Of a DNA stretch of 64,000 nucleotides, positions 1 through 64,000 are shown piece by piece; the stretch's first letter is position 1, and every line of letters begins with the position of its first letter. The stretch covers positions 62,001 to 126,000 of the forward strand of contig NZ_JH126467.1 of NCBI RefSeq assembly GCF_000225705.1, written 5' to 3'. A program made the position numbers and the translations under genes. The notes beneath the pieces are model-generated. The model ran no database searches, had not been told where the DNA came from, and worked only from the letters and a program-made list of their open reading frames with translations. This DNA comes from Collinsella tanakaei YIT 12063 (GTDB taxonomy: Bacteria; Actinomycetota; Coriobacteriia; Coriobacteriales; Coriobacteriaceae).

Positions 1-159
1 GAGTTGTCCGCTGATCAAGAAATTGAGGCCAGCGAGGAGCGTGGACGCGGTATCAAGCTCATGCGCATGCTGGTCGATAGCGTAGACGTGTCTAGGCGTC
101 GCGACGTTCCCGGTACCTGCGTGAGGCTTGTCAAGCTGATTGGTGCTGCCGCAGCTTAA
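1..159 (+). CDS. RsbW-like anti-sigma/HATPase kinase, C-terminal fragment
   Basis: The reading frame is open from the first base of the window and stops with TAA at 157-159, leaving 52 residues. The segment ERGRGIKLMRMLVDSV followed by a short strand ending VRLVKLI matches the G2-box and final strand of HATPase_c_2 domains, as in RsbW/SpoIIAB-type anti-sigma kinases. The N-terminal ATP-binding half lies outside the window. It could also belong to another stand-alone GHKL ATPase, and its partner sigma factor or antagonist cannot be seen here. Confidence 0.6.
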   Translation, partial: ELSADQEIEASEERGRGIKLMRMLVDSVDVSRRRDVPGTCVRLVKLIGAAAA

Positions 160-288
160 TGCCTGCGGGTGCGGTTGCCGATTGGCAGCTGTCATGAGAT
201 CGTGTATACGCGGAACTGCGGGCGCGAGGGAGTGCGCGTTTGCCCTGCATCTTATTATTGCGTCTATAGGGGAGAGATGGTTGATATA

Positions 289-316
289 AGAAAATAGCCG
301 ATCTTGCGACCGGCTT
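289..316 (-). terminator. Terminator after the tRNA-Gly pair
   Basis: Reading leftward from the tRNA-Gly pair, AGCCG and CGGCT arms (296-315) enclose a GNRA-like GCAA loop, and the transcript then runs into TATTTTCTT. This is a short rho-independent terminator for the two tRNA genes. Confidence 0.6.
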
Positions 317-327
317 TCTCAATGCAA

Positions 328-403
328 TGGAGCGGACAACGGGGCTCGAACCCGCGACCCCAACCTTGGCAAGGTTGTGCTCTACCAACTGAGCCATGTC
401 CGC
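328..403 (-). tRNA. tRNA-Gly(GCC), copy 1
   Basis: On the minus strand the 76-nt cloverleaf has a GCGGACA/TGTCCGC acceptor stem, an anticodon loop TTGCCAA (anticodon GCC), a GTTCGAG T-loop and an encoded CCA end. It is the promoter-distal member of the tandem pair. Confidence 0.96.
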
Positions 404-409
404 ATGCAA

Positions 410-485
410 TGGAGCGGACAACGGGGCTCGAACCCGCGACCCCAACCTTGGCAAGGTTGTGCTCTACCAACTGAGCCATGTCCGC
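410..485 (-). tRNA. tRNA-Gly(GCC), copy 2
   Basis: Identical in sequence to the copy at 328-403, with anticodon GCC and encoded CCA. It lies first in the transcript, 13 bases downstream of the -10 element at 499-504. Confidence 0.96.
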
Positions 486-498
486 TTTGCGAGGAATT

Positions 499-527
499 AC
501 TATACGTGATTGCCAGGGTGGATGCAA
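499..527 (-). promoter_or_regulatory. Promoter of the tRNA-Gly pair
   Basis: On the minus strand TTGCAT (527-522) and TATAGT (504-499) are separated by 17 bases, just upstream of the tRNA-Gly pair. The same arrangement precedes the third tRNA-Gly copy. Confidence 0.7.
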
Positions 528-697
528 GCATAAATATCGAATGTGTTCGCAGTGTGGAATGAGCAGGTATTTATGGGTGCCCTGACGGGTGGCTGCTGTA
601 GTGCGGGCAAGCGCGTGGTGGTGGCGGCTTGGTGTTGGCGTAGCGCCGCGCGTAATGGAGCGATATTGTTGCTTGGATGTGCGGCGACGGTTTGGTT
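528..697. other. Intergenic DNA without a supported gene
   Basis: This GC-rich stretch lies between the tRNA-Gly promoter and the palindrome cluster. Short open frames cross it, but none has a convincing ribosome-binding site or recognisable protein sequence, and the longest (543-818, plus) runs straight through the palindromes. Confidence 0.5.
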
Positions 698-891
698 CCA
701 ATCGATACATGTATTAGATTGGACCATATTGAACCTCTTCATATGGTCCGCTGTAATACCACTGTTGAAATCGGTATTACAGCGGACCAGAAAAATCAGA
801 AAAAGTGGTTATCTATAATACCGATCTCATTTTACGTATTACCAGGAACCACTTTGGATCCAAATAGTGGCTCAAAGTAATACATGTATCG
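698..891. repeat. Palindrome-rich cassette with 14-bp terminal inverted repeats
   Basis: An exact 14-bp inverted repeat (CGATACATGTATTA at 703-716, its reverse complement at 878-891) bounds 189 bp packed with further dyads. These are GGACCATAT/ATATGGTCC (721-749), a perfect 16-bp stem GGTCCGCTGTAATACC with its complement (745-760/773-788, 12-base loop), AAAGTGGTT/AACCACTTT (802-810/847-855) and an imperfect 22-bp palindrome at 849-870 around TTTGGATCCAAA. GGTCC at 745-749 can pair left or right, and CCACTTT at 849-855 likewise, so alternative folds compete. It is less GC-rich than its surroundings. No protein is evident and no target duplication was seen. It could be a MITE-like element, a recombinase or replication site, or a structured RNA. 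Confidence 0.75.
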
Positions 892-1053
892 GATCATGCC
901 GCTTCGCAGTGGCCCTCCCGCTCGGCTCGCCATCCCGGCGGACAACTCCAACGCTGGTACCAGAGGGGGGGAGGGCGTCTTTACAGCACGGGGATAGCGG
1001 GGAGCGGCAAGTTCAGGGCAGGTCAACGTCCCACCAACTGCCCGCGTACATAC
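892..1053. other. Intergenic DNA without a supported gene
   Basis: GC-rich sequence between the palindromic cassette and the terminator of tRNA-Cys. It includes a run of seven G near 965. I see no RNA or protein gene in it. Confidence 0.5.
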
Positions 1054-1085
1054 CAAAAAGGGCGCCCATATGGACGCCCTAAAAA
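1054..1085 (-). terminator. Terminator after tRNA-Cys
   Basis: AGGGCG and CGCCCT arms flank a short loop. In the minus direction the stem is followed by TTTTTGG, so it ends the tRNA-Gly/tRNA-Cys transcript. Confidence 0.75.
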
Positions 1086-1089
1086 GTTC

Positions 1090-1163
1090 TGGAGGCGAAG
1101 CCCGGATTCGAACCGGGGGTAAAGGCTTTGCAGGCCTCTGCCTTACCACTTGGCCACTTCGCC
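1090..1163 (-). tRNA. tRNA-Cys(GCA)
   Basis: The 74-nt minus-strand cloverleaf has a GGCGAAG/CTTCGCC acceptor stem, an anticodon loop CTGCAAA (anticodon GCA), a TTCGAAT T-loop and an encoded CCA. It lies 44 bases downstream of a tRNA-Gly gene, with a hairpin in between. Confidence 0.95.
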
Positions 1164-1169
1164 GATATG

Positions 1170-1198
1170 CAAAGGGCCGAAAAAGGAATCGGCCCTCA
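1170..1198 (-). terminator. Hairpin between tRNA-Gly and tRNA-Cys
   Basis: AGGGCCGA (1173-1180) pairs with TCGGCCCT (1189-1196) across an A-rich loop. In the minus direction only TTTG follows, so it may be a weak terminator or a processing hairpin between the two tRNAs. Confidence 0.5.
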
Positions 1199-1207
1199 AG
1201 CAAGCAA

Positions 1208-1283
1208 TGGAGCGGACAACGGGGCTCGAACCCGCGACCCCAACCTTGGCAAGGTTGTGCTCTACCAACTGAGCCATGTCCGC
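1208..1283 (-). tRNA. tRNA-Gly(GCC), copy 3
   Basis: Same 76-nt tRNA as the tandem copies at 328-485, including the encoded CCA. It lies upstream of tRNA-Cys and has its own promoter. Confidence 0.96.
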
Positions 1284-1295
1284 TTGCGAGAAAGT

Positions 1296-1324
1296 AATAT
1301 ACGCGATTCTTGGGGTCGTTGCAA
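1296..1324 (-). promoter_or_regulatory. Promoter of tRNA-Gly copy 3
   Basis: On the minus strand TTGCAA (1324-1319) and TATATT (1301-1296) are separated by exactly 17 bases, 12 bases upstream of the tRNA. Confidence 0.7.
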
Positions 1325-1438
1325 GCGGAATCTTAAAAAAATATGCGCCGCAGCTAAAATGATGACTGTTTGTAGATAGATGGCCGCTATCATGCCTGCA
1401 TGCGGTCGCGCTGTTCGAATGAGAGGGGAGGACCGTAC

Positions 1439-2350
1439 GTGTTCGCAATCACCGTGCTCATCCTTGCAGTGTTCTTGCTGTTCAGGCTGGGAATCCTTCT
1501 TGTTCAGAAGTACCATGACGCCCGCGGCACCGGCCGTTCGTTTAAGCGCATGCTCAAAAGCGGCGCGCTCGATGCGCAGGTGTATGAGGAAGCCGTTTGG
1601 TCTGAGGTCGAGCATTTTGGCAAAAAGCGACTGCGGGCCAAGATCTCGCGCGAGCAGCAACGCATCATCCGCGCCGCCAAAACGCAGATGCGCGATGACT
1701 TTTTGGACGATATCCAACCAGGGTTCTACCAATACATCATCATCTTTCTGATCGCGTCCATCTTGGGCTTGGTGCTCGAGATGGTCTGGATGTTCGTCAT
1801 GTTCGGCATCGTCGAGAGTCGCGTCGGCCTGGTTTGGGGTCCGTTTTCTCCGCTCTACGGGTTCGGCGCCGTTCTGCTTACCATGCTTTTATGGAAGCTG
1901 CGTAAAAAACCGTGGTGGGTGATCTTCGTCGTGTCGGCGGTCACCGGCGGCCTTCTCGAGCAGGGGACGGGCTGGTGCATGGAATACTTCATGCACGCGG
2001 AGTCTTGGAGCTATCTACACTTGCCCGATCATATCTCGCAATGGGTGGCTTGGCGCTTCCTTGCAATATGGGGTTGTATCGGTATCGCGTGGTGCAAGGT
2101 GATCATGCCGGAGCTGATCTATCGCATAGGCGAACCCACCACTACAAGGCAGATGACCGTGGTAACTTTGCTGACCGTGTTTGTCGCCGCGGACATAGCT
2201 ATGACGCTCATGTGCTTTTACCGCGCCGGTAAGCGACAAGAGGGCGTGCCACCCGGAAACCCCTTCGAGGTCTACGTTGACACCCACTATAACGACGAGT
2301 TCATGGCTGACACCTTTGAGAACATGACCTTCACCGGGCCGCAGCGGTAG
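1439..2350 (+). CDS. Putative ABC-transporter type IV / CmpB-like membrane protein
   Basis: The 303-residue protein starts at GTG 1439, because a strong AG-rich ribosome site (1421-1431) lies about 8 bases before it. The upstream ATG in the same frame has no such site. A first membrane helix (residues 2-20) is followed by a charged cytoplasmic stretch. Four to five helices then contain the VWGPFSPLYGFGAV and GLLEQGTGWCMEYF segments typical of the CmpB/DUF1113 family (PF06541). The family is called a putative ABC transporter, but no ATPase is adjacent and the substrate is unknown. The C-terminus (GNPFEVYVDTHYNDEFM) is soluble. Confidence 0.75.
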   Translation: MFAITVLILAVFLLFRLGILLVQKYHDARGTGRSFKRMLKSGALDAQVYEEAVWSEVEHFGKKRLRAKISREQQRIIRAAKTQMRDDFLDDIQPGFYQYIIIFLIASILGLVLEMVWMFVMFGIVESRVGLVWGPFSPLYGFGAVLLTMLLWKLRKKPWWVIFVVSAVTGGLLEQGTGWCMEYFMHAESWSYLHLPDHISQWVAWRFLAIWGCIGIAWCKVIMPELIYRIGEPTTTRQMTVVTLLTVFVAADIAMTLMCFYRAGKRQEGVPPGNPFEVYVDTHYNDEFMADTFENMTFTGPQR

Positions 2351-2433
2351 GCGTGGACGAGGCGAGGCCGCGTGGCTGTACATGCTTGAGTGTGCGCCAA
2401 GGCCCGTCTCGTAAACTTTTTTGAAAATGTCGC

Positions 2434-2462
2434 TTTACACGTTCATCGCTCTCGGTTATATT
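2434..2462 (+). promoter_or_regulatory. Promoter of the first tRNA-Val
   Basis: TTTACA (2434-2439) and TATATT (2457-2462) are separated by 17 bases, directly upstream of tRNA-Val. The downstream leader (CGCGCTGAAGCG...) is nearly repeated before the second copy. Confidence 0.75.
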
Positions 2463-2490
2463 ATTCCTCGCGCTGAAGCGCAGCCAATTG

Positions 2491-2565
<75 letters not shown>

Positions 2566-2573
2566 ATCAGTAC

Positions 2574-2609
2574 ACAGGTCATGGGGAAGTCTCCATGGCC
2601 TGTTTTGTT
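2574..2609 (+). terminator. Terminator after tRNA-Val copy 1
   Basis: ACAGGTCATGG and CCATGGCCTGT form an 11-bp stem around an 8-base loop, followed by TTTTGTTT. It is a good rho-independent terminator. Confidence 0.85.
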
Positions 2610-2776
2610 TATCTCATCGTTCGCGCGTAGGATGGGTGCGCAGTGATCTGCGTGGTAATCCAAGGGCCATGCCATCCTAGTTCCATGTCGCCTGTCGGAA
2701 GCCGGTTTGATGGTAGCGGTTTGTTGACAGCTGGCTTGCAGCATGCCGGCTTGCTAGAAAAGTTTTAAAAAAGTCC
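2610..2776. other. Intergenic DNA without a supported gene
   Basis: Spacer between the two tRNA-Val units. It becomes AT-rich near 2755-2775 in front of the second promoter. No coding or RNA feature is supported. Confidence 0.5.
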
Positions 2777-2805
2777 TTTACATGTTCCGGACAATACCCT
2801 ATTAT
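2777..2805 (+). promoter_or_regulatory. Promoter of the second tRNA-Val
   Basis: TTTACA (2777-2782), a 17-base spacer and TATTAT (2800-2805). The arrangement and the following leader match the first tRNA-Val unit. Confidence 0.75.
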
Positions 2806-2834
2806 AAATTCTCGCGCTGAGGCGCGGCCAATTG

Positions 2835-2909
<75 letters not shown>

Positions 2910-2917
2910 AGAATGAC

Positions 2918-2951
2918 AAGACCGAGGAGGATTTCCTTCTCGGTCTTTTTG
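2918..2951 (+). terminator. Terminator after tRNA-Val copy 2
   Basis: AAGACCGAG (2918-2926) pairs with CTCGGTCTT (2939-2947) and is followed by TTTTG. Confidence 0.85.
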
Positions 2952-3188
2952 TTATCGAATCGCTTTGCCGACAATGCCGTAGCGCGGCATGGGGTCCGTG
3001 CCTCACCCCGACTCCGATCGGGTCACGGCCAAAACACAACATCTGGGTTTGATGGAGGGTTGTGCCGTTCATCTTCACGCCTATGGCTTAGTTGTGGAAC
3101 ATTTTATTTTCACGTTCTCGTTTGCCGCGCGCAAAGCTGCAGGTGGGGCCTGCGCTTGTCCTCGCGCAGTTTATAAACATAAACGGGC
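2952..3188. other. Intergenic DNA without a supported gene
   Basis: No protein with a ribosome site and no structured RNA is recognisable here. The nrdD promoter region begins at its right edge. Confidence 0.5.
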
Positions 3189-3218
3189 TTGACAAAATGA
3201 GCCGCTCATGAGTATCGT
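3189..3218 (+). promoter_or_regulatory. Candidate nrdD promoter
   Basis: A perfect TTGACA (3189-3194) is followed after 18 bases by TATCGT (3213-3218), a weak -10. The NrdR boxes begin 16 bases downstream, suitable for repression. Confidence 0.5.
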
Positions 3219-3233
3219 CCCTGACCTGCTAAA

Positions 3234-3249
3234 ACACTATATGTTGTGT
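3234..3249 (+). promoter_or_regulatory. NrdR box 1
   Basis: ACACTATATGTTGTGT matches the NrdR consensus (acaCwAtATaTwGtgt) at almost every position. NrdR is the ATP-cone repressor that controls ribonucleotide reductase operons. This box lies about 260 bases before the nrdD start codon. Confidence 0.85.
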
Positions 3250-3264
3250 CACCGTTTAAGAATC

Positions 3265-3280
3265 AATCAGGATATAGCGC
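3265..3280 (+). promoter_or_regulatory. NrdR box 2 (degenerate)
   Basis: The 16-mer starting 31 bases after box 1 matches the NrdR consensus at about 10 of 16 positions. Tandem NrdR boxes usually lie three helical turns (31-32 bp) apart, so the spacing supports it more than the sequence does. Confidence 0.5.
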
Positions 3281-3454
3281 GTTGAGGTGGTGTATCATAG
3301 ACAGGCACGAAAAGAGGAAACGCCACGCGCGCGCACGGAAAACCGTGTCCGGGCGGCGCGATATGGTAGTTGGGAATCGATAGACACGCAGCCACGTTTG
3401 GTACGGTCCCGGCCGTGCCTGGGGAGTTGCGCTGTCTTGGCAAGGTAGGGATTT

Positions 3455-3484
3455 CCCCGCGAGATGCTTGGCCTCGCGGGGTTT
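3455..3484 (+). promoter_or_regulatory. Leader hairpin just before nrdD
   Basis: CCCCGCGAG (3455-3463) pairs perfectly with CTCGCGGGG (3473-3481) and is followed by only TTT. It sits 10 bases before the nrdD ribosome-binding site. It may be an attenuator or a translational structure. Its loop begins with an ATG (3464) in frame with nrdD. Confidence 0.55.
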
Positions 3485-3505
3485 ACGGAAGAGGGAGCGG
3501 CGTTC

Positions 3506-5728
3506 ATGAAGATCATCAAGCGCAGCGGCACCGAGGTAACGTTCGATATCGAGAAAATCATCAGTGCCATCAAGGCTGCGAACGCGGAGGTTGGCGACAG
3601 CGAGCGCCTGACCGATCGCCAGGTGGTCTATGCCGCGCAGAACGTCGCTGAGGCCTGCGAAAAGTGCGGCCACACCGTCTCGGTCGAAGAGGTCCAGGAC
3701 ATGGTGGAGGACGAGATCATGGCGCTCGATCGCTATGAGGTCGCCCGCCGCTATATCATCTATCGCTACGTTCAGGGGCTCAAACGCACCAAGAACACTA
3801 CGGACGATAAAATCCTGTCGCTGATTGAGTGCAATAACGAAGAGGTCAAGCAGGAGAACTCCAACAAGAACCCCACGGTGAACTCGGTGCAGCGCGACTA
3901 CATGGCCGGCGAGGTCTCCAAAGACCTCACCCAGCGCGTGCTGCTGCCCGAGGACGTGGTCGCCGCTCATAACGAGGGCCTCATCCACTTCCATGACTCG
4001 GATTACTTTGCCCAGCACATGCACAATTGCGATCTTGTGAACCTTGAGGACATGCTGCAGAACGGCACGGTCATCTCCGGCACGCTCATCGAGCGCCCCC
4101 ATAGCTTCTCGACCGCCTGCAACATCGCGACCCAGATCATCGCCCAGGTGGCATCTTGCCAGTACGGCGGCCAGTCCATCTCTTTGACGCACCTCGCGCC
4201 CTTCGTCGAGGTGAGTCGCCAGAAGATTCGCCGTCAGGTGCAGGCGGAGCTTGACCAGTTTGGCTTTGAGGCGGACGAGGAAAAAATATCCGAGGTCGTC
4301 GAGGGCCGTCTTCGCGATGAGATCCGCCGCGGCGTCCAGACCATCCAGTACCAGGTCGTCACGCTTATGACCACCAACGGCCAGGCGCCGTTTGTCACCG
4401 TGTTCATGTACCTCAACGAGGCCCGCTCCGAGGCTGAGAAGCGCGACCTCGCCATGATTATCGAGGAGACGCTGCGCCAGCGCTACGAGGGCGTGAAGAA
4501 CGAGGCGGGCGTGTGGATCACCCCTGCGTTCCCCAAGCTCATCTACGTGCTTGAAGAGGACAACGTCGCCGAGGGCACGCCGTACTTCTACCTCACCGAG
4601 CTGGCGGCCAAGTGCACCGCCAAGCGCATGGTGCCGGACTACATCTCTGAGAAGAAGATGCGCGAGCTCAAGCTCTCCAAGGGGGAGACCGAGGGCAACG
4701 GCGATTGCTACACCTGCATGGGCTGTCGCAGCTTCCTCACCCCGGACCGTTCCGGCAACGGCTATGACAACGTGGCCCGCGCGCTCAACTACGAGCCCGG
4801 CAAGCCCAAGTACTACGGGCGCTTCAACCAGGGCGTGGTCACCATCAACCTGCCGGATGTCGCGTTGTCCTCCCATCAGGACAAGGAGAAGTTCTGGAAG
4901 ATCTTCGACGAGCGCCTGGAGCTGTGCCACAAAGCCCTGCGCTGCCGTCACGAGCGCCTGTTGGGCACCCTGTCCGATGCCGCGCCCATCCTGTGGCAGT
5001 ATGGTGCGCTGGCCCGCCTTGACAAGGGCGAGACCATCGACAAGCTGCTCTATGGCGGCTACTCGACCATCAGCCTGGGCTATGCGGGCCTCTATGAGTG
5101 CGTGAAGTACATGACCGGCTACAGCCATACGGACGAGAACGGCACCCCGTTCGCCATGGAAGTCATGCAGCACATGAATGACAAGTGCAACGAGTGGAAG
5201 GCCGCGGAGAACATCGACTACTCCATCTACGGCACGCCGCTGGAGTCGACCACCTACAAGTTCGCTAAGTGCCTGCAGCGCCGTTTCGGCATCATCCCCG
5301 GCGTCACGGACAAGGGCTATATCACCAACAGCTACCACGTCCACGTGTCCGAGGAGATCGATGCGTTCGACAAGCTCAAGTTTGAGAGCCAGTTCCAGCG
5401 CCTGTCCCCGGGTGGCGCCATCTCCTACGTCGAGGTGCCCAACATGCAGGACAACCTCAAGGCCGTTATCCGCGTGATGCAGTACATCTACGAGAACATC
5501 ATGTACGCGGAGCTCAACACCAAGAGCGACTATTGCCAGGAGTGCGGCTACGACGGCGAGATCCGCATTGTGGAAGACGACGGCAAGCTTGTCTGGGAAT
5601 GCCCCAACTGCGGCAACCGCAACCAGGAGAAGCTGAACGTGGCTCGTCGTACCTGCGGCTACATTGGCACCCAGTTCTGGAACCAGGGCCGCACGGAAGA
5701 GATCCGTGACCGCGTGCTGCATCTGTAA
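3506..5728 (+). CDS. nrdD: Anaerobic ribonucleoside-triphosphate reductase
   Basis: Class III, oxygen-sensitive ribonucleotide reductase that makes dNTPs from NTPs in the cytoplasm using a glycyl radical. The 740-residue protein starts at ATG 3506, 8 bases after GAGGGAG. An in-frame ATG at 3464 lies inside a hairpin and lacks a ribosome site. Residues 1-90 form an ATP-cone (KRSGTEVTFDIEKIISAI). The catalytic barrel follows, then zinc ligands CQEC (677-680) and CPNC (699-702), and the glycyl-radical motif RRTCGYIG (about 714-721). Length and order are normal for NrdD. The activase gene nrdG follows after about 190 bases, and two upstream NrdR boxes suggest nucleotide-dependent repression. Confidence 0.97.
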   Translation: MKIIKRSGTEVTFDIEKIISAIKAANAEVGDSERLTDRQVVYAAQNVAEACEKCGHTVSVEEVQDMVEDEIMALDRYEVARRYIIYRYVQGLKRTKNTTDDKILSLIECNNEEVKQENSNKNPTVNSVQRDYMAGEVSKDLTQRVLLPEDVVAAHNEGLIHFHDSDYFAQHMHNCDLVNLEDMLQNGTVISGTLIERPHSFSTACNIATQIIAQVASCQYGGQSISLTHLAPFVEVSRQKIRRQVQAELDQFGFEADEEKISEVVEGRLRDEIRRGVQTIQYQVVTLMTTNGQAPFVTVFMYLNEARSEAEKRDLAMIIEETLRQRYEGVKNEAGVWITPAFPKLIYVLEEDNVAEGTPYFYLTELAAKCTAKRMVPDYISEKKMRELKLSKGETEGNGDCYTCMGCRSFLTPDRSGNGYDNVARALNYEPGKPKYYGRFNQGVVTINLPDVALSSHQDKEKFWKIFDERLELCHKALRCRHERLLGTLSDAAPILWQYGALARLDKGETIDKLLYGGYSTISLGYAGLYECVKYMTGYSHTDENGTPFAMEVMQHMNDKCNEWKAAENIDYSIYGTPLESTTYKFAKCLQRRFGIIPGVTDKGYITNSYHVHVSEEIDAFDKLKFESQFQRLSPGGAISYVEVPNMQDNLKAVIRVMQYIYENIMYAELNTKSDYCQECGYDGEIRIVEDDGKLVWECPNCGNRNQEKLNVARRTCGYIGTQFWNQGRTEEIRDRVLHL

Positions 5729-5772
5729 GCGGTTAAGAGCGGTTTTCCATATATCCAATCGATCCTTTCTTG

Positions 5773-5797
5773 GAAGCCCGCGAATGCGGGCTTCTTT
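5773..5797 (+). terminator. Intercistronic hairpin nrdD-nrdG
   Basis: GAAGCCCGC pairs with GCGGGCTTC across a GAAT loop and is followed by TTT. The short U-tract suggests partial termination, giving less nrdG than nrdD transcript. Confidence 0.65.
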
Positions 5798-5922
5798 GGG
5801 ATTGCGGGCAGGGTGCTCAAAAGCGTGATTCGCTCGTTAGCAAGAGGGCGCCGGAGGTGTATGGTTTTGTTGACGGGCGCGTATTTGCTTGGGCCCACGC
5901 ACGTATTTGGGAGATGACTTGC

Positions 5923-6510
5923 ATGAACTACGCGGAGATTAAGAACTTCGACATCGCTAACGGCGAGGGCGTGCGCACCACGCTGTTTGTGAGCGGCTGC
6001 CGTCGCGGGTGCAAGAATTGCTTTAACGAGGTTGCTTGGAACTTCGCTGCGGGCAAGCCTTTCACGCGCGAGGTCGAGGATAAGATCATCGAGGGCCTGC
6101 GTCCCGTCTATATCGATGGCTTGACGCTGTTGGGCGGTGAGCCCATGGAACCGGAGAACCAGGCCGGGCTGGTGGATTTTTTGGAGCGCGTGCGCAAGGA
6201 GTTTCCCCGTGATGCCCCCGCGTCGAAAACCATTTGGTGCTTCACGGGCGACACGCTGGAAGCCGAACTTTTGGAGGGCGGTAGGCACCATACGGACGTG
6301 ACCGATCGTCTGCTTGAGTGCATCGACGTTCTGGTCGACGGCCCCTTTGTGCAAGATCTCTATGACATCACGCTGCGCTTTAGGGGGTCGTCCAACCAGC
6401 GCCTGATCGATATGAACCGCACGCGCGAGCGCTTGGCGGCGGGATTTGCGCCGGCGGAGGCTGTCTGCCTGTGGGACGACGGTCCGGTGTATGCGACCCA
6501 CAGAATGTAG
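5923..6510 (+). CDS. nrdG: Anaerobic ribonucleotide reductase activating protein
   Basis: Radical-SAM activase that installs the glycyl radical on NrdD. The 195-residue protein starts at ATG 5923, 9 bases after GGGAG. A closer upstream ATG (5914) would sit directly on that ribosome site. The radical-SAM cluster motif CRRGCKNC is at residues 26-33 (Cys26, Cys30, Cys33), and LLGGEPM supplies the glycine-rich SAM segment. Its position after nrdD, separated by a partial terminator, fits the usual nrdDG pair. Confidence 0.95.
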   Translation: MNYAEIKNFDIANGEGVRTTLFVSGCRRGCKNCFNEVAWNFAAGKPFTREVEDKIIEGLRPVYIDGLTLLGGEPMEPENQAGLVDFLERVRKEFPRDAPASKTIWCFTGDTLEAELLEGGRHHTDVTDRLLECIDVLVDGPFVQDLYDITLRFRGSSNQRLIDMNRTRERLAAGFAPAEAVCLWDDGPVYATHRM

Positions 6511-6642
6511 CGTTGCACCCGGCGGCGGGGGAGGCGGCGGTATAGCAGCTGCGTGAAACCTCGTGTATCCTCGTCCACACACGCCCATGCGCCCGCGCGC
6601 TGATGGTACGATACCTGCATGGTTTGAGATGCAGGAGGTTCC

Positions 6643-7203
6643 ATGGTCGACCAGCAAAAAATAGAAGAGGCGGTTCGCCTGTTGCTTGAGGGCATTGGCG
6701 AGGATTCGTCGCGCGAGGGGTTGGTCGAGACGCCGGCGCGCGTCGCCCGTATGTACGCCGAGCTTGCCGCGGGCATGGACCAGGACGGCAGCGAGCATCT
6801 CTCTAAGACGTTTAGCGTTGGCAGCGATGATTTGGTTATCGAGCGCGATATCACGTTCTATTCTCTGTGCGAGCACCATATGCTGCCGTTTTACGGTAAG
6901 GCGGCGATTGGATACATTCCCAACGGCCGCGTGGCGGGGCTTTCGAAGCTGGCGCGCACGGTTGAGACCTTCGCCCGTCGACTTCAGCTGCAAGAGCAGC
7001 TGTGCGCGCAGGTGGCGGACGCCATGATGGAGTTCTTGGCTCCGCAGGGCGTAATAGTGCTGATGGAGGCCGAGCACATGTGCATGACCATGCGCGGCGT
7101 GCAAAAGCCCGGGACCAAGACGGTGACGCTGGCGCGTCGCGGCGTCTTTGAGGACGATCCGGCTCTGGAGCAGCGCTTTTTCAACATGTTGGACCGCGGG
7201 TAA
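6643..7203 (+). CDS. folE: GTP cyclohydrolase I (type IA)
   Basis: First enzyme of folate synthesis: it converts GTP to 7,8-dihydroneopterin triphosphate. The 186-residue protein starts at ATG 6643 after AGGAGG (6633-6638). The zinc ligands of type IA enzymes are present (Cys76 and His79 in CEHHMLPF, Cys147 in [10 protein letters not shown]), as is the [15 protein letters not shown] core. It is the first gene of a tight operon: its stop overlaps the next start (TAATG), and folB follows. No folK or folP is in the window. Confidence 0.96.
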
Positions 7204-7841
7204 TGGCGACCGACCGTTCCCGGGCCATGCCGCGGGTCGATGCCGTTTGGAACCATCCGGTATATCAAGAGCGATATCGAGCTTTGCAACGCGCTGAGCG
7301 CGACAGGGCGTTTTGCAGCCATGACCTGCAGCACTTCTTGGATGTTGCGCGCATCGCCTGGACTGTCTTGCTGGAGCGTGGCGTTGCGGCGCCGTATGCC
7401 GACGCGTTGTCGGGTGGCGATGCGGCGGATGGTGGCGCGATGGTAGTCGATGCGGCGGCCGATGTGCATTGTCCAAAGGTTGCGCGCGACGTGGTGTATG
7501 CCGCGGCATTGCTGCACGATATTGGGCGGGCCGATGAATATGAGAGCGGAGAGCCGCATGATATTGCGGGCCCGCGGATTGCGGCCGAGATTTTGGGTAC
7601 GGTAGAGCAGGACAAGAGATTCTCGTCTGGCGAATGCGAGCAGATTCTCGCGGCGATCACACATCACAGAACGAGTGCCGGCTGCGCTGGGGGCGCGTCT
7701 GCCGAGGGCGTGTGCAGCGCTGGTGCGCTGGCAGATGCTTTGCGCTATGCCGACAAAGCCGCGCGCGCCTGCTATGCGTGCCCTGCCCGCGAGCTGTGCA
7801 ATTGGCCGGATGGGAAGAAGAATCTCACGATTACGTGGTAG
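7203..7841 (+). CDS. HD-domain metal-dependent phosphohydrolase in folate operon
   Basis: A 212-residue HD-superfamily hydrolase. SHDLQHFLDVARIA near residue 40, ALLHDIGRADEY near 105 and EPHDIAG near 117 supply the His and His-Asp ligands. The last 30 residues are Cys-rich (CYACPARELC), which is unusual. Its ATG shares a base with the folE stop codon and folB follows, so it is translationally coupled inside the folate operon. The family only implies phosphoester cleavage; the substrate is not known. By position it could remove phosphates from dihydroneopterin triphosphate, the step between FolE and FolB, but this is inference. Confidence 0.8.
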   Translation: MATDRSRAMPRVDAVWNHPVYQERYRALQRAERDRAFCSHDLQHFLDVARIAWTVLLERGVAAPYADALSGGDAADGGAMVVDAAADVHCPKVARDVVYAAALLHDIGRADEYESGEPHDIAGPRIAAEILGTVEQDKRFSSGECEQILAAITHHRTSAGCAGGASAEGVCSAGALADALRYADKAARACYACPARELCNWPDGKKNLTITW

Positions 7842-7854
7842 GGAAGCGATTGCT

Positions 7855-8340
7855 ATGAGTGAGAAGAAACTGACCGAGAGCATCGAGGACGACCGCGGCG
7901 TGCTCGCGCGCCGAGACGGTTCCGGCCTGCCCGCGCGACGCGGCGCTCTGGCGCACGTGAGCGCGGAGCAGATCGCGCTGGCGGACAAGATCTTCATCGA
8001 CGGGCTGGAGGTGTTTGCCAACCACGGCGTGTACGAGGAAGAGAACAAGCTAGGCCAGAAGTTCGTGGTTTCCGCGACGCTGTATTGCGACACGCGCCGC
8101 GCGGGGCAGACCGACGATTTGGATGCATCAATCGATTACGGCGCGGTGTGCCACGACATAGACGGGTTTTTGCGCGACCATACGTTTAAGCTGGTGGAGC
8201 GCATGGCGGAGTCGTTGGCCGAGCGCCTGCTGGATGGATACGCGCAGCTTTTAGGCGTGCGCCTACGCATCGAGAAGCCCTGGGCCCCGGTGGGCCTGCC
8301 GCTGCGCTCGGTGGGCGTAGAGATCGAGCGCCTGCGCTAG
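7855..8340 (+). CDS. folB: Dihydroneopterin aldolase
   Basis: Converts 7,8-dihydroneopterin to 6-hydroxymethyl-dihydropterin and glycolaldehyde. The 161-residue protein starts at ATG 7855 after AGGGA. The catalytic core begins near residue 42 with DKIFIDGLEVFANHGVYEEE, including the conserved Glu region, and the active-site Lys lies in RIEKPWAPVGLP. An N-terminal extension of about 40 charged residues is absent from most FolB proteins (about 120 residues). Its stop codon overlaps that of the convergent peptidase gene by 4 bases. Confidence 0.92.
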   Translation: MSEKKLTESIEDDRGVLARRDGSGLPARRGALAHVSAEQIALADKIFIDGLEVFANHGVYEEENKLGQKFVVSATLYCDTRRAGQTDDLDASIDYGAVCHDIDGFLRDHTFKLVERMAESLAERLLDGYAQLLGVRLRIEKPWAPVGLPLRSVGVEIERLR

Positions 8341-9104
8341 GCGGGCGCGTGCTTGAGCTGTGCGGCGAGTTCGCGGTTGCGCGGGCAGTAGACGTCGAGC
8401 AGCATGTGGAAGCGCGCGTTGTGGCTGGGTTCCATAAGGTGGACCAGCTCGTGCGCGACAACAAAGTTTAGACAATCGATTGGATAGGCGGCGAGCTGCG
8501 AGTTGATGCGGATCGCCGCCGTTTTTGGCGTGCACGATCCCCAGCGCGTCTTCATGCTGCGTACCTGCCAGCGGCTCGCGGCGACGCCCATAGCGGACTC
8601 CAGGGGTTGGGCTATTTGCGGAATTGCGCGGGCGACTTCCTGTTTGTATAGGACGTCTACCAGGCGCTGCAACCGGGCGGTGTCGATGCCGGCGCCGGCG
8701 GCGTTGCTGTCCGCGCCACCGAAGACTTCTGGTAGAAGGCCATGTTTTTGCAGGGTGCTGTATGCATCTACCTCTTCACCCCATAGAAGCAGGCGCGGCT
8801 TTGTTACGGCGTCTGCGCTGTCCGCGGGCGCTGCCGCAGGATGGATGATGCCCCGGCTGTTACGCGCAGCCTCGATGCACTCGAGCCGCTGCGCTATCCA
8901 GGGAGCCTTGCGGTCAAGGAAATCCTGCGCCCGGGCGATGCTGGTTCGCATGGGTATGCTCATGGTCACCGTGCCGTCTGCGTGGACGCGCAGGTTGAGG
9001 TTCTTCACGTGCTTGCGCGTCACGGTTGCCTGGATGCTGCGGTCGCCGCTTGTTGTTGTGATGACTGCTGTGCGCACGGCGTTTCCCGAGGCGCTTGAGC
9101 ACAT
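8337..9104 (-). CDS. YgjP-type zinc metallopeptidase (M48-like, DUF45)
   Basis: A 255-residue protein of the YgjP/WLM-like metallopeptidase family. The motif MKTRWGSCTPKTAAIRINSQLAAYP and the zinc-binding HELVH (218-222) with third ligand His228 are diagnostic. I start it at ATG 9104, preceded by AAAGGA on the minus strand, because the frame extending further upstream has no ribosome site and no family similarity. The cellular substrate of this family is unknown. It converges on folB with a 4-base overlap of stop codons. Confidence 0.85.
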   Translation of the reverse strand: MCSSASGNAVRTAVITTTSGDRSIQATVTRKHVKNLNLRVHADGTVTMSIPMRTSIARAQDFLDRKAPWIAQRLECIEAARNSRGIIHPAAAPADSADAVTKPRLLLWGEEVDAYSTLQKHGLLPEVFGGADSNAAGAGIDTARLQRLVDVLYKQEVARAIPQIAQPLESAMGVAASRWQVRSMKTRWGSCTPKTAAIRINSQLAAYPIDCLNFVVAHELVHLMEPSHNARFHMLLDVYCPRNRELAAQLKHAPA

Positions 9105-9457
9105 GGATCTTTCCTTTCTTCCTGGGGTTTTCCTGCGAGCGGGCTTCTGTTTTGCCGGGGTCCTTCTTACCCAGATGGGCCCCGGCAGTAGACTGTAGCG
9201 TTTTTTGGCGTGCAGATGTCGAAAAACGATGCTTTCCAGACGGTGGTTCTCCGCTGTGGTGCGACCGCGATGTGCAGTTGCGATGGATAATTGCATCGAT
9301 TTTGAAAAAGTCGAAGTAGACAGGCCTTCCAGGCAAGAGAAGGTGCTGGTAGAAAAAGTGCGCTTCCGGGGTATACAAAGGCAAATATCAAATCTGTGCA
9401 ATTATCCGTCACATCTGCACGGCGGGCGGCTGGGCGCTGCAGAAGGTGGCGCGATTT

Positions 9458-10252
9458 ATGTCGACAAAGGCGGCGATAGCCATGCTCGAAGGCGAGTTGT
9501 TCATATCATCGGTCCAGGTGCTGTGGGAGCACGTCCACGGCGATGCCTATCTTCGTCAGATCCCGGTGCTGGCGAGCCTGGGCGCGACTCCGCTGCAGTT
9601 TGATTCCAACGTGACGTTTCTAGTCGGTGAAAACGGATCGGGTAAGTCGACGCTCATCGAGGCCATGGCGGTCGCATACGGCCTCAACCCGGAGGGCGGC
9701 ACGCGCAACTACGCCTTCTCCACGCGCGATTCCCACTCCGCGCTCTACGAGGGCGTCTTCATGCGTCGTGGACGGCTGCAACCGTGGACCACGTTCTTTT
9801 TGCGGGCGGAGAGCTTCTACAACGTGGCGACCGAGGCGGAGGCGTGCAGTCTCCTCCCGGGGACGTCCGGCGTAAGATACCACAACCCCGCGACGGGGCG
9901 CAGGGCGTATCTGCATGAAATGAGCCATGGCGAGGCGTTCTTAGGCTTTATCCAAGATTCCTCTAAGGAAAACGGCTTGTATTTCTTGGACGAGCCTGAG
10001 GCGGCGCTCTCGCCCTCACGTCAGCTCACCTTACTCTACGAGATGGATCAGCTCGCACGACACGGCAGCCAGCTGATCGTTGCGACTCATTCGCCCATCC
10101 TGCTGGGACTTCCCGGCGCGCAGATCGTTTCCTTTGATGGGGGAGAGCTGCGCCGCGTGGCGTACGAGGAGACCGAGAGCTACCAGATAACAGAGCTCTT
10201 TATCAATAATCGTGAGCGCATCTTGCATGAGTTGCTGGATAGTCGGGTATAG
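9458..10252 (+). CDS. AAA family ATPase (AAA_21/RecF-like)
   Basis: A 264-residue single-domain ATPase. Walker A is GENGSGKST near residue 56, an ABC-type signature region lies around EMSHGEAFL, Walker B is LYFLDEPEAALSP, and an H-loop is present in IVATHSPILLG. It resembles stand-alone SbcC/RecF-type ATPases annotated as AAA_21/AAA_23 and has no transmembrane segment. No partner nuclease is adjacent. The start is uncertain: ATG 9458 is used, but ATG 9482 is equally served by a purine-rich stretch. Confidence 0.85.
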   Translation: MSTKAAIAMLEGELFISSVQVLWEHVHGDAYLRQIPVLASLGATPLQFDSNVTFLVGENGSGKSTLIEAMAVAYGLNPEGGTRNYAFSTRDSHSALYEGVFMRRGRLQPWTTFFLRAESFYNVATEAEACSLLPGTSGVRYHNPATGRRAYLHEMSHGEAFLGFIQDSSKENGLYFLDEPEAALSPSRQLTLLYEMDQLARHGSQLIVATHSPILLGLPGAQIVSFDGGELRRVAYEETESYQITELFINNRERILHELLDSRV

Positions 10253-10309
10253 TGGAGCGGTGTTGCCGGCGAGTTGCCGGCAAGTGTTTTCGACTGAAAG
10301 AGGATTTCC

Positions 10310-10738
10310 ATGTCCAATGAAGGCAAGAAGGTCCGCGCGCACTACCGCGGTACGCTGGATGACGGCACCCAGTTCGACTGCTCCTACGACCGCGGCGAGC
10401 CCATCGAGTTTGTTGCCGGCGCCGGCCAGATGATCAAGGGCTTCGACGCCGCCGTGCTCGATATGGCCGTTGGCGAGAAGAGGACCGTTCACATTCCCGC
10501 TGCCGAGGCCTATGGCGAGCGCAGCGAGGACATGATCCTCTTCTTCCCCGCCGACCAGGTGCCCGATTTCGAGAAGATCGAGGTCGGCATGAAGCTGTTC
10601 CTGCAGGGGCCGGGTGGCATGCCTGTACCCGTTTCCGTATGCGAGGTTACTCCCGAGGGCGTCAAGCTCGATGCCAACCACGAGCTGGCAGGCAAGGATC
10701 TCAACTTCGATATCGAGCTGGTCGAGGTTCTGGACTAG
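10310..10738 (+). CDS. FKBP-type peptidyl-prolyl cis-trans isomerase (SlyD-like)
   Basis: The 142-residue protein has FKBP segments (VRAHYRGTLDDGTQFDCSYDRGEPIEFVAGAGQMIKGFDAAVLDM) and an inserted flap (AEAYGERSEDMILFFPADQVP...), the SlyD arrangement of prolyl isomerase plus chaperone. The His-rich metal-binding tail of E. coli SlyD is absent. A ribosome site (AAAGAGG) precedes the ATG. A long hairpin terminator lies about 90 bases downstream, so it is probably a single-gene unit. Confidence 0.93.
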   Translation: MSNEGKKVRAHYRGTLDDGTQFDCSYDRGEPIEFVAGAGQMIKGFDAAVLDMAVGEKRTVHIPAAEAYGERSEDMILFFPADQVPDFEKIEVGMKLFLQGPGGMPVPVSVCEVTPEGVKLDANHELAGKDLNFDIELVEVLD

Positions 10739-10824
10739 GGTTAAAGTCGCGAGGGTTTGCCGCTGGGTAGGCTTGACCCGGCTTTGCAAATCTGGCAATT
10801 TGATTAACCTTGTCTAACTGACTT

Positions 10825-10892
10825 GCGCTCCGTCTCGTTTTCGCTAGTGTAAGCTATGACTAACTAGCGAATAGCGCGACGGAGCGCTTTTT
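10825..10892 (+). terminator. Long two-part hairpin before the DtxR-type gene
   Basis: GCGCTCCGTC (10825-10834) pairs with GACGGAGCGC (10878-10887) and is followed by TTTTT. An inner stem is formed by CGCTAGT (10842-10848) and ACTAGCG (10863-10869). It can terminate the FKBP transcript. It lies only about 30 bases before the regulator start and could also act as its leader. Confidence 0.75.
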
Positions 10893-10918
10893 ATAACGTA
10901 CGGAAAGCAGGGAAGGCT

Positions 10919-11287
10919 ATGGCACTGAGGGAATCTGGCGAGGACTATCTGGAGGCGATTCTCATGCTGCACCGCGCGCACGGCGTGGTGAGGTCCGTGG
11001 ATATCGCCGATCAGCTGGGTGTCACCAAAGCGAGCGTTTCCAAGGCCATGTCGATGCTAGAGGAGCGCGGCTATGTCGAGATGGCGAAGCGAGATGTCCG
11101 TCTAACGGAAAAAGGCCTTGCGCGTGCCGAGCACGTGCTGGAGCAGCACCTGTTCTTCCGCGATCTGCTGTCGGCTGCCGGTGTTGACTCGCACGTGGCG
11201 GCGGAGGAGGCATGCCATATGGAGCACTGCCTTTCCGACGACTCCTTCAGCAAGTTGAAAGCTTACATCGAGTGCGTCGAACGCTAG
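10919..11287 (+). CDS. DtxR/MntR-family metal-dependent regulator
   Basis: A 122-residue DNA-binding regulator. A winged helix (SVDIADQLGVTKASVSKAMSMLEERGYVEM, residues 27-56) precedes a metal-binding dimerisation helix region (EQHLFFRDLLSAAGVD...EEACHMEHCLSDDSF) typical of DtxR/MntR. It is as short as MntR and has no SH3-like third domain. The metal, iron or manganese, cannot be told from the sequence. The next gene is a UreE-like protein 36 bases downstream, so the regulator may control a nickel or other metal chaperone. Confidence 0.9.
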   Translation: MALRESGEDYLEAILMLHRAHGVVRSVDIADQLGVTKASVSKAMSMLEERGYVEMAKRDVRLTEKGLARAEHVLEQHLFFRDLLSAAGVDSHVAAEEACHMEHCLSDDSFSKLKAYIECVER

Positions 11288-11323
11288 GCGTTGGTTGCTC
11301 GCAACAACAAGGAGGCTCTCTGC

Positions 11324-11968
11324 ATGCTGTGCACCGAGGTTTTGGGAAACATCAACGACCCGTCGAGCGTCATCGCGCTGCAGCGCAGGCTGGGCGCGCC
11401 CTTTGAGGTTGATTACGTTGACCTTGAGTGGGACCAGGTGCACGCGCGCCGCCTCGTGGTGAAGAGCGGCGCCGGTCGCGTGGTGGAGATTCGCCTGGGC
11501 GAGCGGGTGGAGGAGATTGGTCTCAAAGACGGCGACGTGTTGGGGTGCGATGTCGCCCCTGACACGTTGACGGCCCACGCGTCTTCGGTTGAGCCATGCG
11601 CCGCCACAGCACCCGCGTCCGCATCCGGCGGCAAGCCCGTGGTGGTCGCGGTGCAGTTGCGCTCCGCCCGCGTGGTGCGAATCCGCTTCACCGCGTCCCA
11701 GCCGGTTGACCCCGCGCTTGTAGCCCGCGTCGGCTGGGAGGTGGGCAACATGCACGTTCCGCTATTTCGCGGCGAGGCGGGCGAGCTGATGGCTCCGCAC
11801 AGCGAAGCCCTGCAGCGCCTGCTTGCAAGCATTCCCGGTATCCAGACCACTGTGGAGCAGGCGTCGCTCGACCCTGCCGCGCGCCTTTCCGGCACCGGTA
11901 TCTCCACGGTGGTACGCCTTTCTCCCTCGCTCAAGGTGGTCGTGCGCAAGAAGACCTCGTCCAACTAG
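11324..11968 (+). CDS. UreE-like metallochaperone without a urease operon
   Basis: The 214-residue protein starts at ATG 11324, 8 bases after AAGGAGG. An N-terminal peptide-binding-like half (WDQVHARRLVVKSGAGRVVEIRLG...LKDGDVLG) and a C-terminal segment VGWEVGNMHVPLFRGEAGELMAPHSEALQRLL resemble UreE, including a conserved His near the G-x-E-x-G-N-x-H motif. The His-rich nickel tail of UreE is missing and an Ala/Pro linker separates the halves. No urease genes lie nearby. It follows a DtxR-type regulator in an operon. A nickel or other metal chaperone role is inferred. Confidence 0.65.
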   Translation: MLCTEVLGNINDPSSVIALQRRLGAPFEVDYVDLEWDQVHARRLVVKSGAGRVVEIRLGERVEEIGLKDGDVLGCDVAPDTLTAHASSVEPCAATAPASASGGKPVVVAVQLRSARVVRIRFTASQPVDPALVARVGWEVGNMHVPLFRGEAGELMAPHSEALQRLLASIPGIQTTVEQASLDPAARLSGTGISTVVRLSPSLKVVVRKKTSSN

Positions 11969-12024
11969 GCGAAGAAGAGGTGCCGCGGCTCTTGGCTCGC
12001 AGGCTTGGATTTAACGCAACGCAA

Positions 12025-12071
12025 TAAGCCCCCTTTGCATCTGCGAACGCGGTATGCAAAGGGGGCTTTGT
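12025..12071. terminator. Bidirectional terminator
   Basis: AGCCCCCTTTGCAT (12027-12040) pairs perfectly with its complement at 12054-12067 across 13 bases. TTTG follows on the plus strand and TTATTG on the minus strand. It separates the convergent UreE-like and P-type ATPase genes. Confidence 0.85.
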
Positions 12072-12108
12072 CGATGCCTGCAAGCCGGGCGCGCGTCCGG
12101 ATGATCGC

Positions 12109-14013
12109 CTAGAGCTCCTTGACGTTCATGGCGCGCATGGCGTTGAGGATCGCGATGACCGCTACGCCCACATCGCCAAAGACGGCCAGCCACATGTTGG
12201 CGATACCAAAGGCGGCAAGCACCAGGATGATGACTTTGACGCCGATGGCGAAGATGATGTTCTGCCACACGATCGCCATGGTTTTGCGGGCGACGCTGAT
12301 GGCGCGGGCGATGTTTGAGGGCTTGTCGTCCATAAGGACGATGTCGGCGGCCTCGATGGCGGCGTCCGAGCCCATAGCGCCCATGGCGATGCCCACGTCG
12401 GCGCGGGTGAGAACGGGGGCATCGTTGATGCCGTCGCCAACAAAAGCGAGGTTGTCGCGCACGCCGTCCATGATCTGCTCGACGCGCTCGACCTTATCGC
12501 CGGGGAGCAGCTGCGCATGGTACTCGTCCAGGCCAAGCTGCTTGGCGACTGCGGCCGCGACGTCCTCGCGGTCGCCGGTGAGCATGATGCAGCGCTCGAC
12601 ACCGGCGGCGTGCAGGTCGCGGACGGCCTGCTTGGCATCGTCTTTTACCACGTCTGCGATCACGATATGGCCAATGTAGCGGCCGTCTACGGATACGTGC
12701 AGGATGGTGCCCGTGAGCTCGCAATCATGCCAGCTCGATCCGTGCGCCGCCATGAGCTTGTCGTTGCCCACCATGACCACGTGCTCGTCCACCCGGGCGG
12801 AGACGCCGTGGCCGGATTCCTCGGTGACCTTGTCGACGCGCGCCTGGTCGATCTTGCCGCTATAGGCGGCCTTTACGGAGACGGCGATGGGATGGTCTGA
12901 GAACGCTTCTGCGTGAGCGGCGAGATCGAGCAGGTAGTCGGGGTCGATGGATTCTTCGGGGTGGATCGCCACCACGTTGAAGGTGCCGGAGGTAAGGGTG
13001 CCGGTCTTGTCGAATACCACGGTGTCGACGCGGGAGAGCGCTTCCAGGTAGTTGGAGCCCTTGACCAGGATGCCCAAGCGGCTGGCACCGCCGATGCCGC
13101 CAAAGAAGGAGAGCGGTACGCTGATGACCAGGGCGCACGGGCAGCTGACTACCAGGAAGGTGAGGCCGCGCAAGATCCAATCCGCCCAGGCGCCCATGCC
13201 CAGAAGCGGCGGTATGACGGCGATGGCCAGCGCGGCGAAGGTGACGGCGGGCGTGTAGACGCGCGCGAAGCGGGTGATGAAGTTCTCGGTCTTGGCCTTT
13301 TTCTCGCTCGCGTTCTCGACCAGCTCGAGGATGCGGCTCACGGTCGATGCGCCGAAGAGCTTGGTGGTGCGCACGCGCAGAAGTCCGGTCATGTTGATGC
13401 AGCCGGAGATTACCTCTGCGCCCTCCTCCACGTGACGGGGTATGGACTCGCCAGTGAGCGCGGCGGTGTCCAGCTGCGAGGAGCCCTCCACCACCATGCC
13501 GTCGATGGGTACGCGCTCGCCGGGTTTGACCACGATGACGCTCCCTACGGCGACCTCGTCCGGATCGACCTGCTCAAGCGCGCCGTCGCGCTCGATGTTG
13601 GCGTAGTCCGGCGCGATGTCCATCATGTCGGCGATGGACTTGCGGCTCTTGCCCACGGCGTAGCTCTGGAATAGCTCGCCTATCTGGTAGAAGAGCATGA
13701 CCGCGGCTCCCTCGGCCATGTGCGGCTCGGTGTCCGGAAAGAGGATCATCGCGAATGCGCCCACGGTGGCGATAGCCATGAGGAAGCTTTCGTCAAAGGC
13801 TTCGCCGCGGCGGATGTTTCGCCATGCCTTGGCGAGCACGTCGTGCCCGGCGATAAGGTAGGGGATAAGGTATAGGACAAAGCTCGCGTACAGCGCGCCG
13901 GGCTCGCCGAACGCCAGCGCCAGCAGCCCCAGATGGTCCGCGACCATGATGGCGAAGAAGATGACGAGCGCGATCAAGATGCGCTTGAGCCATTTCTTTT
14001 GCTTCTTGTTCAT
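12109..14013 (-). CDS. Zn/Cd/Pb-exporting P1B-type ATPase lacking an HMA domain
   Basis: A 634-residue heavy-metal efflux ATPase of the ZntA/CadA (P1B-2) type in the cytoplasmic membrane. TGES is at 187-190, the CPC metal site at 291-293, DKTGT phosphorylation site at 335-339, His-Pro at 374-375 and GDGINDAP near 546. Lys (GVKVIILVL) and Asp (LAVFGDVGV) in the last helices fit P1B-2. There is no N-terminal HMA domain; a 72-residue HMA protein is encoded just upstream in the same operon behind an ArsR regulator. Zinc, cadmium or lead are the likely substrates. Confidence 0.94.
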   Translation of the reverse strand: MNKKQKKWLKRILIALVIFFAIMVADHLGLLALAFGEPGALYASFVLYLIPYLIAGHDVLAKAWRNIRRGEAFDESFLMAIATVGAFAMILFPDTEPHMAEGAAVMLFYQIGELFQSYAVGKSRKSIADMMDIAPDYANIERDGALEQVDPDEVAVGSVIVVKPGERVPIDGMVVEGSSQLDTAALTGESIPRHVEEGAEVISGCINMTGLLRVRTTKLFGASTVSRILELVENASEKKAKTENFITRFARVYTPAVTFAALAIAVIPPLLGMGAWADWILRGLTFLVVSCPCALVISVPLSFFGGIGGASRLGILVKGSNYLEALSRVDTVVFDKTGTLTSGTFNVVAIHPEESIDPDYLLDLAAHAEAFSDHPIAVSVKAAYSGKIDQARVDKVTEESGHGVSARVDEHVVMVGNDKLMAAHGSSWHDCELTGTILHVSVDGRYIGHIVIADVVKDDAKQAVRDLHAAGVERCIMLTGDREDVAAAVAKQLGLDEYHAQLLPGDKVERVEQIMDGVRDNLAFVGDGINDAPVLTRADVGIAMGAMGSDAAIEAADIVLMDDKPSNIARAISVARKTMAIVWQNIIFAIGVKVIILVLAAFGIANMWLAVFGDVGVAVIAILNAMRAMNVKEL

Positions 14014-14102
14014 TGTTTCTCCCGTGGCGATGCCGCCAGCATGTCTAAGAGCTTACGGGGAAGGCGACGGTAATCCGTCGTTGCGTGGTGGTTCGCTGAT
14101 GT

Positions 14103-14321
14103 CTAGCGCAGGATCTCGCAGTCGGGCTCGATGTCGGCGGTGAGCTTGACAACGGCGTCAAGCACCTGGTCAAAGGAGGTATCGTCCGCCTCGAGGGTGA
14201 GTTTTTGGGTGAGGAAGTTGACCTTGGCGTCGGTCACGCCGTCGAGCTTCTTGATAGCGTCCTCGAGCTTGCCGGCGCAGACGGCGCAATCGATCTCATC
14301 GAGCTTGAAAGACTTACGCAT
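14103..14321 (-). CDS. Free-standing HMA (heavy-metal-associated) domain protein
   Basis: The 72-residue protein consists of one ferredoxin-like HMA fold with a metal-binding DCAVCA motif (Cys12, Cys15), GVTDAKVNFLTQKLTLEAD and a typical end. The Asp before the first Cys (IDCAVC) is seen in HMA domains of zinc/cadmium ATPases, where GMTC is the copper form. It lies between the ArsR regulator and the P-type ATPase, which lacks this domain, so it probably hands metal to that pump. A ribosome site AAAGGAA precedes the ATG. Confidence 0.9.
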   Translation of the reverse strand: MRKSFKLDEIDCAVCAGKLEDAIKKLDGVTDAKVNFLTQKLTLEADDTSFDQVLDAVVKLTADIEPDCEILR

Positions 14322-14377
14322 GGTTGGATTCCTTTCTAATGCGTCGCGCCCGCGGGCGCGTATTTTACGGCGTTGGT

Positions 14378-14719
14378 TTACTCGCAGATATGGGTGAGAC
14401 CCTGGTCCAAGATGGTGAGCACGTGGTCGTCTGCCAGGGAGTAATGGATGTTTCTCCCGTCGCGGCGGAATTTGACCAGGTGGGATTGCTTCAAGATGCG
14501 CAGCTGGTGCGAGACGGCCGACTGCGACGTGCCGATGGCCTCGGCAAGGTCGTTGACGCTGAGCTCGTCGGACATCAATGCGTATAGGATCTTGATGCGC
14601 GTGGTGTCGCTGAACACCTTGAAGAGGTCTGCGAGATCGTACAGCAGTTCTTCTTCTGGCATGCCGTCGCTTTCGCAGACAGCGTGCGTCGGTTGGGACG
14701 TGGCGTTCTCCTCGGCCAT
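14378..14719 (-). CDS. ArsR/SmtB-family metal-sensing repressor
   Basis: A 113-residue winged-helix repressor (ADLFKVFSDTTRIKILYALMSDELSVNDLAEAIGTSQSAVSHQLRILKQSHLVKFRRDGRNIHYSL). The C-terminal helix carries Asp98, His99, His110 and Glu113, in the spacing of the alpha-5 zinc site of SmtB/CzrA. Cys residues near 15 could add an N-terminal site. It is the first gene of the operon with the HMA protein and efflux ATPase. Two matching operators lie in its promoter, so metal should derepress all three genes. Confidence 0.94.
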   Translation of the reverse strand: MAEENATSQPTHAVCESDGMPEEELLYDLADLFKVFSDTTRIKILYALMSDELSVNDLAEAIGTSQSAVSHQLRILKQSHLVKFRRDGRNIHYSLADDHVLTILDQGLTHICE

Positions 14720-14733
14720 ATTCTCCTCCTTTC

Positions 14734-14752
14734 ATATGAACACATGCTCATA
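14734..14752 (-). promoter_or_regulatory. ArsR-type operator 1
   Basis: The imperfect dyad ATATGAAC-aca-TGCTCATA matches the 12-2-12 type site of ArsR/SmtB repressors. It lies between the start codon and the second copy of the motif. Confidence 0.75.
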
Positions 14753-14768
14753 CATTGAACTATTTATG

Positions 14769-14796
14769 ATTATATGAACGTATGCTCATATGTCAA
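14769..14796 (-). promoter_or_regulatory. Strong promoter of the metal-efflux operon
   Basis: On the minus strand TTGACA (14796-14791) and TATAAT (14774-14769) are both perfect and separated by 16 bases. Operator 2 fills the spacer. Confidence 0.85.
14772..14791 (-). promoter_or_regulatory. ArsR-type operator 2
   Basis: ATATGAACgtATGCTCATAT repeats the motif of operator 1 and lies between the -35 and -10 elements, so bound repressor would block RNA polymerase. Confidence 0.8.
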
Positions 14797-14940
14797 GCCT
14801 GTATAGGAGGAAGTATGCGAACGGTATGCTCTCTGAAAATAATCAATAATAAACATTAATTATGATATTCTATACGTTGAATAGAGGAGGATAAAGGCCA
14901 TCCGGTTCACTCTCTTCCAACGGTAAAGGAGGCGTCCGCA

Positions 14941-15308
14941 ATGAAAAAGGCGTTGATCCATGAGGCATCCGATGCGCGCGAGCTGTCTATGCTGCTCATG
15001 GCGTGGGCGCCGGCGGTCGCGGGTCGCTTTTTCAGCGAGGTCGCTTCCACTAGGCGCCCCTTCGGCTCCGTCGCCGCGCACCGGGTCAAGCGTATCGGAG
15101 CGATCGCCGTGCTAGCATCCATCGTACCCTCGCTGGTGGTGTGGGCGGTAATCGAGGTGCTGCTGGCGACCATGGGCTACGCGGGGTCGCTTTCCATATA
15201 TCCGGATTTCCAACCGTGGCTTTGCGTTATGGGTTTTTTCTGTTGGTGTTCGCCCGCATTCTGGAATACGGCGCTATCTTGCAGCAACAAGATGACGAGT
15301 TGCTGTAG
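14941..15308 (+). pseudogene. DUF2975-like membrane protein, frameshifted
   Basis: A strong ribosome site (AAAGGAGG) precedes ATG 14941. The frame encodes two membrane helices (AIAVLASIVPSLVVWAVIEVLL and a C-terminal one), but at the T6 run near 15234-15239 it slips. Adding one T restores GFFLLVFARILEYGAILQQQDDELL and a stop at 15306-15308, which is the usual ending of DUF2975 proteins. As sequenced the frame continues out of phase into the next gene. DUF2975 genes are typically paired with a small XRE regulator, which follows here. This may be a true mutation, homopolymer slippage or a sequencing error. Confidence 0.7.
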
Positions 15309-15320
15309 GGCGGTGGCATT

Positions 15321-15554
15321 GTGATTGTGCTGAGGCTCGACCGCATGCTGGCGCAGCGAAAGGTCAACGGCAAGGACCTGGCGGAGCGCATCGGAATATC
15401 GCCGGTGAATTTATCGCGCATCAAAACGGGTAAGATCAGCGCCGTGCGCTTCTCGACGCTGGATGCTATATGCCGGGCTCTCGACTGTCAGCCGGGCGAC
15501 CTGCTGGAATATATTCCAGACGATGAGGTGGACGACCGCATGGGTCTGGCCTAG
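15321..15554 (+). CDS. Small XRE-family regulator (YozG-like)
   Basis: A 77-residue Cro/CI-type helix-turn-helix protein (LDRMLAQRKVNGKDLAERIGISPVNLSRIKTGKISAVRFSTLDAICRALDCQPGDLLEY). It starts at GTG 15321, 13 bases after the repaired end of the DUF2975-like gene. This YozG subfamily is usually paired with DUF2975 membrane proteins, as here. It carries only the DNA-binding domain, so the membrane partner may control it. Confidence 0.88.
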   Translation: MIVLRLDRMLAQRKVNGKDLAERIGISPVNLSRIKTGKISAVRFSTLDAICRALDCQPGDLLEYIPDDEVDDRMGLA

Positions 15555-15824
15555 ACGGTGTACGTTGCGGTAATCCGCGGTTTTCTCAGCTTGGGGCCGC
15601 GCGGCGGGGAGCAGACGTTTCTCCGCACGCGCCCGTCCTCCGCCTCGTGGCCCTCAGCTGCTATCGGGAATGGGGACGGTTCTTCAAAAGGTGTTATGGA
15701 ACCTGGCGGCTGGCCCGCGGTGCCATAAAAACAGGGAGCCGCGGGCCGTCATCGGGCCTTCTGTCTATACGCTGACCGTCAACGAGCCCGTTGCCTGGTT
15801 CCAGGTTGCGCTAAACGGAGCGCT
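15555..15824. other. Intergenic region with inverted repeat and possible REP remnant
   Basis: No gene is supported. It holds an inverted repeat, GGCCCGCGG (15712-15720) with CCGCGGGCC (15739-15747). A GGGGACGGTTCTT segment near 15673 resembles intergenic REP/RAYT-associated repeats I recall from gut Actinobacteria; that recollection needs a genome search. Confidence 0.45.
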
Positions 15825-16604
15825 CTACAGCGGCTTTACCGCATACGTTGCCCAAAACGTGGGGATGTTCATCTCATACAGGCGCCCCTCGCCATAGGTA
15901 TCCTCGTAGCAGTCGACCAGTTGGAACCCGGCCTGCAGCTGGCCGCGAATCTGGTCTTCCAGCGTGTGCGAGAACTGGATTCCGTCCTCAACCGGGTCAA
16001 GCGCTGCCATATGCTCGGGATTAACCAGTGGATTGAACGGCAGGCCGTAGATCGCTCGCTCTTCGTCGGGGTAGTCGAACACGTAGCCAAAGCCGTTGTC
16101 CAGCCCCGCAAGCAGTCTGCCGCCGGGTTTCAAAATGCGGTTGCATTCGAGCCATAGCGGCTTGACTTCTTCAATGTAGCAATTGGAGACCGGGTGAAAG
16201 ATCATATCGAAGCTCGCGTCTTCAAAGGGCAGGGGCTTGGACATGTCGGCGCGAACAATTTCGATCTCATAACCCTCGCGCTGGGCGACCATGCGCTCAG
16301 ATTCAAGCTGGCTGGGGGTGTAGTCCAGTACGGTGCACACGGCGCCAAGGGCGGCGAAGATGGGCATCTGCTGCGCGCCGCCGCAGGCGAGTCCAAGCAC
16401 GCGCAGGCCCGTCATGTCCGCCGGACACCATTCGTGCGGAACCGGCTTGGTCGGCGTGAGCAGCATTTCCCAGTCGCCTTGGCATGCGCGCAGATAGTCC
16501 TCATGGCTTATGGGCGTGCCCCATTCCCAGCCGTCTGCATTCCACCCGTCGATTGCTCGAGCATTGGCATCTGCGTAGTTGTCTCGTGTTATGGCGTCTG
16601 TCAT
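15825..16604 (-). CDS. Class I SAM-dependent methyltransferase
   Basis: The 259-residue cytoplasmic protein starts at ATG 16604, preceded by AAGGAAGG on the minus strand. Motif I is VLGLACGGAQQMP, followed by an acidic post-I residue (VLDYTPSQLE), ADMSKPLPFEDASFDMI and the post-motif LKPGGRLLAG, the Rossmann methyltransferase pattern of the UbiE/Methyltransf_11 group. The substrate cannot be inferred. It stands alone between the XRE gene and the lower-GC ABC operon. Confidence 0.9.
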   Translation of the reverse strand: MTDAITRDNYADANARAIDGWNADGWEWGTPISHEDYLRACQGDWEMLLTPTKPVPHEWCPADMTGLRVLGLACGGAQQMPIFAALGAVCTVLDYTPSQLESERMVAQREGYEIEIVRADMSKPLPFEDASFDMIFHPVSNCYIEEVKPLWLECNRILKPGGRLLAGLDNGFGYVFDYPDEERAIYGLPFNPLVNPEHMAALDPVEDGIQFSHTLEDQIRGQLQAGFQLVDCYEDTYGEGRLYEMNIPTFWATYAVKPL

Positions 16605-16940
16605 GGGCGGCCTTCCTTGAGTTGGTTTCACACGCCGTGCGCGTCTTGTATGGAATCGCATTGCTCTTGCAGCGAAGGGCGTCTTCAAATGTTCAGTGCA
16701 TGCTTGCAAGCTCTCGCCTGGGCATTTTCGTTTTCCTCAACAAATGCCGGCAAGATCGATTGCAATCATTTGTGTTCCCCCCCCTCAAGTTTGCAAGGGT
16801 ACCACAGGGGGGTAGGGGGGCAATCCCAGATGAGGTATGTGTTGATGTGGATGGGCATGCAGGAAGCTAATCTGTCGTGGTGATCGTTGTGGGCGCAAAG
16901 TCCTGCGCATTCTGCTTGCAATGCTTTCAGGGGCAACGTG
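16605..16940. other. Intergenic region with poly-C/poly-G tracts
   Basis: No protein gene is supported. A run of eight C (16777-16784) is followed 22 bases later by two runs of six G (16807-16812, 16815-16820). These could form a C-G hairpin or G-rich structure upstream of the methyltransferase and downstream of the ABC operon. Confidence 0.5.
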
Positions 16941-17786
16941 CTAGGCCCTGCGCGTCCTCATATTCAGGGCGGTTGCTAGGATTCCAAATGCGATGAGCGA
17001 GGAAGTCGTTGAAAAAAGTAAGGCACCCAGCGCGAGGTCGACGCTGCTTCGGGTACTGCATAATGTGAACCAATAGCCTGCGTGAACGGGAATAATCGAT
17101 TCTGGCTGAGCCATTTGCAGTACACATGTAGCGATGAAGGCTGCAGACATGATTCCGATCGAAACGATGTGGTTCTGTGTAATCCGGTCAATAGCAAGAC
17201 AGCATACTAAGAATGATTGGTTCACAGCGGATACAAGCGCTAGGTTCGGTAGCAGTGTCCTTACAACTTCTGCGATGCTATCGGGTTGAAGCCCGTATTG
17301 TTGGGATAGCGTCAAAGACATAGAAAGAGATGAGATTGCGAATAAGGCGTGGATTGGTAGCGATATTACTGCCAGGCTCGAGAACGCCGCGCGCCAATTA
17401 GAGCTACCTCGTGCTATGGAAAGAATAAGTTGATTGTCGTCGTATGCCGCCTTGGAAAAAAGGATGCAGGCGATAAGGTCGATAAATGGTAGGAAAACGG
17501 TTCCCGCGAGGGCGGAGAAGGCAATCGCATCGTTTAATTCCGTTTTGGTTTCTGCGGTAATATACGAAGGGTCCGGGACAAAACCTCTCCAGACAGTATC
17601 GAGGTTAACGAACATCCAAGCTCCTTCTCCTTTGAAGGTTTGGAATAGGACGAGCGCGACGATGCAGACAATGCTGCAAAGGCCAAGGTTTGCACCTTTG
17701 AAGACGAGCGCCGCCGTGGCAGCGTGGTGGCTTTTATGAGGTGTTTGACTTGAAGTACGAGCCATTTGGTTTCTACGGGGATTCAT
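16941..17786 (-). CDS. ABC transporter permease 2 (antibiotic/bacteriocin-immunity type)
   Basis: A 281-residue integral membrane protein with about six helices, including LGLCSIVCIVALVLFQTF, SALAGTVFLPFIDLIACILF and VDLALGALLFSTTSSLIAFGILA. It starts at ATG 17786 with AGGAGG upstream, and its start codon overlaps the stop of the preceding permease (ATGA). The order ATPase-permease-permease and the sizes resemble LanFEG/BcrAB-type immunity exporters and ABC-2 permeases. Codon use and base composition are more AT-rich than in the flanking genes, suggesting transfer. Confidence 0.7.
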   Translation of the reverse strand: MNPRRNQMARTSSQTPHKSHHAATAALVFKGANLGLCSIVCIVALVLFQTFKGEGAWMFVNLDTVWRGFVPDPSYITAETKTELNDAIAFSALAGTVFLPFIDLIACILFSKAAYDDNQLILSIARGSSNWRAAFSSLAVISLPIHALFAISSLSMSLTLSQQYGLQPDSIAEVVRTLLPNLALVSAVNQSFLVCCLAIDRITQNHIVSIGIMSAAFIATCVLQMAQPESIIPVHAGYWFTLCSTRSSVDLALGALLFSTTSSLIAFGILATALNMRTRRA

Positions 17787-18652
17787 CGATGTGCCTCCTG
17801 GTGGCAGCAGACTACATATATCAGAGCGAATGAAATGGCGAGGACTGCCAGAGAGTAAATCAGGGCGAGGAGCGTCGCTGGCTGGCTTAGATTTAACGAG
17901 CAAGAGTGCATTAGCCAAGTGGCGGGGCTTGTCCACCAAAGCGGAGAGGCATTGCCCATCGCGTAATTGCTTGGGTATGAGAGCAGCGCTCCAAGATGGG
18001 GGAGGATACTTAAGAGCGTCGAGGCGATGGCGGGCCTGAGCATGATGGCGACCAGCGAGGACATGGCGAATAACGCACACAGGATAAAAGAATTTACTAT
18101 TAGATAGATGAGAAATGGGTGGATGCTATTCATAGATATAGGCGCATCGTATAGAAACATCTTTGCTAGGAACCCAGGGAGACAGGATAGAAGATAGAAC
18201 GGGGGTATGCATATGACGTTAACAAGTGCTCGGGCTAAAGTGCTTGATCCGCCGGACACGCCATGTGCCACGCTAAGTTGGCTCTGGAGGCCTTTTATCC
18301 CTTCACCTACCGCGCATACTCCCATAATGGCGACAAAGGGGATCCAGAACACTGTGTAGCAGAACGATGAACGTACGGCAGATTCAGCAATGTGTTCAGG
18401 GTCGAGAATGTTGCCGATGAATCCAATCGAATCGCCAACCGGTCCATTGATATCGCCCGCTACCATGAATAGCGGACCGTACTCAGATGGCACCATGCCC
18501 GCAACGGCGAGAAGAGTGGCAGCTCCTACATAGGGGAGAAATCCTCCCCGGCATTTGGTGATGTAGAGTTCGCTCGCGAACGATCTTACTATCTGGGCTA
18601 CTGGGTTCAAATGCGGGGAAAGGGTTAGTGCTCGGCGCGCCTTATCGAGCAT
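17783..18652 (-). CDS. ABC transporter permease 1 (antibiotic/bacteriocin-immunity type)
   Basis: A 289-residue membrane protein with six predicted helices (for example FLPYVGAATLLAVAGMV, SSFCYTVFWIPFVAIMGVCAV, FLIYLIVNSFILCALFAMSSLVAIM). ATG 18652 is chosen because GGAGG lies 7 bases upstream; a longer TTG start (18682) is possible. It overlaps the ATPase gene by 11 bases and the second permease by 4, so all three are translationally coupled. Confidence 0.7.
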   Translation of the reverse strand: MLDKARRALTLSPHLNPVAQIVRSFASELYITKCRGGFLPYVGAATLLAVAGMVPSEYGPLFMVAGDINGPVGDSIGFIGNILDPEHIAESAVRSSFCYTVFWIPFVAIMGVCAVGEGIKGLQSQLSVAHGVSGGSSTLARALVNVICIPPFYLLSCLPGFLAKMFLYDAPISMNSIHPFLIYLIVNSFILCALFAMSSLVAIMLRPAIASTLLSILPHLGALLSYPSNYAMGNASPLWWTSPATWLMHSCSLNLSQPATLLALIYSLAVLAISFALIYVVCCHQEAHR

Positions 18653-19403
18653 AATGGCCTCCGGGTTTTCTTGGTGTACCAATTTGCCCCTTTAGAACAA
18701 TGCTGGCGTATAGGTCTTCTAAATCGTTTGGGGAATCACCTCTGACATCGCTGCTGCTAAGCCGCGCTATTAGCGAGCCTGCGCTTAAGACAAGGTACTC
18801 GTCTGCAATGCGGTTAAGCTCGGCAAGGTTATGGCTTGAAATGATGACGGTAATATCCCTGTCGGCATTAAGTCGCTTGATTAGATTTCTCATCTCCATT
18901 GTTCCAAGGGGGTCGAGCCCGTTTGTCGGCTCGTCGAGAACGAGCATTCGTGGTTCGCCCAGCAGCGCGACGGCAAGGTCCAGTCGCCTTCTCATTCCAA
19001 GGGAAAAGCTGCGAGCTTTTTTGGTTCCGACCTGAGCAAGCCCAACGGTATCAAGTAGCCTGGGAATCTGATTCTGGTCGATTCCCCATTCAAGGCACCG
19101 CGCTTTGAGATTGTCATATGCACTAAGCAGGGGATAGCTTGCGCTTGAATCTGGAACATATCCAACGTTCGCCCTAGCAAGGGTAAGGTCGCCCTCCCCG
19201 GACCGTCCAAATAGCTCGATGTCTCCATCCGTTTGCTTGCTAAGTCCCATAATGATCCTAATGAGTGTCGATTTACCCGCTCCATTTTCTCCGATAAGCC
19301 CGTAGATTCGACCTTTCTCAAGCTCAAGGGATAGCGGGCCTAATACGGTGGTATTTCGATAGCGTTTAGTAATTCCGGTAAGGCTCAGTGCCACAGCGGA
19401 CAT
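18642..19403 (-). CDS. ABC transporter ATP-binding protein (LanF/BcrA-like)
   Basis: A 253-residue ATPase with Walker A GENGAGKST (38-46), signature SFSLGMRRRLDLA near 131, Walker B MLVLDEPTNGLDP near 153 and H-loop ISSHN. The degenerate signature (SLGMRRR in place of LSGGQ) is typical of CcmA/BcrA/LanF ATPases that pair with ABC-2 permeases. It is the first gene of the three-gene operon, with a ribosome site GGAGG. Export of an antibiotic or lantibiotic is inferred from the family; no biosynthesis genes or two-component system are adjacent. Confidence 0.85.
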   Translation of the reverse strand: MSAVALSLTGITKRYRNTTVLGPLSLELEKGRIYGLIGENGAGKSTLIRIIMGLSKQTDGDIELFGRSGEGDLTLARANVGYVPDSSASYPLLSAYDNLKARCLEWGIDQNQIPRLLDTVGLAQVGTKKARSFSLGMRRRLDLAVALLGEPRMLVLDEPTNGLDPLGTMEMRNLIKRLNADRDITVIISSHNLAELNRIADEYLVLSAGSLIARLSSSDVRGDSPNDLEDLYASIVLKGQIGTPRKPGGHYAR

Positions 19404-19541
19404 GATTGACCTCCGTGTAGACGGTTTCTATATCTTTGTCAGCGTTGTTAGATTGCTTGGGAGGATGGCGGTGCGGCGCCTATCGGCTATAAGAAGTCGT
19501 TGAGTTTTACTGACTTGGTGTCGATAGGCGCAAACGCTATA

Positions 19542-20552
19542 TCACTGGGCATCCTCTTCAAACTCGATCGTAATAATGCCGTTGTCGCTCAGCGCGCGCA
19601 CAATGCGGGTGGCGCCCAGGTTGCTCGCGGGTGCCGTGACCGTACCGTTGGCGGATGCCGCGTCGATAACGTATGCGCTGGACGACCCCACATATCCTAG
19701 CGTGATCATGCCGTTGTCGGACGTGTACTCGCCATCCGCCACATCGAGCTCGCGCCCGGTGATGGTGCCGTTATCCGCTGCGACAACCAGTTTCGCGCAA
19801 GCCAGATGCGCCAGCGCTATGGTGCCGTTGTCCGCGCGGACACCGGCCCGATCAAACGTGCTCTCCTTTACGGTCACCTTGCCGTTCCCGCTGGTTACGC
19901 TGGCGTCTTTGGACGAGCAGCCAATAACGCCCACCTCTCCGTTGTCGCTTTGCGCGCGGAGCGTGTCCGCGGCGACGTTGTTGAGCATGACCACGCCATC
20001 ATTAGAGGTGGCGTCGAGCGTCTTGGTGCTCACGTCGCTCGCCCAAACCTCGCCGCTTGATGACACAAGCGTGCAGGACGAGATTCCCTCAAGATCCGTC
20101 GCCGTGGTGCTGGCGAAGTCGTTGCTCACGCTGATATCGCCCGTAAAGCTCTTGGGCACGCGCACCACCGTGGTGTCATCCTGCCCCTTGTCCATCAGGT
20201 TGATCTCAATGGATCCAATCGATTCGGTCTCTTTAAAAGAAAGCGTCAGTACGCCGTTCTCATCCTTCACGTCGGCGGTGCGGTTGGCGTTTGTCCAATA
20301 CACCAGCTCGATGGCATCGCCGTCCGCGGGCACAAGCTTCACGTTGCCAAATTCGCTCTCAACGCGGATCGCCTTGTGAGGTGCCGTCGACTCCGCTTCA
20401 AGCGTTTTGGTCTGTCTATCGAACTTGTTGACGTGGGTGGAAAGCTTTGCAAAGTCGAATCCGGCTGCGGCCCAAGCGCCGCCGGCGAGCACCGCTCCTC
20501 CCGCAATGAGCGCGACGGACACTATGAGCAGGGTCTTCTTAACGTTACGCAT
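19542..20552 (-). CDS. DUF4097 surface beta-repeat protein
   Basis: A 336-residue protein with an N-terminal signal anchor (LLIVSVALIAGGAVLAGGAWA). Repeated short beta-strands follow (SNDGVVMLNNV, SDNGEVGVIG, SGNGKVTV, ADNGTIALAHL, SDNGMITLGYV), the right-handed beta-helix style of DUF4097/putative adhesins linked to envelope stress. It is the last gene of a PadR-DUF1700-DUF4097 operon, overlapping the previous gene by 8 bases. A sensing or regulatory role at the envelope is inferred from this known gene trio. Confidence 0.85.
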   Translation of the reverse strand: MRNVKKTLLIVSVALIAGGAVLAGGAWAAAGFDFAKLSTHVNKFDRQTKTLEAESTAPHKAIRVESEFGNVKLVPADGDAIELVYWTNANRTADVKDENGVLTLSFKETESIGSIEINLMDKGQDDTTVVRVPKSFTGDISVSNDFASTTATDLEGISSCTLVSSSGEVWASDVSTKTLDATSNDGVVMLNNVAADTLRAQSDNGEVGVIGCSSKDASVTSGNGKVTVKESTFDRAGVRADNGTIALAHLACAKLVVAADNGTITGRELDVADGEYTSDNGMITLGYVGSSSAYVIDAASANGTVTAPASNLGATRIVRALSDNGIITIEFEEDAQ

Positions 20553-21240
20553 TCAGGGCACCTTCTTTCGAAGCGGGGGAAGCGCTGGACGAGTTTCCCG
20601 AGAGATCGCAGGGCGTATTTGCGGGCGCATCCACATCCACGGGTGCGGGCACGGGATCAGCCTTAACAAACAGCCCCCGCACCCAGCGCGCGAAGTCGCG
20701 GGTGAGAAGCGCCAGCTGCTTGCTTACGCCCATCACGCCAAACGTTGCCAGAAGGCCCGCTCCGCACGCCATAAGGCAGAGCCCTAAGGCAAAGAAGCTC
20801 GAGAGCACAAACCCGCGTGCAAGGATGTTGGCGAAGACAAACAGCCCTAAAGGCCCCATGCCGATAAGGATGACAACCAGCATCCACATGGCGGCGATAA
20901 TCAGCCAAATAGCCAGGTAGATACATAGCGCGGCCAACGCCAGCGCGCCTGCAACCGGTACCCAGACAGGGGAGAACAGGGCTAGCAGCACAATATTGAG
21001 CGCGCGGCTGCCGGTGTTCGCCTTGGCGATCGCACGGGGAATGGGCGGGATCTCGCTTGCGATCTGCCGCGCTATCTCGTCCACATCGCCCAGGCTTGCA
21101 ACTGCATCATTTTCCGACATGCCGTCCTCGACGCGGTCGCTGATCGCCTCGTCGTAAAACGCGATTGCCTGCTGCACCTCTGCATGCGGAAGCTTGGCGA
21201 GCGCTCGTTCCAGCGCAGCGAGAAAATCCTGCTTGGTCAT
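20545..21240 (-). CDS. DUF1700 family membrane protein
   Basis: The 231-residue protein begins with the DUF1700 helical domain (MTKQDFLAALERALAKLP...FYDEAISDRVEDGMSENDAVASLGDVDEIARQI). Four hydrophobic segments span about residues 80-180, and a Pro/Ala-rich tail follows. It starts four bases inside the stop of the PadR regulator (ATGA overlap). Proteins of this kind are the middle member of PadR-DUF1700-DUF4097 operons found in Firmicutes and Actinobacteria. Confidence 0.88.
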   Translation of the reverse strand: MTKQDFLAALERALAKLPHAEVQQAIAFYDEAISDRVEDGMSENDAVASLGDVDEIARQIASEIPPIPRAIAKANTGSRALNIVLLALFSPVWVPVAGALALAALCIYLAIWLIIAAMWMLVVILIGMGPLGLFVFANILARGFVLSSFFALGLCLMACGAGLLATFGVMGVSKQLALLTRDFARWVRGLFVKADPVPAPVDVDAPANTPCDLSGNSSSASPASKEGALNA

Positions 21241-21551
21241 TGCGATGCACCTCGTTTCACAAAATCATAGATTGAAAGGATGTCGGCCTGCTCGGCCAAA
21301 AACTCTTCGATGCGCCTCGCACCCTCTTGGGTTAGGCGGTAGTACTTGCGCAGGCGCCCGTTGTGCTCCACGGAGTACGCGGTTAGGCAGTCGGCCTTCT
21401 CCAGGCGCTTGAGCAGCGGGTAGAGCGTGGATTCCGTCAGCCCCAGCACGTCGGGCACGTCTTTCACTATCTGGTAGCCGTAGCTGTCGCCGCCGCGCAA
21501 CGACGCCAGCACGCAGATCTCTAGGAAGCCTCGCTTCATCTGTGCGTCCAT
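21237..21551 (-). CDS. PadR family transcriptional regulator
   Basis: A 104-residue winged-helix regulator (MKRGFLEICVLASLRGGDSYGYQIVKDVPDVLGLTESTLYPLLKRLEKADCLTAYSVEHNGRLRKYYRLTQEGARRIEEFLAE), the classic PadR fold with a short C-terminal helix (PadR-s1). It heads the operon with DUF1700 and DUF4097 proteins and probably represses it through the dyad just upstream. Confidence 0.95.
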   Translation of the reverse strand: MDAQMKRGFLEICVLASLRGGDSYGYQIVKDVPDVLGLTESTLYPLLKRLEKADCLTAYSVEHNGRLRKYYRLTQEGARRIEEFLAEQADILSIYDFVKRGASQ

Positions 21552-21566
21552 GATACCTCCTTTCGA

Positions 21567-21593
21567 CTTATAACATATGACGCATAGTATAAG
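21567..21593 (-). promoter_or_regulatory. Operator-like dyad before the PadR operon
   Basis: CTTATAAC and GTATAAG arms with inner CATATG/CATAG form a 27-bp imperfect dyad ending 16 bases before the PadR start codon. AT-rich dyads of this length are typical autoregulatory PadR sites. Confidence 0.65.
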
Positions 21594-21896
21594 GCGTCAA
21601 CGGGGTTAAGAATTTCTTTAGACGAGGAAAGGGAGGAGATGGTATGGGATTTTGACTTTTGATAAGAGGGCCTTCTTGTCAAATCCCGGTAGTGAAGCAA
21701 CTGCTCGCGTTGTGCCTCCGGCCGTATTTCCCGTTGTTGGTAGCGACAGGAATGCGTGTGACTGACGAGACGCCTGCTTCGATATTCCATTCCATTTCGT
21801 TTTAAGGAGAGCTGCCTTGAGCGCAACAATCAATGGAATAATGTCAAAGTATTGCATTTAGAAGTAAGCAAATATCAAATAGAGTTTAAATAAGCT
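21594..21896. other. AT-rich intergenic region
   Basis: Between the divergent PadR operon and the toxin-antitoxin pair. Two short minus-strand frames exist but neither has a ribosome site or a recognisable product. AT content rises sharply toward the TA promoter. I see no RNA gene. Confidence 0.5.
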
Positions 21897-21902
21897 TATA
21901 AT
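21897..21902 (+). promoter_or_regulatory. -10 element before the RelB/YafQ-type module
   Basis: A perfect TATAAT in AT-rich DNA, 33 bases before the antitoxin start; the -35 region (ATCAAA-like) is weak. Confidence 0.5.
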
Positions 21903-21935
21903 GAACTAAATGCTCTTAATAAATGAGGAGGGAAT

Positions 21936-22223
21936 ATGGTTACAGCATCGACAACGCGTTTCGAAGAATCAGATAAAAGCGAAGCAACCGACCTTCTTAA
22001 ATCGATGGGCCTGACATTCAACGGATATCTCAATATGGCGGTCAAACAACTCATCAACCAAAGGCGCATCCCATTTGAGATACTTCCTGCAAAAGAGGAA
22101 CCCTCTGAGGAGACTCGTCGAGCAATGATTGCTGCTGAGGCGAAAGAATATGGCCTTATTGATGATGACTCTCCTTCATTCACCACAGCTGATGAAGCAA
22201 TTAATTGGCTCGACGGTGAATAG
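21936..22223 (+). CDS. RelB/DinJ-family antitoxin
   Basis: A 95-residue antitoxin. An N-terminal ribbon-helix-helix region (ASTTRFEESDKSEATDLLKSMGLTFNGYLNMAVKQLINQRRIPFEI) is of RelB/DinJ type, and an acidic C-terminal part should wrap the toxin. A GAGGAGGG ribosome site precedes the ATG. The YafQ/RelE-like toxin gene starts 3 bases after its stop. Antitoxin-first order suggests autorepression of the pair. Confidence 0.92.
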   Translation: MVTASTTRFEESDKSEATDLLKSMGLTFNGYLNMAVKQLINQRRIPFEILPAKEEPSEETRRAMIAAEAKEYGLIDDDSPSFTTADEAINWLDGE

Positions 22224-22226
22224 CAT

Positions 22227-22535
22227 ATGTATGACCTGAAGTTTGAGCCTTCATTCAAGGAGGATTATCGGAAGGTGAAGAAATGGTGGCCAGCGGTTAC
22301 CCGTGAGTTGAGGCGCGCTCTTGAATTGCTTGAAATCGATGGCGTGTTGCCTCCAGAATATGGCCCGCATGAGCTAGTTAACACGGGCGGTAACTACAAC
22401 GGCCATATTGATTTCCATCTTTCTGACGGTGCCGTTGATGTTCTAGTGCTTTATAAACCTCATAAGACGAATCCTTCCCTTAGGTTTGTGAGGATGGGGA
22501 GACACGAGGATCTCTTTCGGGGTGAATATAAATAA
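22227..22535 (+). CDS. YafQ/RelE-type mRNA interferase toxin
   Basis: A 102-residue RelE-superfamily toxin of the YafQ branch (YDLKFEPSFKEDYRKVKKWWP...LPPEYGPHELVNTGGNYNGHIDFHLSDGAVDVLVLYKPHKTNPSLRFVRMGRHEDLF). The catalytic His set of YafQ is visible (His in GPHEL, GHIDFHL, GRHEDLF). Such toxins cut mRNA on the ribosome. Its gene is coupled to the antitoxin and followed immediately by a terminator. Confidence 0.93.
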   Translation: MYDLKFEPSFKEDYRKVKKWWPAVTRELRRALELLEIDGVLPPEYGPHELVNTGGNYNGHIDFHLSDGAVDVLVLYKPHKTNPSLRFVRMGRHEDLFRGEYK

Positions 22536-22548
22536 CTACATACACCAA

Positions 22549-22575
22549 AGAAGGGCGCCGCAAGGACGCCCTTCT
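22549..22575. terminator. Terminator between TA module and anti-sigma gene
   Basis: AGAAGGGCG (22549-22557) pairs with CGCCCTTCT (22567-22575) around a CCGCAAGGA loop. It can serve the toxin gene and the convergent anti-sigma-like gene. Confidence 0.75.
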
Positions 22576-22622
22576 GCCTTCTGTTTAATGCTGCCAGTTG
22601 ATGCCGGCATGCTAAGCAGCCG

Positions 22623-23831
22623 CTACCGAACGGGAACCGTCAGGTCGCCCACGGTGATGCTGGCGATATCGTCGACATCGCGAATCTGGTCGAAGAACCA
22701 GGTCTTCTGCACCACGGTCTTGTCGTCCTGCTGCCAAGAGTTGTAGCCGCTGCCAAGCTCTTGCGTGGTGCCATCGGTAAAGGTGACGGTGAAGTTGCCA
22801 TGGCCTACGCGTTTTTCGGCATCTGTTTCAAGGCCCGTGGGTCCCGATGCTCCGTCCGTGGCATCAACCGTATAGGTGATGGTGGCGCCAAGCGGGGAGA
22901 CGGCAAGCTCGTCCACAACAGCGCTGTTGCCGCTGATGGTGAACGTCTGGCCCGCAGGCAGGTCGATGGAGAGGTCCTCGTAGTCGATCTTGAAGGACAT
23001 GTTCCAGTCGCCGGTAGCGATTGCCTGCGAAGGCAGGTTGCGCCCATCTTCTCCAACGCGGGTAAAGCCAATTTCGGTAGCGTTGAAGTGCAGCGTCTCG
23101 CCAACGAGGGAGACGCCGGACCCGCCGAAGCTCATCATCTCAACAAGCTGAATGGCGTTGTCCGTGGGGTCCGCATCAAAGGTGTAGCTTGTGCCCCCGA
23201 TTCCCTTTGCGCCAAGGCGCAGCGCGGTTAGCGCGTTGATGCTTCCACCACCATCGAGGACGAGGTTATACGCGCTGTTCTGGTTCATGGTGAGCTCGTC
23301 GAACGCCGTTCCGTCGTCCTTCTCGATGGTGTAGACCACCGCGTAGGCGTTGCGCATGCCTATGATGGCGTCGGCCGCGATGGTGATGCCGTTGCTTGTG
23401 CAGCTGGCGCCTATGGGCCGGCCAATCTGGTCGATAAGCTCGGTCTGCGCGGGGCCGGCGCCAAAGACGGCAGCGAGCGAGTCCGCCGCGCGGGCGAGTG
23501 TGCCCGTGGCGTAGGCGGTCCCTCCGCCCAGCGCCAGCACGGCGGCGATACCTATGGCGGCGGCGATCCTGTGCGGGCTGCGACGGTGTGCGCGCTGCGG
23601 CCTGGCGGCGCGGCTAGCGCTCCAGCGAGTGGTACGGCGCGCATCGCCGCGGTCGCTATCGCGTTCGTCGCTGTGTGCGCTCGCCGTCGCCGACTGCGTT
23701 CCGTGCAATTCCAGCACCTTGTTCGTTCTCGCGGCGGCTTTAAGCCGCTGCGCCATGCGGGCCTTCTGCTCATCGGAGAAGCAGAGCTGGTCCAGCTCGG
23801 TACGATACGTATCGCTATCAAAGGTTGTCAT
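22623..23831 (-). CDS. Membrane-anchored anti-sigma-like protein (DUF4179-type)
   Basis: A 402-residue protein. A cytoplasmic segment of about 85 residues (LDQLCFSDEQKARMAQRLKAAAR...) precedes one membrane helix (IAAAIGIAAVLALGGGTAYAT) and a large extracytoplasmic beta-rich domain. It overlaps the ECF sigma gene by 14 bases, which is the usual arrangement of a sigma factor and its anti-sigma factor. The domain pattern fits DUF4179-like proteins. The signal sensed outside is unknown. Confidence 0.8.
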   Translation of the reverse strand: MTTFDSDTYRTELDQLCFSDEQKARMAQRLKAAARTNKVLELHGTQSATASAHSDERDSDRGDARRTTRWSASRAARPQRAHRRSPHRIAAAIGIAAVLALGGGTAYATGTLARAADSLAAVFGAGPAQTELIDQIGRPIGASCTSNGITIAADAIIGMRNAYAVVYTIEKDDGTAFDELTMNQNSAYNLVLDGGGSINALTALRLGAKGIGGTSYTFDADPTDNAIQLVEMMSFGGSGVSLVGETLHFNATEIGFTRVGEDGRNLPSQAIATGDWNMSFKIDYEDLSIDLPAGQTFTISGNSAVVDELAVSPLGATITYTVDATDGASGPTGLETDAEKRVGHGNFTVTFTDGTTQELGSGYNSWQQDDKTVVQKTWFFDQIRDVDDIASITVGDLTVPVR

Positions 23832-24366
23832 GGCCGGCTCCCTTCAAAACGGGGCGTAGCATGGCGCGCCCGCGGCTCAGTCGGGTCGCTATGGCGGATT
23901 CGCTCGCACCTACCAGCTCCGCGATCTGCTTGATCGAGTACCCCTCGTAATAGTGCAGGTAGATTGCCTCGCGATAATTCGCAGGCAGGTTCATGACGCT
24001 TTGCAGCACGCTCTGCGAACGTGTCGCCAGCTGCGCTTCGGTCGCATATGGCGCGCTTGCGGGCTCGGGCGCATCATCAAGTGCGATAGTGGCCCGCGCT
24101 CCGCGGCTCTTCAGCAGGTCTTTGCATGCGTTTGCCGCCACGCGGATGATCCATGCGTGCTCGTGGTCTACCGAGAAAAATCGCTGCGGGCGCTGCAGAA
24201 CCTTGAGCAGAACGTCCTGGCATATATCTTCTGCGTCCTGCGTGCTGCGCAGGTATGTGTAGCACACGCGCAAGATGGTGTCCGCATAGGTGTCCACCAG
24301 CCGCTCGGGTTCGGTCGCGTAGGTGCGGTTGGGGCATGCGGCCTTCTCGCATTGTTGCTTCGCCAT
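23818..24366 (-). CDS. ECF-type RNA polymerase sigma factor
   Basis: The 182-residue protein starts at ATG 24366 after GAGGTGAG. Region 2 is YADTILRVCYTYLRSTQDAEDICQDVLLKVLQ with the AWIIRVAANACKDLLKS region 2.4 part. Region 4 is LPANYREAIYLHYYEGYSIKQIAELVGASESAIATRLSRGRAML. It is co-transcribed and overlaps with the membrane protein that probably holds it inactive. A second, longer start upstream lacks a ribosome site. Confidence 0.95.
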   Translation of the reverse strand: MAKQQCEKAACPNRTYATEPERLVDTYADTILRVCYTYLRSTQDAEDICQDVLLKVLQRPQRFFSVDHEHAWIIRVAANACKDLLKSRGARATIALDDAPEPASAPYATEAQLATRSQSVLQSVMNLPANYREAIYLHYYEGYSIKQIAELVGASESAIATRLSRGRAMLRPVLKGAGHDNL

Positions 24367-24526
24367 GATCTCACCTCGTTTCGGTCGTCGTTGTTTTTTG
24401 GACGAGGGACCGGTTTCGATATCTCCCTCTACCAACAATACGATTGGCGTTCCAAAACTTGGCAATCACAGGCAAAAAAGATGCGCGACGCAATCTCGCC
24501 GCGCATTAAGGCTCATCTCAAACGGG

Positions 24527-25369
24527 TTATTTCAAATCCGTCCGCGCTCCCGCGCCTCTTACCCACACGCGGTCGTAATCGCGCAGCATCATGATGGTGA
24601 GCACCACGCCAAGAGAAAGGGGAGCGGTCTTTTGGTCCACCAGCTCAATCCCGTATGCCACGCGGTTCAGCGCGGGCTGCACGTGTACGCGGGCCGTTAA
24701 GGACCCGTTGCGCGTCACGGCGAAATCATCGCCCATGAGGTTGCCTTCAACGCCCACGCCCTCGCCGTCGATGCGGATCACGTCTCGGTAGCCGGTGTCG
24801 AAGCGAATCTCGCGGCGCAGCTGCACGCGGTCAAATCCATCCATGCGCACCTGGAACACGGGGTGATGCAGAGCGTGTTTGCGGGCGATGCTGCCCACGC
24901 GCTCGCCCTTCTCGTCGATGATGAAATAGAGCGCTCGGCTAAAGAACGATGCCGCGCGCACCAAGCGGTATGCAAGCCCGCACGTGTCGGTGATATCGGC
25001 GTTTTCAAACTTGCCATACAACGGGTTTCCCAGCGACCGCAGGCCAAAAAGGCTCAGGTCCTCCTCATTGGATCCGTCGGCCTCGCTTTCGTTTGTGCCG
25101 CTGGCGTCAATCACGGAGCTCGCCAGCAGAATGTGGTTCTTGTCGCGAGCGAACGCCCGCGCCATCACCTGGTCGTCGTCCTTCACCATCTGGTCCAGCG
25201 TGACGCCAAACAGCGCGCTCATAAGCACAAGGCTCTGTATATCCGGCGTGGTGGCACCGCTTTCCCAGTTGCTGATGGTGTTGCGGGACACCCAGATGGC
25301 ATCGGCAAGGTCCGCCTGCGACATGCCAAGCTGCTTGCGTCCGCGCCTGATCTGCTCGGAGAGAATCAT
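24527..25369 (-). CDS. XRE-family regulator with C-terminal LURP-like domain
   Basis: The 280-residue protein starts at ATG 25369. Residues 1-65 are a Cro/CI helix-turn-helix (QIRRGRKQLGMSQADLADAIWVSRNTISNWESGATTPDIQSLVLMSALFGVTLDQMV). The remainder is a beta-rich domain (GKFENADITDTCGLAYRLVRAASFFSRALYFIIDEKGERVGSIARK...FDVIRIDGEGV-like), resembling LURP-one/Tubby folds; that fold is inferred from the pattern. Such proteins occur in Firmicutes and Actinobacteria as XRE regulators of unknown signal. A near-palindrome lies about 70 bases upstream. Confidence 0.8.
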   Translation of the reverse strand: MILSEQIRRGRKQLGMSQADLADAIWVSRNTISNWESGATTPDIQSLVLMSALFGVTLDQMVKDDDQVMARAFARDKNHILLASSVIDASGTNESEADGSNEEDLSLFGLRSLGNPLYGKFENADITDTCGLAYRLVRAASFFSRALYFIIDEKGERVGSIARKHALHHPVFQVRMDGFDRVQLRREIRFDTGYRDVIRIDGEGVGVEGNLMGDDFAVTRNGSLTARVHVQPALNRVAYGIELVDQKTAPLSLGVVLTIMMLRDYDRVWVRGAGARTDLK

Positions 25370-25440
25370 TGTCGCCCCTTTCCGTCGGCGGTGTGATCGC
25401 GCTCCCGCGCCTCTCGTCCACACCACTGCACACCAAAGAA

Positions 25441-25473
25441 CCCTTAGGGGAATCCCGCGAGACCCCTTAAGGG
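25441..25473. promoter_or_regulatory. Inverted repeat upstream of the XRE regulator
   Basis: CCCTTAGGGG (25441-25450) and CCCCTTAAGGG (25463-25473) form an imperfect dyad that differs by one inserted base. It is a candidate operator for the XRE protein. Confidence 0.5.
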
Positions 25474-25632
25474 AACTATAGGATCTTCGTGCCTTTAGCG
25501 CTGCCAAATATCTTGTGCAACGTCCGCTTGGTGGCGCGCTAACCGTTGTTTACCAGCGTTTTTGGACGAGGACTAGCTAGATGCTACATCGCGTCAGCAG
25601 CGCAAATGCCAGCGCTAGGACCCCGTCCATCC

Positions 25633-26142
25633 TTATTGCTCAACAGGTATAAAGCGCTTTGCAGCGCAGGGCCCCAGCGCCAGGCCGATGATGGGCCAGA
25701 TAAGTGGCGCGAAGTTAGACGGTTCAAGGTCGATGGGCAAGGCCGCCATCGCAACAAGTCCAACTACGGCACCGGGAATGCTGACAACGCCCAGAAGGGC
25801 GAGAGCTAGGATAACGCCGTCTTTGCGGCTCCAGGTCTCGGGCGTGGGGCGTCCGTCCGCCGGGTGGGCGAAGAGATTCTCCTTGATGGCTTTGTGCGCC
25901 TTGTAAATCAAGAAGTACGAGTAGATTCCCGCGATCACGGTCGCCGCCATAAGCGCCTGGAGCATGCCAATTTCCCGTGCAAGATCCGCCGAAGTTTCGA
26001 TGTCGTCGACCGTCGCCATGTAGAGGGCGGCGGCTGCAACGATCAAGACGGTGCCTATGACGAGGGGGATGATGAATGCTCGCCTTAAGGCACGGCGCGA
26101 CGCCTGGTCCAATGCCGTCCAGTACCGCTTGATAGCGTCCAT
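25633..26142 (-). CDS. Small multi-helix membrane protein, function unknown
   Basis: The 169-residue protein starts at ATG 26142, with GGAGG upstream on the minus strand. Four hydrophobic segments are visible (AFIIPLVIGTVLIVAAAALYM, MLQALMAATVIAGIYSYFLI, GVILALALLGVVSIPGAVVGLVAMA, FAPLIWPIIGLALGPCAA). I do not recognise a family, and no neighbour suggests a job. The C-terminus is short and cytoplasmic or membrane-buried. Confidence 0.7.
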   Translation of the reverse strand: MDAIKRYWTALDQASRRALRRAFIIPLVIGTVLIVAAAALYMATVDDIETSADLAREIGMLQALMAATVIAGIYSYFLIYKAHKAIKENLFAHPADGRPTPETWSRKDGVILALALLGVVSIPGAVVGLVAMAALPIDLEPSNFAPLIWPIIGLALGPCAAKRFIPVEQ

Positions 26143-26262
26143 GGTCGCCTCCGCATCTCTAGGAGTGCTCGGCAATTGCTGCCGGTTAGCGTACTTATTC
26201 CCATCGAGCCGTGGAATAAAAGAGCGTCTGCCAATGGCTGGATTCGTTTGGCGAGCGGCCCA

Positions 26263-27342
26263 CTAGGGATTGCATTGCGCGCATGGTTCGTAGCCCCGGG
26301 TCATGACCTCGCTTCTGGTCATGGTGACTTCTTGTTTGTTGCGCGCCTTCATGCGGCTAACGGATCTGCACCCGGGCAGGTGGAACTTGCGCGTATTGGT
26401 GTTGAGCACGAAGGTGTGCGCCTGCTCGTCGTTGCTCTGAGCAGCGGTGCCGGCGGGCTCCGTGCTCGCTCCAGCATCCTGCTCGCGCCAGCTGTCGCCC
26501 GTGGCATAGTCGATGCCAACGCCGGGCTGCACGTTATAGCAAAACACGTTGAAGCTCACGGACGCACCGTCATCGTCAAGCGAGAGCGCCTCCATGTGCA
26601 CGCCGCGCGCAACAAGCTCATCGTCCGCAAACACGGGCTCAACGCGCAGCAGCACGCGTCCGCCGGCGTCCACGCAGTTATCGATCCAGTTCTCGAAGGG
26701 CAACATGCCCTGGGTGTTCATGTAGCGCGTGCCGGTGATGAGGTTGAGCTCGTTGGCGCCCTCGCCGGTGAGTTGGTAGCCAATGAGATGGCAGCGATTG
26801 TAGAGGTATCTGCCATCGACTAGGTCGTCATAGCGTACGGTGTGCCAGCCGGAGGGCTTGATCATATCGATGCTGCCTCGCGGTTCGGTGGGCTGCGTGT
26901 CAGGGTTTACCACCGCCATGGCGGCGCCGCAGCGACCGAGGTTGTCGAGTGGTGAAAACTTCTCTGCCTCCGCGGGGGAGCTCGCCTGCGCCGGCAGGGC
27001 TTCAGCGTCGGCAACGTTGAGGTTGGGCGCGTTATCGTTGATCACGGCGTACGGGCTGCCGGAGTAGGCGGGGACCTGCGAATAATCAAAGCCGCTGCTT
27101 GTAGCCGGCGTTTGATAGTCGCTAGAGGTGTTGCTTGCAGCTGCGTTTTCCGCGCCGGTTCCGGCGTGGGCGTTTCCAATCGCGCTCGATCCCGCGACCG
27201 CCTGCGCGGCGCTTCCGGTCGCGGCGCCGGCGCTGGAGCAGCCCGCGCTTCCACCCATGGCAAGTATCAGGGCAAGGATGAGGACGATGAGGATGTGCGG
27301 GGTATTGGCCCTGCGGCGCGGAGCCTCCGTGCGGTTCAACAT
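26263..27342 (-). CDS. Secreted DNA/RNA non-specific endonuclease (DNA-entry type) with Ada-like zinc tail
   Basis: A 359-residue exported nuclease. ATG 27342 (AGAGG upstream) gives a signal segment ILIVLILALILAMGG and a lipobox-like GSAGC, so it may be a lipoprotein. A Ser/Ala linker follows, then a NUC-type domain with DMIKPSGWHTVRYDD, NRCHLIGYQLTGEG (catalytic His region) and NLITGTRYMNTQGMLPFEN, like DNA-entry nuclease EndA. The C-terminus THTFVLNTNTRKFHLPGC...CAQCNP resembles the metal-binding Ada domain. Role in DNA uptake or nutrient scavenging is inferred. A longer start at 27378 is possible. Confidence 0.88.
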   Translation of the reverse strand: MLNRTEAPRRRANTPHILIVLILALILAMGGSAGCSSAGAATGSAAQAVAGSSAIGNAHAGTGAENAAASNTSSDYQTPATSSGFDYSQVPAYSGSPYAVINDNAPNLNVADAEALPAQASSPAEAEKFSPLDNLGRCGAAMAVVNPDTQPTEPRGSIDMIKPSGWHTVRYDDLVDGRYLYNRCHLIGYQLTGEGANELNLITGTRYMNTQGMLPFENWIDNCVDAGGRVLLRVEPVFADDELVARGVHMEALSLDDDGASVSFNVFCYNVQPGVGIDYATGDSWREQDAGASTEPAGTAAQSNDEQAHTFVLNTNTRKFHLPGCRSVSRMKARNKQEVTMTRSEVMTRGYEPCAQCNP

Positions 27343-27382
27343 GACGAGCCTCTGGGTTAGGGGATAGCGACGACGCATAATG

Positions 27383-27428
27383 ATAGCGCCCCGTCTGGAC
27401 AAGAAAACCTGTCTGGACGGGGCGCTAT
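27383..27428. repeat. 18-bp stem hairpin upstream of the nuclease gene
   Basis: ATAGCGCCCCGTC (27383-27395) pairs with its exact complement at 27416-27428. The stem extends by five more pairs (two G-U) to a 10-base loop. It has no T-tract on either strand. It sits between the divergent nuclease and hicA genes. Confidence 0.75.
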
Positions 27429-27552
27429 GGAAAACCCTGCTTCATGTAATGGCGTGTTCGCCGTGCGATGTATGCTAAAAAAGTTAAATAGTGTTGTAAA
27501 TAACTATTAATTTTTATATAGTTAATTTAGCGGTTTGTAGAAGGGGGCAGAC

Positions 27553-27741
27553 GTGCAACCACCGACTTACCGCGAGATCATCCAACAACTGCTTCGTGAG
27601 GGCTTCGTCGAACGAGCGTCCGCAGGCGATCACCGCCGTTTCTCTAAAAACGGCTACAAGGTTACCGTGAGGGACCAGGGCGGCAAGCATGCTACTTGGA
27701 GAGAGTGGCAGAGCATCAAGAGGCAGGCAGGGTGGTCTTAA
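27553..27741 (+). CDS. hicA: HicA-type mRNA interferase toxin
   Basis: A 62-residue double-stranded-RNA-binding-fold toxin (TYREIIQQLLREGFVERASAGDHRRFSKNGYKVTVRDQGGKHATWREWQSIKRQAGW) with the catalytic His in GDHRRF. It starts at GTG 27553 after AAGGGGG. HicB follows 60 bases downstream, the standard toxin-first hicAB order. Members cleave mRNA without needing the ribosome. Confidence 0.93.
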   Translation: MQPPTYREIIQQLLREGFVERASAGDHRRFSKNGYKVTVRDQGGKHATWREWQSIKRQAGWS

Positions 27742-27801
27742 TGCGCAAGGGCGCGGTGATAGCGCGTCATCGCGCCTGCATAGAATCAACGGAGGGTTTA
27801 C

Positions 27802-28227
27802 ATGCTTTTGTCCGCTGAGTGCGTTTTGACTCGCGACGGTGATTCGTGGGTGGCGGAATTCCCACAATTCGGCGGTGTTGCGACAAGCGGCAAGACCAGG
27901 ACCGATGCTCTGAAGGCCGCACGCGATGTGCTCACCTTGGAGGCGGTGGACCTGATGACCGATGGTGCCTCCGCACCAAGGCAGGCCCATGTGGCAGAGG
28001 TTCACGTTGTGAGCGTTGATGTGAGCGATGACGATGTCGAGGCGGCTCGCTGCGTCACCCTTACGGGGGCGGCGGAACGCATTGGGGTAAGCAGCCCGCG
28101 CGTGACCGCTCTTGTGAAGTCTGGCGCGCTTGACGTTAGACTTGTGAACGGAAGGCGCATGGTGACGATCGAGAGCGTGAACCGCCTGCTGGCATCGGAT
28201 AGAAAGCCTGGACGACCCAGGGCTTAG
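27802..28227 (+). CDS. hicB: HicB-type antitoxin with helix-turn-helix
   Basis: A 141-residue antitoxin. The N-terminal HicB fold (CVLTRDGDSWVAEFPQFGGVATSGKTRTDALKAARDVLTLEAVDLM) neutralises HicA. The C-terminal part (CVTLTGAAERIGVSSPRVTALVKSGALDVRLVNGRRMVTIESVNRLLAS) is an excisionase/MerR-like DNA-binding helix-turn-helix that likely autoregulates the pair. A GGAGGG ribosome site lies before its ATG. Confidence 0.92.
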   Translation: MLLSAECVLTRDGDSWVAEFPQFGGVATSGKTRTDALKAARDVLTLEAVDLMTDGASAPRQAHVAEVHVVSVDVSDDDVEAARCVTLTGAAERIGVSSPRVTALVKSGALDVRLVNGRRMVTIESVNRLLASDRKPGRPRA

Positions 28228-28284
28228 GGCGGGATGTCTGCGGCGGTCGACGATGAGGGCTACAAATGCCGTAGCTCACGCGCA

Positions 28285-28332
28285 TAATAAAAGATTCGCC
28301 CAAAGCCGCCATAGCGGTCATTTGGACGAATC
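28285..28332 (-). terminator. Terminator of the exonuclease gene
   Basis: On the minus strand an interrupted stem (GATTCG...CGAATC with inner CCGC/GCGG) is followed by TTTTATTATG. It ends the exonuclease transcript coming from the right. Confidence 0.7.
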
Positions 28333-28421
28333 CTATCAACTCGGATGTTAACCCTCTCGGTGAAAGCCACCGGGACGCTCGCCGTATTCTGCGGGCAGGG
28401 CGCTCGCTCGCTACACATGCG

Positions 28422-29387
28422 TTACTTCAAGAACATGCCCTTGCCGTTAAACTCCGCCTGCACGGTGCGCAGCATAAGATCGGTATCGTCCAAGCCAAGG
28501 TGCAGCTCGTTCTCGTCTGCGGCAAGGGTACCGCGGCGGCGCGCCCAGTTCTGCAGGCTCGCGGGAGCGCTCTCTCGCGGCAGGGTACGCACCTCGCCGT
28601 CAACGGAGCGACAGATGTGGCGCGAGTCGATGACGATGATCTTGCCCGCGCGGCGCGCCTCGGCGTAGCCGGGCAGGTGCAGCATGAACCAGCTGTCCTC
28701 GAACGCGGCGTTGTGAGCCATGATGGGATACTTCTTCATCAGCTTCAGCAGCTCTTTTTGCAGCTTGGTGTCCAGGCGGAAGGGCGTCTTGCCCTCAAGG
28801 TCACTCCACTGGATGTGGTGGATGTCGGCCAGCGGCACGCCGGTTTCGCGGTACAGGTCGGGGATACCGCAGTAGAAGGCCTGGGGGTCGTGCGGGACGG
28901 CGTCGCTGGTGAGCTCCATGATCTCCCAGCCCACGTTGATGATGTAGCCGCGTTCCGGCGCGCGTCCGGTGGTCTCGATGTCGATGCCCAGGACGGTGCC
29001 CTTGATGGGCTTGCGCACGTAGGCGACGGAGTACGCGTCGCGGTCGCCGCGGACCTCGCGCGCGACGGCGCTGGCGGCGCGGCCCTGCATCTTGCCGATG
29101 GCGGCGCACAGGTCCGCATCGGAGAGGTTGCGGGCGAGCAGCGGGCTGGAGAGGTTGCGCAGGCGCGCCTCGCCAATCTGGTCGCAGAGCTCGCGGTTGC
29201 GATCCGCCAGGTCCAGGATGACATCGAAGTCGAATCCTGGTTCATCGTTTGCGCGCCATTCGTCCACCAGGGCCTTCAGGGCCTCCTCGCCGCGCTGGCG
29301 CTCGGACTCCATGGCGTCGTAGTCGCCGTAGATGAACATGGGGATAAACGGCTGGCGGTAATACTCAAGCGCTTGCTGTGCATTCAT
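28422..29387 (-). CDS. DnaQ-like 3'-5' exonuclease
   Basis: A 321-residue protein with an N-terminal helical region and a DEDD exonuclease domain from about residue 128 (GTVLGIDIETTG, Exo I; MAHNAAFEDSWFM, Exo II; HLGLDDTDLMLRTV, Exo III). It resembles exodeoxyribonuclease/RNase T-like DnaQ proteins annotated in Actinobacteria as 3'-5' exonuclease. Exo III has Asp-Asp. It stands alone with its own terminator. Repair or RNA turnover is possible; the substrate is not decided. Confidence 0.88.
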   Translation of the reverse strand: MNAQQALEYYRQPFIPMFIYGDYDAMESERQRGEEALKALVDEWRANDEPGFDFDVILDLADRNRELCDQIGEARLRNLSSPLLARNLSDADLCAAIGKMQGRAASAVAREVRGDRDAYSVAYVRKPIKGTVLGIDIETTGRAPERGYIINVGWEIMELTSDAVPHDPQAFYCGIPDLYRETGVPLADIHHIQWSDLEGKTPFRLDTKLQKELLKLMKKYPIMAHNAAFEDSWFMLHLPGYAEARRAGKIIVIDSRHICRSVDGEVRTLPRESAPASLQNWARRRGTLAADENELHLGLDDTDLMLRTVQAEFNGKGMFLK

Positions 29388-29458
29388 ATATGTGTGCCTT
29401 CCAAACTGATTGTAACGATCGGAAAATAATAGTTTCCCTTGTGAAACTCTGACGCTAC

Positions 29459-29473
29459 AATAGCCTACCTTAG
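29459..29473 (+). promoter_or_regulatory. DtxR-box-like half site before the exporter gene
   Basis: ATAGCCTACCTTAG agrees with the right part of the DtxR/IdeR consensus (TTAGCCTAACCTAA) at about 11 of 14 positions. It lies about 140 bases before the exporter gene and would fit control by a DtxR-type protein such as the one at 10919. Confidence 0.35.
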
Positions 29474-29611
29474 ATGGGGCGTTAGGAAAACCGCAAGCGG
29501 GGTAACAAATGACTTATACAAAAATCGTCCACCCTATCGCCAAAGTCGTTTTATCAGTCTTCCCCTCATGACGAGTTTTAAATAGTGGATGGCATTAGGA
29601 GACCTGACTCT

Positions 29612-30769
29612 ATGGACTTATTGCTGCATTTTGTTGAGCACGCGTTGGAAGACACGCTGTCGCTCGTTCCGTTCCTGTTCGTAACCTACCTGGTGCTCGA
29701 GGCGCTTGAGCATGCGGCGGGCAACCGCGTCAACGCCACCGTGCGCCGCGCGGGCGCCGCTGGTCCCGTGGTGGGCGCTGCGCTGGGCGTTTTGCCCCAG
29801 TGCGGCTTTTCCGCCGTGGCGGCGACCCTGTACGCAGGGCGCGTTGTCACCCTGGGCACGCTGGTGGCCGTGTTTCTCTCTACGTCAGACGAGATGCTGC
29901 CCATGTTGCTGGTCGAGCGGGTGGACGCGTCTTCTGTGGCGACGCTGCTTGCCGCCAAGGCTGCGATTGCGCTGATCTCTGGCGTTGTAGTGGATGCCGC
30001 CTTGCGCGCGCTGCGCCGTAACGCCCGCGTCCATGCGGCGATTCGCCGTACGGTTTTGGGTCCTAAGTCCTTTGCGGGTGAGGACGGGTCGAGGGCGGCC
30101 GATATCATCGACAGCCTCTCGGAAGCGGGGGAGAGCGCCGAGCACATTCACCGTTTGTGCGAGCGCGACCACTGCGGCTGCGAGGAGTCTCACGCCCATC
30201 ACCATGGGGACGATGGCCATCATGGGCATGGCGACGATGACGATCACCGCGAGCACGCCCACCAAGATGGCGTACTCGGTAGTGGCTCCCATGGCGCTTC
30301 CGCTGCGTGCGCTTGCAACCATGGGCATGACCACGGCCATGGACATGATCACGATCACGCGCATGGCGCCGGTGCGATCAAGTCCATTGTCTTGAGCGTG
30401 CTTTCGCATACCGTGCAGGTGACGGTCTTCATCTTCATTGTCACCTTCGTGCTGGTGGCGGTTCTGGAGACCGTGGGCGAGCCCGCTATGGAGGCGTTCC
30501 TCTCTTCCAACCGCGCCTTTGCCATTTTGGGTTCCGCGTTGGTGGGCATCATTCCCAATTGCTCTGCCAGCGTGGTTATCACGCAGCTTTACCTTGAGGG
30601 CGTGCTGTCGCTGGCACCCGCTATGGCAGGCCTTTTGGTGTCCGCCGGCGTGGGCTATCTGGTGCTGTTCCGTACCAACCGCAGTATGCGCGAGAACATA
30701 GCGATTCTGATCTTGCTGTATCTGGTCGCCGTTCTTTGGGGCTTGGTGCTGATGTTGCTGGGCTTCTAG
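29612..30769 (+). CDS. Putative heavy-metal/manganese exporter (ArsP_2 family) with His-rich loop
   Basis: A 385-residue membrane protein of the 10-TM ArsP_2 family. The duplicated core motifs are GVLPQCGFSAVAATLYAGRVVTLGTLVAVFLSTSDEM and VGIIPNCSASVVITQLYLEGVLSLAPAMAGLLVS. Between the halves a cytoplasmic loop (about residues 185-260) is crowded with His, Asp and Cys, a likely metal sensor or buffer. ATG 29612 follows AGGAGA. The family is annotated as a putative manganese transporter or heavy-metal exporter; the ion is not proven. Confidence 0.85.
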   Translation: MDLLLHFVEHALEDTLSLVPFLFVTYLVLEALEHAAGNRVNATVRRAGAAGPVVGAALGVLPQCGFSAVAATLYAGRVVTLGTLVAVFLSTSDEMLPMLLVERVDASSVATLLAAKAAIALISGVVVDAALRALRRNARVHAAIRRTVLGPKSFAGEDGSRAADIIDSLSEAGESAEHIHRLCERDHCGCEESHAHHHGDDGHHGHGDDDDHREHAHQDGVLGSGSHGASAACACNHGHDHGHGHDHDHAHGAGAIKSIVLSVLSHTVQVTVFIFIVTFVLVAVLETVGEPAMEAFLSSNRAFAILGSALVGIIPNCSASVVITQLYLEGVLSLAPAMAGLLVSAGVGYLVLFRTNRSMRENIAILILLYLVAVLWGLVLMLLGF

Positions 30770-30874
30770 CGAGGCTTGCGGCTGGCTGCGCTTGCTTGCG
30801 CTGAATGTCCGTCTTGGGCGTCCGCTGGTATTCCGTTGTGTCTTTGCGTTGGCTCCGTTGGATGGGGGTCTACC

Positions 30875-31717
30875 ATGGTCGATCGCACGCGTAGGGTTAG
30901 GGCTACGGGGCGAGGAGCGCCTGCCGGCAGGCGCCCGGCTGGTGGCAGGCATATGGCAGGTGGCAGGCGCGGGGCCGTTGCGGGGCGCACGGCAGGTGGC
31001 GGGCGCCGTCATCGTCCAAAAACACCGAAAGGCGTGCATTCTTCTAAGCTCGTTGTCCTTGCTGTGCTGGCAGCGCTTCTGATTCTGGGTGCTGGCGTTG
31101 CGGGGCTTGCAGGTTTGGTGGCTACGGGCAACGTCAACGTGACATCTGCTTCTAGGCCGGAAAACAAATACACGGGCGTGCTGGCGCCGTATGCGTGCGC
31201 GTCCGATGCAGATGGCGACGGGGTGGATGACCAGACCGATATCTTGTCTGCGGCGCTGCGCTATGTGCAGACCAAACCCGTGTATCGCAGCGAGTACTAT
31301 TCGGGCGGGTATCCGGATGACGGCTGCGGCGTGTGCACCGACGTGGTGGCGTTTGCCCTGCGCGATGCGGGCTACAATCTGCAGGCGCTGGTGGCGACCG
31401 ATATCACCGAGCACCCGGATGACTACGGACTGGACGCACCGGATCCCGCGATCGACTTTAGACGCGTGCGCAACCTCAAGGTGTTCTTTGCCAGGCATGC
31501 TGCCCAACTAACGTGCGACGTTCACGCGATCGATGAGTGGCAGGGCGGCGACATTGCGATTTTTGATTCGCATATTGGCATAGTGTCCGATCGGCGAAAC
31601 GAGAACGGCGTGCCCTACCTTATCCACCATAACGCGCCCTCCCAGCTATCCTATGAGGAGGACGTGCTGGAAGGGCGCGATGATTTGGTGATGCATGTGC
31701 GGATGGGATGCGAATGA
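30875..31717 (+). CDS. DUF1287 family secreted or anchored protein
   Basis: The 280-residue protein starts at ATG 30875. An Arg/Gly-rich cytoplasmic tail of about 60 residues precedes one membrane helix (LVVLAVLAALLILGAGVAGLAGL) and a DUF1287 domain (YYSGGYPDDGCGVCTDVVAFALRDAGYNLQALV, DPAIDFRRVRNLKVFFARH, GGDIAIFDSHIGIVSDRRN). The conserved Cys of GVCTDVV and His of SHIG fit an NlpC/transglutaminase-like fold. A wall-linked hydrolase role is inferred. It follows the metal exporter by about 100 bases. Confidence 0.85.
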   Translation: MVDRTRRVRATGRGAPAGRRPAGGRHMAGGRRGAVAGRTAGGGRRHRPKTPKGVHSSKLVVLAVLAALLILGAGVAGLAGLVATGNVNVTSASRPENKYTGVLAPYACASDADGDGVDDQTDILSAALRYVQTKPVYRSEYYSGGYPDDGCGVCTDVVAFALRDAGYNLQALVATDITEHPDDYGLDAPDPAIDFRRVRNLKVFFARHAAQLTCDVHAIDEWQGGDIAIFDSHIGIVSDRRNENGVPYLIHHNAPSQLSYEEDVLEGRDDLVMHVRMGCE

Positions 31718-31762
31718 GGATGGGGTGCGTTTAAGGATGACGCCGAACGCGATGTTGGGCTG

Positions 31763-32365
31763 CTAGGCGATCTTGCCAAACGTGAACGCGCGGACCAGCA
31801 GGGTGATGCCCAGCACGGTGAGCGCGGCTCCAGCGAACAGCACAAGCATGTCCGTGGATTCAAGCGGGAACATGAGCACCACGATGCCTGCCAAAATCGA
31901 CAGCACTCCGGAGAAGATGGCGAAGCCGCGGTTGTGGACGGCGGCGGATTCGACCAGCGTCATGACGCCTTCGATGATCCAGCCAAAGCCGGTAGCCATC
32001 ACTACAAAGGTTGCTAGCGTTGCCGCGGAGAGCGCTTGGTTGCGCACCATTATGAGTCCGCCAAAGAATAGAAGCAGGCTGGTGATGATGTTGAGCGCGC
32101 GCCAGCCGCCCGGCAGCAGCGGCGTCCAAATGGCGGTGGCAAGGCGGATGATGCCCGCCACTATAAAGTAGATGCCCAGCACCACGGTGAGCACCACTAG
32201 GGTCTTTACCGGCCAGAACAGCAGCGCCAGGCCGGCGAGCATGCTCACTGCTCCCGTGATGCCGTACAGGCGGCGCACGGTGGTGATGACGTGGTCTATC
32301 ATGTTGTACTCGTCAAAATAAAAAGGATCCGCGTGGTCTAGTGAGTGCTTGTCGAAGAACGTCAT
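31763..32365 (-). CDS. HdeD/DUF308-family membrane protein
   Basis: A 200-residue protein with six membrane helices in three pairs (LYGITGAVSMLAGLALLFWPVKTLVVLTVVLGIYFIVAGI and similar), the HdeD/DUF308 pattern. ATG 32365 is preceded by GGAGG. The family is linked to acid resistance in E. coli, but its role in Gram-positives is not settled. It converges on the DUF1287 gene without an evident terminator between them. Confidence 0.88.
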   Translation of the reverse strand: MTFFDKHSLDHADPFYFDEYNMIDHVITTVRRLYGITGAVSMLAGLALLFWPVKTLVVLTVVLGIYFIVAGIIRLATAIWTPLLPGGWRALNIITSLLLFFGGLIMVRNQALSAATLATFVVMATGFGWIIEGVMTLVESAAVHNRGFAIFSGVLSILAGIVVLMFPLESTDMLVLFAGAALTVLGITLLVRAFTFGKIA

Positions 32366-32500
32366 GATGAGGACCTCCAATTGTATAGATGTGTAATAAT
32401 CCTCAAGTGTGGTATACCCATTTAAGAGCGTGCTAACAAATGATTGCGTCCACCAATGCTACAATCGCCTGCGACGGGACATGAGACCAAGGGGGATGCA

Positions 32501-33091
32501 ATGCCGGCAACGCTGTACCTGGTTCGCCACGGCAGGACCATGTTTAACGAGAAGCGCGTTATCCAGGGCTGGTGCGATTCGCCGCTGACCCGCGAGGGCG
32601 AGGAGCAGGCTGCCCGCGTCGGCCGCTATTTCGCCCACGAGGGCGTCTTTTTCGACCATGCATATGCCTCAACGTTGGCGCGCACGCATCAGACCATAGA
32701 GGCGATAACCGATATGCCCTACGGGCGTGAACCGGGCCTGCGCGAGTGGTTCTTTGGCGCCTATGAGGGAGAGCGCGTCGATCTTATGCCTGCGCGCCCC
32801 TGGGGCGATTACTTTGTTCAGTTTGGGGGCGAGGGCGAGCGGGAGTTCCATGCGCGCATCTGCTCTACGCTTCGCGAGATCATGGCGCGGCCCGGACATG
32901 AGAACGTGCTGGTGGTGAGCCATGGATCCGCCTGCCGCGAGTTTATGCTGGAGTGGCGCGAGGGTAAGGATTTGGGTTATCCGGATGTTCCCGGCAACTG
33001 CTCTGTTATGCGTTACGCCTTCGACGGCGAGCGCTTTGAGCTGGTTCGCGTTGTGGAGCAGAGCGAGATGCGCGCGGTGTTGGGCGAGTAG
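32501..33091 (+). CDS. Histidine phosphatase (phosphoglycerate mutase-like)
   Basis: A 196-residue member of the histidine-phosphatase superfamily. The catalytic LVRHGRTMFNEKRVIQGWCDSPLT (His near residue 9) and VVSHGSACREFM provide the paired His residues. It starts at ATG 32501 after AAGGGGG. The specificity within the family (sugar phosphate, cobalamin or other) is not visible in the sequence. Confidence 0.9.
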   Translation: MPATLYLVRHGRTMFNEKRVIQGWCDSPLTREGEEQAARVGRYFAHEGVFFDHAYASTLARTHQTIEAITDMPYGREPGLREWFFGAYEGERVDLMPARPWGDYFVQFGGEGEREFHARICSTLREIMARPGHENVLVVSHGSACREFMLEWREGKDLGYPDVPGNCSVMRYAFDGERFELVRVVEQSEMRAVLGE

Positions 33092-33341
33092 GGCGCGTGG
33101 TGCTGTTGTGGTGTGCAGCCCGTTTGCAGAGTCGCGGCTTTGGCGTTTCGCGGCCTCGGCAGACAATCGATGCCTTCTGTAATCGTTTCTCAGCTGACCG
33201 CAGCTGTGTTCTCTTTGATTTATGAGTGCCACAACACAGTTTGGGGTGCAATCGCAATAGAACCAGCGGAGCCCGTCTCTCGTGAAATTGGCGCGGGCGA
33301 TGCAAGGGGTTTACTTTAAGGACTCGGTGGCACCCGAGTCC
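33092..33341. other. Unassigned stretch ending at a plus-strand terminator
   Basis: A small plus-strand frame (33113-33319) contains a hydrophobic peptide starting MPSVIVSQLTAAVFSLIYE at 33171 and stops exactly at a terminator hairpin. It has no clear ribosome site. It may be a small transcript (peptide or RNA), but this is weak. Confidence 0.35.
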
Positions 33342-33349
33342 TTACTTTT
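33318..33349 (+). terminator. Rho-independent terminator
   Basis: AAGGACTCGG (33318-33327) pairs with CCGAGTCCTT (33334-33343) and is followed by ACTTTTG. It implies a plus-strand transcript, either the phosphatase gene or a small one that ends here. Confidence 0.75.
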
Positions 33350-33536
33350 GCCTTTCGTCTTCCGCGATGTGCTTACGTCGATTCCATCGTTCGAGCAGCT
33401 CCAAGAGCAGCCTTGCGATGCTTGAAAGCGCTTCAAGGGCGCGAATGACTTGCAGGATTGTATCTATAGGCTTTGCTCCTCTCTTGAGAAGCGCCGCCCG
33501 CACGCGGACTCCGCCGGATCTGTCCTCATACTGCAT
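33342..33536 (-). CDS. Possible 64-residue amphipathic small protein
   Basis: Open frame for a 64-residue basic protein. The C-terminal half is a strongly amphipathic Leu-rich helix (IDTILQVIRALEALSSIARLLLELLERW) with a charged end. No family is recognised and no clear ribosome site precedes its ATG. It ends at the opposite side of the hairpin at 33318-33343. It could be a holin-like or regulatory small protein, or chance. Confidence 0.3.
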   Translation of the reverse strand: MQYEDRSGGVRVRAALLKRGAKPIDTILQVIRALEALSSIARLLLELLERWNRRKHIAEDERQK

Positions 33537-33624
33537 ATGCCATTTATCTAAACGCTATAACAATGAGCATAGTTGATTACTGTTGATTGGTGCTGCTCAC
33601 CGGTGGCCGCTGATATTGTCCAAG

Positions 33625-33666
33625 AAAAAAAGACGCCGATTCCGCTTGTTGTGGAATCGACGTCTT
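33625..33666 (-). terminator. Terminator of the DUF1015 gene
   Basis: On the minus strand an interrupted stem (AAGACGtCGATTCC with GGAATCGgCGTCTT) is followed by TTTTTTTC. It ends the DUF1015 transcript. Confidence 0.85.
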
Positions 33667-33694
33667 GCGTTGTGATTGGCTAAGCGCTGGTTGC

Positions 33695-34951
33695 TTACTT
33701 GCGGATTTGGTGGATGAACAGGCCGCTGCGAAGCTTGGGTTCAAACCAAGTGGATTTGGGCGGCATGAGCAGGCCCGCATCGGCGACGGCGAGCAGCTGG
33801 TCGATTCCCGTGGCGCACATGGAGAACGCGACGCCCTTGGTGCCGGCGCGACGCTCGAGCTCGTCAGCACCGCGAATGCCGCCAACAAAGCTGATGCGCG
33901 GGTCCAGACGGGGGTCGCCAATGCCCAAAATGGGCGAGAGCACCTGTTCTTGCAGGATGGAGACATCGAGCGCGGAGACGGGGTCTGCCGCTGCGACCCG
34001 CTGCGCAAGCTCCTGTCCAAGCGACAGGTTCCACCATTGACCATCTGCGAACATGCCCATGCGCCCGGCTTCCTGCGGAGTTACGGGTGCATTCGCCCGC
34101 TCAACCGTAAAGCCTGCCTGGCTCACGCGCTCGACCAGCTGATCAGCACTAAGGCCGCAGCGGCCTTTGACCACGCGGTTATAGGGCAGGATGGTGAGTT
34201 GGCTTGCTGGGAACAGCACGGAGAGGAAGTAGTTGAACGGCTCGCGTCCGGTGTAGGTGCCCGCCGCTTTCGCCTCTTCGCGCATTTGCTGGGCGACTTT
34301 GACGGCGCTTGCGGTTCGATGATGGCCGTCTGCGATGTAGGCGCAGGGGATGTGCTGGAACATGGCCGCGATGGCCTCGACCGTGTCTGAGCGCTTGACC
34401 TCCCACACGGTTTGGCGCACGTTTTCCTCGTCCACAAAATCATAGAGCGGGGTCGCCATTTTGGCAGCGCCCAGGATCATGTCGAGTACGGGCTGGTCGC
34501 GATACGCCAGGAAGATGGGGCCGGTTTGGCAGCCCAGCGCGCGGATGTGCTCTATGCGGTCGCGTTCCTTGTCCTCGCGGGTGAGCTCGTGGCGCTTGAT
34601 GGTGCCGTCTTCGTACTCGTCTACGGAACATACGGCGACCAGGCCGGTTTGCACGCGACCATCCATCTCGAGCTCGTAGATGTAGTAGCAGCGGTTTGGG
34701 TCGCGCATGTAGATGCGGGAGTCGATGCGGTCCTGCATGAGCTGGGCGGCGCGCTGGTAGACCTCCGGCGCGTACATGTCCTGGTCCGCGGGGAACTGCG
34801 TCTCCGGACGGTCGATATTGAGGAACGACAGCGGGCGGTCGACTACGTAGTCGGCGGCCTCTTTGCGGTCGAAGACGTCGTAGGGAAGCGAGGCCGCCTG
34901 CGCGGCGTGCTGCGGCAGGGGTCGTATGCAGGGAAAGGGCAATGCCTTCAT
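33695..34951 (-). CDS. DUF1015 family protein
   Basis: A 418-residue cytoplasmic protein of DUF1015 (IRPLPQHAAQAASLPYDVFDRKEAADYV at the start; CAYIADGHHRTASAVKVA in the middle). The GHHRTASA motif resembles ParB-like/nucleotidase motifs. The family commonly neighbours serA-serC in anaerobes, and those genes are about 2.4 kb upstream on the same strand. A HigBA module and a broken peptidase gene lie between. A link to serine metabolism is inferred from context. Confidence 0.88.
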   Translation of the reverse strand: MKALPFPCIRPLPQHAAQAASLPYDVFDRKEAADYVVDRPLSFLNIDRPETQFPADQDMYAPEVYQRAAQLMQDRIDSRIYMRDPNRCYYIYELEMDGRVQTGLVAVCSVDEYEDGTIKRHELTREDKERDRIEHIRALGCQTGPIFLAYRDQPVLDMILGAAKMATPLYDFVDEENVRQTVWEVKRSDTVEAIAAMFQHIPCAYIADGHHRTASAVKVAQQMREEAKAAGTYTGREPFNYFLSVLFPASQLTILPYNRVVKGRCGLSADQLVERVSQAGFTVERANAPVTPQEAGRMGMFADGQWWNLSLGQELAQRVAAADPVSALDVSILQEQVLSPILGIGDPRLDPRISFVGGIRGADELERRAGTKGVAFSMCATGIDQLLAVADAGLLMPPKSTWFEPKLRSGLFIHQIRK

Positions 34952-35154
34952 GGGGGATCCTCCTTGTTGGTGGCGTTATGCCGTTTTCTCATTGTACGTG
35001 CTGCGCGACGGGCGCGCACGCGCCGCTGAGAGGGTTATTGGAAGGGTAACGTTGGCGGGATGCGCGTTAAAAAGGAAGCAGAAGCAACGAGGACATTGGG
35101 CTGAGCCCTGGGCCTTTGGCATTCAAAAGATTTTTACTTTCGAATCTCATAAAG

Positions 35155-35183
35155 TTGTTCAGAACGAACACATGTTCTATAAT
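35155..35183 (+). promoter_or_regulatory. higBA promoter with operator in the spacer
   Basis: TTGTTC (35155-35160), a 17-base spacer and TATAAT (35178-35183). The spacer and flank hold the dyad AGAAC...GTTCT (35161-35178), a likely HigA operator. Confidence 0.75.
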
Positions 35184-35222
35184 GATACAAGGGGATTTAC
35201 AATAGTAATGCGAGGCGATACT

Positions 35223-35501
35223 ATGATTCTATCCTATGCCGATAAAGAGACCGAAAGATTGGCACGAGGAGAAAGGGTGAGACGCTTTTTGCCATTCGAG
35301 CGCGTCGCTTTGCGCAAGCTGCGACAACTTGAATTAGCCGCAAGCATTAATGATCTGAGGATTCCTCCGGGTAATCGGTTGGAAATCCTTCAGGGTGATC
35401 GCTTTGGTCAGCATAGCATCAGAATAAACGATTGCTTTCGAATCTGTTTTCGATGGACATCAGCGGGTCCTCAAGATGTTGAGATAGTTGATTATCATTA
35501 A
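35223..35501 (+). CDS. higB: HigB-type (RelE superfamily) toxin
   Basis: The 92-residue protein (MILSYADKETERLARGERVRRFLPFERVALRKLRQLELAASINDLRIPPGNRLEILQGDRFGQHSIRINDCFRICFRW) matches HigB-1/plasmid-maintenance killer toxins, which cut translated mRNA. ATG 35223 is used with GAGGC upstream; an earlier ATG (35208) is possible. HigA follows after 14 bases, giving the toxin-first order typical of higBA. Confidence 0.92.
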   Translation: MILSYADKETERLARGERVRRFLPFERVALRKLRQLELAASINDLRIPPGNRLEILQGDRFGQHSIRINDCFRICFRWTSAGPQDVEIVDYH

Positions 35502-35515
35502 AGTGGTGATGTCGG

Positions 35516-35821
35516 ATGATTGAATACATTGACCCCGTCTCTCCAGGGGAGCTGCTTAAGGAAGAGTTCCTTGTTCCTATGGGTATTTCTCAGTATCGTC
35601 TAGCGAAAGAGACCGGTATTCCGGCGCAGCGCATTGGGCAAATTGTGCTTGGCCGCCGTTCTGTTACGGCGGATACCGATCTTCGCTTGTGCCGTTTTTT
35701 TGGTTTAACGGATGGATATTGGCTTCGTGCTCAAGCGGCTTACGACACTCAACTTGCTCGTCGTCGACTTTCCGATGATCTTGATAAGATCGTTCCTTGG
35801 GATAGTGCGGCGATGGGCTAG
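35516..35821 (+). CDS. higA: HigA-type antitoxin (XRE)
   Basis: A 101-residue antitoxin with helix-turn-helix (PGELLKEEFLVPMGISQYRLAKETGIPAQRIGQIVLGRRSVTADTDLRLCRFFGLTDGYWLRAQAAYDTQLAR), the VapI/HigA family. It neutralises HigB and represses the shared promoter. A GTGATG stretch lies between the genes. Confidence 0.93.
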   Translation: MIEYIDPVSPGELLKEEFLVPMGISQYRLAKETGIPAQRIGQIVLGRRSVTADTDLRLCRFFGLTDGYWLRAQAAYDTQLARRRLSDDLDKIVPWDSAAMG

Positions 35822-35852
35822 ATGAACGGCGTTTGACGCGTTGCGGTTTTGC

Positions 35853-37042
35853 CTATGCGAGGCCCGATAGCGATAGCAGCAGGTCTGTAAGCACCGCCTC
35901 GACGCGCTGGATATCATCGCGCGGCACCCACTCGTTAGGCTTGTGCGCCAGCGCGAGCGATCCGGGGCCGTAGCTCATGCAGTTATGGTTTGAGCGGGTT
36001 CCCGCTATGACGGCGGTATCCGTGTAGCCGGTGAAATAGCTTACCTGCGCGGGCGCCCCCGTGGTTTGCTCGACCGTTTTGCTAAGGGCGGCCAGCAGGG
36101 GAGAACCGGGGTCGCGCTCGATGGGAGGACGATCGCCCGTGATGCGGTAGGCGCCTTGGATGCCCGGGACCTCTTGCTGCGCCCTCTCGATTGCATCCTG
36201 AACTATCATTTCCGCCTTCGCCGTGGTTGCCGGAGGTACCAATCGCATATCGATCCACGTGGTGCATGCATCCGGGACAACGTAGGGTTGGTATCCGCCT
36301 TGAACCATGCCAAAGGTAACGGTCGAGGCGCCCAGTCTGCATGGTGCGGCAGCGCCTCGATGCTGCGGCGAATGTGGCTGATTGCTTCCGCCGTTGCTGC
36401 GACGGCATCTGCTCCTTCCCAAGGCTGGCTTGCGTGCGCGGTGACGCCCTTGATATCGAGCTCGAACCATGTGCGCCCCTTATGCGCAACCTGGATCTGG
36501 TTGTCGGTGGGCTCGGTGTCCAGCACCCACTCGTCCGTGCCGACCCAGCCCGCATCGATAGCGGCTTCAACGCCGCGCATGTTGGCTTCTTCGTCCACGG
36601 TACAGATGAGCGAGAACCCACGCTCTGGTTGAGTGCCGGTATGCTCCATGGCGTCCATTAGCGAGAATAGAGCGGAGAGAGCGCAGGCAAGCCCGCCTTT
36701 CATGTCGCATGCGCCTCGCCCGTAGAGGCGGTTCTCGCGGACGGTTGCTCCTAGCGTGGGCGTGTCCGTGCTCCAGCCCTCGCCTAAGGTGACGGTATCC
36801 ATGTGGCAGATGTAGACCAGATTGGGCGCGCTGCCATATCCCGCTATGGTGACGTTGAGATTGCGCCGAGCGGGGAAGACCTCGATCTCCTTGATGGAGA
36901 TATGCTTTACAAGGCATGCAGGCATGCTTGAAACGCGCTGCTCTACCAGTAGTTTGATATAGCGTTCGATCGTATCTTCTTGCGCTCCAGGATTAGAGCT
37001 ATCTATACGCACCAATTGTTGCGCCAGTCGCCATGCATTCAT
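35853..37042 (-). pseudogene. M20 family metallopeptidase (ArgE/DapE/CPG2-like), frameshifted
   Basis: The gene starts at ATG 37042 and reads as an M20 peptidase (VYICHMDTVTLGEGWSTD, metal His-Asp; GRGACDMKGGLACALSALFSLM; CTVDEEANMRGVEAAI, catalytic Glu-Glu) up to HHADW near 36340. It then leaves the frame. The rest (LGASTVTFGMVQGGYQPYVVPDACTTWIDMRL...DTAVIAGTRSNHNCMSYGPG) continues in another frame to 35853. One missing base in GAC-CTG (read GACTG) explains it. Either a recent inactivating deletion or a sequencing error. Intact members hydrolyse N-acyl amino acids or peptides. Confidence 0.85.
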
Positions 37043-37059
37043 CGGCTTCCCTTCGGTAG

Positions 37060-37092
37060 CAAAACAAGAGGCGTGCACGTGGCTCGCCTCTT
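37060..37092 (-). terminator. Possible terminator after serA
   Basis: On the minus strand AGAGGCG and CGCCTCT arms enclose a GC loop and are followed by TGTTTTG. It would end the serC-serA transcript before the peptidase gene. Confidence 0.5.
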
Positions 37093-37359
37093 ATGATTTG
37101 CCTCCCAGTGCTTACCTTACTCCTTTTTGCGAGATGATGTACGGGAGCGTTGCAAACAGAATGATTTTAGAAGGGTTGGCGGTCATTGATACATATCGAC
37201 GTTTTCGACGCGGGGGCATAGGGCCAAGGGCGAGCGCGGAGCACGAAGTGCGGCCCGACCCAACGCCGTAGTAAACGTTAATGGGCCGGGCCGTGTGAAA
37301 GTGGCGAATTGGAGAAGCCGATAGCAGGCCTGGAAACGAAAAAGCAAATCCAGGAAGCG
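37093..37359. other. Intergenic region after serA
   Basis: No gene is supported. It holds an inverted repeat, GGCCCGACCCA (37252-37262) with TGGGCCGGGCC (37282-37292), of one mismatch and no T-tract. Confidence 0.45.
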
Positions 37360-38523
37360 CTACTTGATGACGCGGACGCGGTAGATCGCGGGAATCTGCT
37401 TGAGCGCCTCGATGGTAGAGGAATCCAGATGCTCGTCCGTGTCAAACATGGTGTAGGCGTTTTCGCCGGCGCTCTCGTTAACCATGCGCTGCACGTTGGC
37501 GTTGTCCTTTGCCAGGATGGCGGTGATCTGGCCGATCATGTTGGGTACATTGGCGTGCAGGCAGGCGATGCGGCTCGCGGCGCGCGCCTTACCCATGTTG
37601 CAGGCGGGGTAGTTGACGGAGTTGGCGATGTTGCCGTTTTCCAGATAGTCCTTGAGCTCGGAGATGGCCATGTCCGCGCAGTTGGCCTCTGCCTCGCCGG
37701 TGCCGGCGCCGGAGTGGGTGGTGATGTAGGTGTTGGGCATGAGCACGGTTTTGGGGGTGGCGAAGTCGCCGGCGAACCAGGAAAGCTTGCCGGATTCAAG
37801 CGCTGCGTGCACGGCGTCCTCGTCGATGATGGTTTCGCGCGCATAGTTGATGAGTACCGCACCCGGAGCCAGAAGGGCGAGCTGTTCCGTACTGATCATG
37901 CCCTTGGTGTCCGCCTTGGACGGAACGTGCAGGGTTAGGTAGTCGCAGCCGCGGCACAGGTCCTCGAGCGTTCCCACGCGCTGGACGTTTTGAGACAGCG
38001 CCCATGCGTGCTCGACAGAGATGAAGGGATCGTAGCCGTAGACATCCATACCCAGGTCGACGAGGGCGTTCGCCACCTTGGAGCCCACGTTGCCCAGGCC
38101 AACTACGCCAACGCGCTTGCCCTTGAGCTCTCGGCCAACAAAGGCCTTCTTGGCCTTTTCAGCATCCGCGAGAATGTTGGGATCGTCCGCGTTGGCGCGC
38201 ACCCAGTTCATGGACTGCACCACGCCGCGGCTGGACAGAATCATCATGGCGAGCACCAGCTCTTTAACGGCGTTGGAGTTGGCGCCGGGCGAGTTGAAAA
38301 CCACCACGCCGCGACGGGCGTATTCCTCGACGGGAATGTTGTTCACGCCGGCGCCGCAGCGGGCGATGGCGCGGATGCCCTCGGGTAGGTCGTAGCCGTG
38401 CAGGTCGGTCGAGCGCATAAGGATGGCGTCGGCTTCTTCCGCCGTGGCTACAAAGTCATAGCCCTCTCCAAATTCTACGTCGCCGTCTTTGGTGATGTCG
38501 TCGATAGTTTTGATGTGACGCAT
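37360..38523 (-). CDS. serA: D-3-phosphoglycerate dehydrogenase
   Basis: First step of serine synthesis: it oxidises 3-phosphoglycerate with NAD. The 387-residue protein starts at ATG 38523 after AAAGGAG. The substrate domain begins IKTIDDITKDGDV, the NAD site is GVVGLGNVGSKVANAL near residue 144, the catalytic Arg/Glu/His appear in RCGAGVNNIP, ARETIIDEDAV and TTHSGAGTGEAE, and a C-terminal ACT-like domain (NMIGQITAILAKDNANVQRM) is visible. serC lies 102 bases upstream on the same strand, so they form an operon. serB is not seen. Confidence 0.95.
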   Translation of the reverse strand: MRHIKTIDDITKDGDVEFGEGYDFVATAEEADAILMRSTDLHGYDLPEGIRAIARCGAGVNNIPVEEYARRGVVVFNSPGANSNAVKELVLAMMILSSRGVVQSMNWVRANADDPNILADAEKAKKAFVGRELKGKRVGVVGLGNVGSKVANALVDLGMDVYGYDPFISVEHAWALSQNVQRVGTLEDLCRGCDYLTLHVPSKADTKGMISTEQLALLAPGAVLINYARETIIDEDAVHAALESGKLSWFAGDFATPKTVLMPNTYITTHSGAGTGEAEANCADMAISELKDYLENGNIANSVNYPACNMGKARAASRIACLHANVPNMIGQITAILAKDNANVQRMVNESAGENAYTMFDTDEHLDSSTIEALKQIPAIYRVRVIK

Positions 38524-38625
38524 GGTTGCAAGTCTCCTTTTGGCTGCATGGATGAGATGGAAGCTTCTGGGTGGGCCCGCCGGCACCGCTGCGCGCGGAA
38601 TCAATGCGCGCAGGGTCGATGCGGG

Positions 38626-39738
38626 CTACAAAGATCGCTGTCCCATACAATGCAGCGATTCAAACTCGTCCATCCATGCCGCCAGCGCCCGGACGCTTTC
38701 AAGTGTGACGGCGTTGTAGATGCTGGCGCGCATGCCGCCGGCAACGCGGTGTCCCTTGATGTTGGCAATGCCGCGTTGGGCCGCGCCCGCGATGAATTCC
38801 GCGTCAAGCTCCTTGCTGGGCGTGCGGAAGGTGACGTTGGCGATGGAGCGGCTGTCCTTTTGGGCGGTGCCGCAGAACAGCTTGCTGTTGTCGAGCAGGT
38901 TGTAGAGCAGGTTCGCCTTGGCGCGGTTGCGCTGTTCCATGGCGACAAGACCGCCGGTTTCTTCGATCCAGCGGAAGATCTTGCCGCATACGTAGATACC
39001 AAAGGTGTTGGGCGTGTTGTACATGGAGCCCTTGTCTGCCTGGATGCGATAATCCATGTACGTGGGGCAGTAGGGGTTGGCAGGGCTCTGCCCAATGAGG
39101 TCGTCGCGGACAATGACCACGGTTACGCCCGCGGCGCCCGCGTTCTTCTGCGCGCCGGCGTAGATAAGGCCGTAGCGCTCCACGTCGATGGGGAGCGACA
39201 AAAAGCAACTTGAGACGTCTGCCACCAGCGGAGTATCGCCGCAGTTGGGAAGCGTGTGGAACTGCGTGCCAAAGATGGTGTTGTTCTGGCAAATGTAGAC
39301 GTAATCCAGGTCATCGTCCACACACGCCCGCTCAACGGCGTCGAGTGCGGGAATCCTGTCGAAATGCGTGTCCTCGCTTGAGGCGAGCACGCGGGCATCG
39401 CCGTAGCGAGCGGCCTCTTGCCAAGCCTTCTTCGCGAAGTTGCCCGTGACTACGTGTCCGCACCGGCCGCGCCGCATGAGGTTCATGGGGATGCCGGCGA
39501 ACTGCAGGGTGGCGCCGCCTTGCAAAAACAGGACGCGGTAGTTTGAGGGTATGCCCATGACGCGTCGAAGCGTCGCCTCAGCATCTTCGATAATAGCCTG
39601 GTACGCGGGGGAGCGATGACTCATCTCCATTACGGACATGCCGGAGTCGCCGTATTCCGGCAGCTCGTTTTTGATTTCTTCCAGCACGCTCAGGGGAAGG
39701 GCGGCCGGGCCGGCGGAGAAGTTGTGCACGCGTGTCAT
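38626..39738 (-). CDS. serC: Phosphoserine aminotransferase
   Basis: Second serine-synthesis enzyme, PLP-dependent: 3-phosphohydroxypyruvate plus glutamate gives phosphoserine. The 370-residue protein starts at ATG 39738 (a TTG at 39744 closer to GGAGG is possible). It begins VHNFSAGPAALPLSVLEEI, carries LFLQGGATLQFAGIPMNL, and the PLP-binding Lys lies in GLIYAGAQKNAGAAG. It heads the serC-serA operon, and a palindrome overlaps its promoter. Confidence 0.96.
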   Translation of the reverse strand: MTRVHNFSAGPAALPLSVLEEIKNELPEYGDSGMSVMEMSHRSPAYQAIIEDAEATLRRVMGIPSNYRVLFLQGGATLQFAGIPMNLMRRGRCGHVVTGNFAKKAWQEAARYGDARVLASSEDTHFDRIPALDAVERACVDDDLDYVYICQNNTIFGTQFHTLPNCGDTPLVADVSSCFLSLPIDVERYGLIYAGAQKNAGAAGVTVVIVRDDLIGQSPANPYCPTYMDYRIQADKGSMYNTPNTFGIYVCGKIFRWIEETGGLVAMEQRNRAKANLLYNLLDNSKLFCGTAQKDSRSIANVTFRTPSKELDAEFIAGAAQRGIANIKGHRVAGGMRASIYNAVTLESVRALAAWMDEFESLHCMGQRSL

Positions 39739-39781
39739 CGTCAAATGACCTCCCTTGCGGGGTCCAGGAATTTTGCCTTAG

Positions 39782-39801
39782 TACTCTACTATAGTGGAGT
39801 A
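39782..39801 (-). promoter_or_regulatory. Near-perfect palindrome over the serC promoter
   Basis: TACTC and GAGTA arms with an inner CACTATAGT core form a 20-bp dyad with one mismatched pair. The minus-strand -10 element TATAGT lies inside it, so a bound repressor would block serC-serA. Confidence 0.7.
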
Positions 39802-40004
39802 TGTTCCATGTAATGAAAACGTTACCTAACATAGCAGACGGCGCCGGGAAGGTCTCGGCGCGCGATGCGGGGACGTCTTCTTTTAATAACCGCATTCATG
39901 GTAGGTTGATGGCGAATGGGGCATATTGTCTTTTTTGCGATGCCGGGGACCAGAAAGTGTAAACTATCACTTGAAGGTTGAAGGTTTACTCCTGAGGGGG
40001 AGAT

Positions 40005-40919
40005 ATGGCGACGTATGTAACCTCGGATGCTCACGGTCATGTTCGGGCGCTTGATCGCGCGCTCGAGCTTGCGGGACCCGGTAGCGGCGACGTCGTCTAC
40101 GTGTTGGGCGATATGGTTGATCGCGGGCCGGACCCCGTTGGCGTGCTGCGTCTGGTGCGCTCCCTTCCCAACGCTCGCGTGCTCATGGGCAACCACGAGC
40201 GCATGCTGCTGGATACCTTGATGAGCGAGGACGAGCGCGAGGTCTTTATTTGGGAGATGAACGGCGGGTCCACTACCGCGCGCGGCTTGGATTCGCTGGC
40301 GTCTGACGAGGCGGCCGACCTTATCGACTGGATCGCGCAACTGCCGCTTTTCGATGTGGTCGAGGTGGACGATCGCCGTCCGGGCGCCGCGGCGCGCGCG
40401 GGTGTGCTGGGCTGCGATGCCCGTCGTACCTACCTGTTGACCCATGCCGGCATAGACGCGCTTGCGGCGCGGGCATATCTTGCGATGGCCGGCACGGCTG
40501 GATCCACGGGGGCTTTTGCAGACGCCGCGGGTTCCAGCGTTGCATCGGGCGCAGACGTGGCGACGCTGCGCGATATGATGGCGAGCCAGTCTGCCGACGA
40601 CCTGCTGTGGATACGTTCCGAGTTTTGGGGAGCGCCTACGGGCCTTGTGGGTCCTGACGGGCGCGGACCGGTTGTTGTGGCAGGGCACACGCCATCGATC
40701 TTGCTGCGTCGCTACGCAACGTTGATGGGCGGCACCGGCGCGCATGAAGGTATGTACGGATGCATGGTGGAGGTCGGCGCCACCGCAAGCACCTTTGGCG
40801 AGGCGGACCGCATCTGCGTGGATTGCGCCGCGGCGACGGGCTATCCTTCTGGCCGCGTGGGCGTGATGCGTCTTGAGGACCGCCGCGTGTGGTATGCGGA
40901 GGTTCGCGAGGGCGAGTAG
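40005..40919 (+). CDS. PPP-family metallophosphoesterase
   Basis: A 304-residue phosphatase with the calcineurin-like metal motifs DAHGH (near residue 8), GDMVDRGPDP (35), GNHERM (63) and a late GHT (VVVAGHTPS). It resembles serine/threonine protein phosphatases and Ap4A hydrolases of the ApaH/PrpA group. A ribosome site GAGGGGGAG precedes the ATG. The region after residue 165 is Ala/Gly-rich. It is probably a single-gene transcript. Confidence 0.9.
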   Translation: MATYVTSDAHGHVRALDRALELAGPGSGDVVYVLGDMVDRGPDPVGVLRLVRSLPNARVLMGNHERMLLDTLMSEDEREVFIWEMNGGSTTARGLDSLASDEAADLIDWIAQLPLFDVVEVDDRRPGAAARAGVLGCDARRTYLLTHAGIDALAARAYLAMAGTAGSTGAFADAAGSSVASGADVATLRDMMASQSADDLLWIRSEFWGAPTGLVGPDGRGPVVVAGHTPSILLRRYATLMGGTGAHEGMYGCMVEVGATASTFGEADRICVDCAAATGYPSGRVGVMRLEDRRVWYAEVREGE

Positions 40920-40999
40920 GGGCCCGCGGCAGAACAGGCGACGCCGCTTATCTCAATCGAGTTGCCCATGGCGGGGCGCAAGGTTTCCTTGACCTGCCC

Positions 41000-42034
41000 T
41001 TACAGGCCAAAAAGATAGGCTAACGCCTCATCCCAGCTTTCTTCCACAACGGACCATGTGGCGTCGGCATCCTGTTGGAGGTCGAGCACGATGGTGGTTT
41101 CATACATTTCGTTGCTGGCGGCAAGGGCCTGTAGATAGGTGTCTGTGAAGATCTGGGCGAATTCCTCGTCCGTGGTGTTTGCTAAACCAGGGTCTGCCGC
41201 CGCCTGGTCCAGCAGGTCAGACCAAAGGCCGACAAGCTCAAAGCCATCCCTTGCGGTGACGTTGACGTAGGCGTAGCCCTCTTGGTCCGCGATAAACACG
41301 CCATCGTCCTCATATTCAAGCCCCAGAACGGACCATGTTGCGTAAAGCGCGGGATCGCAGCCCTGCATGTATGGGGCAAGCTCGGCGTCATCGTTGACAT
41401 ACTGGGTGAATAGATCTGCGATCGCGGCGGCGTCCTGCTCGTTTTGGCTTGCAAGGGCGTCCATCTTGTCCTCGACCGCGGTCCACGCCCGCTGCTGATC
41501 GGGCGTGTAGCCCTGGTCTACGCCGATGTTGCTGGCGGGTGAGCCAAGCGAGCCGTACATGCGCGATGCGACGGTTATGCTGAGGATTATGAGTATTAGG
41601 ACGAGGAGGGACAAAACGGTGCCGATGGTGCCGGTGATCTTGCCGGCGGTAAGGGCCCCGCTGTGCTCTGCGCGACGGGCCGACCGGATTGCCAGGGCTA
41701 TTGCCGCAATACCCATGATGGTGCTGATGATGGGCAAAAAGCACAGAAGGATAGAAGCGATGCCAAAGATGAGCGCCAGAACACCGGTGCTTTTTGCCGC
41801 GGGTACCGGCTGCTGCGGGGCGGGCGGGAACGTTTGGGGCGCGGCTGGCGCGGGCCCGGGCTCGGGACCCGGCAGGGGAGCGGCGGGCGCGGGCGCCGTC
41901 GGCACAGGGACTTGGGGCGCATGGTTTGTCGGGGCGTCATCGCTCGCTTTTGCGGGTAAGCCGCTTTTTGCCGATACGCTGCCAACGGTGTTCCAAGGGT
42001 TTCTATCTGCGGATGTCTTACCTGGTTGGTTCAT
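41000..42034 (-). CDS. DUF4190-like membrane protein with extracytoplasmic domain
   Basis: A 344-residue protein. About 85 Pro/Ala-rich residues (PAPAAPLPGPEPGPAP) precede two membrane helices of the DUF4190 type (GVLALIFGIASILLCFLPIISTIMGIAAIALAIRS; ITGTIGTVLSLLVLILIILSITV). An external domain ends DATWSVVEESWDEALAYLFGL. The function is unknown. It starts with ATG after a Gly/Arg-poor stretch and stands between the phosphatase and the flippase gene. Confidence 0.75.
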   Translation of the reverse strand: MNQPGKTSADRNPWNTVGSVSAKSGLPAKASDDAPTNHAPQVPVPTAPAPAAPLPGPEPGPAPAAPQTFPPAPQQPVPAAKSTGVLALIFGIASILLCFLPIISTIMGIAAIALAIRSARRAEHSGALTAGKITGTIGTVLSLLVLILIILSITVASRMYGSLGSPASNIGVDQGYTPDQQRAWTAVEDKMDALASQNEQDAAAIADLFTQYVNDDAELAPYMQGCDPALYATWSVLGLEYEDDGVFIADQEGYAYVNVTARDGFELVGLWSDLLDQAAADPGLANTTDEEFAQIFTDTYLQALAASNEMYETTIVLDLQQDADATWSVVEESWDEALAYLFGL

Positions 42035-42176
42035 GGCTTCTCGCCTTACGGGTTATGCGGCGCTGCGGCCGGCGGGAGCATTATTGTTCTATAGTAGCGA
42101 TGCCGGGCGCGCTTGCGTATAGGGCCCCGGCCCAGCGGCGGCTTTTCGCAGCATGCCGCTTTGCCCGGCGACTCGA

Positions 42177-43682
42177 TCAACCAAACGGATTGCGCTCGCG
42201 GGTGATGGCGCGGCGGATGTTGATGTATTCCAGCACGAGCAGCACCAGCAACAGCAACATCACCAGAAGGTAGCTCAACACGGCGCCCATCAGCTTGAGC
42301 GTCGCCACCAAGATGAGCGGCGCCACAACGCTGGCGGCAAAGGCGATGAGGTAGAGCTTCATGACATCGTCCTGGCGACGCAGCACGGTAATGATGGCGT
42401 AGAGAAAGTCGATGGCCGCGGTGATGCCGCCGGCGGCGATCATAAGCAGGGCATGGTTGCGGAATCGCTCGAAGTTCACGCCGTACATGAAGCTCATGAT
42501 GGGAATGCCGATGGACCCCATGAATAGCGCGGTCGCTACCGTGATTCCCAGGATGACCGTCATAACGGCAAACACCACCATGTCAAAGCGACGGCGCTTG
42601 CGCGGGTTGGACCAAATGCTTGCCAAGCGCAGCATCTGAGGTTTGTAGACAAAGCCAATCGCCAGCAAAATACCCTGCGCAGGGAAGTACAGCGCGTTGA
42701 AATAGAGCTGGTTTTCATAGGGCAGCATGCCCTCCATCACAAACTTGGGCATGCTCTCGATAAGGTTGAATAAAAACAACGCCGCAAACAGCGGGAAGCA
42801 TTGGCGAAGCAGGGATCCCACCTCGCCCATATTCCAACGGCGCGACTTTTCCGTCTCGAGCAGGGCCAGGGGAGCGGAGACCAAGACCAGCGACGCGCAG
42901 GCGACCACGGCCATCGCGACGGACGCCACCGCCAAGTTGCGCGTGATAAAGAGCGCCACGGAGAACACGGCCGCCACCGCGACCGAGCGCAGCGCCTGGC
43001 TGATGCCGGCAAGATAGAGCTTGTCCGCTTGCTGTAGGCGCCCCTCGTACACATCCGCTAGGCCGTCGACCATCTTATATATGTAGACGCCCACGGAGAC
43101 GGTCATCATGTAGGGCTCGTATCCGCGCAGCGTGCAGTACAAAATACCGGCGACCAGCGCCAGCATGCTGGTGATCCAGCGATTGATTTGATAGGACGAG
43201 AACGAGTTGACCTCGTCTATGTCTGACACCTGGTAGTTGCGCACGCCGTAGTTGGCGGCGATCATAAGCAGCGTGCCGGTGACAAACGCCATGGAGAACA
43301 TGCCCGCCTGCTCGGTGCCCACCAACTGCGTGCTTACAACCGTGAGCAGGGGAAACACCATGCCCCATACGCCTATGCCCACCGTGTTCCACAGGTAGTC
43401 GCGCTTGGTGCTGTGCGATTCGTACTCGGCTTCCTGCTCACTGAGCGAACCCTCGTAGATTGATTGCAGCAGGCGGTTCCACCACTGGTTGACCATGCGC
43501 GCCACAAAGGTTTGCTCGCGGTCCGGCCGCCGGCGCTGGTCGCGTCCCGTGCCGCGCCTTGATGCGGTGGAGGGGCGGGACCCCTTTGTGACGGTGGCGC
43601 GCCTGCTTTGCGGGCTGCCCACAACTATATCGCCGCGCCTCGCCATGCGTTCGCGGATGATGTCCAAAGGAGTGTTTGCCAC
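42177..43682 (-). CDS. Polysaccharide flippase-like membrane protein (Wzx/MATE family)
   Basis: A 501-residue transporter with about 12-14 membrane segments (YLWNTVGIGVWGMVFPLLTVVSTQL onward) and the architecture of polysaccharide flippases (MATE/MVF superfamily, Wzx-like). A basic N-terminal tail of 70-90 residues precedes the helices. GTG 43682 is chosen with AAGGCGG upstream; GTG 43706 or ATG 43646 are alternatives. No glycosyltransferase cluster is adjacent, so the glycan is unknown. It diverges from the lactate permease gene. Confidence 0.8.
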   Translation of the reverse strand: MANTPLDIIRERMARRGDIVVGSPQSRRATVTKGSRPSTASRRGTGRDQRRRPDREQTFVARMVNQWWNRLLQSIYEGSLSEQEAEYESHSTKRDYLWNTVGIGVWGMVFPLLTVVSTQLVGTEQAGMFSMAFVTGTLLMIAANYGVRNYQVSDIDEVNSFSSYQINRWITSMLALVAGILYCTLRGYEPYMMTVSVGVYIYKMVDGLADVYEGRLQQADKLYLAGISQALRSVAVAAVFSVALFITRNLAVASVAMAVVACASLVLVSAPLALLETEKSRRWNMGEVGSLLRQCFPLFAALFLFNLIESMPKFVMEGMLPYENQLYFNALYFPAQGILLAIGFVYKPQMLRLASIWSNPRKRRRFDMVVFAVMTVILGITVATALFMGSIGIPIMSFMYGVNFERFRNHALLMIAAGGITAAIDFLYAIITVLRRQDDVMKLYLIAFAASVVAPLILVATLKLMGAVLSYLLVMLLLLVLLVLEYINIRRAITRERNPFG

Positions 43683-43939
43683 GCTAGCCCGCCTTGTCCT
43701 CGTCACTTTGTTCTTATCGATCTCATCACGCCGGCTTGTACGTTACTTGCTTGCTGAGATGTTTGGCAAATTATTATAGTTTCGCCAGAAATGTGGCGCG
43801 CGACAATACTATTGGGTAACAACAAATGTTGCTCGTCCCAAGGCCGCGCGGAGTGCGCTATCCTTTTGCACGTTTTATACGGTACCGGCGCGACAAGCTG
43901 CGAGTTAGCCGCGTCGCCGGACAGTGTTGGGGACTCTGT

Positions 43940-45508
43940 ATGGATTTTGTCTCGTTTGTTTTGGCCCTTGTGCCCATTTTGTGGCTCGTTGTCATGCTCT
44001 TGGTATTCAAGTGGCCCACGTGGAAGGCCGCTATCGGCTCTTTTGTGGCGTCGTTTCTGCTCGCCGTGGCGTACTGGCATATGCCGGTTGACCAGGCGGC
44101 CACCGCAAGCCTTGAGGGTTTTCTCATGGCGCTGTGGCCGATCGTGCTGGTTATCATCGCCGCGGTGTTTACGTATAACCTGTGCGTCAAGACCGGCGCT
44201 ATGGACGTTATCAGCCAGATGATCACCTCTATCTCTAGCGACCGTAGGATTTTGGCGCTGTTGGTGGCATGGTGCTTTGGCGGCTTTATGGAGGGCATGG
44301 CTGGCTTTGGCACCGCCGTCGCCATTCCCGCCGGAATGCTTGCCGCGCTTGGCTTCTCGCCTATCCCCGCGGTGCTGATGTGCCTGCTCGCTAACGGCGT
44401 TCCCACCCCGTACGGCTCCATTGGCATCCCCACGGTGTCGCTTGCCAACTTGGTGGGGCTTGATTCCGCGCAGCTGGCGTCTACTCAGATGCTGCAGCTT
44501 TCGCCATTTTTCCTGATCGCCCCGTTCTTGATTGTGTACGTGGCGGGCGGCTCTTCGCTTTCCGGCGACGCTTCTGGCGCCAAGGTGGGCTTTGCCGATC
44601 GCTTTAAGGGCGTTTTGCCGCTTACCCTGGCCTCTGCCGTGGCGTTTGTCTTGCCCACCTATGCGGTCGCCACGTTTGTTGGTCCCGAGCTCTGCGTGGT
44701 TGTGGGCAGCATCTGCTCGCTGGCGGTCACCGCCCTTATGGCTATGCGCACGGAGCGCTCCGGTAAGCTGGACAGCGCCTTTCATATGGAGGCTTCCGCC
44801 GGGCAGGAGCTGGATGCGCGCTCCGCGCTCAAGGCGTGGTCGTGCTTTATCTTTATCTTCATCCTGCTGCTGGGCACCTCTAAGTTGGTGCCGCCCGTGA
44901 ACGGTTTCCTGGCGCAGTTCGCCACCACCGTCACCGTGTTTAACGGCGATAACCCTGGGTCGCTTACCTTCTCTTGGATCAACACCCCGGGTGTGTGGAT
45001 ATTCCTGGCCGCGTTTGCCGGCGGTCTTATCCAGGGCGCGAGCCTGCGCACCATGGGCGGGGTGCTGGCTGCCACCGTCAAGCAGATGATGCCCACCGTG
45101 ATCACCATGCTTTCCGTTTTGGGCTGCGCCAAGGTGATGGGTTACTCCGGAATGATCTCTTCCATCTCTTCATTCTGCATTGGCGTGGCCGGTGCGTTCT
45201 TCCCGCTGGTCGCTCCTTGGATCGGCATGGTCGGCACTTTTGTCACCGGCTCCGGCACCAGTTCCGGTATGTTGTTTGGCCAGGTGCAAAGCGAGGCGGC
45301 CCAAGCGCTTTCCGCCGACCCCTACTGGATGGTGGCCTTGAACTCGCTGGGCGTCGCCGCCGGCAAGATGCTCTCGCCGCAGACTTTGGCTATTGGCCTT
45401 GCCGCCGTGCGCGTCACCGGCAAGGATGCCGAGCTTCTCAAGGCCGTTCTGCCGTACGTCCTGGCGTTTCTGGTTGGTATGAGCGCGCTTGCCTTTATTG
45501 GCGCCTAG
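43940..45508 (+). CDS. lctP: L-lactate permease (LctP family)
   Basis: The 522-residue integral membrane protein starts at ATG 43940. It has about 12-14 helices with LctP motifs (WCFGGFMEGMAGFGTAVAIPAGML, ANGVPTPYGSIGIPTVSLANLVGL, GTSSGMLFGQVQ...LGVAAGKMLSPQTLAIGLAAVRV). Members carry lactate or glycolate with protons. No lactate dehydrogenase neighbours it. The frame extends upstream but a short leader and GGGGA ribosome site favour this start. Confidence 0.93.
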   Translation: MDFVSFVLALVPILWLVVMLLVFKWPTWKAAIGSFVASFLLAVAYWHMPVDQAATASLEGFLMALWPIVLVIIAAVFTYNLCVKTGAMDVISQMITSISSDRRILALLVAWCFGGFMEGMAGFGTAVAIPAGMLAALGFSPIPAVLMCLLANGVPTPYGSIGIPTVSLANLVGLDSAQLASTQMLQLSPFFLIAPFLIVYVAGGSSLSGDASGAKVGFADRFKGVLPLTLASAVAFVLPTYAVATFVGPELCVVVGSICSLAVTALMAMRTERSGKLDSAFHMEASAGQELDARSALKAWSCFIFIFILLLGTSKLVPPVNGFLAQFATTVTVFNGDNPGSLTFSWINTPGVWIFLAAFAGGLIQGASLRTMGGVLAATVKQMMPTVITMLSVLGCAKVMGYSGMISSISSFCIGVAGAFFPLVAPWIGMVGTFVTGSGTSSGMLFGQVQSEAAQALSADPYWMVALNSLGVAAGKMLSPQTLAIGLAAVRVTGKDAELLKAVLPYVLAFLVGMSALAFIGA

Positions 45509-45577
45509 CGGCTCTCGATTCATCTGCTCTTGGGTCCAAGCTGCCTGCATCTAGTTCTAATTAAGACCAAAGCTTTC

Positions 45578-45620
45578 AAAACCCCGTCGGCTTCCCCTTG
45601 GGCGCCGGCGGGGTTTTCTC
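45578..45620 (+). terminator. Terminator after lctP
   Basis: AAACCCCGTCGGC pairs with GCCGGCGGGGTTT around a 12-base loop and is followed by TCTC. Strong stem. Confidence 0.8.
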
Positions 45621-45694
45621 ATATGTGGTGACCTTGCGCAGGCGGAGGATGGCGATTCAAAAGATGTTGACCTATTAACAATAACCCGTAAGAT

Positions 45695-45708
45695 GTTAAT
45701 GTGTTAAC
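45695..45708 (+). promoter_or_regulatory. MarR-type operator
   Basis: GTTAA-tgtg-TTAAC is a perfect dyad arm pair just before the MarR gene. Another TTAAC occurs at 45675-45679. It is likely the autorepression site. Confidence 0.65.
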
Positions 45709-45730
45709 AAGTAGATGAAAGGAGGCGGCG

Positions 45731-46195
45731 GTGGATCAAGGGGACGAGAAGGAGCAGGAGAGGTTCGAGGACTTCGTAGGCGTGATTTCCGCCCTGTCGA
45801 AGGAGATCCAACGCATCAAGATGGTCGAGGCGGCAAAGCTTGGCATCAAGGGCGCTGACGTGATGCTGCTCTACCAGCTGGCACGCCACCCGCAGGGGCT
45901 TACCAGCGCGGAGCTCGCCCGGCGCTGCGGCGTGACGCGCGCCGCCGTCTCCCGCGCGCTGGCCACCCTAGAGGATAAGGGGTTTGTCATGGTGCAGCCG
46001 GATCCAGGGACCGGCAGGTATCGCGCGGCGGTGATGCTCTCCGCTCGCGGTGCCGCCGCTATGGAGTCTGCAACTCAGATCATCGACCGCGTGGTCAGCG
46101 AGTCCGGCGATGCGGTGTCCGAGCGTAACCGCGCGATCATGTACTCGTCACTTTCGACCATTCTCGACCAACTCAAAAAGATCTCGCGCGACTAG
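45731..46195 (+). CDS. MarR-family transcriptional regulator
   Basis: A 154-residue winged-helix repressor (LTSAELARRCGVTRAAVSRALATLEDKGFVMVQPDPGTGRYRAAVMLSARGAAAM) with N- and C-terminal helices for dimerisation. It starts at GTG 45731 after AAAGGAGG. A dyad operator sits upstream. Its ligand and targets are unknown; the DegV gene follows after about 33 bases and may be co-regulated. Confidence 0.94.
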   Translation: MDQGDEKEQERFEDFVGVISALSKEIQRIKMVEAAKLGIKGADVMLLYQLARHPQGLTSAELARRCGVTRAAVSRALATLEDKGFVMVQPDPGTGRYRAAVMLSARGAAAMESATQIIDRVVSESGDAVSERNRAIMYSSLSTILDQLKKISRD

Positions 46196-46228
46196 CGCTC
46201 GCGCGCAATGAACCCAGGAGGTACATCC

Positions 46229-47077
46229 ATGCCCGTACGTATCATCGCCGATTCCGCCTGCGACATGGCGAGCGTCGATCATCCGCAGCTCACCGTTTTG
46301 CCGCTGACCGTTGCCTTTGGCACCACCGTGTACCAAGACGGTGTCGATTTGAGCCATGAGCGCTTCTACGAGCTGCTTATCGAGGGCGACGAGTTGCCCA
46401 GCACCGGCCAGGTGAACCCGTATGCCTATACGCAGGCGTACGAGGAGGCCGTCGCTGCGGGAGAGGACATTGTGGTCATAGCCCTCTCGTCCAAACTCTC
46501 CGGCACGCATCAAAGCGCCGTGACCGCCGCCGCGCAGATCGATGCGCCCGTGCGCATTGTGGACACGCAAAGCGTTACGGTTGGCGAGCACATTTTGGTG
46601 AAGTACGCGCTGCAGCTGGTGGACCGGGGGCTTGATGCCCAGCAGATCGCCGACGCCGTTGAAGCCTCGCGCGACCGCGTGGTTGTCATCGGCCTGCTCG
46701 ATACCCTTGAGTACCTGCGTCGCGGCGGCAGAATTTCCGGCGCGATGGGCGCGGTGGGGGAGATGCTTTCCATCAAGCCCGTGGTCACCGTTGAGGACGG
46801 CGAGGTCCACTTGATGGGCAAGGCGCGCGGATCCAAGAACGGGCGCAACCTGCTGACTAAGAAGATCGAGGAAGTGGGTGGCGCGGACTTCTCCATGCCT
46901 ATCGAGCTTGGTTACGCCGGTTTGGACGATAAGCTGTTGCGCAAATACATCGCGGACAGCCGCGCGCTGTGGGAGGAGTATCCCGGGGAGGAGCTGCCCG
47001 TCCACTCCGTGGGCGCGACCATCGGTACGCATGTGGGGCCCGGCGCCATCGCGCTGGCGTTTTTCAAGAAGGCATAG
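46229..47077 (+). CDS. DegV family fatty-acid-binding protein
   Basis: A 282-residue DegV/FakB-like protein (MPVRIIADSACDMA; LSSKLSGTHQSAVTAA; VDTQSVTVGEHILV; KPVVTVEDGEVHLMGKARGSKN). DegV proteins bind long-chain fatty acids and present them to a fatty-acid kinase for phosphorylation in Gram-positives. ATG 46229 follows CAGGAGG. It sits downstream of MarR and is ended by its own terminator. No kinase gene is nearby. Confidence 0.93.
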   Translation: MPVRIIADSACDMASVDHPQLTVLPLTVAFGTTVYQDGVDLSHERFYELLIEGDELPSTGQVNPYAYTQAYEEAVAAGEDIVVIALSSKLSGTHQSAVTAAAQIDAPVRIVDTQSVTVGEHILVKYALQLVDRGLDAQQIADAVEASRDRVVVIGLLDTLEYLRRGGRISGAMGAVGEMLSIKPVVTVEDGEVHLMGKARGSKNGRNLLTKKIEEVGGADFSMPIELGYAGLDDKLLRKYIADSRALWEEYPGEELPVHSVGATIGTHVGPGAIALAFFKKA

Positions 47078-47148
47078 AACCTGCCTGGGAAGCGTGTCGT
47101 AGCGTGTTGCCTTAAGCGAATAGCCTTGTTTCCGGCGAATGCGAGCCC

Positions 47149-47196
47149 GCACGGGGATTCTTCGGTATCATCTACCAAGGCATCCCCGTGCTTTTG
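47149..47196 (+). terminator. Terminator after DegV
   Basis: GCACGGGGAT (47149-47158) pairs with ATCCCCGTGC (47182-47191) and is followed by TTTT. Confidence 0.85.
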
Positions 47197-47242
47197 CATG
47201 CGCTAGCATGGTGGGGTCTTTTGCAGGGATGAAGGGGGAACC

Positions 47243-48010
47243 ATGATCAAGGCCGCGTTTTTTGACATCGACGGCACGCTGCTTAGCTTTAAGACGCATA
47301 AGATGCCGGAATCGACCAAGCAAGCGTTGGCGACGCTGCGCGAAAAAGGGATTTTGACCATAGTCTCCTCTGGTCGCCCCACCTACCAGCTGCCCCCGTG
47401 CATCAAGACCGGGTTCGACTCCTACATCACCTTGAGCGGCCAGCTGTGCTATGACGCAGACGGCGTCTTTCGCTCCAACCCCATTTCCAAAACTGGCGTG
47501 GCCAGCGTGGTGGAACAAGTCAAAAGCGGTTGCTACGAGGCCCTTGTGCTGCAGGGCGACAGGGCGTTTTGCAGCAAGCTCACCGATGACGTGGCGGAGG
47601 TGGCGCGCGCTGCCGGCCTTGAGTACGAGCCCGATGACATCGATCGCACCTTCGATGCCCCGGTGTATCAGTTCTGTGCGTTTTTGGGACAGGACCGCGA
47701 GCATATCATCACCGACGCCATTCCGGATGTCGCCACCACGCGCTGGACGCATCTGTTCTGCGACATCATGCCCGCAGACGGCGGCAAGATTCATGGTGTC
47801 CGGGCGGCGTTTGAGCGCTACGGCATCTCGCCACAAGAAGCGATCGCGTTTGGCGACGGCGAGAACGACCTCTCTATGTTTGAGGCCGTCGGTACCGGAG
47901 TTGCCATGGGAAACGCCTGGGACACGGTGAAGGAGCGCGCGGATTACGTTACAACCTCGGTGGACGATGACGGTATTTGGAAGGCATGCGAGCACTTTGG
48001 CCTTCTGTAG
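47243..48010 (+). CDS. HAD-superfamily hydrolase (Cof type)
   Basis: A 255-residue HAD phosphatase of the Cof/IIB type. The nucleophile motif FFDIDGTLL (Asp9, Asp11), SSGRPTYQL (motif II Ser), Lys-Asp late (GGKIHGVRAAFERYG) and FGDGENDLSMF (motif IV) are all present. Typical substrates are sugar phosphates or flavin/PLP phosphates; specificity is not visible. ATG 47243 follows GGGGG. Confidence 0.93.
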   Translation: MIKAAFFDIDGTLLSFKTHKMPESTKQALATLREKGILTIVSSGRPTYQLPPCIKTGFDSYITLSGQLCYDADGVFRSNPISKTGVASVVEQVKSGCYEALVLQGDRAFCSKLTDDVAEVARAAGLEYEPDDIDRTFDAPVYQFCAFLGQDREHIITDAIPDVATTRWTHLFCDIMPADGGKIHGVRAAFERYGISPQEAIAFGDGENDLSMFEAVGTGVAMGNAWDTVKERADYVTTSVDDDGIWKACEHFGLL

Positions 48011-48172
48011 TCCATCGGCCTCATTTCGCCCATGTTTCGCGGGTAGGCTCATTGCGCATATTATGGTGATGCGGTTGCAACAATTTGCGCGTGCGTTATA
48101 CTTTTGGCACTTGCATGACGTTCCATCTGGTTGTCATGACGCAATGCATTGAGGGATGAAGGAGATATTGAT

Positions 48173-48766
48173 ATGAAGAAGTACGCTGCAATTCTTGGCG
48201 CCCTGGTTATGGCGCTTGCGCTGCCCGTCAGCGCTTTCGCTTGGGTGAGCCCTACCGGCGACGTCAAGGCTTCCACGGTTACGTATGAGGCGCCCTCCGG
48301 CGTAGAGGTCAAGGCTGCTGCCGCATGCAACGGCACCGGTTCGCTGACCATCACCCCTGAGGAGTCTGTCAAGGCTTCCAATGCCGAGGTCCCCGAGGGC
48401 TTCACCGAGGTCGCGTCCTTCAAGATCGAGTCCACCGGCGATGTTGAGCCGCCCTACCAGTTCTCTTACAACCTGGGCGCCGAGTATGCTAACGCAGAGG
48501 TCACCGTCTATGTTGACCATGAGGGCAAGGCGGAGAACGAGGTTGTTACCAAGACTGCCAGCTCTGACGGCACCATCACGTTCACCACGGACGCGCTGTC
48601 CATCCACACCGTTGTAGCCAAGAAGGCAGATGGCGTGGTCAACACCGACACCGGCTCCACCTCTCCTCAGACCGGCCTGAACACCACTGCCGTTGCTGCC
48701 GGCACCGTTTGCGTCGCCGTCGCCGCCGGCGCCGTGTATGTTGCTCGCAAGAAGGTTTCCGAGTAA
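48173..48766 (+). CDS. Sortase-anchored surface protein (SPQTG signal)
   Basis: A 197-residue exported protein. The signal peptide is MKKYAAILGALVMALALPVSAFA. A beta-rich central part of about 130 residues follows, with a single pair of beta-sandwich-like strands, then a Thr/Ser linker. The sorting signal is SPQTG (164-168), a hydrophobic stretch (AVAAGTVCVAVAAGAVYVA) and RKK. A class B sortase gene follows after a terminator, so this is its probable substrate. The function of the exposed domain is unknown. Confidence 0.88.
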   Translation: MKKYAAILGALVMALALPVSAFAWVSPTGDVKASTVTYEAPSGVEVKAAAACNGTGSLTITPEESVKASNAEVPEGFTEVASFKIESTGDVEPPYQFSYNLGAEYANAEVTVYVDHEGKAENEVVTKTASSDGTITFTTDALSIHTVVAKKADGVVNTDTGSTSPQTGLNTTAVAAGTVCVAVAAGAVYVARKKVSE

Positions 48767-48806
48767 CGGGCCTGCCTCTTTGACTTTATCGCTCTTGATG
48801 TAGATA

Positions 48807-48833
48807 GGGGTTCGTCTTCTGGCGAACCCCTTT
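48807..48833 (+). terminator. Terminator after surface-protein gene
   Basis: GGGGTTCG (48807-48814) pairs with CGAACCCC (48823-48830), followed by TTT. It would allow a high surface-protein to sortase ratio. Confidence 0.75.
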
Positions 48834-48865
48834 CCGTATTAAACGGCTTGATCTGTGGGAGTCCC

Positions 48866-49636
48866 ATGTCCAACGAATCATCGTCCAAGCGCAAGCGCGC
48901 GCTTACCGTTCTTTTGGGTGTGCTCATCGCATGCGTGTTGTGCGGGTGCGGCTATCTTATCTGGCAGCAGTTCCAGGTCTTTCGCGCCCAGCAGCAGATG
49001 CAGGGCGCCGCTGTTCCCGATACCCCCGATGATGGGGGAGAGCTGCAAGAGAACCCCATCGATTTCAACGCATTGTGGGAGAACAACGTTGAGAGCTACG
49101 CATGGGTCTATATCCCGGGCACCCAGATCAATGCGCCCATTCAGCAGAGTTCCACGGACGATTTCTACTACCTCACGCATGATCAGAATCGCGAGGGTTC
49201 CCCAGTGGGGTGCGCGTTTACCCAGTCTGCCAACAGCCTTGATTTCTCCGATCCCGTCACGGTGATCTACGGTCACGATACCGACGGCGTCTTTAAGAAC
49301 CTGCACTACTTTGAGGACCAGGAGTTCTTTGACCAAAACGATACGTTCTACATTTACCGGCCTGGCCACGTGCTGACCTACACCATTGTTTCCGCCTATA
49401 AGTACGACGATAGGCACATTTTGAACTCGTTCGACTTTAGCAAGGCGAGCGTTCGCGATGAGTACTTTGCCTACGTGGCCAATCCCGATTCGATGCTCAA
49501 ATGCGTGCGCGACGGCGTCGAGTTGAATGTCGACAGCAAGATCGTGCAATTTAGCACCTGCATGCTTGATGAATATCATGGATCTTCGCGCTACATTGTG
49601 ACGGGCGTGCTTGTTGATGATCAGGAGACCAAGTAA
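48866..49636 (+). CDS. srtB: Class B sortase
   Basis: The 256-residue membrane-anchored transpeptidase has an N-terminal helix (LTVLLGVLIACVLCGCGYLIW). Sortase motifs include IPGTQINAPIQQ, VIYGHDTD (His137), FSTC (Cys232) and an Arg ten residues later (Arg242), the catalytic His-Cys-Arg set. It falls in the sortase B branch by the long spacing and the preceding YLTHDQNREGSPVG motif. It follows its presumed substrate gene and is separated by one base from the LCP gene. ATG 48866 is chosen after GGGAG. Confidence 0.92.
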   Translation: MSNESSSKRKRALTVLLGVLIACVLCGCGYLIWQQFQVFRAQQQMQGAAVPDTPDDGGELQENPIDFNALWENNVESYAWVYIPGTQINAPIQQSSTDDFYYLTHDQNREGSPVGCAFTQSANSLDFSDPVTVIYGHDTDGVFKNLHYFEDQEFFDQNDTFYIYRPGHVLTYTIVSAYKYDDRHILNSFDFSKASVRDEYFAYVANPDSMLKCVRDGVELNVDSKIVQFSTCMLDEYHGSSRYIVTGVLVDDQETK

Positions 49637-50887
49637 ATGGACGATGAGAAGATGACCGGGCGCCATTTTTCCGGCAGCTCTTCTGCTTCCGAGGGCACCG
49701 CTCCCGCAGGTAAGCGGTTTGCACATGCCGCAGCCCCCGAACTCGAGGTCGGCTCCGCCGCTCCCGAGCCCGCGCCGCCACTCGAGCCTGAAGCCGATGT
49801 CCAGGTCGCGACGGGTTCTGCGGGTAAGGTCGTTGAGGGGTCATCCTCCACGCCCGCTGCGGAGGACGGCACTAAAGCGCCCGCGAAAAGGTCCAAGCGC
49901 CGCATCGCGTTGCGGGTGCTGCTAGGTGTTGTCATCGTTTTGGCCGTGGCCGTCGCCGCCGGTGCCATCTATATCAACCAGTCCATCGCCCGTGGTCGCA
50001 AGGCTTTCGAAGACTCCATGAGCCAGGCTATCGAGGAGAAGGGCAAGACCGTCGAGTACAACGGCAAGACCTACGCCCTCAACGAGCATATGGTCTCCGT
50101 GGCGTTTATTGGCTTCGATAATCGCACTACCAACTCCGCCAGCGGCAACGACGTCGCCGGCCAGTCGGACACCATCATGGTCGTCGCCCTCAACACGGAT
50201 ACGGGTAAGGCCACGGGCATCGTCATTCCGCGCGACAGCATGGTTGACGTCGACACCTATATCTCGGGTAACTACAACGGCACGCACTCCATGCAGATCT
50301 GCTTGCAGTATTCCTACGGTTCGACCAGCGAGGAGAGCTCCGAGCTTGTTGCCCGCTGCGCCTCGCGCGTGCTGTACGGCATGCCCATCGACTATTACTT
50401 CACCCTTAACGTCGAGGGCGTTGGCCCCTTAAACGATGCCGTGGGCGGTGTCACGCTGGTGCCCGTTCAAAGCGTCCCCAGCGTTGGTATCAGCGAGGGC
50501 ATGGAAACCACGTTGTACGGCAAGACGGCTGAGCGCTACGTTCAGTTCCGCGACACCTCTACGCTGACCTCCTCGCTTGACCGCCAGCGTCGCCAGGTTT
50601 CCTACCTTAAGGCGTTTACCGGCAAGGTGCTCCAGAATGCAACGGGCGACCCCGCGGCCCTGCTGAGCCTGTACCAGACAGCGCAGGACTACACCTGGAC
50701 CAACCTTGGCTTTGATCAGTTCTCCTATTTGGCAAGCACTATGCTGGCGAAAGGCATGACTTCCTTTGACGTGGTCACCCTGGATGGCGAGATGGGCGAG
50801 GGCGAAACCTATGCGGAGTTCCATCTTAATCAGGATGCGGTTTACCAGACCGTGCTAGATACGTATTACACCCCGGTGGACGAGTAA
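49637..50887 (+). CDS. LytR-CpsA-Psr family wall glycopolymer ligase
   Basis: The 416-residue membrane protein has a disordered Pro/Ala N-terminus, one helix (ALRVLLGVVIVLAVAVAAGAIYI) and an extracellular LCP domain (HMVSVAFIGFDNRT...AGQSDTIMVVALNTDTGKATGIVIPRDSMVDV; GGVTLVPV; QFRDTSTLTSSLDRQRRQV). LCP enzymes join wall teichoic acids or capsule to peptidoglycan. It starts immediately after the sortase gene (ATG at 49637), suggesting co-transcription. It is the third member of the surface-protein/sortase/LCP cluster. Confidence 0.93.
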   Translation: MDDEKMTGRHFSGSSSASEGTAPAGKRFAHAAAPELEVGSAAPEPAPPLEPEADVQVATGSAGKVVEGSSSTPAAEDGTKAPAKRSKRRIALRVLLGVVIVLAVAVAAGAIYINQSIARGRKAFEDSMSQAIEEKGKTVEYNGKTYALNEHMVSVAFIGFDNRTTNSASGNDVAGQSDTIMVVALNTDTGKATGIVIPRDSMVDVDTYISGNYNGTHSMQICLQYSYGSTSEESSELVARCASRVLYGMPIDYYFTLNVEGVGPLNDAVGGVTLVPVQSVPSVGISEGMETTLYGKTAERYVQFRDTSTLTSSLDRQRRQVSYLKAFTGKVLQNATGDPAALLSLYQTAQDYTWTNLGFDQFSYLASTMLAKGMTSFDVVTLDGEMGEGETYAEFHLNQDAVYQTVLDTYYTPVDE

Positions 50888-50902
50888 ACTTGCGTATGCA
50901 AA

Positions 50903-50932
50903 GGCCCCGTGCATGAAAGCGTGCACGGGGCC
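50903..50932 (+). terminator. Terminator after the LCP gene
   Basis: GGCCCCGTGCA (50903-50913) pairs with TGCACGGGGCC (50922-50932), followed by ATATTTTG. It is a good terminator. Confidence 0.88.
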
Positions 50933-50984
50933 ATATTTTGCGCGGTTGGTAGATTCACGTCCGTTCTCGTCCAGCCTCTGCGCG

Positions 50985-51413
50985 CTAGTCGGCTTGGCGG
51001 TCCTCTAGAGCTGTATCAGCGACGGGGGAATCCCCAAGGCAGTCCGGGCATATGCCGGTGAACAGGGTGCTGTGATCGATGCCGGCAAAACCCGTTTGCG
51101 CGCCGCATGCCTCATCTAGGTCAAGGTCATAGGCGAGTGGAACGTCTTGCACTCGCCCGCATTTTCTGCAAAGAATGTGCGCGTGCCCGTCCGACCTCCA
51201 ATCAAAGCGGTTGCCGCCCGGCGTTTTGACCGAGCTGATGATCCCCGCTTCTTCAAGAAGGTTGAGATTGCGGTACACGGTGCCGCGGCTGATTTTCTCG
51301 TCCTGCTGGCGTACGTCCAAATAGATATCGTCCGCTGTCGGATGATCATCGTGCGCGCGAACGGCGTCGAGCACAAGCGCGCGCTGGCGCGTGTTGCGTC
51401 TCTGCACACCCAT
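50985..51413 (-). CDS. Fur-family regulator, PerR-like
   Basis: The 142-residue protein starts at ATG 51413. The winged helix runs from VLDAVRAHDDHPTADDIYLDVRQQDEKISRGTVYRNLNLLEEAGIISSVKTP. The regulatory and structural zinc sites are visible: DGHAHILCRKCGRV (CxxC) and GICPDCLG (CxxC). Among Fur, Zur and PerR it is assigned as PerR-like because it diverges from ahpC. A longer start upstream (51494) has no ribosome site. Confidence 0.85.
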   Translation of the reverse strand: MGVQRRNTRQRALVLDAVRAHDDHPTADDIYLDVRQQDEKISRGTVYRNLNLLEEAGIISSVKTPGGNRFDWRSDGHAHILCRKCGRVQDVPLAYDLDLDEACGAQTGFAGIDHSTLFTGICPDCLGDSPVADTALEDRQAD

Positions 51414-51559
51414 GGTGACCCCTTTCGATGCATCTATACCGCCCCGGTAGCATAAGCGTGCGTCGTAGCGCGACGCGCGGGCAGTGCGATGCAAATAATA
51501 AATGTCATAACCTCACTTGTATATTTCAACAGAATTCGGTCCGTATCTCAAGTTTCTGC

Positions 51560-51587
51560 TTGACATCTCCTTGTACCTACTCATAAT
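51560..51587 (+). promoter_or_regulatory. ahpC promoter
   Basis: A perfect TTGACA (51560-51565) and CATAAT (51582-51587) are separated by 16 bases, 54 bases before the ahpC start. Bases around 51580-51604 are AT-rich and could host a Fur/PerR site, but no clear consensus dyad is seen. Confidence 0.7.
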
Positions 51588-51640
51588 AAGATTCAGTACT
51601 AATAAAGACAGCAAATAGCTGTGATGAAAGGAGACTAATT

Positions 51641-52204
51641 ATGTCGCTTATCGGAAAAGAGATCGCCGATTTTTCCGTCCAGGCCTATCAGAACAACGAG
51701 TTCCGCAACGTCACCAAGGACGACGTCCTGGGCAAGTGGTCGCTGTTCTTCTTCTATCCCGCTGACTTCACCTTTGTGTGCCCCACGGAGCTTGAGGACC
51801 TGGCGAACAAGTATGCTGAATTCTCCGCTGCCGGTTGCGAGGTGTACTCCGTTTCCACGGACACGCACTTTACCCACAAGGCCTGGCATGAGACCTCTGA
51901 GCGCATCGGCAAGGTAGCCTATCCTATGCTCGCCGACCCCACCCACGCGCTTTCCCGTGACTTCGAGGTGCTCATTGAGGAGAACGGTCTGGCCGAGCGC
52001 GGCGCCTTCATCGTCGATCCCCAGGGCAAGATCCAGGTGTACCAGGTGAACGCCGGCGGTATCGGCCGTAATGCGGACGAACTGTTCCGCCTGCTGCAGG
52101 CAGCCCAGTTTGTCGCCGAGCACGGTGACGAGGTGTGCCCGGCTAAGTGGCAGCCCGGCGCCGAGACCCTTAAGCCCTCGCTTGACCTGGTGGGTCAGCT
52201 GTAA
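51641..52204 (+). CDS. ahpC: Alkyl hydroperoxide reductase subunit C (2-Cys peroxiredoxin)
   Basis: A 187-residue typical 2-Cys peroxiredoxin that reduces hydrogen and alkyl peroxides in the cytoplasm. FYPADFTFVCPTE holds the peroxidatic Cys47 and DEVCPAKW the resolving Cys166. The GAAAGGAG ribosome site precedes ATG. It is divergently placed from the PerR-like regulator and followed by a terminator before the reductase gene, which recycles it. Confidence 0.97.
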   Translation: MSLIGKEIADFSVQAYQNNEFRNVTKDDVLGKWSLFFFYPADFTFVCPTELEDLANKYAEFSAAGCEVYSVSTDTHFTHKAWHETSERIGKVAYPMLADPTHALSRDFEVLIEENGLAERGAFIVDPQGKIQVYQVNAGGIGRNADELFRLLQAAQFVAEHGDEVCPAKWQPGAETLKPSLDLVGQL

Positions 52205-52293
52205 GGAGAGCCTTTTTCGAGGGTATTCTCGATGCGCTTGCTCGACGCGATTTCGCACATGAGCCCCCTTGGGGCACATACACGATCCTAAGA

Positions 52294-52334
52294 GGGGCCG
52301 CGGTGGGGAAGAGATCCCTCGCCGCGGCCCTTTT
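52294..52334 (+). terminator. Hairpin between ahpC and the reductase gene
   Basis: A GC-rich stem (GGGCCGCGG with CCGCGGCCC, inner GGGG/CCCT) is followed by TTTTG. It likely reduces read-through into the reductase gene. Confidence 0.8.
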
Positions 52335-52391
52335 GCCGGGCGGGCGCCGTTATGGCTGCTTTCCCGGCTTATAACGTTGGAGGACCAATTT

Positions 52392-54089
52392 ATGGACATC
52401 GATAAACTCTATGATGCCGTCATCATTGGTGGAGGGCCTGCCGGCCTTACCGCTGCAATCTATCTCGCCCGCGCACGTTACCGCGTGCTGGTTGTTGAGA
52501 AGGATCATTTTGGAGGCCAGATCACCATTACCGATGAGGTGGTGAACTATCCCGGCGTGTACGCCGCCAGCGGCTCGCAGCTCACGGAGACCATGAGGCG
52601 CCAGGCCCAGGCCTTTGGTGCCGAGTTCATGCTCGCGGAAGTGATGGGCTTTGATCTGGATGGCGATGTCAAGCGGGTGAAGACCTCTAAGGGCGATATC
52701 CCCTGTTTCGCAGCCCTGCTCGCTACGGGCGCCAGTCCTCGCAGCGTTGGTTTTGCGGGCGAAGATGAGTTTCGCGGCCACGGCGTCGCCTATTGCGCCA
52801 CGTGCGATGGCGAGTTCTTCACCGGCAAGGACGTCTTTGTTGTTGGCGGCGGTTTCGCCGCGGCGGAGGAGAGCGTCTTTCTCACCAAGTACGCGCGCCA
52901 CGTCACCGTTTTGGTGCGCGAGGATGATTTTACCTGCGCGCCCGCTGCCGCCGAGGAGGCGAAGCGCAACAAGAAGATCACCGTGCTCTACAACACCGAG
53001 GTGGTTGAGGCGACGGGTGATTCCGCGTTGCGTACCCTGCGCTACCGCAATATCAAGACCGGCGAGGAGGGCGTCTACCGCGCAGATGACGGCGACACCT
53101 TTGGCATCTTTGTCTTTGTTGGCTACGCACCCGCGACCCAGCTGGTCAAAGGCATCGCCGAGCTTGATCCCTTTGGCTACGTGCTGACCGACGAGCACCA
53201 GATGACCTCTGCAGACGGACTGTTTGCGGCGGGAGACGTGTGCGTGAAGAGCCTTCGCCAGGTTGCCACAGCGGTAGGGCAGGCGGCGCAGACCGCAACG
53301 GATATGGAGCGCTATCTCAAGGCCGCGCAGGAACGTACCGGTCTTGTGCCCGCGGCGCCGGCGGGACGCCCCGTGGCTGCTGCCGGGAGTGCATCAGGTG
53401 CTGGTGCGGGCGCGGGCGCAGATCCCGGCGCGGCGGGCTCGCGGGCAGGCGCTGTCGCCGGCTCCTCGTCCTTATTTGACGACTCCATGCTTGCGCAGCT
53501 AAATACCGTATTCTCCCGTATGGAGCGCTCTTTGGTGTTGCGGCTGCATACAGACGGATCCGATCTGTCTTCCGAGCTTCGCGCGTATATGGACGAGATT
53601 TGCGGCCTTACGGACAAATTGCATCTGGAGGAGGCGGAAGCGGCTACGGACTCGCCGGCGGGCGAGGGGCTTCCCTACGTTGAGGTATGCGACGCCGAGG
53701 GGAACCCGCTGGGTTTAGCGTTTCATGGAGTTCCGGGCGGCCATGAGTTCACCAGCTTTGTGCTGGGCCTCTATAACGCCGCAGGGCCCGGCCAGCCTAT
53801 CGCCCAGGATGACGAAGCGCGGATCTCAGGGCTGGTGGACGAGGTTTCCATCAAGGTGCTTGTGTCGCTTTCTTGCACCATGTGCCCGGAGACGGTCGTG
53901 TCCGCACAGCGCATCGCTGCAGACAATCCACGCGTAACGGCGCACGTGTTCGACGTCGCGCACTTCCCGCGGCTCCGCGAGCGGTATAACGCCATGAGCG
54001 TGCCGTGCGTGGTGGTCGAGCGCGGCGGTACCGAACGCGTGTCATTTGGCAAGAAGAACCTAAGCCAGATGCTCGATGTGCTGGGTTAG
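52392..54089 (+). CDS. AhpF-like peroxiredoxin reductase with thioredoxin domain at the C-terminus
   Basis: A 565-residue flavoprotein. Residues 1-325 are a thioredoxin-reductase module (FAD motif GGGPAG near 13; redox CATC Cys135/Cys138; NADPH motif [20 protein letters not shown]). A Gly/Ala-rich linker (about 330-370) follows. Residues 370-565 resemble the paired thioredoxin-fold N-terminal domain of AhpF, with SCTMCPETV (Cys495/Cys498) and the late MSVPCVVV. In classical AhpF that domain is N-terminal, so the order is reversed. It probably recycles AhpC. The ATG at 52392 follows GGAGGA. Confidence 0.9.
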
Positions 54090-54535
54090 TAGCGGACCTC
54101 GAACCCCTTGCTGTCTGTCTGCGGCGTGCGGTCCTGCTCCTCGTCCAACCAGATGCGGTTGTTAAAGCGGCGGTAGTAGGCGTGGACGGCATCTAGGTGC
54201 GCGGCGATGGCGGCGGGCGGCCCCTGGATCTCCATCTCAACCGATCCGTCGCTGTTGTTGCGTACCCATCCGGTGAGGTTGAGTTGGTTGGCGATGCCTT
54301 GATTGGTCCAACGGAAGCCCACGCCCTGGACGGTGCCTATAAAGCGCAGGCGCAGGCGTAGCTGAGCGGGTTCGCTTTGGGCCTCGCCGGTGTCGCAGCT
54401 TTGGTCTGACGCCTGGTGCAGCCTCGCAAGGAGACTTTCCTCTACGGGGCTGCGCTGGTCCGCTTTGCTGGGGCGGTCCTCGTCACCCAGGCCATATTTG
54501 GATGAGCGGGATACGATGCGGTCGATAAATCCCAT
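54086..54535 (-). CDS. Acylphosphatase with N-terminal extension
   Basis: The last 90 residues of this 149-residue protein are an acylphosphatase ([59 protein letters not shown]), which hydrolyses acyl-phosphate bonds; the catalytic Arg in VGFRW and Asn in VRNNSDGSV are present. The first 55 residues are an unusual charged extension with no recognised domain. Its stop codon overlaps that of the reductase gene by 4 bases. Confidence 0.9.
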
Positions 54536-54553
54536 GCGGCGCCTCCCTGCGTC

Positions 54554-55645
54554 TTACTGGTCTTGTTTGTCGCTGGGGAAGACCACGCCCGCCTGGCGGC
54601 GTGCGGCGTCCATGATCTCAAGCGACTCCAGGCTTATGGCTTGCAGGTCGCCCACGCTGCCCAGCCAACCGGCGGGTGCGTCGGCGGCGTGGGCACCCGC
54701 TTGCGTAGCCAGCACGGCGTCGATGAAATCATCCAGCTCATAGGCCATGGTATTGGGGCAGCTGGGCAGCTCAAGCGCACTTGCGGTGGTCGAGGTGCTG
54801 GAATATCCAACGCTGTCGGCCGCCTTGGTTTCGCGAAGGTCGATGCGCGCGTTCGAGGGCATCGACACCCCGCTGAACGTGAGCGTGCCCAGTTCGCCCT
54901 CTATTTGGTTTTCGGCCAAATCAGAGGTGATCTTGGAGTAGTGAAGCGTCGCTATGTGACCGGGGTAGCTTGCGCAGATCACGCCCGCGCCGTCTATGGC
55001 GCCTCCCGTGATGCCTCGTGTGTCATCGTCCAAAAGGGCCGCTGCGCACTGCACGGTTTGGGGCTTGCCAAACAGGGCGACCAGTGGTTCCACGCAGTAG
55101 ACGCCGATGTCCATAAGCGCGCCGGATGCCATGGCGCAATCGAAGATGTTGGTGCGGCGGCCCGCCAGCACGTCCGTATAGCGCGAGGAGTATTTGCCAA
55201 AGCGCAAGGTGGTGCGGCGGATGGTGCCCAGGCGCGGCAGGGCGTCGCGGATCTGGCGCAGGGCCGGGTCGTGAAGGGGGCGCATGGCTTCGAGTGCGAC
55301 CACGTTGTGTTTTGTCGCCTCGTCAAAGAGCTCGGCCGCTTGGCGTTGGTTTGCGCAGACTGGCTTTTCGACCAGCACGTGCTTGCCCGCGCGAACGCAA
55401 GCGAGCGCCTGGCTGTAGTGAATGGCGTTGGGGGAGCCTATGTATACGGCGTCGACGTCAGATGATGCCGCGAGATCTTCAACAGAAGAGAACCCGCGAT
55501 CGCCACCGTGTGCCTGCGTGAAGGCCTCCGCGCGCTGAGCGTCGCGCGAGCAGGTGCCCACAAAGATGGCGCGCGGGTTTGGTTTGAGCACCTCTAACAG
55601 ACTGCTGGTTATCATGCTGGTGCCGATGGTGGCGATGCGAATCAT
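54554..55645 (-). CDS. Gfo/Idh/MocA-family oxidoreductase 1
   Basis: The 363-residue protein starts at ATG 55645 after AAAGGAG. The Rossmann N-terminus begins IRIATIGTSMITSSLLEVL and holds the family EKP motif (GKHVLVEKPVCAN). The typical GALMDIGVYCVEPLVALFG of the substrate half follows. The substrate of these NAD(P)-dependent sugar or cyclitol dehydrogenases cannot be told. A second member lies at 59395. Confidence 0.88.
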   Translation of the reverse strand: MIRIATIGTSMITSSLLEVLKPNPRAIFVGTCSRDAQRAEAFTQAHGGDRGFSSVEDLAASSDVDAVYIGSPNAIHYSQALACVRAGKHVLVEKPVCANQRQAAELFDEATKHNVVALEAMRPLHDPALRQIRDALPRLGTIRRTTLRFGKYSSRYTDVLAGRRTNIFDCAMASGALMDIGVYCVEPLVALFGKPQTVQCAAALLDDDTRGITGGAIDGAGVICASYPGHIATLHYSKITSDLAENQIEGELGTLTFSGVSMPSNARIDLRETKAADSVGYSSTSTTASALELPSCPNTMAYELDDFIDAVLATQAGAHAADAPAGWLGSVGDLQAISLESLEIMDAARRQAGVVFPSDKQDQ

Positions 55646-55670
55646 GGCGGCTCCTTTGGTCTGGTTGGGT

Positions 55671-56159
55671 CTAGTCGGCGTCTCCTTCGACAAATCCCGT
55701 GTCGATGTCAAGTGTACCCGAGTCTGCCGCGCTGGTTGCCAGCTGGTCGCAGCGCTCGTTGAGCGGGTGGCCTGCATGGCCCTTGACCCACATGAACGTG
55801 ACCCGATGGGGCTCCTTTGCGGCAAGCAGGCGCTTCCACAAATCGATGTTCTTCACCGGCTTTTTTTGCGAGGTCTGCCAGCCGCGGCGCTGCCAGCCTT
55901 CGACCCAATGCTTGTTGAAGGCGTTAACCACGTACTGCGAGTCTGAGTGCAGCTCTACCTCGCATGGGCGCTTGAGGGCCTCCAGTGCTACGATTGCGGC
56001 GAGTAGCTCCATGCGGTTGTTGGTGGTGCGCTCGTAGCCGCGCGAGAGCTCCAGCACGTGCTCTTTGCCGGATGGGGTGACGCAGCTTAAAACCGCTCCG
56101 TAGCCGCCGCGCCCCGGGTTGCCTCGCGCCGCGCCGTCCGTGTAGACGATAACCCTCAC
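55671..56159 (-). CDS. rnhA: Ribonuclease HI
   Basis: A 162-residue RNase HI that cleaves the RNA strand of RNA-DNA hybrids. The catalytic acids are visible in [13 protein letters not shown] (Asp8), [10 protein letters not shown] (Glu) and [12 protein letters not shown] (Asp), with [14 protein letters not shown] closing the domain. GTG 56159 is chosen, with AAGGAGG 5 bases upstream; a longer frame upstream adds a stretch without family support. Confidence 0.95.
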
Positions 56160-56406
56160 CAGTTCCTCCTTAGTTGCCGTGTTCAAGGTCAACCATTCTA
56201 CCCCTTGTGTATGCGTTCGGTGCTAAAACGTCTTTTCCAATCAGCCGCGCACACAGCGGGTCATCGGAAATCTTTAGAATAGTTTCCTTTGTGCAACTAT
56301 TTGGGTAAAAATGATGGTAATCTCGATGCATATAATGAAACGCCGTTGCGTCGGACTGCGACTCGTTCGCCGCGGCGCATCGGGCTTGCTTTAACGGGAG
56401 GCCCTC

Positions 56407-56631
56407 ATGTCGAAGACCGCCATCAAGATCTGCCCCAAGTGCTCTGGTATCAAGGGTAAGCACCTTAAAGAGGTTTTGACTAAAGATGATTATTCATGCG
56501 GTTGCTTTGGTAAATGCCTAAAGAAGAATCCCGAGCTCGAAGGCAAGGCCTATGCACGCATCAACGGGAAGCTGGTGGCCTGCGATTCGCGCAAAAAGCT
56601 CATCAAAAAGATGGTGGCCGCGGTAGCGTAG
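56407..56631 (+). CDS. Small Cys-rich protein, thioredoxin-like 2Fe-2S (DUF1450-like)
   Basis: A 74-residue protein with CPKCSG (Cys9, Cys12), a CGCFGKC cluster near 31-37 and an end AYARINGKLVACDSRKKLIKKM. The pattern of two early Cys, CxGxC, ING.V and a final helix resembles DUF1450/thioredoxin-like [2Fe-2S] mini-proteins. The number and spacing of Cys suggest an iron-sulfur or zinc site. A GGGAGG ribosome site precedes its ATG. Neighbours do not suggest a partner. Confidence 0.6.
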   Translation: MSKTAIKICPKCSGIKGKHLKEVLTKDDYSCGCFGKCLKKNPELEGKAYARINGKLVACDSRKKLIKKMVAAVA

Positions 56632-56824
56632 AGGGGGGGGGTCACGGAGCGGAATAGCGCCTACCGGCCCCTCTTTGGCCGAATTTGGGCTTTTGGGACG
56701 CCTGGATTTCTTGATAGCTGTTGGCGCGCGAAGCTACGTTGATAGGGTTGAGCGCCTTTTTCCGTGGGTATATTGGACGTTATGTATCAATCTGTCCTAA
56801 AACGGATGAAGGAGTGGACCGACG

Positions 56825-58846
56825 GTGGCCCAGGGTAACGACGATTTCAACAATGACGATTTCCAAGACATGCTCCATAGCATGTTTGGTTTTTCTGGAA
56901 ATGGATTTGGATCGGGCTTTGGCGGCTCGTCCTCATCTGATGCTCATGACGGACCCATTCCCGTTGATGCGGTTATCGATGGGGAGGAGCGCCGCGCTGG
57001 GTCCGGTGGCTCTGCTGCTGGCAAGGGTTCCAGCAAGGGCGGTTCCGGTTCCTCCCGTCACGGTGGAAGGCACCGCGGGCGCCGTGCGCCCAGCCCCATC
57101 GCCCAGCGTATAGCGCAATGGAGCCGCCGCGCGTTTATAGCGCTCGCCATCTTGCTGGCCGTGGCTTTGGTTGCGGGCTACTGGTGGTTCCATCCCGCCC
57201 TCAACTTACAAAGCCCCGGTGTTTGGATGTGGGTTCTGGTTATCGCCATGGCCGCTATCTTCGGCTTCAAGATCGCCGCGCTGAGATCCGAGAAGCATGA
57301 GAAGCTCTTCAACCGCTTGGTCTTTGTTCCCGCTGCCGTCATCGTCCTATTCTTCCTTGGCGTGCTGTGGGGCGAGCCGTTCATGCCGGGTAACGCCGAG
57401 CGCTACGCGACCGTGCTTAACACCACGGACGGAGACTTCGCCAAGGACATCGAACAGGTGGATTATTCCGAGGTCCCGGTTATCGACCGCGATTCCGCCG
57501 TGCTGCTTGGCAACCGCGCCATGGGATCTATTCCTGAGTACGTGAGCCAGTTCGAGATCAGCCCCGCCTACAGCATGATCAACTACCAAGGACGCCCGGT
57601 GCGCGTGAGCCCGCTTACGTACGCGGACCTGTTCAAGTGGTTTTCCAACCGCAGCCAGGGCATTCCCGCATACGTGCTGGTTGACATGGTGACCCAGGAG
57701 GCAGAGGTAGTCCGTTTGAAGGACGCCATCAGGTACAGCGAGTCCGAGCCCCTGGCGCGCAATATCGACCGCTACGCGCAGCTGAAGTATCCTACCTACA
57801 TGTTTGACCAGAAGTCCTTCGAGCTGGATGAGGAGGGGACGCCCTGGTGGGTGTTCCCCGTGCAGAAGCGCACCATCGGATTGTTTGAAGGAACAACCGT
57901 GAGCCGCGTGGTGCTCGTTAACGCGTGCACTGGCGAGACCGAGGACTACGCCGTTGAAGACGTGCCTAGCTGGGTTGATCGCGCCTATCCCAGCGACCTG
58001 CTGATCCAGCAGTACAACTGGAGCGGCGCCTACGCTAAGGGCTGGCTCAACTCCTGGTTGGGACAGCAGGGCGTGGTGCGCACAACGCCGGGCACGGATG
58101 GCCAGCTTGGCTACAGCTACCTTGCGCAGGGCGAGGATATCTACCTATACTCCGGCGTGACCTCCGTTACCGCTGATAACTCCAGCGTTGGCTTTATCTT
58201 GGTGAACCAGCGCACCGGCGAGTCGCATTTCTATTCCGTGCCGGGCGCGACCGAGGATTCCGCCATGGCTTCTGCCGAGGGCCAGGTACAAAACCTTAAG
58301 TACCAGGCGACCTATCCGTTGCTGCTTAACGTCTCCGGACAGCCCACCTACTTTATGGCGCTGAAGGACAACGCCGGTTTGGTCAAGATGTATGCCATGA
58401 TCAACGTGCAGCACTACCAAAGCGTCGCGACCGGCTCCACCGTTGCGGCGACCCAGGAGAGCTATCTGTCTATGCTTGCTGCCGATGGCACCTTAAGCGA
58501 GGATGAGGCCGCCGCATCCGGTGCTGAAGAGAAGGCCTCCGGCAAGATCGCAAGCATCGCGCAGGCCGTCATCGACGGTAACTCCCATTTTTACGTGACG
58601 CTTGAGGGCGATGATGCCATCTACGATTTCGCTCTGCCCGATATGTTGGGTATTGTTCGCTACCACGTTGGCGATGCCATCGAGTTCTCGTATGCCAAGT
58701 CCGTCGAGGGCGATGATGCGGAAAGCGACGATGCGGCGACGCGTCAGGTTACCAAGTTCGGAGCCATCCGAGCGACCTCGCAGGGCAAAGATTCCGATGA
58801 GGCGTCGCCCGAGGCTGATGCCTCCGACGCCGCCGCCATGGCGTAG
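56825..58846 (+). CDS. Large membrane protein with extracytoplasmic domain, function unknown
   Basis: The 673-residue protein starts at GTG 56825 after AAGGAG. An N-terminal low-complexity part (about 100 residues, Gly/Ser/Arg-rich) leads to three membrane helices (AFIALAILLAVALVAGYWW, GVWMWVLVIAMAAIFGFKIAAL, LVFVPAAVIVLFFLGVLWG), then about 480 extracytoplasmic residues. The latter hold repeated beta-rich motifs with VFPVQKRTIGLFEGTTVSRVVLVNACTGETEDY and VGFILVNQRTGESHFYSVPG. I do not recognise the family. Similar proteins are, from memory, common in Coriobacteriia. Confidence 0.75.
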   Translation: MAQGNDDFNNDDFQDMLHSMFGFSGNGFGSGFGGSSSSDAHDGPIPVDAVIDGEERRAGSGGSAAGKGSSKGGSGSSRHGGRHRGRRAPSPIAQRIAQWSRRAFIALAILLAVALVAGYWWFHPALNLQSPGVWMWVLVIAMAAIFGFKIAALRSEKHEKLFNRLVFVPAAVIVLFFLGVLWGEPFMPGNAERYATVLNTTDGDFAKDIEQVDYSEVPVIDRDSAVLLGNRAMGSIPEYVSQFEISPAYSMINYQGRPVRVSPLTYADLFKWFSNRSQGIPAYVLVDMVTQEAEVVRLKDAIRYSESEPLARNIDRYAQLKYPTYMFDQKSFELDEEGTPWWVFPVQKRTIGLFEGTTVSRVVLVNACTGETEDYAVEDVPSWVDRAYPSDLLIQQYNWSGAYAKGWLNSWLGQQGVVRTTPGTDGQLGYSYLAQGEDIYLYSGVTSVTADNSSVGFILVNQRTGESHFYSVPGATEDSAMASAEGQVQNLKYQATYPLLLNVSGQPTYFMALKDNAGLVKMYAMINVQHYQSVATGSTVAATQESYLSMLAADGTLSEDEAAASGAEEKASGKIASIAQAVIDGNSHFYVTLEGDDAIYDFALPDMLGIVRYHVGDAIEFSYAKSVEGDDAESDDAATRQVTKFGAIRATSQGKDSDEASPEADASDAAAMA

Positions 58847-58887
58847 ATGAAGCACGCCTTCGCGCGGAAACACACGGATTTTTGAGG

Positions 58888-58931
58888 CCCGCAGCCCTCT
58901 CCATGTTGCAATGGGGAGGGCTGCGGGTTTT
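58888..58931 (+). terminator. Terminator after the large membrane protein
   Basis: CCCGCAGCCCTC and GAGGGCTGCGGG arms with inner CCAT/ATGG form a long stem followed by TTTTG. Confidence 0.9.
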
Positions 58932-59167
58932 GTCGGAGGCGGTGCGCGACGTCATTATGCACGCGGGCAATCTGCGAACTGCCGATTCTAATTCTTTCAT
59001 ACAGGCGGAGTTCATGAAATAAAGCCGTCAGCGTTTGGTGTGGCAATTGAAACGCTTCAGGTGGGTATGGGATTATTTCCATAGACTTGATAGTTCTTCC
59101 GAGTGAGATGGCGAGGCCGCGCCTGGGACTATTTGACTTGCTATTCTTCGTAATGTTGGAGACAAAC
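58932..59167. other. Intergenic region before the Gfo/Idh gene
   Basis: AT-rich stretches alternate with GC-rich ones. No protein or RNA gene is supported. Confidence 0.5.
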
Positions 59168-59188
59168 TATATCTAAACGTTAGATATA
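59168..59188. promoter_or_regulatory. Operator-like 21-bp perfect dyad
   Basis: TATATCTAA (59168-59176) and TTAGATATA (59180-59188) are exact complements around ACG. It lies about 205 bases before the Gfo/Idh start, and the cognate regulator is not adjacent. Confidence 0.6.
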
Positions 59189-59394
59189 TAACTATCGTAG
59201 CTGCGTGAAATCCCTTCCGATGCCGGTTTCAGATGGGCGACAACGGCATATCGTGCGGCATTTGCTTATGTATAAGCTTGGAGTTACCCACCTCGTGGCC
59301 CTCATTGACCATACTGATCGCGAGCGCCTTCGCCCGCGAGGCCGTCGCGGGCGAGTATCATGACAAACGTACGCTTTAACAGGTGGGAGGCCTT

Positions 59395-60420
59395 ATGGAA
59401 TGCATTCGCTGGGGTATTCTGGGCGCGGGCTCGATCGCGCATCGCTTTGCCGCGGCGCTCGAGCGCGTCGAGGGCGCCGAGCTTGTGGCGATCTCTGGTA
59501 GGAACGCGGAGCGACTCTCCGCTTACGCTGAAAAGCATCGCGTTGACATGGGCAAGTGCTATGCGAGTGCAAGCGATAATGGATGGAAAGCGCATGAGCG
59601 CTTGCTGTTGGATGACGACGTGGACGCCGTGTACATAGCTCTGCCTCACGGCTTGCATGCTACTTGGAGCTGCCGGGCGCTGTCGGCCGGCAAGGCGGTG
59701 CTGTGCGAGAAGCCGGCGGTTCTCGCCGGGGCGCAGGCGGATGAGGTCGCCCGCGCGGCTCGTGAATCCGGCGCGCTGTTCATGGAAGCGATGAAGCCGC
59801 GCTTTACACCTGTTCGCTCGCGTGTTCACGAGCTGCTCGATAGCGGTGAGCTGGGGGCGGTTGCAAGCGTGGACGTGGCCCATTTACTCGATTACGGAGA
59901 GCTTCGCGATAGCTACCTGCTCGATCCCGATCAGGGAGGAACGTTGTATGACCTTGGCTGCTACGGGGTCGCGTGGACGGAGGATATCCTGGCCGGCGAT
60001 GTTGCCGTCGAGCGGGCGGAGGTGCGTTGGATCGAGGGGCGCGGCGGAGTATCCGTCGACATCGCGGATGAGGTCCTCCTTCGCATAGGCGACGTTCCCG
60101 TGCGTCTCGATTTCTCGGGTGATAGCCAGGCGTATAAGGTCGAATGCCGTATCGATTGCGAGCGCGGCAGCATCCTTGTCTCCATGTTCCACCGTCCTTC
60201 ATCTTTGTTGGTGACGCGGGGGAATGGCGAGCCCATGATTGAGGACATGCCGCTTGTGGTCGATGACTTCTACGGCGAGGTTGAGCATTTCTGCGGGCTC
60301 ATGCGCTCGGGTAAAAGCGAGAGCCCCATCATGCCGCTTGCATCCACTGTCCGCACGGCGCAGATCATCGATGCCATCCGCGCGGCATGGGGCCCTCGCC
60401 CTGTACCGCATCAAGCGTAA
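59395..60420 (+). CDS. Gfo/Idh/MocA-family oxidoreductase 2
   Basis: The 341-residue protein starts at ATG 59395 after GGGAGG. It shows IRWGILGAGSIAHRFAAAL, GKAVLCEKPAVLAG and GGTLYDLGCYGVAWTEDIL, the NAD-binding, EKP and substrate-half motifs. It is a paralogue of the gene at 54554 with a different C-terminus. The substrate is unknown; dehydrogenation of sugars or scyllo-inositol-type compounds is typical. The ABC exporter gene converges on it. Confidence 0.9.
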   Translation: MECIRWGILGAGSIAHRFAAALERVEGAELVAISGRNAERLSAYAEKHRVDMGKCYASASDNGWKAHERLLLDDDVDAVYIALPHGLHATWSCRALSAGKAVLCEKPAVLAGAQADEVARAARESGALFMEAMKPRFTPVRSRVHELLDSGELGAVASVDVAHLLDYGELRDSYLLDPDQGGTLYDLGCYGVAWTEDILAGDVAVERAEVRWIEGRGGVSVDIADEVLLRIGDVPVRLDFSGDSQAYKVECRIDCERGSILVSMFHRPSSLLVTRGNGEPMIEDMPLVVDDFYGEVEHFCGLMRSGKSESPIMPLASTVRTAQIIDAIRAAWGPRPVPHQA

Positions 60421-60451
60421 AGGGCACCCGGCATACCGGGAAGCCCGCCGC

Positions 60452-62257
60452 CTACTCGCTATCCAAAAACGCGCCGGTCTGGCGGCTCCAAAGCGCGGCA
60501 TACTCTCCGCCGGCCGCTGCAAGCTCGGCGTGCGTGCCGTCTTCTACGATCTCGCCGTCCGCTAGCACCACGATGCGGTCGAGTGCGGCGACGGTCGACA
60601 AGCGGTGCGCCACCACAATCGAGGTGCGTCCCTGCATAAGATTCTCAAGGGCGTCTTGCACCAGTGCCTCGCTTTCGGAGTCGAGCGCGCTGGTCGCCTC
60701 GTCCAGCACCAAGATGGGGGCGTCCGCGAGGATGGCGCGCGCGATTGCTACGCGCTGGCGCTGCCCGCCGGACAGTTTGACGCCGCGTTCTCCCACCAGG
60801 GTATCCAGCCCCGCGGGCAAGCGGTTGATGAACTCCAACGCGTTGGCGAGTTGCGCCGCACGGCGAATCTCCGCCTCGGTCGCATCGGGGCGCCCGTAAG
60901 AAATGTTTTCGCGGATAGAGCGGTGAAATAACAGCGCTTCCTGCGGAACGTAGGCTATCTGGCGGCGAAGGCTCTGCTGCGTGCACGCGGAGATGTCCTG
61001 ACCGTCAACGTAGACGTGGCCGTCTTGCACGTCGGAGAGGCGAAGCAGCAGCTTGGTGAGGGTGGTCTTACCCGAGCCCGAGCGTCCCACCAGGCCTACG
61101 CGCTGACCGGGTTCGATGTGCAGGTTAAGGTCGCTAAACACGCGGTCGCCCTGCGCGGCGTCCGCGTAGGCGAATCCAATGTGCTCGAAATCGATAGCCC
61201 CGCGGATAACCGCAAGGTCCGGTGCGCCGGGGGCGTCTTCCACCAGGCGGGGCTCGTCCAAAATGCGCGCCATCTCGCTCGCGTCACCTATGGCGCGGTT
61301 CATGCGCTGCATCATGGAGTTGATGTAGTTGAACCTCATGGAAAGCTGGTAGGTGTAGGAGAACATCATCACCAGCATGCCGCTCGAGATGCCAAACCAC
61401 GCGTTGCCGCCGGCGACGAAAATCGATACAACCAGCATGATCACGGTGATGATGCCGCTGGTGGTGAAGCCGCGCTGCATGGTGGCTCGCATCGAGCGGC
61501 TCTCGGCGCGCATGGCGTCAAGGTCCGCTTGGTTGAAGAGGTCCTTTTCAAAGTCTTCTCGTCCGCAGGTCTTGACGGCCAAGATGTTGGTGACGGCATC
61601 CGATAGCACGCCGGAGAGGCGGTTTTGCGCTTTGGCCGTTTCCGCGGAAAGCGGAAGGATTCGCTGGTACATGCGCGTCGCCACGATCACGTAGACCACC
61701 AGCATCACCGCGAGCGCTGCCGCGTAGGCGGGGACCGCCGGAGCGAGCGCGATGAACGTGCAGGCCGTGCTCGCGATGGTGGGGATGAGCGAGTAGACCA
61801 CTACGTCCACCATCTGGGTGTAGCCGCTCATGAACTTGCTGGTTTGGCTAACCAGCGCGCCGCCAAACCGGCTGGTGTGAAACGTCATGGATTGGTTGGA
61901 CAGCGTGTCGAAACACAGGCGGGCCAGGTGGTAGTTGCCGTTGATCTGTAGCTTGTAGACGGCGTAGTCCTGTAGCTTGGAGCATGCCTGGCCAATGAGG
62001 TTCACGGCCAGAAGCGCCAGGATGTAGGGGCCAAAGACCGTCCATACGTCGTCTGCCGCGACGGGGGCCGCCTGCACGCGGTCCACGATGAGGCCCATCA
62101 CCCAGGTGTTCACAAAGACCAGTAGCGCTATGTAGGCGACCGATGTGAATACCGCGAGCGCCGCCGCGCCCGGCTTCATGCGGGTGACCTCCCAAAAGCG
62201 CCTGAGCGTCCTGCGTACGGCGGGCTTTTCAAGCTTGGTTACGTTTCTTTGCGACAT
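60452..62257 (-). CDS. ABC exporter (fused permease-ATPase)
   Basis: The 601-residue half-transporter has six membrane helices (residues about 30-320) followed by an ATPase domain (Walker A LVGRSGSGKTT, Q-loop YVPQE, signature LSGGQRQRVA, Walker B LVLDEATSALD, H-loop VAHRLST). It is of the MsbA/MDR type that works as a dimer. ATG 62257 follows GAGGAGA. The substrate is unknown; lipids, drugs or peptides are possible. No second half-transporter is adjacent. Confidence 0.93.
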   Translation of the reverse strand: MSQRNVTKLEKPAVRRTLRRFWEVTRMKPGAAALAVFTSVAYIALLVFVNTWVMGLIVDRVQAAPVAADDVWTVFGPYILALLAVNLIGQACSKLQDYAVYKLQINGNYHLARLCFDTLSNQSMTFHTSRFGGALVSQTSKFMSGYTQMVDVVVYSLIPTIASTACTFIALAPAVPAYAAALAVMLVVYVIVATRMYQRILPLSAETAKAQNRLSGVLSDAVTNILAVKTCGREDFEKDLFNQADLDAMRAESRSMRATMQRGFTTSGIITVIMLVVSIFVAGGNAWFGISSGMLVMMFSYTYQLSMRFNYINSMMQRMNRAIGDASEMARILDEPRLVEDAPGAPDLAVIRGAIDFEHIGFAYADAAQGDRVFSDLNLHIEPGQRVGLVGRSGSGKTTLTKLLLRLSDVQDGHVYVDGQDISACTQQSLRRQIAYVPQEALLFHRSIRENISYGRPDATEAEIRRAAQLANALEFINRLPAGLDTLVGERGVKLSGGQRQRVAIARAILADAPILVLDEATSALDSESEALVQDALENLMQGRTSIVVAHRLSTVAALDRIVVLADGEIVEDGTHAELAAAGGEYAALWSRQTGAFLDSE

Positions 62258-62414
62258 GCAGATCTCCTCGTCCACGTTTTTCCCTCTTAGGTTATCCCCT
62301 GAACCTCGCTCAAGGTCAAGTGCGCGACGCTCGCGCGCGTATGCTACGGTTATCGCTAACGGCGAACGCCAAAAGGCGCCGCCGTTGTCCGAGGGGACGA
62401 GGAAGGGGGAGCGC

Positions 62415-63623
62415 ATGCAGTACAGGATCGATCCTAAAAGCGGCAACAAGGTCTCAGCCCTGGGGTTGGGATGCATGAGGTTTCCGGGTTACCAGGTGGG
62501 TCGACCGGACGTCGCGTCGGCAAGGCGCATTATCTCCCGCGCCCTCGAGCGAGGTGTCAACTACCTTGACACCGCCTATCTCTATCCTGGAAACGAGGAG
62601 GTTGTGGGCGCCGTTTTGGACGAGTTGGGCGCGAGAGAGAGCGTGTTCCTTGCAACCAAGCTTCCGCATGCGTCTTGTAAGCGGGCAGAAGATTTCGATC
62701 GCTTTTTCGACGAGCAGCTGCGCCGCCTGCGCACCGATCATATCGACTACTACCTTATCCACAACGTTACCAGCCCCTCGCAGTGGGAGCGCGTCTGCGC
62801 CTTAGGGATAGAGGATTGGATCGCGCGACAGAAGCGCTCCGGCCGCATTCGCCAGATAGGTTTTTCGTTTCACGGAAGCGCCGGGGACTTTCCCGTGATG
62901 CTGGATGCCTTCGCGTGGGATTTCTGCCAAGTCCAGTACAACTATGCTAACGAGTACTACCAAGCGGGTACCGCGGGCGTGCTTTCCGCGGCCGAGCGAG
63001 GCCTTGCCGTCTTTGTGATGGAGCCGTTGCTGGGAGGTCGCTTGGCCGGCAAGCTGCCGACAGAAGCGTTTAAGGTGTTTGAACAGGCGGGCGACGCAGA
63101 GCTTAAGTCGCCCGTGGACTGGGCTCTTGCCTGGGTTTGGAGCCATCCGCAGATCACCATGCTTCTCTCCGGCATGGCCGCGCCCGAGCAGGTTGATCAA
63201 AACGTCCGCGTCGCCAACCTCGCCAACCCCGGTTGCATGGACGAGAAGAGGATGCGCGCGATCGCCCGCGTGCAGAAGATCTTCGAAGCGGCAAACCGCG
63301 TGCCGTGTACCGGGTGCAACTACTGCATGCCGTGCCCGCGCGGCATCAACATCCCCGGGTGCTTCTCTGCCTACAACGCGAGTTTTGCCCATGGGTGGTT
63401 CACGGGCGTGCAGCAGTATTTCACGGCGAGCGCCATTCGTACGTCCGCCCCCAAGCTTGTGAGCAATTGCGTCCATTGCGGTGCGTGCACCCGCCACTGT
63501 CCCCAGGGCATCGATATCCCGGCCCGTCTTCAAGACGTGGGCAGGCGCTTGACCCCCGGTCCGGTGGGTGCGGTGCTCAAGGCGATGGCGTCAAAGGGAA
63601 ACGCGGATAAAGGCAATCGCTAG
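62415..63623 (+). CDS. Aldo/keto reductase with ferredoxin-type iron-sulfur domain
   Basis: A 402-residue protein starting at ATG 62415. The N-terminal AKR barrel shows SALGLGCMRFPG, GVNYLDTAYLYPG (catalytic Asp/Tyr), LATKLPH (Lys) and YYLIHNV (His). A C-terminal part has two 4Fe-4S motifs, CTGCNYCMPCPRGINIP and CVHCGACTRHCPQGIDIP. Such AKR-ferredoxin fusions are common in gut anaerobes and probably couple NAD(P) or ferredoxin electrons to an unknown substrate. It converges on a partial membrane-protein gene. Confidence 0.93.
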   Translation: MQYRIDPKSGNKVSALGLGCMRFPGYQVGRPDVASARRIISRALERGVNYLDTAYLYPGNEEVVGAVLDELGARESVFLATKLPHASCKRAEDFDRFFDEQLRRLRTDHIDYYLIHNVTSPSQWERVCALGIEDWIARQKRSGRIRQIGFSFHGSAGDFPVMLDAFAWDFCQVQYNYANEYYQAGTAGVLSAAERGLAVFVMEPLLGGRLAGKLPTEAFKVFEQAGDAELKSPVDWALAWVWSHPQITMLLSGMAAPEQVDQNVRVANLANPGCMDEKRMRAIARVQKIFEAANRVPCTGCNYCMPCPRGINIPGCFSAYNASFAHGWFTGVQQYFTASAIRTSAPKLVSNCVHCGACTRHCPQGIDIPARLQDVGRRLTPGPVGAVLKAMASKGNADKGNR

Positions 63624-64000
63624 CGGCGCGCTAGATAGAGCATGGAGGCGGGGGCGATAATCATCACCGCAGCCCCCAGTATCGCATCGATGCCGCATGC
63701 GAGCAGCGCCGCCGCGCAAAGGCAGATGAACGCGACGTCCGGACCGGGTCTCTTCGCGCCGGGTTTGTACGAGGGGTCGTCGTAGATCGCCGTAGCAACT
63801 AGCGAAAGCGTCATGCCCGCACACATCAGGAGCCGCACGGTGATGGTGGGCACCGCCTCGCCCGCGCCGATCAAAAGGGTTGAGGCACCCGCGCAGGCTA
63901 CGAGTATGCTGGCGGCGAGCGCGGAGTCTGCGAGGAGCAGGCGGATTCTGCCAAACGGCAGCGCATCGCGTATGATCCGGTTGCGGCAATCCTCCGTGAA
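63620..64000 (-). CDS. Membrane protein, 5' end outside the window
   Basis: The frame is open from the right edge of the window to a stop at 63620-63622, giving 126 residues. It shows hydrophobic segments (LLLADSALAASILVACAGASTLLIG, VRLLMCAGMTLSLVATAI, VAFICLCAAALLACGIDAILGAAVMIIAPASMLYL). The shorter frame in which TTG 63874 would be the start is not needed, since the frame is open beyond. No family is recognised. Its stop overlaps the AKR stop by 4 bases. Confidence 0.6.
   Translation of the reverse strand, partial: FTEDCRNRIIRDALPFGRIRLLLADSALAASILVACAGASTLLIGAGEAVPTITVRLLMCAGMTLSLVATAIYDDPSYKPGAKRPGPDVAFICLCAAALLACGIDAILGAAVMIIAPASMLYLARR

Follow-up and report, generated by a model that had tools for sequence, protein, structure and literature searches.

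Closest in form to the repeats reported here are the BIME/REP elements, which are intergenic, with regularly spaced palindromes in alternating orientation whose arms remain complementary despite sequence change (PMC2817692). The BIME-2 elements among them bind DNA gyrase (PMC2817692). The CGTC-tagged repeats are likewise an intergenic palindromic family without a dedicated transposase (PMC3733652), and MITEs and the enterobacterial RU/ERIC-type repeats are dispersed, intergenic, and of similar size (about 190–220 bp). The genome of Collinsella tanakaei YIT 12063 (2.49 Mb, in 20 contigs) has a family that resembles each of these and differs from each. Unlike REP sequences, it has no GTAG/GTGG head; neither such a tag nor CGTC is conserved, the consensus at the hairpin foot being AA(A/G)TGG. 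Its units are 46 bp rather than the 20–40 bp of BIMEs, and there are only 13 copies, every one a fixed four-hairpin block, with no solitary hairpins. A search for RAYT (Y1 transposase, PF01797) gave no match in this genome at E ≤ 0.001, with controls matching in 5 of 14 genomes. Relative to the CGTC-tagged repeats, the family differs in the missing tag and the fixed four-hairpin array, in its stems (17 bp vs. 8–9), and in its loops (12 nt vs. 4–5; PMC3733652). In contrast to MITEs and RU/ERIC-type repeats, it has no consistent terminal inverted repeat, its ends varying between half and full hairpins; no autonomous partner was found, with just two half-sites outside the elements, about the number expected by chance; and the copies are too diverged for recent transposition. 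It behaves most like a BIME, yet has neither the REP tag nor a RAYT. Since these and the CGTC tag are all missing, it is classed among the interspersed palindromic repeats as a new family, one outside the two known tagged super-families and whose genome gave no hit for the usual transposase, and we infer a mechanism for it below. With its 13 natural replicates of rigid geometry, the family lends itself to deciding if repeats of this kind are parasites or sites of use to the host.

The copy from which the family was recognized is an intergenic cassette at positions 693–883 of the window, the whole 64,000-nt stretch of DNA that was analyzed. Hairpin H1 (693–726, TGGTTCCAATCGATACATGTATTAGATTGGACCA), which has a short loop and whose arms were aligned to the 12 other copies, is followed by spacer A (727–743, 17 nt) and by hairpin H2 (744–789, 46 bp), with a perfect 17-bp stem and a 12-nt loop. 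Spacer B (790–805) is 16 nt, as in all 12 complete copies. Hairpin H3 (806–851), also 46 bp but with an imperfect stem, comes exactly 62 bp after H2, and spacer C (852–867, 16 nt) leads to the left arm of H4 (868–883, TGGCTCAAAGTAATAC), whose outer arm (884 to about 901) is missing or degenerate. The original prediction, of a cassette bounded by an exact 14-bp inverted repeat, was right about the letters (CGATACATGTATTA at 703–716 and TAATACATGTATCG at 878–891, 189 bp end to end) and wrong in taking them as ends: other copies finish in half or full hairpins of differing sequence, and the array is larger, the 14-bp repeats being only pieces of its outer half-sites. The interrupted stem it described was found at 802–821/836–855, while its perfect 16-bp stem is present but 17 bp long (744–760/773–789). 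A proposed 9-bp stem (721–729/741–749) can also be seen, but it pairs conserved bases across a spacer and is unsupported across copies. The cassette is, as noted earlier, low in GC (37.6%, vs. 57% in both flanks and 59% in the window). It folds far beyond chance on either strand (z of −7.2 for the plus strand and −8.3 for the minus strand), with none of 200 shuffles equaling it.

The cassette is a member of a lineage-restricted interspersed DNA repeat family and not a one-off. Searching the genome with it gave 14 matches. The family comprises 12 near-complete copies; a shortened one, the 13th, on C7; and a decayed, GC-enriched relative at C6:66628 (L109:2170–2300, GGCACGCTCCGATACC...GTATCGGAGCGTGCC), which may have turned into a terminator. 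Copies are ~190 bp in size and follow the plan H1, 16 or 17 nt, H2, 16 nt, H3, 16 or 17 nt, H4, with H1 or H4 often reduced to its inner half and with H2 and H3 each 46 bp (17-bp arms around a 12-nt loop). The distance from H2 to H3 is exactly 62 bp in 12 of 12 complete copies, and the 108-bp core of these has a mean identity of 64% (maximum 73%) and zero indels. The pattern search used to list copies demanded a fixed loop length; a covariance search with indels allowed found nothing more than the decayed C6 copy and additional units adjoining the copy at C3:143522. The latter are further half-sites at the next expected positions (L110:390–450), an isolated or truncated array unit. On the duplex, the array is a run of 31-bp monomers (approximately AAAgTGGTNCNNNNTAATACCGATTTY) that alternate in orientation and make three to four consecutive palindromes. 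The fixed motif of the monomer is AA-TGG-N7-TAATAC, with the information in AA, TGG, and TAATAC; TAATAC, at the top of the stem, is essentially invariant, and positions 7–10 carry little information. Exact hairpin matches numbered 19 (each strand counted), all within elements, against none for the reversed control. An apparent common orientation of all copies proved to be an artifact of the training alignment, the element being nearly symmetric and its orientation ambiguous. The core identity of 64% is about the level given by the shared motif; spacing and motif are held exact, and the remaining sequence has drifted to near-random.

Pairing between arms was evaluated at seven variable arm positions, with arms drawn from separate copies as the comparison. 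The two arms of one hairpin match far above this cross-copy level in H1 and H3 (p ≤ 0.0001 for each) and in H2 (p = 0.003); both arms of H4 are present in too few copies for such statistics. Pair counts from the alignment also give covariation in H2 and H3. Only partner arms match, however: cross-spacer pairs, and the right arm of H1 with the left arm of H4, agree no better than arms from different copies. The mutually exclusive structures that had been proposed are thus not upheld, and competing pairings appear because the conserved ends are common to all half-sites. Partner pairs are bimodal, 11 of 38 matching at all seven positions (1.3 expected) and 12 of 38 at two or fewer; some hairpins have unrelated arms. 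Base-by-base compensation would yield intermediate values. The all-or-none matching is a better fit to, and suggests, the copying of blocks from one arm to its partner, as in template switching between inverted repeats, a process known to homogenize their arms (PMC8604942). All-or-none arms provide a test case for distinguishing template-switch homogenization from compensatory selection, which covariation methods usually confuse. Shuffling of arms between copies was considered as well and found no support, with 10 identical non-partner pairs against 3–16 expected, according to the null chosen.

In the window, the copy has the terminator of one tRNA unit on one side and the promoter side of the following unit on the other, with tRNAs at 328–403, 410–485, 1090–1163, and 1208–1283. 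A terminator-like hairpin at 1059–1080 belongs to the tRNA-Gly/Cys unit; it is ordinary and stands apart from the element. This setting had earlier been read as a tRNA integration hotspot, but it is incidental, the other 12 copies being beside ordinary protein genes. By rough gene calls, seven of the 13 copies are between convergent genes, six between codirectional ones, and none between divergent ones; among spaced gene pairs in the window the corresponding baseline is 6/36 convergent and 8/36 divergent, an enrichment for convergent sites at p = 0.002, subject to the same rough calls. All copies appear to sit downstream of a gene or transcription unit, after its 3′ end.

Beyond its own genome, the family was absent from 44 genomes of the same genus searched at the DNA level and with a covariance model (16 of the 44 with a laxer search). 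Evenly drawn samples, 199 genomes from the order and 396 from the phylum, gave no match. A search by pattern through ~85,000 genomes of species and through viral contigs, plasmids, and phages found no family member either, nor did one of the genome-contig collection, which may omit C. tanakaei itself. The large covariance searches had stricter filters, by which weak matches can be lost. A pattern for the architecture only matched 25 stretches in species genomes and viral contigs, mostly AT-rich and none resembling the element. Nothing relevant on a Collinsella palindromic repeat or MITE was found in the literature. Single occurrence, with stems unconserved in close relatives, had been named as the outcome that would refute the original prediction; the cassette is repeated within its own genome, but the relatives are without it. 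At the polA site the intergenic region is 110–250 bp in relatives vs. 517 bp here, and from tRNA-Gly to tRNA-Cys it is ~42 bp in several relatives vs. 605 bp. The ends of the insertions are not definable from these comparisons because the relatives are too diverged (~83% identity in polA for the nearest). Directly after polA in the YIT 12063 genome there is a near-perfect 66-bp inverted repeat (L042:3200–3265), probably a strong terminator, and in three genomes of the genus (L079, L083, and L084, at about 2230–2400) a different long palindromic insert (GGCGGCGCGGATTAGTTTTTCG...CGAAAAACTAATCCGCGCCGCC) lies downstream of polA; it is missing from the same site in others (L081 and L087). This insert looks to be a mobile palindromic repeat of its own in the genus.

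The reading we put first, tentatively and in the knowledge that it may well be wrong, is that of a palindromic DNA element, specific to the lineage and placed at the 3′ ends of genes, that is read by a putative host factor. Dead insertions should lose both spacing and motif, and both are intact, so either the copies are maintained in place or some process renews them with a fixed geometry and free arm sequence; maintenance in place is favored because there are no close pairs of copies. The putative DNA-binding factor would recognize TGG-N7-TAATAC half-sites, either in duplex form or as an extruded hairpin; half-sites are spaced by about one helical turn and dyads by 31 bp (about three turns), and each copy would be kept owing to this recognition. 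The array might then work at transcription-unit ends as a boundary element or a supercoil element, like the gyrase-binding BIME-2 of E. coli, and its arms could be made identical in blocks via template switching within hairpins during replication. We infer that the family has been mobile, the copies presumably having been spread long ago by some enzyme. Several points weigh against a host-factor site. Many DNA-binding proteins would need no complementary spacer bases, and the unrelated arms of some hairpins indicate that pairing is not strictly required; absence from all relatives tested is odd for a host function; and the convergent bias also fits passive tolerance of insertions at such sites. 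The fuller account, in which a lineage-specific chromosomal site array has a putative protein reader at transcription-unit ends and arms block-rewritten by template switching with spacing and motif constant, making it a RAYT-free BIME analogue, is doubtful as a whole.

Somewhat unlikely, too, is that the copies are simply relics of past transposition of a MITE- or REPIN-like element, mobile but nonautonomous, with no host role. A nonautonomous element was among the options of the original prediction, and the 13 copies of the same anatomy agree with it, but the supposed 14-bp ends are not true termini. The copies are dispersed, intergenic, and lineage-specific, and avoid divergent (promoter) regions; relatives have matching sites without the element (polA, tRNA-Gly/tRNA-Cys); and there are the decayed copy at C6:66628 and the shortened one on C7, all of which speaks for such relics. 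At 64% identity, however, indels and motif decay would be expected as well, whereas 12 copies are indel-free over 108 bp and keep TAATAC. Recent near-identical copies are absent, as are an autonomous partner with half-sites and a Y1 transposase.

Less likely again is a bidirectional intrinsic terminator array, in which a hairpin and T-tract would halt transcription from either side, mostly between convergent genes. Convergent sites are over-represented, the missing strand bias would be expected if both strands are transcribed, and spacer B, CTTTTTTC-GAAAAAAG-like, has ~5.3 T among the 8 bases next to the stem on both strands. Spacers A and C, however, have only 3–4 T in 8, good T-tracts being confined to spacer B. 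A consensus terminator scan did not call the element; that scan allows loops of 3–8 only. Termination would need neither an invariant TAATAC nor 12-nt loops nor fixed lengths of 46 and 62 bp, and some sites already have ordinary terminators (the hairpin at 1059–1080 in the window, and the 66-bp one after polA).

Deviations from pairing in the stems are G–U in 17 cases and A–C in 20 (10 vs. 9 in well-paired hairpins, and equal per element too, in small numbers); a functional RNA from one strand would tolerate G–U and not A–C, so the equal counts argue against the structured RNA that had been offered as an option. Such an RNA, despite the strong folding and the covariation within hairpins, is very improbable when both strands fold equally well, a clear fixed orientation is absent, and a promoter scan around the window copy gave no promoter-like site. 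The shape of the copies is apparently kept at the DNA level. Rfam searches at gathering and loose thresholds gave no credible match at the element, just chance ones of microRNA or snoRNA type. Elsewhere in the window, there is an Rfam match to the Collinsella-1 RNA at 33189–33340 on the plus strand (37.3 bits vs. a gathering score of 35). The window also has tRNA-Gly(GCC) genes at 402–487 and 1200–1285 with flanks 99% identical, a third copy at 328–403, and two copies of tRNA-Val(GAC), at 2491 and 2835.
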